Source of the DNA: Saxidomus purpurata | Lineage: Eukaryota > Mollusca > Bivalvia > Venerida > Veneridae | Assembly (NCBI GenBank): GCA_022818135.1 | Contig: JAFMSR010000019.1 | Location: 31,969,863 to 32,033,862, forward strand | Direction of reading: 5' to 3' | Length of the DNA: 64,000 bases | Shown here: piece by piece, positions 1 through 64,000 of the stretch | Layout of the letters: the number at the start of each line of letters is the position of its first letter | Position numbering within the stretch: position 1 is the stretch's first letter | The notes under the pieces: generated by a model | Database searches by the model: none | Told to the model about the DNA's origin: nothing | Seen by the model: the letters and a program-made list of their open reading frames with translations, nothing else | Position numbers and translations under genes: made by a program

Positions 1-494
1 TACAGCCTTATTTTATTATGAAATCTTGATATTTGATCGGCTAATCGAAATAGTTTTGCAAAGCAATGAAAAATGATTTTCCCGTCGACAAAAAATAAGC
101 AATGATGAATGAACACTTCAGTTTATTCGTAAATTTATTCAAAACGTCTTTTTAAGTTTTTAAATGAAATATATTTTGAATCGAAATTATCTTTTTATGA
201 TCATAAAACAGAATATTAATTGGGGAACTGTTCGCGCCATTGTCATGGGCAAACCAACATAAATGAGCGGATGCGCAGGCTGATCTTAATCTATACTGGT
301 CGCAAAACCCATTGTTGTTTTTCCATGACATGGCTCACGTACGCCTTTGTTACACTGAACCATGTAAAATCACAGTCTGTCTTCAATATGAATGAATCAC
401 AGTACTTTATTTTAACAATTATGGTCATCTATAAATAGTTTCAATCGACGATAGTTAGGACACCTATCATAACTGTTCAATATTGGTAATGTAA
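1..494. other. Intergenic, nothing recognised
   Basis: AT-rich sequence with only short random open frames. I see no repeat structure, splice-bounded exon or RNA gene. Confidence 0.5.
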
Positions 495-800
495 ACGAAT
501 GACGACTACCTTGACCCTGCCATCGCCGGTATTTCCTCTGTTACTTATTCAGCTTTATTCAGTAATTATTTCTTATTCGACTTTTCTCACCTTTTCACGA
601 CTGTTTGATATTTGAAATGTGATGGAATGATGACGACCTGGACCCTGTCATCGCTGGTATTTCTTCTCAATTTAATTATTCGACTTTGAAAGCGTTTGCC
701 TGGCCTTACAACTGCTTCATATTTGAAATGTGCAGGAATGAGGACGACCTGGAACCTGTCACCGCCATTATATCTTCTGTTACTTATTTGAGTTTGAATA
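495..800. repeat. Imperfect tandem repeat, about 112-128 bp x 3
   Basis: A block resembling ATGACGACCTGGACCCTGTC, followed by a CGCCGGTATTTC-like stretch, a TTACTTATTC stretch and a GATATTTGAAATGTG stretch, occurs near 497, 625 and 737. The copies differ by substitutions and small indels, so this is an old local duplication. The 800-1525 stretch that follows holds nothing I can identify. Confidence 0.6.
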
Positions 801-1525
801 CGGAAAAAGTAACCAGTTACTTATTGCTTATTCGAAAAAGGAAGAAAAAATAAGTAACCAACTTTGTAGTCGTGTTTAAAGCGTATACCGGTATTTCACT
901 GATTATAGCTTATATCGACAGCAACTAAAAAACTGGGTATTTTCTACCTAAAAGAGTCATTTATATAGTTAAATAACAATCATATTTAAAGTCCCAACTA
1001 CGCAGTATGTACGTGGCTTCTCTACTTTCGATTTTGGATTGAATATAATTTGTAACCACGTAATTAACCCAAGACGACCTTCCGTTATTATTTTAACAAA
1101 AAGAGAAGAAAAAACACGCAAGGTTTGATCGGTGTGCAGAGTATTAAATGACACCATCTGTAAAATTTAACAGGTATTATTCTACTGCAAAAATGGAAAA
1201 GTTTTTTTACCACATTAAATCCTTATTTCTTCTTAATGTTAATTATAATTTCAAGCAATGTAGACAATGTTACAATCCAGCTGTAATTTTGAAGGAAAAA
1301 TATATTTGACCATATGGTTTGAAACTGAAAAACCACATTCTTTTTACGACATTCAACATCAAGCGTTTACTAGAGTATGTAAAATCTATTGATATTCTGA
1401 AAAGGAAACGGTGCTATTTCTCAACTTAAAAAAAGCCTACAGAAATCAAATGTTAGTTTTTATCAGATCAGGAATAACTAATTGGGAAGTACTATTTAAC
1501 GCGGTCGCCCATTTACGTTTTAAAA

Positions 1526-1740
1526 GCACACCATGCTTTTGCAACATATTTGCCGTGTGCGTCTGTACTTGAAAATTGTAGGTCGACAATTTTCAACAAT
1601 TGTCACGAGCAAACATTACGCACGTGTAAAGGGATCAGCCGAATAAGAAAAATCAAGTGCACACTAGATTCATTCCCATTATCATGTCAAAATTCACGAA
1701 TGTTGTCGCTTTTGGATTAATCTGTGACTATTGGCAATGA
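1526..1740 (+). repeat. Dispersed repeat, copy A
   Basis: About 210 bp starting at ATGCTTTTGCAACATATTTG is repeated in the same orientation at 2703-2915 with roughly 90 percent identity by eye. The second copy is preceded by a phrase (AAGAGCTGTCCCTCATAAGT, then a stretch ending in GTGTCTCACAGTCTGTGTCC) that echoes the right end of the element at 22402-23042. Both copies may therefore be fragments of one bivalve repeat family. Confidence 0.75.
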
Positions 1741-2160
1741 ATCTTCTTTTTCTTGTAAGAGCACATAATATATAAATTTGCGTACAAGGATATCTAACTG
1801 ATACAATCACATGCATTTACAAAAAAAACAGACATGACGAATGTTGTTATCAATATTAATCAGGATATGTATGAAATAAAATGCATCGTTTTCTTGGGGT
1901 TTGCTAAGAGTGTACTTTCGCCTACGTAACCTTCCCAAAATAGAATGTGTCATTATTATTTAAACCGATCTGCACCTACTCATGTCTGCAATCTATCCAT
2001 AATTAATCAAAATGCATCATAACTCTTGCAATATCTTTATTTTCATCTATGTTAAGATGGTTTTAAAGTAATATTGAATTAGCTATGTTTTGCTGGTTTT
2101 GAGCTGTTAATTTAACTAAAGTTATAACTGAAGGCGAGTCATTATGGCAAGCCAATTTAC

Positions 2161-2460
2161 TATTTAATAAAAAAGAGATTATTTTCTTATTATAACAAAG
2201 GGGATATATTTATTAAATTAAAAAATATCTCTGTAAATAAGGAGATGTCTATCATAAAGATATCTAATTTTTTAAAAGATATTTCACAATACTAAAGAGA
2301 TATCTCTCAGTGTAGTAGATATATCTCTTAACCGTAAAGAGATATCTCTCCAACATCAAAAGATATCTATGAAACGAGTCATCTATTTAAAATACAGATG
2401 ATATGTCTTAACTTTAGAGAGATATGTCTGTAACTGTGAGAGATATCTCTCAAATGATGT
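2161..2460. repeat. Cluster of palindromic AGAGATATCTCT motifs
   Basis: The 12-bp perfect palindrome AGAGATATCTCT occurs three times (near 2287, 2336 and 2438). Many one- or two-base variants such as AGATATATCTCT and AGAGATATGTCT are spaced about 20-30 bp apart in unrelated AT-rich sequence. It is not a simple head-to-tail microsatellite. No flanking gene suggests a regulatory target. Confidence 0.65.
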
Positions 2461-2639
2461 TAAAGACTCAGTAGCACAATTAAATGTAACTTATTTTACC
2501 AAGAAAGATGTCTTACCAGCGGAAATGACCTTTATTTGTACTAAAAACATTTCCAATTCGCATTTTATTAATCGTAAGTACATGTTTAAAATATAGGGCA
2601 GTATTTTTTCAATGATATTTCAAAACAAGAGCTGTCCCT

Positions 2640-2915
2640 CATAAGTGACGAATGCCTCCAAAGAGGTGTCTCACAGTCTGTGTCCTGATGGAACCAGTCC
2701 TTGCGCATGCTTTTGCAACATATTTGCCGTGTGCGTCTGTACCTGAAAATTGTAGGTCTACAATTTTTAACAATTGTCACGAGCAAATATTACGCACGTG
2801 TAAAGGAATCAGCCGAATAAGAAACATCAAGTGCACACTAGATTCATTTCCATTATCATGTCAAAATTCACGAATGTTATAGCTTTTGGATTAATATGTG
2901 ACTATTGTCAACAAT
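2640..2915 (+). repeat. Dispersed repeat, copy B
   Basis: Second copy of the repeat at 1526-1740, with about 60 bp of extra 5' sequence (GAGCTGTCCCTCATAAGTGA onwards). The matching part starts at 2703. The open frames here are accidental. Confidence 0.7.
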
Positions 2916-3012
2916 TACTTCAATGAATTCTATTTTCTACATCCGTTATTTTACATTAAACTCCTTAATGACTGAACATGTGACTGTAATGAAGAAGTGC
3001 TCTCTAGTTAAA

Positions 3013-3043
3013 TCATTATTATCATTATTATTATTATTATTAC

Positions 3044-3100
<57 letters not shown>

Positions 3101-3103
3101 CAT
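3013..3103. repeat. (ATT)n microsatellite
   Basis: About 29 trinucleotide units, nearly pure, with single ATC and ACT interruptions. The leucine-rich open frame across it is a by-product of the repeat. Confidence 0.95.
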
Positions 3104-3535
3104 TAATTGCGAGTAATGTGAATGATACTGCTGAATGTTCTTTATCTTCTTCATGAAATGGTAAAATTTAAGCAGAAGATTTTACGCACAAAAGTAACAT
3201 CTCCCTTAGGCAATATTCAAGTACAATCGATAATCAATGATTTATGACCCTGTCCGTTATTTACGGATATTACCGAACCGTAGTTGTTTCCGTTAACTTC
3301 TAATCCCCAATACTTATCGATTGTCAGCTGATATAGCGGTTGGCACTTTTTCTGCCGTATGAATTTCTCTGATATCAGTTCGTTTTGATTAAAAAAATGA
3401 TTATTTTCTGGTCGTTCATGAACGGTGTTGTTTATAAATGCAATCCTCTGTACTGATGTAGGTAAAGAATTACCCATAGGCGTGTCACTTTGAGCGCGTT
3501 TTGATCGACCGCTTATTTTAATTAAAGTAATACAT

Positions 3536-3602
3536 ATCGAGGACTGAGCGCGAAAAGGTTGTTACTCTATATTTTACAACTGCTTTGCGCTCAGCCCTCG
3601 AT
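3536..3602. repeat. Short foldback element, GAGGG..TGA family, copy 1
   Basis: The arms ATCGAGGACTGAGCGC and GCGCTCAGCCCTCGAT are inverted repeats with one mismatch, 67 bp end to end. Two longer relatives lie at 9535-9612 and 46487-46569, sharing TCGAGGG followed by a TTGACC-like core. It is probably a miniature inverted-repeat transposable element (MITE). Confidence 0.7.
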
Positions 3603-3731
3603 TAACTGCGTAGTAAGAAAATTAAAACAGATCACTTTAGTGTCATATTGCTGTATCTATCGAACGTTTAAGAAGAATTTATTTCTAAACATTTACTCAA
3701 TTCCTTTTTAAGATAAACAGTAACAGTTTTT

Positions 3732-4455
3732 GTGTCGCCCTTTCGGAGAAAAGGCGATACATAGGGATCGCACTGTCCGTCCCGTCCGTCCGTCACACAA
3801 ACTTAACGTTGGCTATAACTTTGCAATTTCTTCTTAAGATTTCTTCATCAAACTTTACAATTGTATTGCTTATGATGCCGCCAAATTTAAGGTCAAGGTC
3901 ATATTTTACAGAGCTATGCCCCTTTTCGTACTTAGATTTTGGCACGAAAACTTAACGTTGGCTATAACTTTGCCATTTCTTAAGATCATTTCATCTAACT
4001 TTCAAATTGCATTGCTCATGACACAAGGGTCATAATGCCGCTAAATTATGCACGTCAAGGTCATTTTTGACAGAGTTATGCCCCTATTTATACTTAGATT
4101 TTTGCTATAACTTTGCCATTTCTTCTTAAGATTTTTTCATCAAACTTTCAAATTGTATTGCTTATGTCAAAAGGGTTGTGATGCCACCAAATTTTGTAGG
4201 TCAATGTCATATTTGACAGAATTATGCCCCTTTTTGTACTTAGATTTTGTCACGAAAACTTAATTTTGACTATAACTTTGCTATTTCTTATGATTTCTTC
4301 ATCAAACTTTCAAATTGCATTGCTTATGACATAAGCCTCATGATGCCGCCAATTTTGTTGGTCAAGGTCATATTTGACAGAGTTATGCCCCTTTTTGTAC
4401 TTAGATTTTGTCACAAAATTATTGGTAATTCTGACAAAGCGTAAGAGGGCGACAC
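3732..4455. mobile_element. Non-autonomous element with 10-bp terminal inverted repeat and internal tandem units
   Basis: The ends are GTGTCGCCCT (3732-3741) and AGGGCGACAC (4446-4455), a perfect inverted repeat. Inside are about four imperfect units of 140-180 bp. Each runs through CTATAACTTTGCCATTTCTT, a TCATCAAACTTTCAAATT stretch, GGTCAAGGTCATATTTGACA and TATGCCCCTTTTTGTACTTA. No transposase frame is present. The structure matches other tandem-unit elements in this window. Mobility is inferred from the termini only. Confidence 0.75.
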
Positions 4456-4851
4456 GAGTGTTCTTCTGAACACCATCTAGTTTATCTTTGAAACCAATCA
4501 CACCAACAGGTAAACTGTTGATCACTTGTGTTGCTTTCTGTAAATATGAGCTGCGTTCAATCTGAAGGATTATTTTAGAATTGATGGGTAGTTCGGTTTT
4601 TAAAGTAGCGGTTTCTTGTAAAACAATGGGTACAGTACATTGTTCTTCAATTATATACTTTAAGCGAGAACGTTACAAAGCGAGATTATTCTTTAAAACG
4701 AACCACGTTATAGTTCTTCCTCTGCTTTAAGACAATGTACCACAGAAGACGGGTGCACAGTTTTACTAGACCCTTATTTATAGGCGGAACACTTTTGTGT
4801 AATTTAGTGATGTATGTGATGAAATGAGAAATAGTTTTAACTAGATATAAT

Positions 4852-5329
4852 ATACTAAACGAAACTTCTAAAGCACCACCTGCCTTTTTTCTTCTTCATT
4901 TAATTATCGACCCTTCCAACATCTGGCATCTTATTTCTAGCTATCAATGCCCAAAAGCTATTTATGTATTGCATTTATGAATACAGTGGGTAGATTCTTC
5001 CATAAGATGAATTTCAAAATGATCGAGTGAAACTAATTTTATATGGAAGAGAATGTTAAGAGTGGGTTTCCCAAGGAAGTGCATCAAGGCAATAACCCAT
5101 GTTAAGTCTACGGAGGTTGAAACGTTACATTAAAAATATCTGCCATATAATTTGAACCACTCGATCATTTTGAAATACAACGGATGTATCATTCCAGTGA
5201 TTTCATAAATGCAAAGCATGATAGCTTTTGTGCACTGTTATCTAAAATTAAGCTGGTATATATTGGAAGGGTTGAAAATGTAATAAAGAAGGAAAAGGGC
5301 ATGTGGTGCGTTAGAAGTTTCGTTTAGTA
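4852..5329. mobile_element. Large foldback (palindromic) element, about 478 bp
   Basis: The left arm begins ATACTAAACGAAACTTCTAA and the right arm ends TTAGAAGTTTCGTTTAGTAT. The inverted similarity continues inwards for about 170 bp per arm, down to GATCGAGTG / CACTCGATC, with mismatches and small indels. The spacer is about 120 bp and there is no coding potential. It is consistent with a foldback MITE. Confidence 0.8.
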
Positions 5330-7619
5330 TTCAATACCATAAGGCTGTTCTCTGTTCAACTGAATTATGTAAATTTTGTTCAATTGTTTGCTGGCTGGTA
5401 TCTGACAAACACATGCTTTAACACGCAAACTATATTTTTCATATGCTTTATAGTTTATATATAGAAAAAATACAAACCACAAGTTCCCTTCCGTGTCATT
5501 GAATTCTTTATGTTAATTCATGTGTCATTTCAAAACGTATGCTTTCGTTTTGAATGGCACGAAGACGCTTGAAGCCATGTGTTTTGGGTTTTTGGAGATG
5601 TTTGCAGTTTTAAGTTGTTTTTATAGTAAACTCCGTCGTTGAGGCGACCGAAAAAGGAATAACCGATTTTCTCGCAGACCTGATTATCAGTAAACAAGAG
5701 TCTATTTAAAACCGAGATTCAATTCTGGCCATTGGATATTAGGATCAACTCAAATTTGTTATGTTGGACTTTATCCAATAAAGGATATAATGTGTAACTC
5801 ACTAAATATCCAATTGTTCCCTACGCATCTTAACACAATGCAGAACAATTGGAACATTACTCGGACTTTTCCGTAGAGCATTCGGTCTTCTCCGTATATC
5901 ATTCGGTCTTCTCTGTTGTGTAATGATCTGATAGGTTTCAGATTTGTTAAGTTTTCTTCTTTCAAATATGTCCAGTTGATATCTTGTTTGTAGTAAGATT
6001 TAACATTACAAAGCAACATTTCTGCGATGGACACGCCAATCTTTCAAAGTGGTGCTCAGTTGAAATCTACATGCTGAAGACAGATATGTAAACTGATCAT
6101 GAACTGCGCTGCAGTGCAAAGGCAGAGCCATTTGCTGCCAGGATATGTTATCTGTATATAAAAAGTTATATTGACTTCACAGTGCATGTTTATGTTTCAT
6201 CAAGCACTGAATACAAATAAGAAATTAATTCAACAGATGGACATTTTATCTATCTTTTTTCAAAAACGCATCATCTTGTTTTTAGGTTATATGTGTGTTA
6301 AGCTGCGTCTATATTTTGCTGATCTATTCACTTTATAAACAAGATAGACATATTACACAACCAATAGATCGTCGGCCAGTTGATTGGATACCGTATAACA
6401 AAAGGTAGGTGAATAATTATCCCCCTCCTATACAATTGCGACCAAACGTCTGCTGTTGCAATTTCTAATTTATAGCTGATTCATTGTGACTGTATGGTAG
6501 TATATCATAAAAAGATATGCAACGCTGTACATCAAACTAAAGGGATAAAGGGAACACTTTCATGTGTTCATTACAAGTTTAGAGATATAAGAAAAATTGA
6601 GAACGGCGTGTCACGTGTAACAAAAGCTTGTGATTGACATGGTCTGCTTATTAAAGAAGCATGGACATTGCGTCAAAGGTTGTTATTTTGTGTATATAAT
6701 ATGATCAAGATAAATTCTAGGACTAAATTGTACAAAAACATGTTTATGTGTCACAACTCTCCAAATGTTTTTAAACAAGCCTGGTCTTGATCGGAATGCC
6801 TTGACTACTATCTTACAGAAATGGTAAGTTGAGAAAAAGTGGCAAAGTCCAAATTCAAGCAAGATTTGATGAAATCAGTTCCAACATTTTTTGGTGAATG
6901 CGTTCTATATGCAGCGTATTAATCATCCGGCGAAAACAGATGCTTTTGATTGATCAGAATGTAGGTCAAGTTATTGTCGAGATCAGATATAAAATATAAT
7001 TTAAGGATAATTGTTAGTTTCGGTGTAATATCACGTTTTGATTTCACCAATTGGGCACTAAATGTGATATGTTCACGAGTAGCGCAGCCTTTTTTTGTGG
7101 TATTCACGAGTTAAATTAACGTAATAGCACATCGATACCAACAATTGTTGTGTTTATCTCTTGTTTTAAGCTCTACTTTTGTTGAGTTTGTTTCAATTAA
7201 ACGTCGAAAACCGCTAAAAACTTTATCAGAAAGCATGGTACAAATGACGTCACTTTAACGACGTCATCGTCGTTTGGTATCCGGTATTCATTGCGCTCGG
7301 TATACGTTTGACGTCAATCCGGGTCGAAGATTTTTATATTGTCATTTCTTTGAAACAGTGAAATATCAATTTCATTTCACTAATATATTTCAGTATTTCA
7401 CTGAAAAGCATAAAATAAGCGTAACTTTTTTAATCATTGTCCGTATAACTTACGTTCATGTATATCAGGCGGTAAAAAGTAGTTGTAGTATAATGAAGAT
7501 ATACCCGTCTGCCGGTCAATGATTGGTTTCTCTAATACAGGAGCGATTTTTAAGCTTTATCACAACATAACTACATGTAAGAGACTCTTTGCTATATACA
7601 CTGGAGTTGTAATTTTCAG
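5330..7619. other. Long stretch without recognised gene
   Basis: Mostly AT-rich with short unremarkable frames. Near 7243-7268 there are two CRE-like TGACGTCA-type cores (TGACGTCACT and GACGTCATCG). The 5' exon(s) of the NXPE-like gene, including any signal anchor, should lie here or further upstream, but I could not identify them. A frame open from an ATG at 7519 runs into exon 7620-7810 and could be an alternative start. Confidence 0.4.
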
Positions 7620-10600
7620 GTACGAGGCAAAACACTATAAAGGCAAAGAACAACACGTTCAGAAACCAGACAAAGGAATTGAATCATATAATGCCGTAAT
7701 TCATTATCGTTTAAATGAAGTCATAAGTGAAAGAGAAGCCCTAATGTATGAGCCATGCAAAGATGCTAACCTTGCTGCTAATTCGGAAATGTCTACTTTA
7801 AAACTATCAGGTAGGTGTAATAACACAATGCTTAGAACTAGACCTATGTCCGGCTCCGTAGTCGCGTGCTTAAATTATCTGCCTTCGACGCCTCTGTAAC
7901 CTCTTATAGATTGAGGGCCGTGGGTTCGAGTAGTTCTAACGACTACTAGTATATCCTTTTTATGAGAGAAATTTGATAGTTTCTCAAAGGGGAAAAACTC
8001 CTAGAACTGATCCTTTCCATGAATAATGGTAAGGTAAACTTCACACCTGTCAACATGACAGTTGAAATGAGCGTAAAACTCCTAGAAACTATACGGGAGA
8101 TTCAATACAAAATAAGGCATGCAACAGTGATTGATTCTGCACACAAAAAAATGATTTAAAGGGCGAAAAAAACCCAGCTATGGTTCTTGCATTCGTATGT
8201 CTACATGTGCTATAGATTCACTGTAGAATAGTTTTAGAATTATGGTATACGGACGACAACTTTTATCGAATACTTAAGTCGTTCAAAATGTCTTATAATT
8301 TGTAAAGACTTTTAAACATCTAGATTAAGGATTCATTTGATAATTCATAGGTTCCTATGATAGAATATATTCTATTGGGGAAAAGATATACGTGATGGCT
8401 ACACTATTCGATTCATACGGAAGAAAGAAAACTTCTGGTGGTGACCAATTACGAGCTACGATATCAAATATATTTCTAAATGCATCTGCCCCTGGAGTCG
8501 TCTTTGACCACGGGAATGGATCGTACACCATTATTTTTGAAGCATTGTGGAGCGGATCTGCTCTAATCAGAGTAACTATAGCGTACACAAGGGAGGCAAT
8601 AACCGCATTATATCGCATGATGGTCGAAGTAAGTATGTTTATATATTGAGTATTATGTTGACAAAATATGTAGTAACTGAACTTTTAAAATAAACCTAAA
8701 GATTGTTTGAGGGCTTAGAGCATTTAACCTACATGAGAAATAAGCACCATTCTCTCTCTGTCTTCGAAACCATATAAGAACAATTATTATGGATAGATAT
8801 ATCTTGTTATTCCCCTTAAGCCTCCTCAAAGAAGTTGGGGGGGGGGGGGGTATCATACTTTGCAGCTGTAGGTCAGTAGGATGGTGAGTAGATCTTTGCT
8901 TTCCGCTCGATAACTTGAGACGGCTTTCAAAAAAGCTTTAAGTGGTAATTGACAGTAGATATATCCTATTCATTTTGAGGTCACTAGACCAAAGGTCAAT
9001 GTCACAATGACCTCGCGTTTACAAACGGTATCCGCTTAATAACTTGAGAAGCTTTGACATCGAGGTCTTAACTTTGGTAAGGACATTGGCCATGGACAGT
9101 TAATGAACACTATTTATTTAGCAGGTACGGGATCAAAGGTCAGTGACCTCGCGTTAAGATACGGTTTCCGCTCAATAAGTGGAGAAGGTTTTGACCTGGA
9201 GGTCTTAAACTTGATAGGGACCTTGGTTATGGGCAGTTGATGCACCCTATTGATTTTGGGACCATGGGATCTCAGTGACATTGGGTTAAAAAAACTGTTT
9301 AAGCTTAATAACTAATCAACCCTTTGAACTAGTGTCTTAAAACTTGCTAGGATTATTTTTATGCGAAATTAATGACACCTCTTGATCTCTAATGACTTCT
9401 GGGTCACTAGAGCATCAGCAATTTCTAGCGTTGCAGTTACTTAGGGAGCATAATGTGTTTCACAAACATCTCTTGTTACAGTTTTCTCTGCTTTCCGATA
9501 CAAACCAAGATTTATTGATTCAGTATCTGTAATATATCGAGGGATGACCGCAAAACTGTTGTAAGTCCTTCTTTATCTTTTATCAGTTACAGCAGTTTTA
9601 CGGTCAACCCTATATATACTCATACATAGAATCACGAACATGTGTTCTTTTCCTCTAACTGTGCCTTTCTTTACGTTCATGTCGCTTCTATCTTTCGATT
9701 TAAAAAGCAAATAGTACGGTGAGAAATATTTTTCATACAAATAAAGGCCAATTTAGCTTGTAAGACATCTTTTTCGGTAATATCAGTTATTATACTATTT
9801 AAGACTAAGTGACACTAATTAAGACTTTAACTATCTTTATTATCGATTTCTCTTAAAAAGGGGGAGTGTTTTAGAAATATTTTGGCCCAGTACAAGAAAG
9901 GGAACGTCGAAGAAGAGGCTGTATGTCATACCGACCACAAACGATTACTAAGACTCTTCAAATACAAAGCTGTGTGTAATTTCTCGGCATTGATTTCTGG
10001 CATGCCGTGGTTTTGCGGCAAACCACAAGATAGACGAATAGAATGTAGAGACTGGAGATTCGTCAAATTTCAGATACCGGAATTACATGATACCGTAAGC
10101 GAGTGTGAAAACGAACTTTTAGCCCGATCAAAGTAAGTTACTGTGTCCTTGATTTAAGTGATTTTGTCGACATAATTTAAGAAGTCTGACATAGAAAAAG
10201 AGTTGGCTTTACGTCTCAAAATTGTGAAATCTTGATTTTTTCAATAGTTTACTTAGATCATTTGAAGTACTTAGTTGTAAACGTTATACATGCTTCTGAA
10301 AAGTATTAAGATAGAATGAGCAGTATGAATTATAACTGGTAGAAGTGTTTGCTACACAACCTACATCGCAAAGTAAATATTGCCGATCTCTTTGAATTCG
10401 GATGTCTGCTAGATCATATCGATAAAGTTTATCGCGCAAACATCGTTTTGTAAGGTACTTAAACCTTTATAATCATTTCAGACACCATCAGGCTATTTCC
10501 GAAACCATAACTGTCACGGCCAGAAGCTATACGCCAAACGACGGGAAAATCCGCAAATATTATCAACCAAGTGTTCCATGTATAAAATATAATGTTACTA

Positions 10601-11506
10601 AACTGTGGTTTAGGAAGTTTACTACGGGTTTTTACTACAATGGAAAATGGAGGCTCAGGCATTGTAAAGGTAATGTAAGTTGATCTTTTGATGTAAACTG
10701 GTTACGCCGTTGATATCGTTGAAGTTACATTGATATATTTCTTTACACAATGGCAGAGTCTGTTTACGTAAATACTTTTTTATGTTAATTTTCGCACATA
10801 TATTTTAATGACAATAAAAATATTCCTATTTTTAGAATTCCATGACTTTAACTTCGATGAATGCTTGATGAATAAAAGGCTGTACCTTTTTGGAGACTCA
10901 ACTGTAAGACAGTGGTACGAAGTGATGCTGAATCGCTACAACTGCATACAGTTTACAGAAAAGTGGGCATACAAAAAATGGAAAAGGCCCTCGGGCTGTA
11001 AATGCGCCAGCAATAACTTGACGGTATCACTCGCCATTCACAGTCAACCATTCTATACTAGTCAAAATTGGAGTGACAAAACATATACTTTGGTTTCCGT
11101 GCCAAGTCGTTTGGAGAAAATTAAAACAGACGAAGACGCCATTATATTAATACATATATTCTTGCATACTTTACCATTTCATCATAAGTATTTTAGTTTA
11201 AAGATGAAAAAGATCCGTGACAGTATAGAGAAACTACTTCAGAGGAATAAGAAGGTGAAAGTTTTCATCAAAATGCCGCACACGTTTACACTAACAAATA
11301 CGTTAATAAGAAGAAATACTGATTTCTTTGGGTTCGTGTTCACACGAATCATAGTAATTACATTTAAAGGTCTGTACCATACCAGAAGAGTAGTGCCACT
11401 AGATAACAAGGATGCAACGCTGTCCATTAACTCTGGACCTGCTCACCCGAATAGAGGCATAGTCGAATCTATGGTCAATCAGATGTTTAGTTATATATGT
11501 GAATAA
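7620..11506 (+). CDS. NXPE family protein (filamin-like domain plus PC-esterase domain), 5' end not identified
   Basis: Five GT-AG exons join in phase: 7620-7810, 8351-8628, 9891-10132, 10482-10669 and 10836-11506 (TAA stop), giving about 524 residues. Exon 2 encodes the filamin/Ig-like part typical of NXPE proteins, with YSIGEKIYV, DSYGRKKTSGGD and GNGSYTIIFEALWSG. Exon 3 has the Cys-rich linker with MPWFCGKP. Exon 5 carries the PC-esterase block GDSTVRQW (Ser nucleophile motif). It ends with DNKDATLS and AHPN, which align with the D..D and HPP blocks of the family, before the terminal YIC-like ending (YICE). The family is secreted or type II membrane-anchored in animals; substrates are poorly known. 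The exon 3 acceptor is placed at CCCAG|TAC because only this site keeps phase with exon 2. Intron 2 is full of repeats. Family assignment is strong; the N-terminus is missing. Confidence 0.85.
7848..8060 (+). mobile_element. tRNA-derived SINE-like sequence in NXPE intron 1
   Basis: An A-box-like GGCTCCGTAGTCGCGTGC (about 7850) is followed by a B-box-like GGGTTCGAG (7922). The spacing and the TGCC..CTCT.. layout resemble the common bivalve tRNA-type SINE head. The head does not fold obviously into an intact tRNA, and the body down to about 8060 is ill-defined. Confidence 0.5.
8837..8850. repeat. Poly-G run
   Basis: Fourteen consecutive G in NXPE intron 2. The length is likely to be unreliable in the assembly. 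Confidence 0.9.
8880..9480. repeat. Degenerate tandem units in NXPE intron 2
   Basis: About four units of 130-170 bp share TTTCCGCTCAATAACTTGAG, a GGAGGTCTTAAACTTGGTA-like part, and GACCAAAGGTCAATGTCAC followed by GACCTCGCGTT. The style is the same as the other AAGGTCA-containing tandem-unit elements in the window, though no terminal inverted repeat was found here. Confidence 0.65.
9535..9612. repeat. Short foldback element, GAGGG..TGACC family, copy 2
   Basis: The arms ATATCGAGGGATGACCGCAA and the inverse of CAGTTTTACGGTCAACCCTA flank a loop of about 30 bp. It lies inside NXPE intron 2. Confidence 0.7.
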
Positions 11507-11795
11507 GCGTTCGCGTTTATTTTCCTAAGTATGCACATGCGCACTGATTTATGGAGACACGTTTGATATATATATGATTTAGTTATATCCGCCTGACATA
11601 TTGTGTGAATTAACAACATTATTCATTTGCTATTTTTGAATAACTAAGATACCTATCTGCGTGTTTATTCGTGTATGTTATGTAAATACACACTGGCATT
11701 GTAATGTATCTGTTTCTACGTGAATAACGATTGCTTTATATTATGTGAATAAACGTATTTTTTGTGTGTATTTTTTAAGTACGAATAACCAAGGA
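11507..11795 (+). promoter_or_regulatory. NXPE 3' UTR with polyadenylation signal
   Basis: Downstream of the TAA there is an AATAAA hexamer at 11748-11753 followed by a T/GT-rich tract, a plausible cleavage region. This gives a 3' UTR of roughly 270 bp. A second AATAAA at about 11802 lies inside the adjoining SINE tail. Confidence 0.5.
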
Positions 11796-12098
11796 TAACA
11801 CAATAAAGAGCAAGCTCTTATTTCAATTGTGGTCCTTTTTTAAAGACAGAAACAGATACAAGGGAATCCGGGTACCAGACCCTTGCTCTTTTACGAATAG
11901 ACCCCTTGGTTCTTTTACATGCCCGATGAATAGCACCGATACACGCGAGACTACCTCTGGGTTTCTAACCAGTTTATCTCAGATAGGTGGGAAACACTGA
12001 ACAGCGTTTCTGAAATTTCCAGTGCCCCGGCCGAGAATCGAACCGGGTACCTCCGGATTGGTAGTCCAGAGCGTTAACCACTCGACCACCGCACCACC
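11796..12098 (-). mobile_element. tRNA-derived SINE
   Basis: On the minus strand the head (12098 down to 12021) has an A box TGGTCGAGTGGTTAACG (12088-12072) and a B box GGTTCGATTCTCGG (12044-12031), resembling a Ser/Leu-type tRNA. A body follows with the GTACCCGG..GGGGCACTGG sequence. The 3' tail at 11830-11796 (AATAAGAGCTTGCTCTTTAT, then GTGTTATCCTTGG) matches the 3' region of the LINE at 27031-28720, so that LINE family may supply its reverse transcriptase. A functional tRNA gene is unlikely because the fold and anticodon arm are not intact. Confidence 0.75.
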
Positions 12099-12134
12099 TT
12101 GTAATATATGAATAACACATTCAGATTAGAACTG

Positions 12135-13190
<1,056 letters not shown>

Positions 13191-13502
13191 GCATATAATA
13201 TGACACATACATATATACTAGAAAAGGATTTATTAGATTACGTATTGTCGCTAAGTAGCCTGATCTATATTAAGCACCAGCTAATTTATCTTGCTTTTAT
13301 AGATTACAATGTCCGATATAATATGATATATATTGTATTGATAATTAGAAGACTTAGAGGAGAAATAAAGGAGAAAATGATGATTATATAACAAACTCGT
13401 AATTTTTCAAAATTCAATTGCGAGATGCAATAAATGCAAGAAGCTATATGACGTCACTAGCTGTTATGTCACGTAATTCAAACGGTCGAATCGACGTTTT
13501 AA

Positions 13503-13882
13503 GAACGGTTCGCTAGACAACGATATAAGTGAATCGGAATATGTAGATACCAATGGTGTAAAATATGTTTTAATATTTCCTTACATTATTAACTCAAATC
13601 AAATAGTCAGACATTGGTTAACATGTTTATTCACCTGTTGTTATGGTGTCTCAATCTTATTTTGTAGCACCGGTAACCCCTGTCAGCCATTTTGAAATGA
13701 TACCAAAAATGGCAGTTGCCGGTGCTTCAAGATCGAGACACAGTTATCATAGGGAAAAAATGTAAACCATCATTTGACTTTCGGATTTGAGTTAATAAAG
13801 TAAGAAGTATTAAAAAGCACATATTTGCAATAATACGTACAAGACAAATATTCCGGTTCATTAGTATCGTTGTCTAGGGAAC
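13503..13882. mobile_element. Foldback element, about 380 bp
   Basis: The left arm, from CGGTTCGCTAGACAACGATA through GTGTCTCAATCTTATTTTGT and AGCACCGGTAACC, is mirrored by the right arm, from GGTTGCCGGTGCTTCAAGAT-like sequence through GAGACACAGTTATCAT to TATCGTTGTCTAGGGAACCG. The arms are about 170 bp with mismatches and the loop is small (AAAATGGC / GCCATTTT at its centre). No coding frame. Confidence 0.75.
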
Positions 13883-14838
13883 CGATTCCGGTTCGCCAGC
13901 CACTTCCTTTTAAAAAAGCTCAACACAGTATGCATTTTATACATTAATACTTTTTTAGCACAAACTTCCAAACACATGACTCTAAATTAATCTTATCACT
14001 GAAACTCTAATGTACATTTTTTTCTTGCATTCAAGAAGGAGCAAAGAATACCCCGGGCAACTCCGGATAAAATATAATACCGGCTACTTAGACCAAAAGT
14101 CGGGTTGACTAGCCACTACGAAACTTAACTCAGACTTCCGAGTTCACGTACTAGTACATTATGTTTGAAGTGATGTATGCAGTGAATACAATCGTAATTA
14201 AAACACTAGGTGAACTTGAATCCGTGAATCCATTAAGTGGAAAGTGTGAATTCGTGAAGCTGAAATCATGAAGTTAAAAACGTGATTCTGTGAATTCTTT
14301 AACGGTGGGTTCACTCTCATGAAGTGAGAATGTACCCACCATTTTTTCGTACAGTACTGCGAGCTAAAATGCATGTATAAGGAGTAAGAAATACTAAAAC
14401 ACCAACCATATTGAAATAAAAGAATTATATTCCATGCCATCGATAGATTTATCAGCACTTGTATTATAGTTTAACAATTGTCAGTTATGCGTGACAGTCA
14501 CATTCTCCTTGGCTTTTACTGTTGTATTTAAATAAACTTAACCCATTTCTACCTAGACTTTTACAATGGGATCTTCTGACTTCCAATTAGGGTAAGTCTA
14601 TTTCTTTAAATAGGAGAATTTTGCAGAATTATGTTCCAAAGGCTAAAAACGTAATTCCTGAGCAGACGACATGGTATCAATCATCTGCTCTGGATTGTAA
14701 CGGTTTGAAAAAGTACATATGTTAATAGACACTAGGCCCAAATGGGAATAAAGTCCCTGTTGAATTAAAAAACATTGCTTTGGAATTTAATTTTTATGCT
14801 TGAGGAAGAACTCAGTTTTTTTTTCAATGATACTGCAA
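13883..14838. other. No gene recognised; possible degenerate inverted-repeat element
   Basis: AT-rich. Around 14535-14745 the ends CTTAACCCATTTCTACCTAG and CTAGGCCCAAATGGGAATAA are a weak inverted pair that may mark an old MITE. Nothing else stands out. Confidence 0.35.
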
Positions 14839-15070
14839 ACAAGAGGGCAAATATAGCCCTATATCGCTCACCTGAACGACGTTGCTCAACAAGAAAATAT
14901 CCTGATGCATGTATATTTTCATGATGATTGAATGCGAAATGTGCTTTATCATGTCCAGAAGCATTTTCCTTTATTTGCCATGATTACCTAGTTATTGACA
15001 ACAGATGACCCAGATTCAAAACATCAAGACAAAAATTCTGACCAATTTTCACGCAATTTTGATATCAAAC
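14839..15070. repeat. Fragment of the ACAAGAGGGC..CGCTCACC repeat family
   Basis: It begins with ACAAGAGGGCAAATATAGCC followed by a CGCTCACCTGA phrase, the same opening as the elements at 49598 and 52637. It breaks off after a GACCCAGATTC... phrase. The following 15071-15870 stretch has no gene I can support. Confidence 0.55.
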
Positions 15071-15878
15071 GTGACCAGCCTCTCCACAGAAATATCACGC
15101 TTCTGGTAGCTGGCATTGTCTTTGGGTTCCCACGAAACGTCGTCTGCTCAGCTGTATTAGCAGGTCTACGATAAGGCAAATGTCTGGTCCTAGTCTTCCT
15201 GTTCGCCCGAGCCTTCGCTTTATACTTCACCGCCAATGGGAAGCATCTAGTAATTTGCGTCCGTAATTGTTAACCTTGTTACATTTAGAGATTAAATTAA
15301 CTGGAATTCCAAGACTAGATTACACATTAACATAGTTAAATGAGAGCAGATATTCATCATCGTGCATGTGCTCTTTCGACAAAAAGTATTAAAATCAGCG
15401 TAAACAGGTAAAGTTGATGTATAGTTATATTTATCACTTGAGCGTGTTACACTTTCATAGTGAACTAATTCGTTTATTGGTTCTAGTAATTCGTTCTTTT
15501 TCTTCATTTACGGGGAGATGCGTACATTGAGTCTTACCCAAAGTGCTTGGTAACAACACAGTTTTCGTAAAAGAACATGATTCCAGGCTTCCAGGATTCC
15601 ATATAATCCCTAGATATTCCAAAGTCGGTGTTTTCAGTAACTTAGCGTTATCCATAATGGCGTCAACATCAGCCGCATTCTATCTTTAGCGCGAACAACT
15701 TTGCGCTTACCATTACGGTGTACTTTTGTAAAGCGCAATTTGGAAGTGTCTAGCATAAGTTATTTTGTGATAAAGATTGTAATGATTGTATGGCAGTCAT
15801 CACTATTTGCTACTAGTATCTCAGCGTGTCCACTAAATATTAAGTTGTTCTGGAGTAACTTGTCTCATTGACATAGTT

Positions 15879-16127
15879 CTACATTGCAGTAGACTTATAC
15901 GGGCTCAAAGATATCACTACTAACTGAATGATGATTAGCTGTTTGTTCATGGCGTCAAGTTTATAATTGATAGCACCAAGATTCTTCATCATATCGAACA
16001 GAGTGTTGATTTTGTTTTCCATGTTCATGGCAATATATTCATGTTTAATTGGAGCAGGTTCATTATAGAATGCACTGTAGAATGGACTACCTGAGCTGCT
16101 ACCTGCCGACGCAGCACTACTTGACAT
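15879..16127 (-). CDS. Small hypothetical ORF, 82 aa, doubtful
   Basis: The ATG-initiated frame starts with a Ser/Ala/Gly-rich stretch (MSSSAASAGSSSGSPFYS). It continues with a heptad-like segment (MENKINTLFDMMKNLG, then NYKLDAMNKQL) that could form a short coiled coil. Such segments occur in the N-terminal proteins of retroelements, so it might be a relic. I do not recognise a family. No flanking exon or transposase was found and it may not be a gene. Confidence 0.25.
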   Translation of the reverse strand: MSSSAASAGSSSGSPFYSAFYNEPAPIKHEYIAMNMENKINTLFDMMKNLGAINYKLDAMNKQLIIIQLVVISLSPYKSTAM

Positions 16128-16189
16128 CAGAATGTACCACTGTTTTTGTCATAATTTTATTTCTTCCCACTGTCCCGGAAGTCAGGTTA

Positions 16190-16960
16190 TGTCGGGTCTT
16201 AAGCCTCAGTCACACATTCATGATTTTTACTGCCGTCCTTGATAAGACCATTCCCGATTAAAATTTGTCAAAAGTCCTATCAATATTCTGTGATTCGTTG
16301 CTGGAAATTCAAACTTTATTATTCAAATTTGTAAAAACAATTATTTAATCACGACAACAATCAGATATTGTTCAGGAAGCGTCCCGATTCAGCCTTTTCC
16401 AGCCACATTCTTCCCGATTATCCCCTCTCAAAGCGATTCTGATTCTTTTTGTGTCTCACATGGTAAAAAACGACCGAATCTGTCTCGACAGCGTCCCGAT
16501 TCTCCTGAATGCGATCCGGCGGTGATCAAACAGTGACCAGACAATGAACCGACGCTTACGGAAGACATCCGTTAAAAAACCATTTCACGTGATAGGCCCG
16601 TCTTATAAAAGAATATCAAGATCATGCCCGTTTAACAGGACACCGTCCAGACACCGACCAGACAACACATGACATTGTTATGCTTTTGATTCGATACAGC
16701 AGAATCAGTCACGACATAGTCACGATTGTAATCCGACTAGACAAAATCGGCTGAGTTTCCCGAATGTTACGGGACGCACCTACTGTCAGGAGTGCTTGGC
16801 CGACCTCTCCGGGCCATTTCCGAACCGTAGGACTCTGTTACGAACGTATACGACTGCATTCAGACAATGAGGAAAGTATTCCGACTTTTTCACTTTTTGT
16901 GTCGTAACGCTGTCTGATCTCAAACGGGAGCCATAATCGCACTGTGTGAACGGCGCATTA
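16190..16960. other. Compositionally distinct segment, possible non-autonomous DNA transposon
   Basis: GC content is visibly higher than the flanks, and CCCGATT, CCAGACA and CGACC words recur. The ends carry CCTCAGTCACACATTC (about 16204) and CGCACTGTGTGAACGGCGC (about 16936), which share an inverted TCACACA/TGTGTGA core. There is no open frame of useful length. Its nature is uncertain. Confidence 0.3.
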
Positions 16961-19207
16961 TATGTAGGACAATTGTAAACAACATTTGATATCCTTCAAA
17001 TAATGAGTAAATTACAAGCACGAATAACCTGTTTTTCTAGCATTTTGTTATTTAGTTTGTAAATATTTTGAATACTCGTGAACTGAGTGGCCCAAAAATT
17101 CAAAAAGGATTGTTCATATGTTTACATGTCAAACGCACGAAGTAACACGTTTTGAAAGAAAGAGCTTAAAGGTGAGTGATTTAATTACTACACATTCAAA
17201 TTCCTGACTATATTTTATTCAACGATAAAATACAGGGAGGCATTTATTATTTCTTAATTATACTGTATTCTAATTTCTTCTGAAAGAACCTTAATATAAA
17301 TGTTTAGCATTTTATTAAATACAGATATTTATTACGCATTAATAATTATTTTAGACTAGTTTTTATTTGCTGGTAAAATATACCCTGGACTGTTGTACCT
17401 CAGCTGCTTCAACTTTTATATGGGGACTTTTACTTGATTTTCTCTTACTGGGACCTGGCTGGTAGACCTGTGAGCTGCAACCCAGTGAGCTGATTTCCCT
17501 AAATACATACCGTTTTCTTACTACCGTTTTCTTACTAGCCTTCAATTTGAGGATCAAGTAATTAAAATAGAATAAAGTAAAATAAATGATAAACTGCTCA
17601 AGTTTCAGTTTATCGTTCATTCATTTTTGTTGCCACTTTATGTTTAATTAAATTATGTGTTAAAAATTTTAAAAATGGCACATTAATGAAAACTTATGCG
17701 AATATTATTCAAATTTGAAAATTTCATTTGAATATTTGGCAGAAATATAAATATTCAAATGTTTGTTCCAATTATTACCTTATACTTTACATGAAGGATA
17801 ACACTTACACTATATAGAGAATAGAGTGTAACAGTATTGTTTTAAACTGTTTTCAATCTTAAATTGAGTTCAGTGTTCCAGCTAGCATGAAATAGAAGTG
17901 TGTAGCCCGATGTCCCTTTTCTATGGCACCCTGCTATGCCCTTTTTTACAGGACCTTTGCATTTTATGTTATTATGAGCATATTTCTTACATTTAGTGAC
18001 AAAATTTACATGGTTCTTTTTCTGTAAGTCACCAATAGTTTGATAGGAATTAAGAAGTGTCCAGATGTCAATCAGTATTGAAAATGTTGATTGATTTCAA
18101 GTATAGAGCATCTGAACATGCCGTTTTGTGCGCTCTCAAGTGCCATTTTCCCAACAACAGCCTGTCTTTTTTAAATCCTAGCTGGAACACTGGAGTTGAA
18201 ATCTTGACAGATGTGAAAAATATTATATTTATACAGTCATGATGTTTGGTTCTCTTTCTTGAGGTACTCTTCATTTGGGATGGAACACAATTTAATGATT
18301 CTTTGTTAAAAAGCCGACTGAGGTTTAATAATTTATTTAGGGTTTTGTTTTACAGGCTATTCTAAAGGCTTGCTTGGACGAGTTGATATCCTTATAACTG
18401 GTAAAGAGTAGAGACAGAGAGTTGGTCCAACTGTTGTTGAAGACTCAGAAGATTCGGATGTTGATTCTCTTTGTTCAGATTCATCAACTGAAGTTTTCGT
18501 CACCAACCCTTTCACAGATAATGGCTCAGAGAATAGCTTATTCATTTGTGCAGCATAAAAATCCTATGTCACCAACTTCTTCGGTACCTGGAATAAGAAT
18601 TTGTTCAGTGAAGTTGATTGTATATCTGTATGATTGTTGAAGATGTGTTCCTTGCGAGAGGACCAATAGATCTGCATGCACATATGGGTGTGGGAGTTCT
18701 GAATGTACGTGTTGTCATCATTCTATGGTTAGTGTTAAATTTTGATCTGTTTGGTAGTGGAATTCCAGAAAAGTATAAAAAGCTTAAAGCTGAATTTCAT
18801 CAGGTGCTGGGTTCAACACAGCTTGGAGCATATATGAATGAATCTGAGCAACATTTCAATGCAAAGTATACTAAGGGAGACTTATGCACGTGTTTGACAA
18901 AGGAGGTGGCTTGTTTTGAAGATGATTTGACTAAATATCTGCCAGAAAGAAAATCAATTTTACTCAAAACAAATAAATGAAAAGAGAGATAGTGTTTTTC
19001 AAAAGCAAATTACATGTAATTTTATATGACTAATGGTTATAGTATTAAAAGCAGAGAATTTTATTTTTATTGAATGATGTAAGAATCTAAATCAGATAAT
19101 TTTATTTTTATTGAACTGAAACCGTAAGGCTGTTATAACTGTGCGAAATACCAGAAATACACCCTAGGCCTCGTTTCATGATCAATTGTAGCCAAACTTG
19201 TACATTA
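16961..19207. other. No supported gene; weak coding-like remnants near 18400-18980
   Basis: On the plus strand around 18430-18560 there is an acidic frame (VVEDSEDSDVDSLCSDSS) interrupted by stops. At 18618-18980 there is a 120-aa frame with no recognised domain. These could be remains of a decayed gene or retroelement. No splice-consistent model could be built. Confidence 0.3.
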
Positions 19208-19305
19208 TATGTGTTATTGGCCAAGTTCAATTATGGGCTGAATCAGGCCAACATTTTATGTGTTATTGGCCAAGTTCAATTATGGGCTGAATCAGGCCAA
19301 AATTT
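19208..19305. repeat. 49-bp direct tandem duplication
   Basis: TATGTGTTATTGGCCAAGTT and the following 29 bp are present twice head to tail with one or two differences, indicating a recent event. Confidence 0.85.
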
Positions 19306-20590
19306 TAACCGTGTTATGGGAATACCTGTTCGATTTTATCTTATTTACACCATGATTGTAGGCTCAGTTCTATATTAATTGTATCCAAACGTATACATAA
19401 TAAATATTGTTCTAATATCCCTTTCATGAACTTAGAGAATAAGTTAATTTTTTAACCAATTGGAAACTTAAAATATTGCGGTGTAGCTTTACAGTTGCTA
19501 TCAACACGTTTTGCAGTTAGACTACCTACGGTGTTTGGAATGTAGCATATTAACATTGGCCTTTGAGGCTTACAATTATCAGGCCAAAGATGAAACACAT
19601 GAATAACCAGTCCTTAATACCAGTTGTCTTAAACTAATTTCTACTCTTTAACTGTTATTGGTAATGTACATAGGACGCCAAATACCAAATTGAAAAGTGA
19701 AACATTGAGTACCTACCGGTTTCTGTCCTTAAAAGTTTACAAGGGAAAGCTGGTTGAGTGCAAAGTCACAATAGTACATGTTTATCATGTTTATCATGAT
19801 CTCATTGCCAGTAAATGTTAGTTAGGACACTTCAGACATTGGTGGTGCTATAATCGTGTATTTGAATGATATTACTGTTATAACTTATTGATTATTTGTG
19901 CTTTTGCAAAATATACTCTACAGTAACTATACTTTTTGGTAGGTGTTTCAGTCTTACATAGAACAATAATACTTTATCCAGTAATGATTACCAGTACTGG
20001 TGATATACTTCCACAATCATACAGTAATATCCCATTTAACCTAATGTAGTAACGATTCAGTAGGATAAAATAACAAACGACTTATTTACGCATGTAAACG
20101 TCGTTTGAAACGAATGGAGTAATTTTTATATACATGTATGTTATTTTTTTTATAAATTGGGGTATTTGATTTGAACGCCTAAATCTTTGGAAATATTTTC
20201 CTTTATCATTAATGATAGAAAATTTTAAATGTTATAAGAATTCATTAATAACCACGTCAATTGTCTACAAGCAAACAAACACAATTTTTCTTCCTTACGA
20301 AAAGCTTAATACTTCGTGTGCATTATTGTGATTTATATAAATAGTAACTGGATATAACAGCTGTTCATTTTATACAAATACTTCTCAATTGTTCACAAAA
20401 TCAGATATATCTCTACAATAACGTTACTGTGGTCCGGATAGAACTTATTAACGTGTGTATAACTGGCCGGCTCTAGTAGCACCGTAATTAATCTGTATAA
20501 CCATCACAGAGTGTCGAGGTTTGATCACCATAACTGTCCTGTTTTTTTGGCAGTGCTCCTAGATATGAAGCGACTTAATCTTTGATAGAT
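19306..20590. other. Intergenic, nothing recognised
   Basis: AT-rich, only short random frames, no clear repeat. Confidence 0.45.
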
Positions 20591-20862
20591 CTGGCCCCGT
20601 GCTTATGAAAGTTTCCTGAGTACAATCTCATTCTTAGCACGAAATCATGCTCAATTAATATGAAATCAAGTCAAGCTATATTTATTTACAAAGTCAGGTT
20701 TGATATACAAGATACATAAGCTTAAGAACAGAGCTTCTGACTGTTGATATGGGACCCGACTTTGTAAAAAGATATAACTTGACTTCACTTCATATTACTT
20801 GAGCATGATTTCATGCTGAGTATGAAATCGTGCTCAAGAAACCTTTTTAAGCACGGGGCCAG
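20591..20862. mobile_element. Foldback MITE, 272 bp
   Basis: The ends are CTGGCCCCGTGCTTATGAAA and the inverse of TTTTTAAGCACGGGGCCAG. The arms continue through a GAGCATGATTTCATGCT-type sequence and a TTGATTTCATATTA / TCACTTCATATTACTTG pairing for about 110 bp each. No coding capacity. Confidence 0.85.
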
Positions 20863-22401
20863 AACCCGGCTAATCTGTTGAGAATGTGACGATCTGTCAA
20901 GTTCCTTATCTTATCAACTTTGTACTATTCCTGAGCTTTCCAAAGACTGGCGTTTTTACAACGCAAGAGACAGGCCGTGACGGAGGAAGATTCATATCAC
21001 CACACGTGAGTGATGATAGCATCAACAAAGTCATCGTATGGGCTTATAACTCCGATAACTGCTACCCTTGCCTATGGCAAGCTAGGGTTAATTATGTTTT
21101 TAGCAAAATATCCAAAATGAATTGGAAAATACAGATGCTTAATTGGTATGACCAAGACTTTTTGTAAATTCATTAGACTGATATCTGCAAAATATCAATT
21201 AAAGATAACTCCTTTATAGTGCATCGCTTGCAAATGTCATAATTTTATTTTTGAAATCCGATGAATATTCAATACACTCAGGTAAAATAAGGTACTATTC
21301 GATGAATTAAAAAAGTAAAAGCATTAGTAAAATGTTTTAAAGTATTTTATTAAATCAAAAGAATTATTTGTCAAACTTATATTTTATACCGTGAATATGT
21401 AACACCATCGGCATCGTCTAAGCGTCAGTATTAGATTATTAATACATTATCATAATATACTAATTTAAGCGTATTAGAAGCATTTATGTATTGATTCAGA
21501 AATTGTATGCTTTAACATTATGGTTGTCATAGAAGCCCTTTCGTCACGAAAAAAAAAATATTTATATAATCGTATATGCGCTTTTCATCGTAACTTTGTT
21601 CTTGCGGTCACTTATTACAAGTAATAAAACAGCCAAAGAATAAAACCAGCCATTTTGAAGGAGAGTGTTTGTGGGAAAAATCAAGTGTGAGCAGGGGAAC
21701 GGAATACAAACTTGTATTATTTAAATGTAAACTCGAATGCATACAGACAAAAGGTAAGAAACTTTACTTAATCGGCCAACCAGTATGTCAATACCGTATG
21801 TTTTATATCATTTGCCATATACAATTTTCATGTTTATGTAAATAATGCAAAAAATTAATTAGCTATGTACCACATATTGACCTTTTAAATATTTCAAATT
21901 TGATTTTACACGTTTCAAAGAAAACTGGAAAGTAAACAGCTTACAATATGTTCAGCTAGATTTCTATTTCTCTGTTAAAGATGATCGCTACAGATTCGTC
22001 ATATTTTTAGCATTCAGAATTTTATGAAATTTTCTTTGTTAGGGTTAAAACCTGATAAGTAAGGTTATGAAATAAAAAAGGCTTATTTGTATGTAATTGG
22101 CACTTTTTCAAATATACTCTGTAAAACAGTGAAAATGATCCATATCTCATGTTTATCAATATTTGGCAATTCACAATTTTGTTTTATTTCAAATGTTAAG
22201 CAATAAATTATGTTTATGACATGTCATGAAATGAGATTTCAAAAGGTATACACCCAAACAAATTTACCTCAAAGAGAAACGATTTTCTGAAAAATAAATA
22301 TAAAAAATATTTGTTGTCATTAATCAAAGGTTTTTTTTTCAATGTTCAAGCACTCATTATTTTTTGTATAACATATGTAACTGCTGTAAGTATTTCTTTG
22401 T
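20863..22401. other. Intergenic, nothing recognised
   Basis: A 93-codon frame at 20886-21167 has no recognised motif and I do not support it as a gene. The rest is AT-rich. Confidence 0.4.
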
Positions 22402-23042
22402 ATGCCCCCTTAGGTGGCCATATTAAAATAGCACCGTCCGTCCGTCTGTCCGTCCTTACATGTTTTCGTCACCGGACTGTAGCTTTGTCATGCATCGAAA
22501 AATGTTAAAATAACTAGGCAAAAATGTTCAGCACAGGCAATACCCGCATCCTTACCCCAAAGGTCAAGGTCACACTTAGAGTTTGAAAGTAATAGACTTC
22601 TGTATATATGTACACATTCGTTTCCTAACTTTGTCATGCATTGAAGGATTATAACATAACTTGGCACAGATGTTCAGCACATCATGACAACGTGTCATGT
22701 GCAAGACCCACGTCCCTACCACAAAGGTCAAGGTCGCACTTCGAGTTTGAAGGTAATGGAATCCTGTTTATATGCACACATTCGTGTCCAGACTGTAACT
22801 TTGTCATGCATTGAAGGTTTTTAAATATCTAGGTGCAAATGTTCAGCACATCATGACAACGTGTCGCGTGCAACACCTATGGCCCTACCTTAAAGGTCAA
22901 GGTCGCACTTATGCTTTAAAGGTAATGGAATACTATTTGCATGGTAATTCTGTCGTGCGTGGAAGGGTTTTTAAATGACATGGCACAGTTGTTGAGCACA
23001 TGGAGAGGACACAGACTGTGAGACACCTCTTTCGGGGGGCAT
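22402..23042. mobile_element. Tandem-unit element bounded by ATGCCCCC inverted repeat
   Basis: The ends ATGCCCCC (22402-22409) and GGGGGCAT (23035-23042) are inverted. Inside are three to four units of about 170 bp with CTTTGTCATGCATTGAAGG, ATGTTCAGCACATCATGACA, CAAAGGTCAAGGTCACACTT and GAGTTTGAAGGTAATGGAAT. A CCGTCCGTCTGTCCGTCC stretch follows the left end. No transposase. It has the same architecture as 3732-4455. Confidence 0.7.
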
Positions 23043-23836
23043 TCGTAACTTACGAGGGACAGATCTTCGTAATGATCTTTTATAAAAGTGATTGTTTATC
23101 ACAATTGATTAAATAATTATATCAAAAAGTGAAATTGTTTGATAATTATATAACAAAATAACCTAAACTACCGCGATCGTCTTCAATATTATGAATCTGC
23201 ATGTTTTGTTGTATTCTAACTCGGCGGGGAAAGCTACATGTTTTCTATTTTTATAGTTAGTTCTAAATGTAACTTGCAACCAGAGATATGCCCATATGTA
23301 TCCCCAACCAGATTTCTGATCATACGTATCCCCACTTATTATTATGTTTATAGCCGTTCTGAGACAATGAGAAATTTGTTGTCCAAACTACACTCAAAAT
23401 ATTCAATATCATGTCTCGTAAGTACAATGATAAGACGGGCCCATTATCTTTATATAGATTATAATCATGTTACATTGAATTATCACGGATAAGGACTTTA
23501 TCATAAGTAACACAAATATTTTAGGTTTATGTACACAAATTTTAGTTTAAAGTGTGACATTTGATTTTCCGACAGGGGTTATATTTTGCCTTATAATTGA
23601 ATAATTTGTTAATGTATCTTTCAAAGGTTCATAAACGTTTACAATAACTCGTGGAACAAAATTTGAATGAATTTGTGTATCCTAATCCAACAGATTTGGT
23701 ACATAAAATGGAAATAAAACGACAAAAATCGTCTCCATTACATTGCATTATTCTAGACCTTTACGAATTCTGTGTAATCAAAAGTATTAAAGTTACCAGT
23801 TTAAGCTGCATTAATATATAAATAGTATATTTAAGA
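23043..23836. other. Intergenic, nothing recognised
   Basis: AT-rich with no supported feature. Confidence 0.4.
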
Positions 23837-23910
23837 AATAACCTATGGCTTTGGGTGCTTTATCGAAATTGAAGCATTCCCCGATAAAGCACTCAAAGCC
23901 ATAGATTATT
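23837..23910. repeat. Short perfect-arm hairpin element
   Basis: AATAACCTATGGCTTTGGGT continuing to GCTTTATCG pairs with CGATAAAGCACTCAAAGCCA then TAGATTATT. The arms are about 29 bp with two mismatches around an 18-bp loop. Confidence 0.75.
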
Positions 23911-24226
23911 CCGATTCTCATAGGCCGAATTTATGAAAACTATCGTAACTACTATGGACCTTTTTTCAGTTCGGCGGTAATGTGTAAAATAGCATTAATA
24001 GTGGCTGTTAGAATTCACTCCCCTATTCGGACAACCAGTCAAGATATCATACATAACTATATTATGCAAACTTATTTTAGTTTAATCATCTAATACATAA
24101 AATATAAAAAAAATACCCGACTGTGACATTATGCAGAATACGTCAGATTCAGAACCTAACAAAGCAGACTATCGATTTAAAAGCGAACCGTTAATCTGAA
24201 CTGTACAACGTTTTAACGTGGAGTAA

Positions 24227-24248
24227 TGACGTCAGTGTGATGACGTCA
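24227..24248. promoter_or_regulatory. Two perfect CRE palindromes (TGACGTCA x 2)
   Basis: TGACGTCA occurs at 24227-24234 and 24241-24248, start-to-start 14 bp. TGACGTCA is the CREB/ATF consensus. No gene start was found nearby, so a promoter role is speculation. Confidence 0.35.
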
Positions 24249-24659
24249 ACGTTTTCATTCATTGATTTGTCTCCCGGAATCAAAACATTGTATGACGTTA
24301 ATCCTGAATTTTCTTAGCCTTTTTAAAGGAAAACAAGGTGAAGGTATTCTACGGTTTACTTGACGCGATCAAAAATAATATTTAGGTTCTTAATCACAAC
24401 CATTTCATGCGACTGATGTATTTATACAGATATCATTTCTATTTCTATATTTTATTTTCTGCACGGGGGTAAATTAGAAAAGTCGGAAGGAGCTACTTCC
24501 TTGTCCGAAACTCCGCCTTCTTTTCCACTCGAATTGACTATAGAAATATACCATAGGCATATTAGAATAATATATAAGTAATACCCAACTTTATTTCAAA
24601 ACCATAATAGATATTTCTTTGAAACCTACCATACTTGTTTATTATCGTTAATTCCATCA

Positions 24660-25432
24660 ACAGAAAAGAGCAGATAACCTTTTGAAGGATTTGGCAGAAT
24701 TATGCCCCTTTTTTACTTAGAAAATACATTGAATATGCCATTGGGTAAAATCGATTTATTGACTTAACACTTTCAGATATTACTGTGAAACTTGGAATAC
24801 TTGCTTGCATCATTACCCCCATCTATAGGCAAGAAACAGGTAACTCTGTCAAGGATTAAGAAAACAATAAGGCCATTAATCGACTTAAAATTTAGGTTAA
24901 GTTTTTCGTACCAGTCCACATTTTGACTGAAGTGTTCAGTTATTACTTTGAAAGTTTGAATACTTGTTAACCTTTATGATTCCCAAATGTAGGCACGAGA
25001 AGGTAACTTTGTAAAGGATATATTTGAATTATGGCCCTTTTCGACTTGGAAACCCAGTAAAAATTTTCATTCTTGTCCACTTGTTGACTTAAACATTTGA
25101 GATTTGAAATACTTAATATGTACCATCATGATACCTATCTTTAAGCAAGAGAAGATAACCCTGTGAACATGTGTTTTGATTTGTACTTAGAAACTCCTAC
25201 TTGTATGCAACTGGCACTGTCATGCACATATATCATTAACCACTTAAAGTATTAATTTAAAACTTTGCTGTAGTATTAAGGTATATCAAGTTTGATAACT
25301 CTTGACTTAATAATTTGCTACTTGTTGCGCTTGCTTATACAGATCCTTGCTTTACTTTTCCTGCCAAAGTTTTGTTTGATTGGCAACCACTTAGAAAAGT
25401 CGAGGGCGCTGTCCTACTAACATATCTTGTTA
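24660..25432 (-). repeat. Tandem-unit element, AACAAGAGCTGTC family, left-truncated
   Basis: The right end, read on the minus strand, starts AACAAGATATGTTAGTAGGA and then CAGCGCCCTCGACTTTTC. This matches the heads at 44867 and 61790. Units of about 170-180 bp share GAATTATGCCCCTTTTTTAC, TTGACTTAACACTTTCAGAT and AGGCAAGAAACAGGTAACTC phrases. The matching left terminus (GCTCGACTTTTCGAA) is not found. Confidence 0.65.
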
Positions 25433-27030
25433 AAGTGGAACATTATGCAACACATTAAATCAGAAATAACATGTTGTAGGAACTTATGTGCTTCTCTGCA
25501 TAACAACACGTTGTTGGATATACATGAACTTGTGTTTATTGGTATTATTACTTTTTACCCTCGATGAAATGTCTATATCACAAAGACCTCAAGACCTTTA
25601 TTTGAACTATGTCAGGAAATAATATGCAATGTTTGTCTAATGAAGTATATTAAACCCCAAGAACTATTTCCTTGAAATTATGCGTACTTATTGTTGGCAG
25701 TCAGAAACTCGTGTTACATGTACTACAGGGAATAGATACTCGTATACTATGGGCATTCTCTGTCACATGAGAGACGTGCGCATCTTCTTTAAAATTAGTT
25801 TCATACAGTAACTAAATTAATTATATATATATAATATTTTGAAACTGAGATGATATAGAGAGCTGTAATGCTATTCTGCTAAGAATTCACATATTTTTTT
25901 ATAAGCATACTTTTTATTCCGTGTTAGAACATCTGATAGTAAGTCTTTTATTTGACCTCATTAACTCTTTGTTATTTAAGATTATGGTTGTCATGGAAAC
26001 TACTGGTTTCCTACATATTAACCAGACGCTGAATTAGCCGGACAATTTAAATCTACCCGTAATTAAACGGTTATCTTTGATCCAAAGTGTCATGAAGGAA
26101 CCTGAATCTTTGTGACATTGCAGTGAATTTATCAATCAGGGTAACTAATAACTCTAATATACATGCGCACGTGTGCTGATATGTAGCGATATTCACATAC
26201 CGTTTGACCACAAGTTTCCGTAAGGGATGTAAAAAGCATTGCAAAGCGTACAGAAAATACTAAGATCATTAAAAGTAATTGGTCTTCGTTAAATTCATAC
26301 AAAAAGATATTAAAAAACAGTACATTAGGACCTGAACCAATGCAACCATGACAGACCTAGGGTCAGGATTAATGTTATAAATAGTAACCTGGTGGTTTTT
26401 CGAGACATACAAACTAGGTCAATCGCACTCACATATCTCATTGGTCACCGCGATTGACCTAATTTTTGGCAACCAATCAAATTCACTCTTTGGCTGAAAC
26501 TGACTGGAAATTGCAAACAGGTAAATCGCTCCTTTTTTGGACTCAGAAAAATTACATTTTGTTAGGTATAGGCATGATAGAATACATGCCGAGGTCTCAT
26601 TCAAGAATACAAGCTAATACATATGTATAAATGTTCTCATGACGGACCTTTATAAAATTTGCTTCAAATCAAATCAAATCGAAATTTCGAGGAATGTCAC
26701 TTCTTTATTTTCAGCTGTACAGAGCGTAATGTGTAGATATCAACCTTAAAAACTGAAAACGTAGTTGGAACGGGCGTTAAACCCAAAGTAACGAAGAAAC
26801 GAAACCAATACCGGACCAGTAATCCGACACCCAACCAATACAATACTCGTTGCAATACGTTTCCTGTCTTCCCATATACAAACTGTGCTGTAAGTAAAAG
26901 CTATGTACATGTATACTGATTATTTTACGCCGCCAGGAGGCGAACTGTATTGAATAGTTTTACTGTACATTGTGAAATGTTTGTCCATGGTGTGACGAAA
27001 TCGATTTGTGAGAAGTACCGATTATTGTTA
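25433..27030. other. No gene; one short hairpin at 26415-26461
   Basis: AT-rich. TAGGTCAATCGC (26415-26426) pairs with GCGATTGACCTA (26450-26461) as a perfect 12-bp inverted repeat. Nothing else is supported. Confidence 0.45.
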
Positions 27031-28720
27031 GATAGATAGATTTATTTTTGCATAAAATGTACAATTGCATGACAATACGTGATTAAAACATAAACAAGTA
27101 ACAAATATGTATGAATAATTATGGCCATATCAATTAACACTATATATGCCAAGGATAACACAAAAAAGAGTATGGATAAACTCTTATTTTCCATTGTGCT
27201 CCATTGAATATAGTCTTATATCATATATGACAATTTAAGCAATATTACAAAATCCCAGCAAATGGTATTGAATAGAAAGACATTTGTGGTACTTAAAAAG
27301 AAAATAAATCTTATTTGATAAAAATGGAACATGCTATTGATATTAAGATGTTACATAAAAGTGTATACCACATTAGAGGAAAGACAAATGTAAAAATATA
27401 TCATTCTGTATAAATGAAGCACTTAAGAACCATTTGCAACTAAGTAAAGTATTTTAAATACAAATAACAAAACTACCTATTGTATGGAAATATAAAAGAA
27501 ATGGCAAAAATAAAAAAATAATATTAAAATTAATCCACCAACTCTAGTAGGCACCCCTTGATACAGAACTTAAAGTTAGAGAGGGTCTTTGCATCCCTAC
27601 GGTTTTAGGGTAACTCATTTCATAGGGTGCAGTCATTGTAGGCAAAAGACCCTTTGTCACAAGTTTTGACCGTAGGAATGGTAAAATGGCCACTGTCTTT
27701 GAAAGAAGAAGAATTACATGTAACCTCAAAAGGTACGGATTTAACGCGGAATCTGATGCTATAATTATGGACTGACATGACTGAAACAAAATGTTCTGCC
27801 ATATAAAAGGGGGCAGTCTTGGAATATATTTTAAAAAAACATGACATAGGGTTTTGTATCAATTCTCTCAGCCACAGGTTACCATTTAAGACTTGAAAAC
27901 TGATCTTTACCAATGTGTACCATACTATTAAAATTAAGGACAAATCTAATAAGTTTATTCTTGGTAACATGTAATCTATTCTTAAATGTTTGTGTCATTG
28001 AAAATTACCAAACTGTAGCAGAATAATATAAATGACACTGAATGAGGGACATAACCAATAATTTCTTAGTGTGAAAAGAAAGATGGTCTCTTTTTCTAAA
28101 CAGAAACTTCAATCTTGCATTAGCTTTTTGAATAACAGATATAACCATAAACTCAAATGATAAACTCTGGTCAATATAGAGCTATTAAGTTGCACCCAGG
28201 TACTTCACAGAGTTCTTTGAATGGATAGTTTGGCCTTTGCAAGTGCCATTGAGTTTAGATTGAGACTTAACCTTCTGCTTGAAACCACAACGTATAGATT
28301 CTGTTTGGCCAAGATGCGAAGACAATTTATAACAAATAAGCCACTCACTTACTGTTTTGATTTCAATACTTAGGGTGGACTCAATTTCATCCTTATTTTT
28401 ACAATTGTACCAGTGACCAAAATTGCCAAATCATCCGCATATAGTTACTATTCATTTATGCTTGGCAACCGTAGACATATCATTAATATAAATTAAAAAC
28501 AACATTGGACCTAATATGGAACCTTGAGGGACGCCGCAATAAATGTTTGCATGTGACGTAGGAGTGCCTGTGACATCCACTAGTTGCTGCCTATCTGATA
28601 AATATGAGGTAAACCATCTAATTATTGAAAATAAATAATCAATTATTGCATGTGTAAATAATGTGCATTTATCAATGGTCATATAGCCATTAGCTATGAC
28701 GAATAAAATAAAAAGACAGA
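27031..28720 (-). mobile_element. Degenerate LINE retrotransposon (reverse transcriptase part and 3' end)
   Basis: Reading down the minus strand: an RT segment with WFTSYLSDRQ, CGVPQGSILGPMLF and INDM (28682-28452), then after a frameshift LYADDLAILV (the Y-A-D-D catalytic motif, about 28444-28415), then SVKYLGAT followed by a stop (about 28220-28190). Next comes a C-terminal stretch with KTCDKGSFAYND (27660s) in which two positions, expected to be W and Q, are now TGA and TAA, ending LLELVD. The 3' UTR leads to AAATAAATCTATCTATCTA, a short microsatellite tail. It is 5'-truncated and inactive. It belongs to the jockey/CR1-like non-LTR group; the exact clade is unresolved. Confidence 0.85.
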
Positions 28721-29488
28721 TATAAGTATGCTAGACAAATCTAATAATATTACCCCAAACTGACAACGTTGCGAGGGATGACGTCAATGGTTCACGTAAT
28801 ATATGGTAAGACGCGTAACAGTCATAACAACATGTGTTCTAAGTATACAAATAATATTTACGTGGGGAAAATCCAAAAATCATATAATCAAAATAAGAAA
28901 TATATTTGGCTTCGGATATCGTGCTCTAGACCAATGAATTATTGTTTATTTATAGATCATACAATAAACGTTAAAACGAAAACGGGTAAGTTTCAGAGTT
29001 CTGATAAGCATATGACTTCTCGAGTGTCCCTTTTTGTAGGTAAGGGAACCACCGTCATTACATACATAATATTGATACATCTGTATCGCCAACGGATCAA
29101 GTATATATAGAAATGTGAGTTAATATCACACACTACCAAATTTTGTAGTTGTTTTGTAAGGGTGTTTCCCTTTGGGCTACAGAGCGGGTCCGAGAATATG
29201 TGAAAATGAGGCAGTTTTTGAACACTCCGATTTATTGTTTCTGTTTTTTGCGTCATTGATTCTGTTTCATTACGTACAAATTGAAATATTATGGCTGTGA
29301 ATTATTTCTATTTTACCTTTAGGTACAAGCGATTTCTACAATGTAGATACAAGCGATGGCTACCTACAGAAACCAAAACAGAAGAAAGCAGACTGAAACG
29401 ATAACAGCACGTGCAAGAAAAGTTTTTTTTTTAATTTTAATTCATTAAAAGAAGCTTTTTCTTCTACTTTGCCTTATCGACTTAGATA
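28721..29488. other. Upstream region of the GPCR gene, nothing recognised
   Basis: AT-rich. No TATA or initiator could be assigned with confidence. The GPCR frame is closed by an in-frame TAG near 29489. Confidence 0.4.
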
Positions 29489-29559
29489 TGTAGAAATGCT
29501 ATCAATTAAAGAATACTGAAGGTCATGTACTGGATAATCAGGAACATGTAAATGCAAAC

Positions 29560-30450
29560 ATGCTTCCAGATATTGGGATCATTCCAAAGACTTTACTAAC
29601 AATATTCTCTGTATTGGCTGTTCTTTTTATGGCCATTTCTCTGCTGGCATTGAGCAGAACAAAACGTACACCAAAAGTCGGAAAGTTTATATCATGTGGT
29701 TTAATATTTTTTGATTTTCTCGCAACATTATCATTCACAATCAGAAGATTTCTAACAAACCCAAATGTAGTTATCCATGTACAACCTCTGACCACAGGAT
29801 TGTGTTTTCTCTCCAACTTAACCGTTGCCATTTTGTCACTTGAAAGACTTATTATATTCTGCTGGCCATTTGTCTATCTACAAAATATCAATTCCAAAAA
29901 TGCTAAGCTGAGTGTGCTAGCTATTTGGTGCTTGTATTTTGTTACATTTGTTGCTGTGATATATTCTGGTTGTGATCACTGTATCACAGTCAGTGATACA
30001 GCCGAATGCTATAAGGAACACGTGAGAGTATTCGTTACAGTAACATATCCATTCATTACTCTAGTTTCGGTGAGCTGTTTTTCGATTATTTTTAGCATCC
30101 TTTGCAAACAAAATCGACACGGTATGCAGGGCAATATTGTATCAATATATAAATCAACAACTGCAGTCTTGGTGTGCCTTTTGAACTTTCTCATGATGGC
30201 TTCGCTGATGTTTGTTGTGAACTTTGCTGATATTAGCATTGAAACAAGATGGATATCTCCCGAGATACTAATGACAATAAATGGAATAGTTGATAATTTA
30301 GTGTACATTTTGTGGTACAATGAATGCAGGCTTGAAATTCTGAAAATGTTTGCCTGTATGTTTCCCTTTCTCAGAAAAAAATCAGAGAAGATGGCGATCC
30401 GTATTTTTGACATTGTGACCTATGAAGCTAGACGGCGGGAAGGTCAATGA
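29560..30450 (+). CDS. Class A-like seven-transmembrane receptor, single exon, orphan
   Basis: A 296-residue intronless frame with seven hydrophobic segments at roughly residues 8-31, 41-65, 80-103, 115-139, 156-184, 200-225 and 238-263. TM2 has LIFFDFLA, placing an Asp at the conserved 2.50 site. TM3 ends LSLERLIIF, an ERL variant of the E/DRY motif. TM7 has DNLVYILWY in place of NPxxY, so the Pro is missing. A Cys at the TM3 start (GLCF) and Cys in loop 2 (CDHC, AEC) could form the usual disulfide. The N-terminus is only about 8 residues, short for a peptide receptor. An in-frame TAG lies near 29489 and the ATG at 29560 is the first available. Ligand and subfamily are not recognisable; it is probably a lineage-specific rhodopsin-like receptor. 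AATAAA hexamers follow near 30568 and 30680. Confidence 0.8.
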   Translation: MLPDIGIIPKTLLTIFSVLAVLFMAISLLALSRTKRTPKVGKFISCGLIFFDFLATLSFTIRRFLTNPNVVIHVQPLTTGLCFLSNLTVAILSLERLIIFCWPFVYLQNINSKNAKLSVLAIWCLYFVTFVAVIYSGCDHCITVSDTAECYKEHVRVFVTVTYPFITLVSVSCFSIIFSILCKQNRHGMQGNIVSIYKSTTAVLVCLLNFLMMASLMFVVNFADISIETRWISPEILMTINGIVDNLVYILWYNECRLEILKMFACMFPFLRKKSEKMAIRIFDIVTYEARRREGQ

Positions 30451-31954
30451 ATTTTTGATGATTATTGCAATTTAAAGAAACGAATTCTCATAAAAATGTT
30501 ATCATGTTTGAATACAAAGTCAAATCCCAACTATGTTTATTACCATGCCAATACATTTGATACTGTAATAAATTTTAGTAACATGAATTTAGCTATATTT
30601 TATGTATGTGTACAATAATTATTTGTTCAGTGATATATGTATGTTGTAAAAAGGTATTTTTATCATCAGTGGTATTCGTAATAAAATGGTACTGAATCTA
30701 AAATGTAAACAGTGTTGTAAAGGACTTAACGTCGTTGTTTTTAATCATTTTGCCGTTGGTAGTCAGTCTAAACGTATGTTCATAGGAATCTGTCAAGTGA
30801 AAGATGATGGTAAAATAGGTAGATTACTTGCCAAATAAGTTTTAACCATCTTCGGCAACGTAAAGCCCGTCATTTTTGTTCTAAAGACGATCACTACAGT
30901 TTAATTCTTGGCTATATATCAAATATGTTTATACTTTAATGTTGTTTAATTATATGTCACAAACAATTACTTTTGAATAAAAAAACATACAAAAGGATTA
31001 TTTTGAGCAATAATATCACTTTAACATTTTTAAACATATAACTTTAGCGCAAAAAATCAGTATATCAAGAAAACTTATACCTCCTTTAAAAGCACCCAAA
31101 AAGTCAGTGTTTAGCAAAGGTGGACTTTTAAACTGTGTTAAATGCTTTCAGAAGGATACTTTTTTGTTACATATTACTTGTAAGTGTTTCACTATACACA
31201 ATTTGTCCAGTTAAAGTTTCATTTAGCTATCTGTATTACGTCAGTGCGAATAAACACATGACCTCCCCTCCAACACCACCCTCCCACCCGAGACAACAGC
31301 TCATTTTTCTCAATAAATAGGCTAGTTACCTATCATTTTTAAATTAGTTCTCAATAAAGTGATGTTTGAACAATTCTACTGCAAAAAATTAAGAAATTCT
31401 CAATGCTTGAACATTAAGAAAAAAAACTTTGAAAAATGACTACAAATTTTACATATTTTTTTACAGAAACTAGTTTCTCTTTTTGGGTTTTTTCAGTTTG
31501 AATACACTTTGAAATCTCAATTCATGTAGTTTCATAACATAGGATCAATTGCTTGACATTTTAAATAAAAATCAATTGTGAGTTGCCAAATTTAGAGATT
31601 TAATATTAATAAAAATGAGATAGGGGTCATTTTCACTGCTTTCGGGGGTATACTATAAAAAAGTGTCCATTACTTCTAAATAAGGCTGGTGACCTACCTT
31701 TTTATTTCATATTCTGACTAAGCAGGTATAACCCTAACGACAAACGAAATTTCAAGAAGATATATGTTTTTTTTTTATTTTGTTAATCGATAAAATGCTT
31801 TATAAATGCTGATTACCATAGAATCATGTACGTTTACAACTCGCACGGATTGCGGTTAATTAAAATGCCAAGTCGTGGCAATACAAGAAATGTGAACTTT
31901 AAATGTTATTTCTAGGTTAATAAGTATAATTATTCTCAAATCCACGATTTCGTA
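30451..31954. other. GPCR 3' flank and intergenic DNA
   Basis: Contains the probable GPCR 3' UTR. Two related phrases (AGGCTAGTTACCTATC near 31320 and AGGCTGGTGACCTACC near 31684) suggest a degenerate repeat. No gene. Confidence 0.4.
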
Positions 31955-32105
31955 CTGTAATATATATACATGTAGTACTGTAGTACGGTTTAGTACAGTA
32001 GTACTATATATGTACTGTTATACTGCATTAGTACATTATTAGTACTGTAGTACTGTATAGTACTGTATACTGTATAGTACTGTAGTACTGTATAGTACTG
32101 TGGTA
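31955..32105. repeat. Palindromic AGTACTGT simple repeat
   Basis: About 18 occurrences of AGTAC embedded in AGTACTGTAGTACTGTATAG-type sequence. The units are themselves self-complementary (AGTACT), so the tract can form hairpins in either strand. Confidence 0.85.
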
Positions 32106-32436
32106 CTTTATGTTTATGGCTCGTTCATCCTTTTGGACGATAAAAAATATTACGCAACATGAAAATATAAAATGGTATAGATGTTTCTGCCCTAACACAC
32201 AGGATGTTGCAATCCCCGTGCCTAGAAAATGTTTCCATCTGAAAGGTGGCCGTATGAGAAGGCATTAGTACAATAATTGAACGGTGAAATGATGTATTCT
32301 CATCTACTGTTGTCAATAAAGGTTCAAATGAAAATATATTGCATTCCAGTTTGTGGCTGTCGGTGGTAGATAAAAGGAAAAAAGTAATAAATGAGCCCTG
32401 AACATGAAGACAGTATTCTCGTAGCTTTGCATTTAG

Positions 32437-32754
32437 TTTCATTGAATTAGCCAAGGCACACATGTGCTATATATCCTATATTTACATAATCATTATAATT
32501 ATGAAATGACCATTATGCAGTGTATATAATCATTGAACTGGATTTCATTGAATTAGCCAAGGCACAAATGTGGTATATATCCTATATTTACATAATCATC
32601 AACATTATGAAATGACCATTATGCAGTATATATAATCATTGAACTGGATTTCATTGAATTAGCCAAGGCACAAATGTGCTATATATCCTATATTTACATA
32701 ATCATTATGATTATGAAATGACCATTATGCAGTGTATATAATCATTGAACTGGA
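32437..32754. repeat. 106-bp tandem repeat, 3 copies
   Basis: Units start TTTCATTGAATTAGCCAAGG at 32437, 32543 and 32649 and end GTGTATATAATCATTGAACT. Copies are about 95 percent identical by eye. Confidence 0.92.
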
Positions 32755-34919
32755 ACATGTGCAACCACTCTTTAATAGTGAACAAGTTATTGAGATTTCA
32801 TGATAAGGCACTTTGTTCGCGTGCAAATAATGTGGGACGGACGGACGAACTGTCATTGTTTTCGTTTTCGAATTGTATTCGCTTGTACTTACTCATTAGG
32901 TAAGATGGTTTCTAAAGGCTTCACATGAAACTTGACGTTGCAACTGTCTTTTTTCTCTTCTAAATAAGACCCCCTAAAAAAACCTTTGAAATTATTTTCT
33001 AAACTTTTTTTCGAATATAAGAAATATGCGGAAGTTTGAAACAAATCTGGTTGTTCCTTTTTCTCCAAATTCTGATTTTATTTTGGATTTTCACAAAAGT
33101 AATAAAGTCTTGGATTACATTTTATTGACCTTGCAATCTTAAGGAGGACCGAGAGGTAAACAATAATCACCAGTGAAATGTTGAAAGAATAAGACAGGTA
33201 AGAGCATATTGTTTTAGTAGCTGTTTCCTGCGACCGTCCTAGTAACTGTGTATGCTCAGTCTCTGATAGGCGCATTGCTTCTCTTGTCACAAATGTATAT
33301 CAGTAAAGTGAGCCGGCAACTTCATGTTGTCTGCAGCTCGCAGTTCAATTGACGAACAAACAACTAGTATAAAGTTCAAATTTCGCAATTTCTAATATGC
33401 AGTTTGTTGTTCGAGGTTGCCAATTCGAACTACGTGAGCTTGAAGTTGCTAATGACAACACTGCACAGCAACTTGGAAACCAGTTTGCAGTTAGCACTTC
33501 GAATCGCAAAAGCATACTGGCAGCTGCCTACAGACCCAGTACGAACTAATGGAGAATGCAATTGTAGGATATCCGTACGGACATCGCAGACAAGACGTGC
33601 AGAGCTGGGAAGGAGCTCGGACGTACCTTGTACGATGTACGTGCCAATCATATCGTGCCGAATAGCACTAGCAACAAACAAAAAATAAATAAATAAAAGT
33701 AGTATCACATGGCCAAGCTTTGCTTCTCGCATGTGTACCTGGAGGATTTTTTTTTTGAAGTGGTAGGAACTATACGGAGTTCCACGCACGAGTATTCTCT
33801 TGACATAGAACGAAACACTTAAACAATTGAATCTGAATATAAACCTTGGAGAACTGAATTAGGGAGGAGATATTCTGTATGAATTTGGCGCGGCGGGTGG
33901 GGGCGGGTCAAAATTATTTGCAAATTCATGTATATCATGAACAGCACTTTAAAACATAATTTGTCACTTTTAGGGGCTACATACAGGTATTTTGGACAGA
34001 ACTCTGAACAGGGGTAACATTGTAGAATTACAAATTATAGTGGACAATATATGAATAATTAATGTGCAGATATTAAACAGGGAGTGGAAACGACGAATAC
34101 CAATAGCAAATGTCTTATATGTGTCTTAATGATTATCTTGCTTTGTCGCGAAGTTTGATATTTGAATACTGGAAATACATATAATCATATCAACATACTT
34201 TGTTGACATTCATTTTGTTGTCTTGTGTATAAGTGCAAGTCGACCTTTGTATCCTGTGATCATGTGATTTTGATTCAAGTCGTAAAGCCCAGTTAATAAA
34301 TGCGGCAGGCAAACTTATCTTTTGACAACAAGATGGACATCTGCCAAGTTATATGTCGACATGAAGTCATATAATCTGAAATTCAGTCCTTACATTTACT
34401 TACTTTGTGATTATCTGTCTAGAATTATTTCTTACAAAATTTATTACCTCTCTTTACCGGATTGATTCCCGTTTTAGAAAAAGGTCTGAAAGTATTTTGC
34501 TTGGAATTTTAATAAAATATATCATTATAACCTAGCCTGTCGTCATTGTGCTTATTAGGTCCACCATCCTCTAAAGAGGCTATAACCGGTACGACCCGAT
34601 GTATTGTGATCTCAGACAAACATTGTTTAAAGACAATAAAAATCTCCTTCACAAGTAACACCCCCTCCCCCTAACCCGCATTACATTAAGTCCAATAAAC
34701 AGACAATATATTTTATTGACATGTAGAGATAATTGGTTTCTTTTCTGTTCAGGCCCCTTAATGGGTAACCCCATTTATTGTCACACACAAAAATAATAGT
34801 CACAAACAAGCTCTATGGCCTTAAATTTCAAGATATTCCATTAACAAAGTTTTTTGATAATTAGTTTCTTACTTATTTCCTGTTCTTTTTGTTTTCTTAT
34901 GAGATCAGCTTATTATCTA
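32755..34919. other. Intergenic, nothing recognised
   Basis: Includes a 94-codon frame on + and a 119-codon frame on - around 33404-33789. These are opposite-strand shadows of each other without domains. There is also an AAATAAATAAATAAA stretch near 33680. No supported gene. Confidence 0.4.
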
Positions 34920-35255
34920 ACATAGTTCCCACATAAACAATATTTACCCCCCTTGTTCTGAATTGTCAGTCATTTTGTATGGCAGCTTCCCTTAAGGTTA
35001 ATATAGAGAACAATCTACTTAACAATTACAAACTACTCAGATTTATAAACATAATTAATATATAATGCTGATATGGGCAGATGACTCAGCAGGTTCAAGA
35101 AAATATGGCTGTCACACATAAATTCTCTTGGTATTTTCTTAATTATCACATAATTGAGAAAAATTCCTATTAATGCTTTATCAGTTTTGCCATTCAAAAT
35201 GGCTGCCAATTCAGAACAAGGGAGGTAATTATTGTGGATGTGGGAACTATGTATG
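34920..35255. repeat. Inverted repeat, arms about 65 bp
   Basis: ACATAGTTCCCACATAAACA through CTTGTTCTGAATTGTCAG and CATTTTGTATGGC (34920-34985) is mirrored at 35190-35255. The spacer of about 200 bp is not symmetrical. Confidence 0.7.
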
Positions 35256-36260
35256 AAAATGTTTATTAACACGTGAACGTGAACAAATTTCATTTGCAGA
35301 AAACTTATTCTCATTTTCGAGAATTACGTGACAGTTAATTATTTTATCGAAAATAAATATTTTGTTTAAGAAAGTTATAAAATAAAATGCAGATATTCTT
35401 TAATAATTATGCTGTATTTCTGTTGTCAAAGTTTATATAAATTCTGTTAGAGCAGTTTTTAGGCTTAAACTAGTCAGAATTAATGCCAGCTTCGCAAATT
35501 TGATCGTTGTATATGTATGGGTTTTAGTACCAACTATGATATTAAATGTGTATCACGTTTAGAGTGCTATTTATGAAAAGTTTTATTTTTAGTATATAAT
35601 AGATATTGTTAATATATATCTGTGATAGCCATGTATAAGTCTGAAAAGACTGCTGCGTACAACAGTTGTATGTGTCTTTGTATATATATGAATGCATGGT
35701 ATGGTATGGCATGGTATGTATGTATGTAGGTATGCATGCATATCTAACTCTAATAAATAATAATATGTAAGTGGCCAGTAAACAAATCCAGGAGAGCGTT
35801 CGCACTGTTATCGAAGGTTCCCGTGTTTGCGTTCCGGTCAGGGTGCACGTATGTCTCACCCTGTGACATTTGTCGCCCTCTATCTGCATAACGATAAAAC
35901 TTGTCAGGACGTTTTACAATGAAATCTTACCACCCATCTCTTTCATATATTAAACAATCGCACCGACCATCATTTATAAAAGATGGTTTTTGTTTCTTTT
36001 CAGTGTCGTAGTCATTAAGTTATTTAATTAATTTTTAGTAACAAACTCGAAACTTTTTTACAGTTTTAACTGCGCTATAAAATATTGTATGTATCTAAAT
36101 GTTTTGTAGAAAATGATATTTCATAACTGTTTTCATGGTTTTGAACTGTGATAGTTTTATAGGTATTATTCTGTGCAATACCTACTCTATTATAGCTCTA
36201 ACATAGAGCGGCTACATGTATATATTCACAGTATACGTATTCCATGCACTCCGTGTTTTA
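35256..36260. other. No gene; short GTATG/GCAT simple repeat
   Basis: A small ATGGTATGGCATGGTATGTA-type low-complexity tract sits near 35695-35745. Otherwise nothing recognised. Confidence 0.4.
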
Positions 36261-36470
36261 TATTACAGTAAGCTCTGGTTATTACGAACTCCTTGGGGCT
36301 ATTTATATTTGTTCCTTATATCCGGAGTATGTTGTATCTGGAACAATGATAGTAATTATTATAGTATATATTCGTCTCAGGTTATATTCATTAAATAAAG
36401 AAGGAATACAATCAGGCCCAGTTTAAGTTCGTTCCATACCATCCGAAATTTCTCAATATCCGGAGTCCTT
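36261..36470. mobile_element. MITE with TACAGTAA terminus, copy 1 (diverged)
   Basis: It begins TTACAGTAAGCTCTGGTTAT, contains TTGTTCCTTATATCCGGAGT and ends near CAATATCCGGAGTCCTTATG. The same layout occurs at 39537-39709 with clearer termini. The repeated TATATCCGGAGT word suggests a pogo/Tigger-like origin, by resemblance only. Confidence 0.6.
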
Positions 36471-36679
36471 ATGTATGTATGTATATAGAGGAGACTTAAA
36501 TGAAGAATAAATAAATAATATTTATATAAATGTAATCTCGTTAGTATATACTGTTGTGCTCTAGACTATATCAGACAAGATAATCGCTTAATGTACCATA
36601 CTAACACTTGTAACTGATTGAGTTCACTAACATCAATTTACAACAATGGTCATATTAACATGTTACAGTTCATGTAGAA

Positions 36680-38425
36680 CATTAGCCGTCTTTATTATAA
36701 AAATGTATCATTACTTATCTGGTTAAAATTGATAAGATATGGGGCTAGTACTAAAATTGTAAAAATGTTCCAAGTTATATATGAAAGTGTTAAAACCTGT
36801 GTTAGGATGAAAGGTTCCTTTACTGATTATTTTAAATGCAGTACGGGTGTAAAACAGGGAGAACCATTGTCGCCTCTGTTGTTTATCTATTTTATCAATG
36901 ATATGTACAATTACATGTATGATGACAGTAAAGATGCTATCACGTTAGACGATTCAAATTTATTCGTTTTATTATTTGCTGATGACACAGCAATGTTCTC
37001 ACAAACTAAAGAAGGGTTGCAAAAATTACTTGATAACTATACACTTATTATCAACAATGGGGAGTTTCAGTTAATCCTGATAAACAGTTAATATGATATT
37101 TAAAATTGGAAATAGACAAGAAGACGCTGAATTTAAATATAATAATGATATACTTAAAATTGTTGATAAGTTCACTTACAATGTATTTGGGTGTTACAAT
37201 TTCTGCAAACGGTAGTTTCTATCAAACACAAAAAACTTTGTCTAAGCAGGCCTTAAAAGCGCTGTATGCATTAAATTCATTATTTGATGCACTGCCTCTC
37301 GAAATATCGGAAAAGGTGAAACTTTTTGACGGTATGATAATGCCTATACTAATTTACGGCTCCGAAATTTGGGGATTTCATAACTCACCTGATATTGATC
37401 TAGTACATAAATAGTTTCTAAAACAAGTGTAATGTGTTCGACAACAGACCTCAAATGCTACAGTTTATGGTGAACTTGGTAGAGTACCTTTATTTGTGTT
37501 GCGTAAAGTACGTATTATTAAGTTCCGGTATAAAATTATGAAGCAACCAAATTCATTGTTATTCGAAGTATTAATGATGTCAGATGCACGTAGTGAGTAT
37601 GCTAATAAATGGGCTATTAATGTTAAACGTCTTTTAGAAGAGTTAGGATTTACATTTTTATGGAATAATCAAGATGTAAATTTAATGCAATTGATTAGTG
37701 TTATTCAACGTATATATGACCAGTATTTCCAGAAATGGTTTTCGGAAATAAATAATTCGTCTAGGTTGGATACTTACTGTACAATAAAGGATTGTTTTGA
37801 AACAGAAAAATACTTAAACTGTGTCAAGAATGTAAATTATAGAATAGCTTTAACACGTTTCAGATGCTCAGCTCATAGACTAATGATTGAAGAAGGTAGA
37901 GCTAGAAAAATTGATAGAAATAATAGAATTTGCACCAAGGGTAATATGAATGTAATAGAAACGGAGTATCATTTTCTTTTGGTTTTGTCCGTGTTATAGA
38001 GATCTAAGGCAACTGTATTTACCAAAATACTATTGTTCTTGGCTAAATATTAAAAAATTTAAACGTATAATGAAATGTAAAAACAAAATGTTATTAATGT
38101 TGTCAAAATTTATATATTTAGCAAGTAAGCGGAGTACACTCTCATAATAGACTATAAAGCTGATATAATTGCTACATATGATAAAGCTATTAAGTTATTA
38201 ATTGTATACAAACTTCATTTACAATACTTTTTTAAGTATGCCGATATCATATATATCACTCTTGCCATACTATACAATTGTTTACATACTTTTCTCATGA
38301 CAATATACTATTGTACTTGCATTATGTATGTATAAGTGGAATTGTAACCACACCATTATGTTTAGTGGCGATGGACATGTAAAATGCTTATGTCATGATT
38401 GAATAAATCTTGAAATCTTGAATCT
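36680..38425 (+). mobile_element. Degenerate LINE retrotransposon, 5'-truncated
   Basis: The RT part (36729-37091) has GVKQGEPLSPLLF and the catalytic FADDTAMFS. After a frameshift a second segment (to 37414) includes MYLGVTISANGSF and MIMPILIYGSEIWG. A third segment (37496-37999) is the C-terminal region, with RFRCSAHRLMIEEGR and ETEYHFLLV, then a +1 frameshift into CPCYRDLRQLYLPKYY. The element ends with GATTGAATAAATCTTGAAAT and a short TTGAAATC-type tail at about 38425. At least three frame disruptions mean it is inactive. It is a different family from the LINE at 27031-28720. Confidence 0.88.
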
Positions 38426-38525
38426 TTCTTGAATACACATCGTCATCATCTCTCATCAGCAACTCCGGTGTCTTGGTCACGTGATAAATAGGCATTGAGC
38501 AGGGGGTATAATCAAGCTTATTTAG

Positions 38526-38855
38526 TGGAGCCGTAGTGGCGTAGTGTTAGTGCGTTCACCTCAGGATCGGAGGGTCCCAGGTTCGATCAGCACCAGTGCC
38601 ACGGCGGTTGCGTCCTTGGGCAAGACATAGATATTTCCACATTGTCCCACATTTCCACATTGTTCCCCTCTGTCTCGAGACTGATTTCATCTGGAATGAG
38701 TCTCGACAGCAATTAACCTAATTTGTAAGAACTTGTTTCGAAATCGAGAATTTATAAATTGGCAGCGGCTAGGTAGACCAAAAGACTAGGTAGGGATCTG
38801 GTTACCCGGTGGCCGTACATATACGAGGGGCTACATAGGCTCGGTATTGACTAAA
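38526..38855 (+). mobile_element. tRNA-derived SINE with conserved central motif
   Basis: The A box lies in GTAGTGGCGTAGTGTTAGTG (about 38533-38552) and the B box is GGTTCGATCAG (38580-38590). Downstream, CGTCCTTGGGCAAGACA (about 38610) resembles the central domain shared by V-type SINEs of fish and other animals. The 3' part includes GGCAGCGGCTAGGTAGACC and ends near GAGGGGCTACATAGGCTCGG. Confidence 0.75.
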
Positions 38856-38987
38856 CATTCATTCAGGTACATAATTCGTGACAGTTTTCTTGTTAATGAA
38901 TAGTAGACAAGGAATGCAGAAGTACCGTGTAATTTACCGCTAGCCGCCATTTTGTATGATACAAACACATTAATTATCTTAATTCAA

Positions 38988-39052
38988 TACCTAGCCTATG
39001 TAGCGCCTCGTATGAAATACGGGTACCTAGCCACTGCCATATAAAATTAGCA
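38988..39052 (-). mobile_element. Inverted fragment of the same SINE 3' end
   Basis: CCTAGCCTATGTAGCGCCTC ... GGTACCTAGCCACTGCCATA is the reverse complement of the tail of the SINE at 38526-38855. About 140 bp separates the two, so they form a potential hairpin. Confidence 0.65.
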
Positions 39053-39167
39053 TATATATAAATAGATAATTGAAAGAGTTGCGCGATTTTTGATTGTCTG
39101 TCCAGAAAGTCAAAGGTCCTGGGTTCGAGTTATTGTGAATATAAATACACTTACCGTATATTTTACC

Positions 39168-39400
39168 TTATATACTGTAAACGTCTTTATATTCGTGAGA
39201 TGTTTATTTCACGGTTTTTCAAATTTGTATTTATTCGCGAGTGTTTAAATTCGCGAGCGAGCACTTTATGTATATAAATATAATCATTGTTTGATTGTTA
39301 TTTTAGCGAATTTGATAGATTCGGGAAAAAATAATCGCCAAGTGCTTCATTCAAGAAAATAAAAAAACATCGCGAAAAAAACAACTTTTACATTACCACG
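39168..39400. mobile_element. MITE-like repeat with ACTGTAAACG end and TTCGCGA words
   Basis: ACTGTAAACGTCTTTATATT then CGTGAGATG, TTCACGGTTTTTC, TATTCGCGAG and AAATTCGCGAGCGAGCAC are followed by the partly inverted AACATCGCGAAAAAAACAAC and TTTTACATTACC. The layout is that of short DNA-transposon derivatives common in marine invertebrates; the termini are eroded. Confidence 0.5.
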
Positions 39401-39536
39401 CAAGAGCAAAAAGTCAAGGTGAACAGATACAACGTACAATTTTTTTTTTTTTGTAAATTTTATTTCAAAACTTTTCTACATTTTGTTGCTTTGTTATAGA
39501 GATGTATATGCCTCGTGGAATGTCACTGCTTGAGTG

Positions 39537-39709
39537 TACAGTAAACTCCGTTAACAGAGAACTCCTTTTGTTCCTTATATCCGGAGTATGATATATTGAT
39601 ACATCATTTTCCAATTAGTATAAAAAAGAATAAAATCGGGTAAGGGAAATGTGTTCTTTATAATCCGAAATTTCACTATATCCGGAGTCGTTATACGGAG
39701 ATTACTGTA
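39537..39709. mobile_element. MITE with 14-bp terminal inverted repeat, copy 2
   Basis: TACAGTAAACTCCG (39537-39550) and CGGAGATTACTGTA (39696-39709) are inverted with one mismatch. The outer TA fits a TA target site duplication. The interior shares TTGTTCCTTATATCCGGAGT with 36261-36470. Confidence 0.8.
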
Positions 39710-41214
39710 TATAGCATAAACAACAATCATGCTCAAAACATGAAGATCAAACTCTTATAATACGAACCTACACATTAGGTACAGTTTTTGTTTTAAATAT
39801 ATTTTTATTTTATTCATGAAATTGTAAAAAACAAAACCAAATAACATGATACAAATGAAATAATGTAGTACTAAGATATTCGCGCATATAGACTCGTACC
39901 TTCTAAAATTTATTAACGAAAAAAATATGCACATACAGTGCTCGGTTGTACTTTCGGTTAATTTGTTAAGATCCAAATTTCCGTGACGACACAATTCTGT
40001 TTTCGTAAAAGAAATAATGAAATAATAAAACACAGTTTTGTCAGTATTCTATCAGTAAATTTAATACTTTACACGTGCAAATTAAAAGTGAGCAGGATTA
40101 TTGCCCCTGATTAACTGATCAGTTAGACTAAGTTCATTAAAACTTTTCTAATTCAGGCAGTTGGCGCAGGCATGAGATCGCGATCTAACAATTTCTCTAC
40201 ATCTTTAAACGGAAGCCAACTTGCGCCTATATTCTGCTCACTCGGTTAAAAATGTCCTAAACTGTTAGATTACCACTGAAGGAATTTATGATAGTCGTAC
40301 GGTAAACGGTAACCAGATGAGGAGCCAACACTCAAATATTGACGTCCGGCCGACCAGCTTAACATGATACGAGTGTAAGCTGCCCGACATTGGGTTACCA
40401 GACTAGTAGCCACCACTTTAATAGAAATAGCTTTACAGTATCATTGTCTTATCAGTAACCTATTTTTTTCAACTTTTATCTGATTAGAAATGAAACCAAT
40501 CTTCATTTCTTAAAAGTCATATCATTTAATTCTTGGCTCCGCACATCCAGGTACTGATAAAGTTATTAGTTATGTGATTCCTCCCGCATTCATCGCTGTC
40601 TCTGTGCGTCTTTATTTATAAAATGTACAAAATCCAAGAAAATTCGTATCATCTAATTTTAATTTACAGTTAATGTCTCGGTGTATGTTTTGATGCTATG
40701 AATTTTGCACAATAATTATTTTGATTTTTTTCTTGTAAAGTGAATTACATTTTCTTAAAGCTGCTAGCTCACTTAATCAATATAGCATTCTGCAAAAATC
40801 CATTGAAAGGTTGACGGGTTTAGTTTAACGGCACCGCTACACTATACTTTTCTAGGGTTATATTGGGATATTCAAAAGCCTTTGTAACGCTTTATAATTT
40901 AGTAGCGTGCAATTTCAAAAACATATAATTTATATTGGAACCTTTTTATTTGACTATTCGTTTTTCAGAAAGTTTGAAGAACTTTACCTTTTCACAAAAA
41001 TCTGATAAAGAGCAACTTTAAAATCTTAGTTCCTTGCTATAGTCTCTGTGTTTCCATGTGAGTAGCTGGTTTGCTATTTTATTATCATATTATGTTGACC
41101 TTCACAAAGTGTAAACTTGGGGTCTTCGTGTAGGTAATCTTGCACAATATTTCTTCAGGTGAAGGGTGCTGCTAATGTCCTTTTTAGGAATGTAAAAACT
41201 TTTTTTTGTTTGAA
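39710..41214. other. Intergenic, nothing recognised
   Basis: AT-rich, no supported gene or clear repeat. Confidence 0.4.
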
Positions 41215-41608
41215 TATGTGCACACTTAACTCAGAGGTAAATTTTTAACCATGTGCACACTTAACTCAGAGGTAAATTTTTAACGAAGTGCACACTTAAT
41301 CAAGAGGTAAATTTTAACCTATGTGCACACTTAATCAATAACCAATAGGTAATTTTTAAACCATGTGCACACTTAATCAAGAGGTAAATTTTTAACCATA
41401 TGCACACTGAACCAAGAGGTAAATTTTTAACCATATGCACACTTAATCAAGAGGTAAATTTTTAACCATGTGCACACTGAACCAAGAGGTAAATTTTACC
41501 CATGTGCACACTTAATCAAGAGGTAAATTTTTAACCATATGCACACTTAATCAAGAGGTAAATTTTTAACCATGTGCACACTTAATCTAGCGGTAAATTT
41601 TTAACCAT
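41215..41608. repeat. 35-bp tandem repeat, about 11 copies
   Basis: The unit reads ATGTGCACACTTAATCAAGA then GGTAAATTTTTAACC. Variants include CTTAACTCAG and CTGAACCAAG, and one unit carries a small insertion near 41335. Each unit holds the palindrome GTGCAC or its TATGCAC variant. Confidence 0.93.
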
Positions 41609-41778
41609 GTCGATAAACCTGATTTACCATACAGCGATAAGCCATTTAAATTGGGGAAAATCAAAACTTTTGAATTACTATCTAGGCAATCCATGTGGAA
41701 AATTATTTTTGGATATAATAATCCTATATGCCAGCACTTATAGTATACGACAGTGTAGGTAAAATGAGTATTAAGGGT

Positions 41779-42470
<692 letters not shown>

Positions 42471-44866
42471 GGGATAATAATACCATCATGTAATATCTTG
42501 GCAAGATGACAATATTCAATATGAGTATTTATTAACATCAAATTTCATTTCTGACAACTAAAAATCTTAGTACATACAATTTTTATTCATAAATACATTG
42601 ACAACATTTAGTACATTAAAGATCCGTTTCATCAACAATTTACACATATACCAAATATTTCCAGTATGTGCATTTAATCCCACGCAAAATAAAATATGAG
42701 AGGTGTTATGTATATACCATACCCGCATCAAAACAAAACACATCAAAAATATATTGGTGAAAATTAAAGTGATGGTGAAATTGCTGAAATGCAAATCTAC
42801 ACTGAAATTTCTGAAAAACTATTAGTATGAATTGATAAAAAATAAAATCAAAGTTACAGTAAATTTTTTTTTTCACACATATTCTCTAAGCAAATTCATA
42901 TCTGAATATTTCGAAAACTATTTGCATGAAACATTTTTGCTGTTCCAGAAGTGTTTATCGTATGTACAAATGTTGCTTAATAATTTAACCCTTCAAACTA
43001 GTGGATAAGAAACAAATTTGCATGTAAAATTCGTGTTGCCGGTGGAAGGCATAATGAAAAAAAGAAACAACAGATCGAGAAAAAAACAACTGAAAATGAT
43101 ATTGAAAAGGACATATCTCTACAAATAGCTGATACTTTCATCAAAATGTTTGGAATAGGCTATATGTACGAAAAAATAATCATCAATTGCATTTTGCAAA
43201 AAGAACATAAAGAAAAAAATGTCACTTCCGAGCACAAATTGCAAGTTTGAGCTGTCATTAATATCGAAAAAACATGGACAAATTATATTCTAAGGGACAT
43301 ATGCGTATCTACATCCACTAGTTACATATTAAAATATTACGTTTGACATTCAAAAATTATTGTTCACTGTATTTTCTTGTCTGAAATCAGGAATACTCTA
43401 TCCTATATATACAGTTCCTGTTAAAAACGGTTCCTGCTGAAATTAATCACTTTGAGGTAATATTATATTAAAATTGACAAAATTTGTAAAGTGTGTCAGA
43501 CAGAAGAACTAAAGGGCAAAGGGAACAGACAACTAGAAAACAGAAAAGTGATCCAGAAGTGTTGCATTGGTATTTCGCAGAGAAACGACACAAAAATGTC
43601 ATTTCAATCCGACAATTGTCACTTACTCTCCCACAAAGCATTATCTCACATGAGTATATTCGAGACAAAACATCTTTCTTTCTCAGAACAGTTTCTTTAA
43701 AAAATTGTTGCAAAACATTCAACACGCAAACCTTCTTTGTATCATTTTTAAATCTTCGTATATTTGGCAAACAAAAAATTTGTAAAATTATCACAGAAAT
43801 AATAAAAAAGGCTAACAGTAAGAGTAAATAATACCTATAACATTCCATAAATACTATAAAAACTGTAACGTGTATAAATTGTATAATAAATATCTTCAAC
43901 AAAAGAAAAGAAAAATTATACATGCAGTATACTATGTAAAATCTAATGAGATCACAGCTATTGTCTACAAAATAATACAAGGCGTAATACCACTATAATT
44001 TCTTAAATACATATAAAATTAAAAGAAAATTAATATATCGCTGTATCAACTGAGTATTATGTTGAACAAATATGAAATGGACTAAAACACGGTCATCACA
44101 GTTTGTTTTTTTTTTCAAAAATAAAAAAGCTACATGTGTGACATTTTGCTTACTAAAGCGGTTCTCAGATGATCTCTTATTTTAAATAATTACACTCAGA
44201 CAATCCAACATACACTACTTTTACTTAACATGTTTGAATTCAGACCATGAAAATTTGGATCATTTTGCCGCATACATCATTGAACAGTCCTTTTTTAAAT
44301 TTTTTTTCTATGAAAAATTAACCTTTTTATCACAAACTTTGCAGTTTTTCTCGAAATTGACAGCTAACATTACATTATAACATATTAATTGTTCGACGCT
44401 TGATTGTGAAACCTATTAAATCATGTTGAAACAACAGCCTTCTGTTGTGTCACTTTATAATGGGGAACTATAGTGAGTCACAAGTTATCTCCCTTATTGG
44501 ATGAAGTCCAAGATAACAAATGTTCAAATTTTCCCTCTGACTTTATCGTTGTTTCTCATTAGATGTATCCCAGTTACTTCAGGTGAAATTTTGTACTTCT
44601 GTTTCGACGATCAAAAATTAGAACTTGGATATCAAAAGAACTTTCTGCTAAACTCATTATTTTATCTGATTATCATGATTTTACAAACGCCGATTAACTC
44701 TTTACAAAATCAAACAATAAAAGCAGTGATAAACGCGGAGTATTCCGAATGAAATGACCTACTTATTTCAGTCATTGATAGTAGGATACCAATTACTAAA
44801 GTCTCTCGAATTATGGTAAAGTTGACTAAGCATTGACTTGTAACAATCCAATATTATAATCGTTAA
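42471..44866. other. Long AT-rich stretch without gene
   Basis: Frames of up to 170 codons on the minus strand (43468-43980) and 112 on the plus strand overlap one another and are dominated by Phe/Ile/Leu/Cys or Lys. No splice model or domain was seen. No repeat was recognised. Confidence 0.45.
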
Positions 44867-45857
44867 AACAAGAGCTGTCAGTAGGACAGCGCGCTCGACT
44901 TTTTTAGTGCTTGCTGATAAAGCAAAACTTTGACACTTAAGGGCACATAAGACTTTAACTAGGAATTTCTTATAAAACGACACAAGGAATTTCTTAGTAC
45001 AAATCAAGAAACATTTTCACAGAGTTATCTTATCTTGCTTACAGATAGGTGTCATGATGGTACATAAGTACTCCAACTTTCAAAGTAACATCTCAAATGG
45101 TTAAGTCAACAAGTGGACAAGAATGAAAATTTTAACTGAGTTTCTAAGTCGAAAAGGGCCACAATAAATAAAATCCTTGACAGAATTACCTTCTCCTGCC
45201 TATGTTTGGGGATCATGATGGTAAACAAATATTCCAACTTTCAAATTAATATCTCAAACAGTTTAGTTAAAAAGTGGACTGGTATGAAAAACTTAACCAA
45301 GATTCTAAGGGCCTTAATTTTTAAAACAAATCCTTGACAGAGTTACCTTCTCTTGCCTACAGATGGGGGTAATGATGTAAACAAGCATTCAAAGTTTCAA
45401 AGCAATATCTTAAAGGGTTAAGTCAATAAGTGGATTTTACCCATATTCAATGTATTTTCTAAGTCAAAAAGGGGCATAATTCTGACAAAAGCCTTGACAT
45501 AGTTATGTACTCTTGTCTGTTGATGGAGGTAATGATGATAAATAAGTATGGTAAGTTTCAAAGCAATACCTCTAATGGTTTTGAAATAAAGTGGGGTGGT
45601 ACGAAAAACTTAACCAAGCTCAATACACTTTCTAAGTCAAAAGGGGGCCAAAATTCTGTCAAAAACCTTGACAGAGTTATTTCCCTTGTCTTAGATGGAG
45701 GTTATGATGGTAAACAAGTATGGTAAGTTTCAAAGCCATACCTCTAATAGTTTTGAAATAAAAGTGGGGTGGTACGAAAAACTTAACCAAGGTGTGACAC
45801 CAACGCAGACGCCGAGGCGAGTAGGATAGCTCCCCTTTTCTTCGAAAAGTCGAGCTA
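44867..45857 (+). mobile_element. Tandem-unit element, AACAAGAGCTGTC family, apparently full length
   Basis: It starts AACAAGAGCTGTCAGTAGGA and then CAGCGCGCTCGACTTTTTTA, and ends TTCTTCGAAAAGTCGAGCTA. GCTCGACTTTT near the start pairs with GAAAAGTCGAGC at the end as subterminal inverted repeats. Inside are five or six units of about 140-180 bp with CTTGACAGAGTTACCTTCTC, GATGGTAAACAAGTATG, AGTTTCAAAGCAATATCTTA and TTCTAAGTCAAAAGGGG. No coding capacity. Relatives lie at 24660-25432 and 61790-62391. Confidence 0.75.
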
Positions 45858-46044
45858 ATGAAACGATTCTTTGTCATGAAAACAATAATTACAAATATGG
45901 CAGACAATGTCCTAAAATATTTCTTTAAATTACACAAACAAAACAATACTATCACCTCAAAAAACATTTGGCACATCAATCTCAACAAGCATTTTAATAA
46001 CATTGTCCTTTAATTATAATCAAAGAATCAATTGTGAATGCTGC

Positions 46045-46190
46045 TATCCATTGCTTGTTGTAAAATAAAACATTGCTTCTCTCACTGACTGTAAAATAAT
46101 ACCCTGATCCTCTCACTGGCTGAAAAATATCACCTTGTTTCTCTCATTCTCTGTAAAATATCATCTTGCTTCTCCGGTAAAATTTGAAAA
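46045..46190. repeat. Degenerate tandem repeat of about 36-40 bp
   Basis: Four units resemble TTGCTTCTCTCACTGACTGT then AAAATATCACC. They lie next to an uncharacterised 136-codon minus-strand frame that I do not support as a gene. Confidence 0.55.
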
Positions 46191-46486
46191 AAACCTCTTT
46201 TACTGGATCCTGTCGTACTTAAATCATCCACAAGTTTATCTTCAAACAGAAGAGGTAAACGAAAGATGACTTTTACAACATCGTAAGGAAAGATCCGAAA
46301 CCAATAACACAGACTTATATGTGTATATAGGTCTGTGCTACATGTAATAATCCGAGAATAATCCTTCGCCCTAGCCTGTACAAACAAAACAGCTTTTAAG
46401 TATTTTTTACAAAGCCTCTCATAATCCGAAAACGAAAAGCCTGTGAGAGCAACCATCTTGAAGGTATATAATGATGAGCATAGATA

Positions 46487-46569
46487 TCGAGGGTTGACCA
46501 CAAAACTTTTTCTCTGCATGTCTTTCTTTATTTCATGCAAGTTACTGCAGATTTGTGGTCAACCCTCAA
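46487..46569. repeat. Short foldback element, GAGGGTTGACC family, copy 3
   Basis: TCGAGGGTTGACCACAAAAC pairs with the inverse of CAGATTTGTGGTCAACCCTC, with a loop of about 40 bp. It is the clearest of the three copies (others at 3536 and 9535). Confidence 0.78.
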
Positions 46570-47231
46570 ATTATGCTGGTATCATCGCCGGATCAAACTT
46601 AGAACACCAAATGAGCTTTTAAAGCCATATCGGGCTTAAATTCAACAATTAAAATGACATTTTTTAATATATATTCCTAGAAATATCTGACAAATTGCTT
46701 TGCAAATCCTAACTATTTTTAGTGGTGTTTTTTTTGTTCTAAGCCAAATAATAAAAAAGTAAAATATATTACTTATACTTTTTGAGCCAGGGACTTTGCT
46801 TATTCCACGTTTAATGCATAAGGGAAATGAAAGTAAAAACACAAAAAAAATCTGGCTTTTTATGAAGGACCTTGTGAATAATTTTTGGTGGTTTGGCTCT
46901 TGCATATTTTAGTATTATGAATAACAATTTCTAGAACTTTAGTAACTAGCCATGTAATACTTTTGAAAATATTTAAAAAAAAAATAATTTCTTTTGAAAC
47001 ATTTAAGTTTGATCGGGCAATAAACGCACACCTGGGTTTCTAAGCTCAATCGGGCAATGATACCTGTCTGATAAAGTATTTCCATTGAGAAAAGAAAGCT
47101 CAATTGTAATCAAATGAGAGATATTATCAACAGCAACGTCTGAAACATTTCTGCATCTTCTTGATAGAAAATCAAAACAAATACGTACGGACATAAGTAT
47201 CCCCGATGAGTGTACTTCAAAATCTCTTTGT
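46570..47231. other. Intergenic, nothing recognised
   Basis: No supported gene or repeat. Confidence 0.4.
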
Positions 47232-47461
47232 CATAATCCACTCGGTCCAAAAATGGCATAGTAGTCATAATCCCCTCAATTGATTTTACAAGTGGAAAAG
47301 CATATACTGAATAAAAAAATTTACTAAATGTTTTATTTGTCTCTAGTTTATATTTACTATAGCGATTGATTGAAAAAATTTTAAAATTATCAATGTCAAA
47401 ATTTAAAATCGATTAAGAGGATTATGACTACTATGCCATTTTTGGACCAAGGGGATTACGA
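47232..47461. mobile_element. Foldback element, 230 bp
   Basis: ATAATCCACTCGGTCCAAAA then ATGGCATAGTAGTCATAATC and CCCTCAATTGATTTTA (47233-47291) is inverted at 47404-47461 with about five mismatches. The spacer of about 110 bp is AT-rich. Confidence 0.85.
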
Positions 47462-48055
47462 GTGTCTCCCATCCCCGATAGCTAAGAACACATAACTAGA
47501 CGAGTATCACTAAATGGTATAAATACCCCCGCAAGACTGCTTTGTCAACTGAAGAAGTTAAAAGTGACATAATACCTTGTAAAAAAACTAAAATAAAGTT
47601 ATGGTTCTCGGCAATAACTATGTGATGAGTCACAAAATTTTCTGACAAAATATTACGGAGAACAAAACCAGGCCCTTTTTCATTTTCAAATTCCAAACAG
47701 GTGGTCGTATCAATAACAACAGTATCAATGAAAAGGAAAAATCGATGTAATGATACCTTGGCAGATACTGTGACAGCAGTAACAATATTAAATCTCAAAC
47801 CCTAACAAATGCTCAAGGATCATTCTGAATTTTAAAAGCTTCAAGAATATGTGCTATACTATTGTTTCCTCTAAGATAAGACATGTGCACATTTTTAAAA
47901 GGTTAGTCAAAATAGAAAAAAAAATCTTTTTTTACAAACACACACTGAAAACATTTAAAAACTGCAGTTGAAACTTGTTTAGACTGTTTAATAGACTATA
48001 AACTACAGAATATTAGATCCGAAACTGTAGCGAGTCAAAATACAGTAAAATAAAT
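47462..48055. other. Intergenic, nothing recognised
   Basis: Only a 100-codon minus frame without recognisable domain; not supported. Confidence 0.4.
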
Positions 48056-48490
48056 ATATACACTGAACAAAATAAGAAACTTCTGATTTGTACACATGTT
48101 GTTTGCTGTGTTAAATAAGTCATTGTGCAAAAACAGTAGATAATAATAGCCTTGATCTGTGTTATCAAGATTCATGAATCTTAGCGATTATGTTTGCACT
48201 GTTAAACGTTGACAACGTGAAACTCGATTTGCACGTGCATGAATTGTTCAACATGTCCCGTGTGGTATTCAGTCAATTTGTTTTACTTGTCTTACTGACA
48301 TTTAAAAATAAAATTTTTACATTGTAGTATTTTTGTATGCCAAGAATACCAAATAATTTATGCGAACGTTCGATTGGCATGCTTGATGTCGACAGAAGAT
48401 GTTGCAAAGCATGTTGGGAGTTCAAGTGGAGCAATATGAAATCTTCGCGAGCAATTTCGAACGACAAGTGTGTTACAACGCGTATTTGAT
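48056..48490 (+). pseudogene. Tc1/mariner-like transposon relic (transposase N-terminus)
   Basis: The left end TACACTGAACAAAATAAGAA after an AT-rich TATA flank looks like a Tc1/mariner terminus. At about 48370-48490 the plus strand reads RLACLMSTEDVAKHVG then SSSGAI, a stop, and NLREQFRTTSVLQR. This matches the paired-type helix-turn-helix region of Tc1-like transposases, with W replaced by TGA. The DDE domain and right end are absent. An inactive fragment. Confidence 0.6.
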
Positions 48491-49597
48491 ATTTAAATAC
48501 TTCCACACAAACAAAACCCAAAACAATCATAGCCACCGGAGTGGGTAGGTTTGACTTATGTAAAATTCATAGTTTTGTGCATAACAAGAGCAACAACAGA
48601 TGAAAAACATATCACTTTGCATTTTATGATGAAATGACGATTAAAATAAAGCATTTAGATTATTGTATCTCCAAATCTTTCATACCTGATATTTCGTATT
48701 TACATGTAAAATCAATACTAAACATAGAGCGTAATTACGTAAACACAAAGTACAAAATACTTACAACGGAATGGCTGACTTTTGTATCAAGGAATGTAGA
48801 CTGTGGTAATGATAATAAATACATTCAAAGAACACTATTTCAATTTATATTTGCTATACAAACATGTCTTGAGTAAAAAGCAATATATAATACATAACAC
48901 TTGTTGACATTTAAACTAAGCTGTGTTCACATTGTATGTCATAGCCATTTACTCCCTAGAGATGTATGTTTAATCAGGGTCGTTAATTGTTTGTCTGATA
49001 GATGCACGCTGTAAAGTGAAGGTTACTGTATTTTATATAGACGCAATTTACAAAGTGTACAACAACAATTAATGTACAAAAGAAACTAACGGGTTAACAA
49101 TTCAATATGGGCTATCAAATACTTAAGGTATATTGTAAATACTTGTCACTGCATACCACACTTTGGGCCTATTGCACAACAGTTAACACCTGATTAAAAA
49201 TATCGTAAGGGGCAATTACTGCAAGGTACTTGTTTATAGTGGCATCGCAAAATCAAATACATGTATCGAATTTATTTAGATGTTAGACTCAAAAATTGAT
49301 TTGTGGCTAGTGAAAATACCGAAACCGGTACTTCTTAACACTTTTGATTGCATACACTTGTGAACATCTGGGGCTTGTATGAAACGGTTTTTTGAAAAAA
49401 TATCGCAACATTACAGTTGGCCACTGTACCTTACCTGAATACCATGGCAAAATCAAAAAGGGCATGTTTCTGAATTTATCACATCTTAGATTCAAATAAT
49501 TGATTTGTCTTCTAGTGAAAATGACCAAATACCAAGTAACATTTCAACACTATTGATTGCCTGTCGGCCTTGAGTTTTGCTATCAAACCCTTTTTTT
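48491..49597. other. No gene; a degenerate direct duplication
   Basis: Phrases around 49222-49320 (TCGCAAAATCAAATACATGT ... ATTGATTTGTGGCTAGTGAA) recur in diverged form at 49440-49530, about 200 bp later. Nothing else supported. Confidence 0.4.
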
Positions 49598-50853
49598 AAA
49601 ACAAGAGGGCCATGATGACCCTATTCGCTCACCCGGAATGGGCTATTTTAAATAGGGGTCATGATTTGAACATAATTTGGTAGAGGTCCACTAGACAATG
49701 CTAAGTAACATGTCAAATATCTATTATCTAGGCCTTGTCGGTCTTCAGTGAGGTTTTTTAAGTTTTTCCCTATATGAGCCTATGTGAAATCAAGTGACTT
49801 CCCCCTCCCAGGAAGGGGTTATTTTAACTAGGAGGTCATGATTTGAACAATCTTGGTAGAGGTCCACTAGACAATGCTACATGCTAAATATCTAAGCTCT
49901 AGGCCTTGTGGTTTCAGAGAAGAAGATTTTTAAAGTTTTTCCTATATGACCTATGTAAAACCCAGTGACCCCCCGGGCAGGGTCAATTTTGACCCAGGGC
50001 TCATAATTTGAACAATCTTGGTAGAGGTCCACTAGACAATGCCACATGCTAAATATTTAAGCTATATAGGCCTTGTGGTTTCAGAGAAGAAGATTTTTAA
50101 AGTTTTTCCTATATAAGCCTATGAAAAACCCAGTGACCCCCCATTTTGACCCGGGGCTCATTATTTGAACACTTTTGGTAGAGGTCCACTAGACAATGCC
50201 ACATGCTAAATATCTTAACTCTAGGCCTTGTGATTTCAGAGAAGAAGATTTTTAAAGTTTTTCCTATATAAGCCTATATAAAAACCAAGGGACCCGCCAG
50301 GCGGGGTCAATTTTGACCCAGGGCTCATTATTTGAACAATCTTGGTAGAGGTCCACTAGACAATGCCACATGCTAAATATCTAAGCTCTAGGCCTTGTGG
50401 GTTCTGAGGAGAAGATTTTTTCAAGTTTTTCCTATATTAGCTTTTGCAAAACCAAGTGACACCCCGGTGGGGTCAATTATGACCCGGGGCTCATAATTTG
50501 AACAATCTTGGTAGAGGTCAACAAGACAATGCCACATGCTAAATATCTAAGCTTTAGGCTTTGTGATTTCAGAGAAAAAGATTTTTAAAGTTTTTCCTAT
50601 TTGTTGACATAGCAACCAGAGTTCTGCATTGAATGGAATTCTTTGAACAACTGTGATAGAGCTTCATGCAAGGAACGCCCCTGCAAAGTTTCATCAACAT
50701 TGGCCCAGTGGTTTCAGAGGAGATGTTGTTTGAAGGAAATTGTGGACAGACAGAGGACGTACGACGTATAACATACGATGAACGATGGACCCCGGATGGA
50801 GAGTGATCCTAATAGCTCACTCTGGCACTTTGTGCCAGGTGAGCTAACAAGAG
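49598..50853. mobile_element. Tandem-unit element, ACAAGAGGGCC..CTCACC family
   Basis: It starts AACAAGAGGGCCATGATGAC then CCTATTCGCTCACCC, and ends GTGCCAGGTGAGCTAACAAG. Inside are six to seven units of about 170-180 bp sharing TTGAACAATCTTGGTAGAGG, TCCACTAGACAATGCCACAT, GCTAAATATCTAAGCTCTAG, CCTTGTGGTTTCAGAGAAGA and GACCCCCCGGGC-type sequence. The last part has the GACAGACAGAGGACGTACGA stretch. No open frame. Fragments of the family are at 14839 and 52637. Confidence 0.75.
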
Positions 50854-51932
50854 TAGTCCGATCATATTTTTATCACTGGGACAGCAATAACTTCTGATTG
50901 CTGTTGCCCTTTATTAACAAGCGTATGACGTGTAATCACCCATAGCAGCATCTTTTTAGTGTAAAAAACGTTACTTTGGATTTAAACAGCAAAACCAGAA
51001 ACAAAACCTCTGAAAAACACTGGAAGTTAACACAGAATACATATTATCAATATCTATCAACAAGTACGTAAAGCAAGACTGTTGTTAAGCTCCAAATGAG
51101 GCAACACCAAAAATCATTCCTTAATAGTTACATGAATCACCAGCCCTACAAGGTTTATGCCTTAACTCGTGTCAAATAGCAAAGACCGAAATTCCACAAA
51201 CATACTACTACTTTGGTAAATCAAACTTTTTCGATGTAGAGGAATATGCCTTACATTTTCGGTGTTTCAACAGCGTCTGACTAAAAATATTTTTCCAAAA
51301 ACAAAATGAATTATTTAAGCTGCTACTAATCTGAAGTTATTTATAGTATAATTTGACTGTGATACCTAATGTTTCATTAAATCGTTGATACAATCTGACA
51401 TATTGTAAAATTGTTCGTACAATTTTTTATACAAAATTAAACTTCAGTAAATACTCAGTTGAATAATCGATTAGAATATAACACTTCTTATCATAGCTAG
51501 TGTAAAGTTTACATCTTTAAATTAATAACCAATCTTGCAGTCTTGAAAGTTTATGTCTATATCAACAATATCCAGTGTTATTTCCTTTAAATTTGAGCTT
51601 TCACATTCAATAATTCAACAACAAACAAAACAAAGCCCACACTTTGTGTTGGTTACTCTGGACTTTTGTTCCATAAGAACACACTGAAATATTTTCCGTA
51701 TCTACTTGTTTAGTTTTAAGAATAAACCTGAGCAGTTATGGTCTGGACACGTCTTCCCTCGAGACCCAATATGATTCAAATATTCTATAACTGGTCCCCT
51801 TAAACAACCATTTACACTAGTCACCACCAGTAACACCAGTCACATTTCCATTGTTTCTCTTTAAACTATCTGAGATAATCTCTTTATGCACTGATTACCG
51901 TAACTGTCTACACGATCACTGTGCTCCACATG
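50854..51932 (-). promoter_or_regulatory. Probable 3' UTR / downstream region of the TIR-SAM gene
   Basis: AT-rich, no frame. One AATAAA on the minus strand at 50915-50910 could serve as polyadenylation signal, giving a 3' UTR of about 1 kb that stops just before the repeat element. The assignment is tentative. Confidence 0.35.
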
Positions 51933-54900
51933 CTAATGCAGCTCTTCAAGTGCTCGCGTAAATTTGAGTATTTCAATCAATGACATATTGAGTCTTTTCT
52001 CTAAGCACTGATAGAAGAATTCTGGGGCCTGAAAATATCAAATAAAATATAATCTGGGTTCTGAAAAAAAATCTTGATTTTGTACATATTAACACTGAAA
52101 TAAACGTAGCTATAAAATATACAGTTTCCCAATTTTAAATGGCAACATTAGGTTGATTAAAAGAAGACAGATTTATCATTATTCTGAAGACCTGTGTAAG
52201 AATTCCAGCTATGATTAGATACTTAAAATTGGGCGAAACTTACCTCCACCCGCATTTGTTTAAGCTGCATAAGAAGTCGCCCATCAAATTCAAGGAAGGC
52301 AGGAATACATCTGAAAAACGTAAGTCATTGAAAATAGAAAGAACGGTCCTTGAAAAGGAATCCTGAGGTAAATATATTTCTAACACTAAGTCTTCAAGTT
52401 GATCTTGCATTATATGATTTAAATAACGTAAGTCATTGAAAAGGGGGGGGGGGGGGGGGGGGGGGAAAAAAGAACGGGCTTGAAAAGATGCTTTAGCGTA
52501 AAATGATAATTTAATACATACGGAAGTGAAACTATGATGATTATAATACAACTTTGGACTCTAAATCGACATCGACTTTGTTAGAAGAGTTTTAAGTTTG
52601 GTAAAATCAAAACTTCTGCAAATGCAAAAGCTGCTGTAAAACAGAGGGCCAGTATGGCCATGTATAGCTCACCTGGTAACCAGTGGCTATTATACAAGGT
52701 CAACAACAACCCGGGGGTCATGATTTGAGCAGTCTCGGTAGAGCTCCACAAGGCAATACTGTCATATGTATAAGCATGGACCTATACACACAGGTCCTTG
52801 GTATAAGCTCTAGACCTTGTGGTTAGTCAGAGAAGATTTTTTTCCTTAAGTTTTCCCTAAATAAGCCTATGTAAATCAAATGACTCCATAGGCAGTGTCA
52901 ATTTTGACCAAGCTGTCATGATTTGAATAGTGTCAGTACATATCTACTAGGCGATACTACAGGCAAAATATATAAGTTCTAGGCCTTCTGGTTTCACAGA
53001 AGATTTAAAAAAATTCTTATAGAAACCTAGGGGGAAAAATCAAGTGACCCACATAAGGGGTCAATTGTGACTTAAGGGGTCATAATTTGAATAATCTTGG
53101 AATTCATTGGAACAACATAGGTAAGGATTCATCCAAGGAACATCCTTGCCAATTTTCATCAACATTGTCCCACATGTCGTTTCAAGGAGAAATGGTGAAC
53201 AGACAGATGGACGACATAAGACGGTTGATGAGTGATTATAATCCTGACATTTTGTGGCAGATTAGCTATAAAAACGAAGCTGAATGATATTTCTTTGACA
53301 TAGTACATGGATTTTTTTTTTCTGATTTAGTGCTGCAAATTCAGCTTAAAGGTCCAATACTAAGGAAAGTGAAAATTCTAATATACTTTAAAAAACACAG
53401 AAATGAGTTATTTTTAATAAAAAATGAAAGTTGGTATGTAGAAATTCTAAATAAATCACAGTACATGTACAATTATTTTTATATGCATTAACGGTATGAA
53501 GAAAGTTAAAAAGACCTGGGTAGTCATTTTGTCGATACACTGAGATTTCAACATAATACACATACTTTTCTTCGTGTTCCAAACACTTTCTGTAAATTTT
53601 AACCTGCCAATCTTCATTATTTAGTGTCTTGCATAAGGTAATGTACTTGCCATTGAAATAACTGTCACTTAATTTTCGCGTAGTAGTGGACCTTTAACTA
53701 ATACATGTACTCTATAGTAACTAAACAAATTGAAGATGCTAAAAGATGCAATACATACTCTGTAAGTTTGACATTGCGTAGCCATTTCACTAACTCCTCC
53801 TGTCCCATGGTCAGTAAGATAGAATTAGAAGGCACTGGGGTCCCTACAGTTATAAAATAACAATATTTTTTTTTTTTTTTTTTAGAATATTTTCGATGAC
53901 AGCTTCAAAAATTTGACATTAAAGCAATGAGTACTTCTTTTACTCATGTTGATCTATGCAACTGTTTATTTCAATTTTTCCAAACTAATAGAATATAGGT
54001 CCAGCACTATACTGTTAATTTTTGCTGTCAAACTAAAGCTGTTCACTCTCAGCTTTTGGTGGAAAAAAACAAGGTTTTCAAATGGTCCGAAATTAACATA
54101 TTTTAGAACAAATGAGCATATAAAAAGGTTTTTTAAGTATTAATTCCAGTAAAGTAGTTCTGTATTTTTGAAATTACATGCTACCAAATTGTAAAGCTTT
54201 ATAAATGGTTCTGAAATTCCTTAATTAATATGTAGTGTAACAGTGCCACCAAAGCTCACCAACATATTCAACAAAATTAATGCTCTCAAATTTACTTAAA
54301 TGTTGTTGATTCTAGCCATTACTTTTACATCTTAATATATTTTAGTAAATCCTTTTGGAGAAGATAATTTTTTTCACCAGAAATACTATGAACAAGCAGC
54401 TTTTAAAAAACGTTGATAAGGGGAGACAAATCTTACCAGGACTGGCGTATGAGGTAAGAGAATGCGAATTTACCATGGCACCATCCCCGGTATCTGAAAT
54501 AAAGTTTAATTTCAAATGAAACAATGAGAAACTGTTTGCTTAGTAAGCGTTCAAGATTATTAATTGTACTTCATACTCGCCCTATTTACCTTTAGTTGTG
54601 ATCAACCTGAACTTAAATACAAGCATGGCTACATAAACAGAGGGAAATATCTGACACAACAACTTATGCTTTAAATACTGTTGCTGATAGTAGTGAGTTA
54701 ATTCATCTGATACAAATTGAATTCAAGTTTATAGCCTGCCGCTTTTCTCTTTCAATTTTAAACTACTGCTTGGCGTTTTATTTCAGGGGGAACGAAAATA
54801 ACACATTTTCTGTATCTGCTGGGTTATTATTAAACAAACCTGGACCAAATTTTCACCATTCATACCCAATCTCTTCCTCTACAAGACTATGTTTACATTT

Positions 54901-57900
54901 TTGCTTTGTGACAACTTCCATTTTACATAATAGTAGACGATACATTTCCGGACAATTTGGAAAAGGCGTTTGTCAAATTTAGGCAGTATTTTGGAGCGAG
55001 AATATTATTTTGTTTTGATTTTGATTAAATGCTTGCTTATTTTTGTTCTTTTCTTACAATTTTATACAGTTTATAAGACAGGAAAATAGAAACCTCTAAT
55101 CAATATCAACAATCAATATCAAAGGCAGGTACTGTAGGTATAAACTGCAAAATGGAAATTTAACGGCAAAATAGGCAAACGAAGAGGTTTGTTTTAGTTG
55201 CTTCCCTCTGTTTGGGAAAATTGGACTTTTAACGTCTAGCGTCTTCAATCCTTTATAAAGCTGATTATAATTCCAAAACATTTTCGGTGCACAAATTGTT
55301 AACGTTGCATTTATTGTGGAAATTGGTATTAGTTTTATGGGGTTTAATACGTTCTTAAATTGAATTATATGTCCGTCTGCTATCAAGAACAGCAACATTA
55401 ACAATTGAAAGAGCACGTCCAGACCCTCTTCAAAATGCTGCATCATGCACAAGAACAGTTATATTGTTTTCCCCAAAGCATGTTAACAGAAAAGAAAAGT
55501 TATACGAGTTAGTTTTGATGATTTGTGTTGCCAGATACTCACATGAAACAAAAGAATGTTCTTAAGCTGCCAAAAAAAGAAGCATCCTGACGATTGCTTA
55601 TGCTGGATCAAAGCAAAACGTAAAAATATAGCTTACAATGGGGGTGTCAGGAAATAGAACCTGTCCGGAATTACGTCGCCAAGCAGTACATGTACATTAT
55701 AATTGATGTACAACTTCTTAGTGTAAAACATAAATTTATAGATGCAACTGCATAGGTTAAACTCCATGATATTATTATGAATCTTTCTAATGACTTATTT
55801 ATTTACCATTACTGCCAACTGGTGTTGTATTAGGGGTCACCTGTCCACGTCCCCTTAACTCCTTCAAAAGCCCTGTAAATGATTTATCAAATGGATATTT
55901 CCCACTGAAGTCGAAGTATAGCTTCGCTCCTAAAATAAAGCCCAACCATCCATCCGGTCGATACTTCTTCTGTAACATCAATGGAATGTAATCTTTCTTC
56001 AGTTGGAATGTGTACTCTGCCTCTGAATAACAAAAAGAAAATATCATCCATTGAAACAGGGGTGTTGGTAAATATAAATCACAAAATCAAATACTTTTAC
56101 AAACATTAATTGTTTGATTAGGCTAAACCCAAAAATTTGTTTGTTTAGGATAACATCCCAAAAATTACTAGGTAGGGTAGGTAGGGTTTTTTTTTTTTTT
56201 TTTTTTTTTCAAATATACTTTATGACAAAGAGATCATTTCTTGCAAAAAGTGCTATTTCTCGCAATTGTCATAGTTCATATATTGATGTTTGTTATGAAG
56301 CTTTATTCTGTCAAAAAAAACAACACCAAAAAAAACCATTTTTTTTAAAAAACTTTTTTTTCAAATCTTATCCCCCAAAATGACTAGCGTCGGCAACTTT
56401 TAGAAGGTAGGGTCGGGTTACCCAAAACATACACTTTTTTCTTTAGGCCTTATGAGAAAAATTAACTGGCAGAATCCTCCATAATAGCAGATTACCACAC
56501 CCTGCACAAGCACTATACAACTGTAAATTAGTCGGCGTTCTAATCTTTGATTAAAACTGTTCCATCTCTCTTGAACTTTCCATCAAAAATTTCAAAATTC
56601 TTCCCCAATAATATTTTTACAGTCCTCTCCAGAGAGTATTCAAGTTGAGATGAAATGTTGATGTCATATGCTTTATGAAAACTAATTTGTTCAGTAAGTT
56701 TTTCGAGAGACTACAGTAACTTTGATAAGTAAACAATGACAACAGATTCTGCTTTATTTTTTACAAACAATCAATAAAATGTGACTCAAGTATCTTTTCT
56801 TTTACTTAGATTATGTATGTTTTTTTACATAACTGGCCATATAATCTTGCATTTAAATTCAAGGCCGAAAGTGTGACCTTGACCTTCAAGGCAGCTCCCC
56901 AAGCAAACCTACAGTCTTTCATCAGTTTGGGACTAATAAAATACCTATTCAACCATTTGGATTCTGAATGTGTGAATGTGTGCATGCAGATTTAGCACTA
57001 CTGTGTAACTATGTACGTTAGTTAGCTATTTTACCCTCTGGATTCTGAGTGCATTTTGTACTAGCAAATTACCATTAAACTATTAATCAAATACTTATTC
57101 TACCATTTGGATTCTGAATGCCTTTTGTGAAAGCTACTAGGCATTACAAAATGAGAGAGTTATTAGTCCTGTATACTGTCTGTATTTTGTGCATGCAATT
57201 TCGCATCAAAATGTGAAGCTAATGAATATTCTACTATTTAGATTACGCATGTTTTTTGTGTAAGTAAATTAACATAAGTGTGAACTAATGAATATTCTAC
57301 TATAGATTATGCATGTTTTTTGTAAGTAGGAAAGTAAATTAACATAATGTAACTAATGAAATTGTGTATTTGTGCAGTGTTTTGTGCAAGAAAATATTAA
57401 GCATTAAAGTGTTAACTAACAAAATAATTAATGTTCTACCATCGGGATTTTGCATGTATTTTATGGAAGAATATGTGATGCTAATTAATGGTTACCATTT
57501 GGATTCTACGTGCATTGTTACATACTAACATTGTTAGAGATCTACCTGTTCTACAATTCGGATTCTGTTTGTATTTTTCAGACATACAAATGAGCACAAC
57601 AGCTGAGTTTTCAATAGCATTTGCCATTCCCTCCAGAGAAGCTCCAGCCCCTTTCTCTATGTCAATCCATATAGCATAACCTTCAGCCTGTAAAACAAGG
57701 AAATGAGTATTTACTTTGACCACAAAGCAGGAGAAACAATACACTGGTTGTTATTTAACAAGCACAATACAAAAGAAGTCCTGAATCTTACTTTCTTATC
57801 CTTTTGTTGTTGAAAAAATTAAATGCCCTATTACAAATATATTTCCGTCATTTTTACATTCAGGCAGTTTACCTAACCATCATTCCTCTGGAGACCCACT

Positions 57901-59248
57901 ATAAGATCCCTACCCTGTCATGTATGCTGAAAAATGTACTCACCCGTAATCTGTCCCTGATCTGTAATATTGTATAGGTACTCACCTGGTATCTGTCCCT
58001 GATCTGTAATACTGTATAGGTACTCACCCGTAATCTGTCCCTGATCTGTAATATTGTATAGGTACTCACCCGTAATCTGTCCTTGATCTGTAATATTGTA
58101 TAGGTACTCACCCGTAATCTGTCCCTGATCTGTAATACTGTCTAGGTACTCACCCATAATCTGTCCCTGATCTGTAATACTGTCTAGGTACTCACCCATA
58201 ATCTGTCCCTGATCTGTAATACTGTCTAGGTACTCACCCATAATCTGTCCCTGAACTGTAATACTGTCTAGGTACTCACCCATAATCTGTCCCTGATCTG
58301 TAATACTGTCTAGGTACTCACCCATAATCTGTCCCTGATCTGTAATACTGTACAGGTACTCACCTGGTATCTGTCCCTGATCTGTAATACTGTCTAGGTA
58401 CTCACCCGTAATCTGTCCCTGATCTGTAATATTGTATAGGTACTCACCCATAATCTGTCCCTGATCTGTAATACTGTATAGGTAATCACCCATAATCTGT
58501 CCTTGATCTGTAATACTGTATAGGTACTCACCAATCGTCCTATCGTAATACTGTATAGGTAATCACCCGTAATCTGTCCTTGATCTGTAATACTGTATTA
58601 GGTACTCACCCGTAATCTGTCCCTGATCTGTAATATTGTATAGGTACTCACCCATAATCTGTCCCTGATCTGTAATATTGTATAGGTAATCACCCGTAAT
58701 CTGTCCTTGATCTGTAATACTGTATAGGTACTCACCCGTAATCTGTCCCTGATCTGTAATACTGTATAGGTAATCACCCGTAATCTGTCCTTGATCTGTA
58801 ATACTGTATAGGTACTCACCCATAATCTGTCCCTGATCTGTAATACTGTATAGGTAATCACCCGTAATCTGTCCTTGATCTGTAATACTGTATAGGTACT
58901 CACCCGTAATCTGCCCCTGATCTGTAATATTGTATAGGTACTCACCCATAATCTGTCCCTGATCTGTAATTCTGTATAGGTACTCACCCGTAATCTGTCC
59001 TTGATCTGTAATACTGTATAGGTACTCACCCGTAATCTGTCCCTGATCTGTAATACTGTATAGGTAATCACCCGTAATCTGTCCTTGATCTGTAATACTG
59101 TATTAGGTACTCACCCATAATCTGTCCCTGAACTTTAATACTGTACAGGTACTCACCCGTAATCTGTCCCTGATCTGTAATACTGTATCTTTGTCTGACC
59201 ATGAGTAACTGAGGAATACATGTGATTTTGTTGGAGTTCCTTTTGGCT
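51933..59248 (-). CDS. TIR domain plus SAM-like domain protein, 3' part of gene (5' exons outside window)
   Basis: Seven GT-AG exons join in phase on the minus strand: 59248-59157, 57687-57546, 56022-55807, 54493-54437, 53843-53759, 52310-52244 and 52028-51933 (TAG stop). Exons 1-3 encode a TIR domain: HVFLSYSWSDKD (box 1), EGYAIWIDIEKGAGASLEGM (BB-loop side), VVLICMSEKYKQNPNCR, then EAEYTFQLKKDYIPLMLQKK and DGWLGFILGAKLYFDFSGKY. The Glu of NCRTEAEY aligns with the catalytic Glu of NAD-cleaving TIR domains such as SARM1, and its codon is split G|AG by intron 2. Exons 4 and 5 begin with a Ser/Gly/Pro linker. Exons 5-7 form a SAM-like helical domain (EELVKWLRNVKLTE, FLEFDGRLLMQLKQMRVE, FFYQCLEKRLNMSLIEIL). 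The order TIR then SAM is the reverse of SARM1. Exon 1 starts in mid-codon, so more exons lie upstream, possibly encoding other repeats. Likely cytosolic and immune or stress related, by family. Confidence 0.85.
52318..52485. repeat. Direct duplication with a poly-G run, in a TIR-SAM intron
   Basis: AACGTAAGTCATTGAAAA followed by AGAACGG..CTTGAAAAG occurs at 52318-52361 and again at 52427-52485. In the second copy a run of about 25 G separates the halves. This could be G-quadruplex forming; the run length is unreliable. Confidence 0.7.
52637..53245. repeat. Diverged copy of the ACAAGAGGGCC tandem-unit element, in a TIR-SAM intron
   Basis: It starts AAAACAGAGGGCCAGTATGG then CCATGTATAGCTCACCTGG. 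Units carry GGGTCATGATTTGAGCAGTC, TCGGTAGAGCTCCACAAGGC and TAGACCTTGTGGTTAGTCAG. It ends in an AACAGACAGATGGACGACAT stretch. Related to 49598-50853. Confidence 0.65.
56117..56455. mobile_element. MITE-like repeat with TAGGCCTAAA-type ends, in a TIR intron
   Basis: It begins GATTAGGCTAAACCCAAAAA and ends TTTTTTCTTTAGGCCTTATG. Inside are two GGTAGGGT clusters (56170 and 56406) flanking a poly-T run. The ends are loosely inverted. It resembles a common bivalve repeat, from memory. Confidence 0.5.
56940..57512 (-). repeat. Degenerate tandem array resembling the end of TIR exon 2
   Basis: On the minus strand, AGAATCCAAATGGTAGAATA-like blocks occur near 57505, 57450, 57313, 57248, 57115, 57050 and 56966, spaced 55-140 bp. 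The 3' end of the adjacent exon (CAGAATCCGAATTGTAGAAC then AG|GTAGAT, 57572-57541) is the same motif, so the exon end appears to be a member of the array. Between motifs, AACATTAATTA and TTAGTTAACA words also recur. Confidence 0.6.
57935..59156 (-). repeat. 42-bp minisatellite made of TIR exon end plus 5' splice site, about 29 copies
   Basis: Minus-strand unit: ACAGTATTACAGATCAGGGA then CAGATTACGGGTGAGTACCT and AT. The first 30 bp equal the last 30 bp of the TIR exon ending at 59157 (TVLQIRDRLR), and the next bases equal its donor (CGG|GTGAGT). Variants include TGG|GTGAGT, CAG|GTGAGT and CGG|GTGATT. Between about 58560 and 59100 the GTGATT and GTGAGT types largely alternate, an 84-bp higher-order period. 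At 58140-58390 a block of units shares the CTGTCTAGG variant. One unit near 58530 is broken, and single-base insertions occur near 58598 and 59104. Open frames across it are repeat artefacts. Confidence 0.93.
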
Positions 59249-59762
59249 CTACAAAAATGAAAAAAAAGTGATAATGTTTGTATGTTCAAAGGTTTCATTA
59301 ATCCAATCTGTTTTTGGTGACTACTTAATTGAGTGAAAATGATTTTTGTTTTTGGTCCAATCAGCTTGGTGAAAATTAACAACCATTTTCATTTTTTTAA
59401 AAAGGTAGCAACTATTAGTAAACAAGACATTAATTATTTTTATTCATTAAATCTAATTTGTGGTGAGGATTAAGACTCTCTTGACAGACTGTTCAAACCA
59501 GTGCACATTGATCCTTTTCTTGATATCTCTAAATACATGTAATTACATTATATACTTGCAATAAAAGATCTTTCAATCATTGATGAAACATAAAAAAATC
59601 TGTTTTTCAAAATTGAATGCTTTAATTCAAAACTTGTATATTTTCATGAATAATGGTTATCCATGTAAGGATGAAATAAAGGTATGTCTATATATATTGA
59701 TATAGGAATGCACTATAGGTGTGCCAGTGTATAATTTGTGGCTATTAAAATCATTTAGAAGC
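59249..59762 (-). other. Intron upstream of the first visible TIR exon
   Basis: No further exon is recognised. The acceptor TTTTTGTAG precedes 59248 on the minus strand. Confidence 0.5.
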
Positions 59763-60680
59763 CAAATGCAACAAATGCCATTACTCTGACTGCATTTTTT
59801 CATTGCTTATTAGAAGATATCACTCCATATGCCATTACACTGACTGCATGTTTTCATTGCTTATCAGAAGATATCACTCTAATGCCATTACACTGACTGC
59901 ATGTTTTCATTGCTTATCAGAAGATATCACTCTAATGTCATTACACTGACTGCATGTTTTCACTGCTTATCAGAAGATATCACTCTAATGCCATTACACT
60001 GACTGCATGTTTTCATTGCTTATCAGAAGATATCACTCTAATGCCATTACATTGACTGCATGTTTTCATTGCTTATCAGAAGATATCACTCTAATGCCAT
60101 TACACTGACTGCATGTTTTCATTGCTTATCAGAAGATATCACGCTAATGCCATTACAGCCTGTGTGCTTCAGAAGATATCACCAATGCCATTTCACTGTC
60201 TGCATGTTTTCATTGCTTATCAGAAGATACATGCATGCCATTACACTGACGCAGTTTTCATTGCTTATCTGAAGATATCACCTAAGCCATTACAATGACT
60301 GCATGTTTTCATTGCGTATCAGAAGATATCACTCTAATGTCATTACACTGACGCATGTTTTCTTGCTTATCAGAAGATATCACTCTAATGCCATTTCACT
60401 GACTGCATGTTTTCATTGCTTATCAGAAGATATCACGCTAATGCCATTACACTGACTGCATGTTTTCATTGCTTATCAGAAAATATCACTATAATGCCAT
60501 TACACTGACTGCATGTTTTCATTGCTTATCAGAAGATATCACTATAACGCCATTACACCAACTGCATGTTTTCATTGCTTATCAGAAGATATCACTCTAA
60601 TATCATTACACTGACTGCATGTTTTCATTGCTTATCAGACGATATCACTCTAATATCATTACTCTGACTGGATATTTTCA
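59763..60680. repeat. 53-bp minisatellite, about 17 copies
   Basis: The unit reads GAAGATATCACTCTAATGCC then ATTACACTGACTGCATGTTT and TCATTGCTTATCA. A few units have short deletions (about 60160-60360). It lies in the presumed upstream intron of the TIR-SAM gene. I see no exon-like part in the unit. Confidence 0.93.
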
Positions 60681-61284
60681 ATGTTTGAGCCTTCAACTCA
60701 AGTGCTTTTAGTGCTTTGATATTATTTGGTGCTAAAACATTCTATATAGCCTTCAAAACAATAAAATGATGCCAAAGAATGACACTTAAAACATAACTGA
60801 TTCTTTGAAAACATGTAAGAAATTAGATATACTGAGTTATGGCACTCATGGACAGAAATAAATGACATTATACCTAGTACCTGAAACATTCAGGGCTAAA
60901 TTTTCCTTTTTTGACTTTTAAGTTGTCCATGTTCAATTGGAATTATTAAAATCTATTAAACAAATACATTATTTTGGTAAGAACAGTTACTATGGTAAGA
61001 AGTACTCTGGTTATCAGACCAACTTACTGTACAATGTGTAATTTTTGCAATGATTAAATTTTCGCTATTTTCTTGAATCCTTCTGCTCACAAATCATGAA
61101 ATTTTGTATTGGGAAAATTACAAAATTTACAGTATTGAAATAATAATCTCTAATGATCCTGAGGTAGACTTCCTAGAAATATAACCACAAGAATATGTAA
61201 TTTTCTGTTTTAATGACATGTTACACTCAGTAAAATGGTTAACAAATATATATCAATCTGTGTTTTTAGTAGCGAACCATAAGT
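60681..61284. other. Presumed intron, nothing recognised
   Basis: AT-rich. A TTTACAGTA word near 61127 and TTACTGTACA near 61025 may be MITE ends, but the interior is not convincing. Confidence 0.35.
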
Positions 61285-61660
61285 AAGATAGCAGACATTC
61301 ATCTGTAAAGTATCAAATATAAGACAGTGGGCATTCATCTGCAAATATCTGCAGTAAACCTTCAATAAAATGGCTGATAAAGAAAAGTATTAAACATTCA
61401 TTTGTAAAATATCTGCAATAAACCTTAAGTAAGCTAGTAGACATTCATCTATCAAATATCAATGTATGGCATTGGGCATTCATCCGTAATCTTAAACAGT
61501 AAACCTTTCGTAAAATGACTGATATTCATCTGCCAAATGTCAGAGAAAACACTCATCTGTAAATATCTGTAATAAACCTTTAGCAAGATGCTAGATATTC
61601 ATCTGTAATACATCAAAGATTAATCTGTATTCAGTAAACATTCATCTGCAGTGAATCTCT
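61285..61660. repeat. Degenerate tandem repeat (CATTCATCTGTAAA units)
   Basis: About eight imperfect units of 30-80 bp share CATTCATCTGYAAA, TATCTGCAATAAACCTT and AAAATGGCTGATA words. Confidence 0.6.
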
Positions 61661-61789
61661 CTAAAATACTGGAAAACATGACAAATTTCTAGCAACAAGA
61701 CAGTAGTTAACTGATCCTGTGGCAAGGCTTAGCGGGGGACAAAAAGCATACAGTGTATGTATCATATGGGGAGCTTTGGGTGCAAGGTG

Positions 61790-62391
61790 AACAAGAGCTG
61801 TCAGTAAGACAGCATGCTCGACTATACTCAGTACTTGCCAATAAAACAAAACTTTTATCAGTAAATAGCAAAACAAATTTTTTAGACCCTTAAACATTCC
61901 AAAGATGTTTGAAATCCATTTCAGCAATGGTAACTTAAGATATATGCCCCATAGTAGCTTGCACATAAAACTTTACCAAATCATGTGCAACTTTAACAAA
62001 CTTCAAAGTTCAACAAGGGCCAAATTTAAATAAATCAGTCAGGGTTATCTAACCTGATGTTGATAACCCTAAAGACTATATTGAAGTTTTAAATCAATCC
62101 CACGAGTGGTTACTGAGATATGAGCATGATAGTACCTTGGATGCAAATCTTGAACAAAATTTTCTAAGTCAAACAAGGGCCATAATTTGTACTAAATCAT
62201 ACAAGAGTTACCTTACTTGACTGTCTGACACAGTGACACCCTGAAGACATTAATGAAGTTTCAAATCGATATCATAAGTGGTTACTGAGATATGTCCAGG
62301 ATAGTACCTTGCATGCAAAACTATAACCAAAGCCGATGCCGACACACAAGTGACTGTAATAGCTCTACATATTCTTCGAATAGTCGAGCTA
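61790..62391 (+). mobile_element. Tandem-unit element, AACAAGAGCTGTC family
   Basis: It starts ACAAGAGCTGTCAGTAAGAC then AGCATGCTCGACTATACTCA, and ends TTCTTCGAATAGTCGAGCTA. CTCGACTAT near the start pairs with ATAGTCGAG at the end. It holds three units with GTTACTGAGATATG-, CCTTGCATGCAAAACTATAA- and CCTGAAGACATTAATGAAGT-type sequence. Relative of 44867-45857. Confidence 0.72.
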
Positions 62392-63344
62392 AAAATCATG
62401 ATCAAATGTAATGAGGGTTCAAATGCACAAGCATTGTCTGGAATCTTGTTGCAATATTTTCATGCTGTGCACTGCAGATCCAGGTCGCAATAGATTCCTT
62501 AAACCCTGATCATTCAGAGGAAATGTCCTCTGTCTATAAAAGGCACTTTACTATGTAAGGTCTGTTTTACCTTCTAAACAATGGACAGCATAGACTATGA
62601 TTAAGACTGCAACAATGTACAAACTAGGTATGATCTCCACTGGTATCTAATGTAGACTTATGCAATATTGCATCCAGAACATTACCACAGATAGTGACAT
62701 TGTGTCAAATTTTCTCACCCTGTGAAATCATCATTTTATTATTTTTCAACAACATTAGTTTGTTCCTAATTGTTCAAACTATGCTAAATTCAACAAGAAA
62801 AGACAAGATAATCAACTGACTATTTGTGCTAAAACATGTTATTTTCATACAGTTTGAAGAACTTTTATCTTTTCACGCGCCAACAGCTGTATAGTTTGAA
62901 CTGGTTAAATTTCAATTTTTAAATTAATAAATCCTGGATCTGCCAATATTGTGCAAAAAAAATATATTTTGAAACACAGTCATATCAGGGTTGCCACATA
63001 CATAATTATGATTTTATAAAACAAGTGTATTCTGGGAATTAAAATAAATTATAAAGCTTTCTGAAAACATGGATAAAAATGGGGCATACTGGGTGTGGAA
63101 TTACGTAAAATAGTTCTGTGTTACAATACACTACCTTACTGGTTGAGGATATTTGGACAAACTTACTGTAGTAGTTTGGATCTTTAGCATTTTCTAGGAA
63201 GTCAAATCAAATAAAGTTAAACCAGAGTTAATTGTTGCCTTAAAGTCGCAGCCACCTGTCTTAGGCAATAAGTATTGCTGTATCCAAAGGAACAAGTTCC
63301 ACAGTCAAACCAGAAGAAGGTGAAGAGTGAACAGAGAGACTTGA
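62392..63344. other. Presumed intron or flank, nothing recognised
   Basis: AT-rich, no repeat or exon identified. Confidence 0.4.
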
Positions 63345-63440
63345 TGTGGAGTTATCTGTGTCTTGCATAAGGACACTACCCCCATGGCACTGGCGGGGAC
63401 TGAACCCAGGAACCTTTGTTTCTGAGGTGACCATACATTA
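63345..63440 (-). mobile_element. tRNA-derived SINE fragment
   Basis: On the minus strand a B-box-like GGTTCAGTCCCCGCC (63404-63390) is followed by TGCCATGGGGGTAGTGTCCT and TATGCAAGACACAGATAACT. This is the same head-plus-GTCCTT..CAAGACA arrangement as the SINE at 38526. The A box is degraded. Confidence 0.6.
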
Positions 63441-63960
63441 TTCCACCAATCAAGAACCCCTTCACCTGCCAGAACCCATTCACCTGCCAATTCTACCAAT
63501 CAAGAACCCCTTCACCTGCCAGAACCCCTTCATTTGCTAAGGCCACCAATCAAGAACCCCCTCACCTGCCAGAACCCCTTCATTTGCTAAGGCCACCAAT
63601 CAAGAATCCCCTCACCTGCCAGAACCCCTTCATTTGCTAAGGCCACCAATCCAGAACCCTTTCACCTGCCAGAACCCCTTCATCTTCCAATTCCTCCTAT
63701 CAAGAACCCCTTCACCTGCCAGAACCCTTCACCTGCCAAGGCCACCTATCAAAAACTCCTACACCTGCCAATTCCACCTAGTAATAAGAACCCCCTCATT
63801 TGCCAGAACCCCTTCATTTACTAAGGCCACCAATCCAGAACCCCTATACCTGTATATTCCACCTCTTACAAACCCCTTACCAAGGCCACCAATAAAGAAC
63901 CTCTTTAACCTGCAAGAACCCCTTCACTTGCCAGAATCCCTTCACCTGCCAAAGCCACCT
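63441..63960. repeat. 50-bp minisatellite, about 10 copies
   Basis: The unit reads CACCAATCAAGAACCCCTTC then ACCTGCCAGAACCCCTTCAT and TTGCTAAGGC; 50-bp spacing is exact at 63544, 63594 and 63644. On the minus strand each unit contains GGCAG|GTGAAG, a donor-like string. The Pro-rich plus-strand frames are repeat artefacts. No exon is visible up to the window end. Confidence 0.9.
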
Positions 63961-64000
63961 ATACTTTCTGCTTAACACAGGAGTGACTGCGAGTCAAGGC

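Follow-up and report, generated by a model that had tools for sequence, protein, structure and literature searches.

The TIR gene and its exon borders

The window (the whole 64-kb stretch of DNA analysed) carries on its minus strand a gene in which one TIR domain, a common building block of immune signalling, is composed from three exons (A, B and C; Table 1). The ORFs of these exons matched successive, slightly overlapping parts of the Pfam profile TIR_2 (PF13676). Membership of the family was established through the exon B ORF, the only one to pass the curated cut-off alone (profile positions 20-77, E 3.8e-8, 34.3 bits against a cut-off of 28), while the ORFs of exon A (positions 1-28, E 2.7e-4, 21.8 bits) and exon C (a weak match to positions 67-121, E 0.079, 13.9 bits) fell below it. 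The TIR frame is open over all three exons and the splice borders are clean: exon A is preceded by the acceptor TTTTTTCATTTTTGTAG (12 of 14 pyrimidines) and ends, on the minus strand, with ...SDKDTVLQIRDRLR at 59157, followed by GTGAGTACCT, and across the junction with exon B the frame reads ...HVFLSYSWSDKDTVLQIRDRLR followed by AEGYAIWIDIEKG...

In total, 73 related proteins were found, the two best named ones being from the molluscs Lymnaea stagnalis and Lottia gigantea; further named mollusc relatives were from Tegillarca granosa, Sinanodonta woodiana and Ylistrum balloti, and named relatives from outside the molluscs belonged to a hemichordate, a fish, a coral, a tunicate and a rotifer. 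On this basis the window is likely to come from a mollusc. Sequences of 40 of the 73 were examined. Among 17 homologues aligned over the junction of exons A and B, all nine with at least 10 residues before the site were without an insert there. Together with the continuous frame and the succession of TIR_2 matches, this upholds the exon end at 59157 that had been proposed from the sequence alone. A Q followed by AEGY at the start of exon B was seen in six of the 40 homologues (P0001, P0050, P0051, P0054, P0057 and P0060), a pattern expected from an intron that ends in CAG at this position, so the intron between exons A and B is probably old. P0013 and P0014 contain a match to exon C in which 45-46% of the joined query is covered at 97-100% identity, the residues before EAEY differing from those of the window. 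After the second strand, exon B reads GAGASLEGMA where P0050, P0051, P0054 and P0057 have MGGSTLEAMA, so the gene is possibly a divergent copy within the family.

Further downstream, tblastn with the TIR proteins P0006 and P0020 matched a segment at 52031-51939 (full-length queries gave E 1e-4 and 1e-3, respectively, and queries limited to the C-terminal pieces gave 5e-6 and 2e-4), which suggests that the TIR gene continues to this point; Pfam gave no match on the segment alone. Proteins of this TIR type often end in a SAM domain, and Pfam gave no confirmation of one on the C-terminal pieces.

Table 1. Features of the TIR gene and of its intronic repeat array, with positions in the window
Feature	Positions	Strand	Basis
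TIR exon A, 92 nt, reads PKGTPTKSHVFLSYSWSDKDTVLQIRDRLR; last 32 nt (59188-59157) are repeat copy 1	59157..59248	-	Frame, splice borders, TIR_2 match
Minisatellite, 30 copies of a 42-bp unit (32 nt of exon end plus 10 nt of intron start)	57936..59188	-	Tandem Repeats Finder, donor split, unit comparison
Intron, 1,469 nt, holding 29 of the 30 copies	57688..59156	-	Frame, splice borders
Donor 1, presumed real 5' splice site, CGG/GTGAGT	59151..59156	-	TIR frame kept with zero inserted residues; U1 duplex -12.9 kcal/mol
Donor 2, TGG/GTGAGT, would add 14 residues (VSTCTVLKFRDRLW) in frame	59109..59114	-	U1 duplex -11.8 kcal/mol, frame
TAA in the TIR frame, met by any transcript from donors 3-30	59103..59105	-	One extra A in the 43-bp unit 3
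Unit 16, 35 bp, several scattered base losses; possible residual read error	58532..58566	-	Unit comparison
Donor 20, CAG/GTGAGT, predicted stronger than donor 1	58358..58363	-	-13.6 against -12.9 kcal/mol
Donor 29, CAG/GTGAGT, predicted stronger than donor 1	57980..57985	-	-13.6 against -12.9 kcal/mol
TIR exon B, AEGYAIWIDIEKGAGASLEGMANAIENSAVVLICMSEKYKQNPNCRT	57546..57687	-	Pfam TIR_2 match, borders
TIR exon C, EAEYTFQLKKDYIPLMLQKKYRPDGWLGFILGAKLYFDFSGKYPFDKSFTGLLKELRGRGQ	55841..56022	-	Weak TIR_2 match, high identity in P0013 and P0014
Likely later exon of the TIR gene, C-terminal segment common to TIR proteins P0006 and P0020	51939..52031	-	tblastn

Structure and probable origin of the 42-bp repeat array

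The intron following exon A is largely occupied by a minisatellite with a period of 42 (30.0 copies, 92% matches), the Tandem Repeats Finder score of which (2082) was the highest in the window. Splitting the array at its donors gave 30 contiguous units with no break, one spanning the exon end and 29 lying within the intron, as the sequence-only reading had seen in counting about 29 copies of an exon end with its 5' splice site; the unit itself had been described as 30 coding bases plus a donor, and although the copying of exon end and donor was confirmed, the unit in fact comprises the last 32 nt of the exon and the first 10 nt of the intron. Out of 29 donor-to-donor steps, 26 measured 42 bp, two measured 43 bp (units 3 and 15) and one 35 bp (unit 16). 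The array fills 83% of the intron and stops 248 nt before its end, that is, it takes up most of the intron without running almost to the end as had been stated, and subtraction of the extra units (by length only) leaves an intron of 256 nt. The donors read GTGAGT in 24 of the 30 units, the real one included, and GTGATT in six. Outside the array only 14 GTGAGT were present in the window (both strands summed), or 0.13 per 1,221 nt, which excludes chance as the origin of the donor array. No further copies of the unit were found in the window, the nearest being one 32-base stretch with 12 mismatches, and, as an animal repeat should, the exact 30-base unit pattern went unmatched in collections of prokaryote genomes and of viruses.

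The copy at the exon end agreed with the array consensus over all of its 42 positions, and the 28 intronic units that were compared over columns 1-40 (the 35-bp unit 16 being left out) differed from it at a mean of 1.8 of 40 positions, two of them being identical to it; such a pattern fits a coding copy that is under constraint and served as the source. Since the first TIR helix, encoded by the exon end, is found in the relatives too, the exon is likely to be the source and the array derivative. Altogether 13 kinds of substitution were seen in the 28 units, three of which occur only jointly, in units 20 and 29, and several variants were common to runs of neighbouring units, as expected from expansion by unequal exchange or slippage. 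The GTGATT donors were confined to units with a G-to-A change at position 19 (six of eight such units), and the CpG of the unit had become TpG in 11 of 28 units. A higher-order repeat of 84 bp was weak as a candidate, with mean differences of 2.40 at a lag of two units against 2.69 at a lag of one.

An assembly artefact behind part of the copy number or of the unit indels is hardly credible. Unit 16 has lost bases at several places, in a pattern as from uncorrected read errors, and elsewhere in the window lies a T-rich run with G blocks that resembles poor long-read sequence (41781-42448; 622 bases, 97% T with small G blocks within, then 46 mostly-G bases), which looks like low-quality or artefactual sequence and not biology. 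However, the variants of the array are linked and common to neighbouring units, which an assembler is unlikely to invent, and unit 15, which has the variant background of unit 3, contains the extra A of that unit as well; this speaks against random read error.

No sign of selection on the copies was detected over the 28 intronic units, either in the intactness of the donors or in synonymy in the TIR frame. Taken singly, none of the 13 variant types was synonymous in that frame (24% expected), 11 changing a residue and two creating a stop. The GTGAGT hexamer was intact in 22 of 28 units, relative to a mean of 21.2 over 35 hexamer windows (13 windows were better kept), and the donor octamer likewise in 22, relative to a mean of 19.3 over 33 octamer windows (eight better kept). 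The 9-base donor (-3 to +6) was intact in only 10 of 28 units, with 30 of 32 windows better kept, mainly through the CpG change. Variable columns made up one of eight in the donor octamer and 12 of 32 in the exon part, a difference that was not significant (Fisher p 0.24). Two of the three unit frames are open (one reading has ORFs of 214 and 179 aa, the TIR reading one of 170 aa), but the array was rejected as coding sequence, both open frames being broken by the 43-, 43- and 35-bp units. In the open frame other than that of the TIR domain, five of the 13 variant types were synonymous (21% expected), with no clear constraint. A search with the 179-aa ORF, in which the 7,994 best word-sharing candidates were scored, gave none at E 0.1 or better, and a protein search for the array in relatives, made with the exon A ORF extended into the array, gave zero candidates sharing three words, a weak negative given that short exons are poorly represented there.

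Predicted donor strength and choice

Donor strength was taken as the pairing energy with the 5' end of U1, using the human U1 sequence. In a scan of 59700-55700 (approximately 4 kb, containing 224 GTs), the 24 best-pairing GTs were all donors of the array, the real one included, and an identical 11-base site was shared by 11 of the 24 GTGAGT donors, again including the real one. Relative to donor 1, the predicted pairing of the 29 extra donors was stronger in two cases, equal in 10, somewhat weaker in 11 and weak in the six with GTGATT; that is, 12 of 29 pair at least as well as donor 1. The two other donors of the TIR gene reached only -8.0 and -8.1 kcal/mol. Neither donor strength nor predicted RNA accessibility singled out donor 1. 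Its predicted openness over the 9-base donor was 0.0035, relative to medians of 0.009 for the array and 0.045 for the region, and the idea that RNA structure masks all donors except donor 1 was thus unsupported; a 289-nt stretch of the array folded worse than 199 of 200 shuffles (z +2.17). Good acceptors were absent from the array, the best candidate having 8 of 14 pyrimidines against 11-12 of 14 at the three exons.

Use of donor 1 would give an exon of 92 nt, use of donor 2 one of 134 nt, and use of donors 29-30 exons of 1,263-1,305 nt. As had been predicted, donor 2 would lengthen the protein in frame by 14 residues and the stop of unit 3 would truncate the product of every later donor: donors 3-30 share the same TAA, only donor 2 among the downstream units would lengthen the protein, and the TIR domain reads intact with donor 1 or 2 only.

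We consider it rather probable that the array is a neutral expansion sourced from the exon end, with most splicing predicted to take place at the first donor. It would have started as a tandem duplication across the exon-intron border and could have grown to 30 copies through unequal exchange or slippage, and its presence would be tolerated since a working donor persists in the exon copy. Exon definition is an established rule, and because the acceptor that lies 92 nt ahead of donor 1 is strong, this rule would favour donor 1, and less so donor 2 with its exon of 134 nt. Donor 2 may accordingly be used less often, its product having the additional 14 residues placed after the first TIR helix and ahead of the next strand, while transcripts from donors 3-30 would stop at the common TAA and probably be lost to nonsense-mediated decay. 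On this view the array would be a mild load which now and then yields a lengthened form of the TIR protein. The reading is also favoured by the change of CpG to TpG in the units, the abundance of tandem repeats in the window, the want of good acceptors in the array, the lack of an insert in the nine relatives and the restriction of an intact TIR domain to donors 1 and 2. Against neutrality, the donor octamer has fewer variable columns than the exon part (at the non-significant p value given above) and is intact in more units than the mean octamer; against predominant use of donor 1, neither donor strength nor predicted accessibility sets it apart, and the intron-proximal rule would favour the last donors.

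Appreciable use of both donors 1 and 2, as in the IFI6 case below, would make the array a source of two TIR proteins differing by 14 residues, which we regard as unlikely. Donor 2 keeps the frame without a stop and its predicted pairing (-11.8) comes close to that of donor 1 (-12.9), and PMC4526556 has two downstream units of human IFI6 serving as donors for three mRNA species; against this, unit 2 carries three residue changes relative to the exon copy (Q to K, I to F and R to W), so it is not under tight coding constraint, and the insert is lacking in all nine informative relatives.

Dominance of the intron-proximal donors (29-30) is very improbable; most of the message would then carry the TAA, and this gene copy would be largely silenced or dying. 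It needs exons of 1,263-1,305 nt, far from the usual size of an internal exon, and is difficult to reconcile with a TIR frame that is open over three exons. Donor 29 is, on the other hand, one of the two strongest, and a preference for intron-proximal sites among comparable 5' splice sites is reported in PMC6002489.

The sequence-only reading had left the array between a role in donor competition, or as a sink for U1, and neutrality. The capacity for competition was borne out by the donors that pair at least as well as donor 1 (12 of 29), whereas a selected function was not: donor intactness is near average (22 of 28 against 21.2) and zero of the 13 variant types are synonymous, by which the neutral option is better supported. 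A working competition device, in which side-by-side U1 snRNPs set the amount of productive TIR message and the rest is lost to the TAA, appears quite unlikely. It would account for the concentration of the 24 best-pairing GTs within the array, relative to the weak remaining donors of the gene, and for the fact that all 28 donors beyond the second lead to one stop. The period of 42 nt also exceeds the U1 footprint of 35 nt (23 nt upstream plus 12 nt downstream, as quoted in PMC6002489), and neighbouring donors could therefore be occupied together. However, the donor hexamers are kept only about as well as other hexamers of the unit, six units carry a donor-weakening G to T at +5, and a title cited in PMC6002489 has surplus U1 purged from alternative sites in the transition from complex E to A.

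A neutral array may still affect splicing, since neutral copies can still compete for U1. In a stronger form, to which we assign a low probability, the intron would be a U1-loading array in which a period just above the U1 footprint lets up to 24 strong donors be held by U1 together, and array length, which would differ between individuals, sets the shares of TIR message going to donor 1, donor 2 and the common stop; if true, this would be a heritable means of tuning an innate immune gene, evolved separately from the case of human IFI6.

PMC6002489, citing Roca 2013, describes as not known what makes splicing prefer one of two comparable 5' splice sites, and the same paper states this of the basis of the intron-proximal preference as well. 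The intron presents 24 GTGAGT donors at a near-regular spacing of 42 nt in one natural transcript, wide enough for each to hold its own U1, and the gene would therefore make a natural test of choice among many near-equal splice sites, for which the rules differ in the donor they predict: the first by exon definition, the last by intron proximity, and donors 20 and 29 by strength.

Related repeats at splice sites and other tandem repeats of the window

The minisatellite of human 6-16/IFI6 has a unit of 12 bp in about 26 copies and begins near an exon end, and a repeat of the IFI6 type is defined here as a tandem repeat that begins in an exon and continues into the intron. The present array has both features of this type, as the repeat (59188-57936) crosses the border at 59157/59156 and a donor-like sequence is found in each of 30 units. 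That the IFI6 minisatellite supplies multiple splice donors is stated in a title found in the reference lists of PMC2572611, PMC4526556 and PMC2915984, and PMC4526556 describes the two downstream repeat units acting as donors and the three resulting mRNA species. A published precedent, which the sequence-only reading had not named, thus exists: this kind of object is already known from IFI6, and the array is a new form of it in an unrelated gene.

In both cases a minisatellite offers several donors to one transcript. The differences are that the unit here is 42 bp with 32 nt of exon code, as opposed to 12 bp; that the 42-nt period could in principle let neighbouring donors hold U1 together, which a 12-nt period would not allow; that only donor 2 would be productive here, and the gene and likely the phylum are unrelated; and that use of downstream donors has been reported for IFI6, whereas here it is putative. 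No donor array in a TIR or mollusc gene was reported in the titles and abstract openings of the literature searched, in which subscription papers were thinly covered. The array would be another example, beside human IFI6, of a minisatellite that multiplies donors, in a gene with a domain frequent in innate immunity.

Internal tandem repeats at exon-intron boundaries have also been described in human segmental-duplication genes, where, according to PMC2812944, units average 30 bp in four repeats over 160 bp and novel introns are formed at the border. The resemblance lies in a minisatellite expansion at an exon-intron border that can alter splicing; unlike those repeats, the array here reaches 1.25 kb, the intron is probably old and zero usable acceptors have been copied. 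Intron gain by a duplicated proto-splice site (PMC2891723) is similar in that the duplication takes in a splice motif. It requires the copied unit to provide both a donor and an acceptor that flank a new intron, and with at most 8 of 14 pyrimidines in the array there is no new intron here, the donors being without usable acceptors.

Tandem repeats are frequent in the window, with 42 rows reported by Tandem Repeats Finder when overlapping rows and homopolymers are counted. A second minisatellite, with a 53-bp unit in approximately 17 copies arranged in two blocks, lies upstream of exon A at 59774-60680, probably in the preceding intron or the flank of the gene, and tandem units of 50 bp and 18 bp are present at 63443-63951, with open frames on the plus strand.
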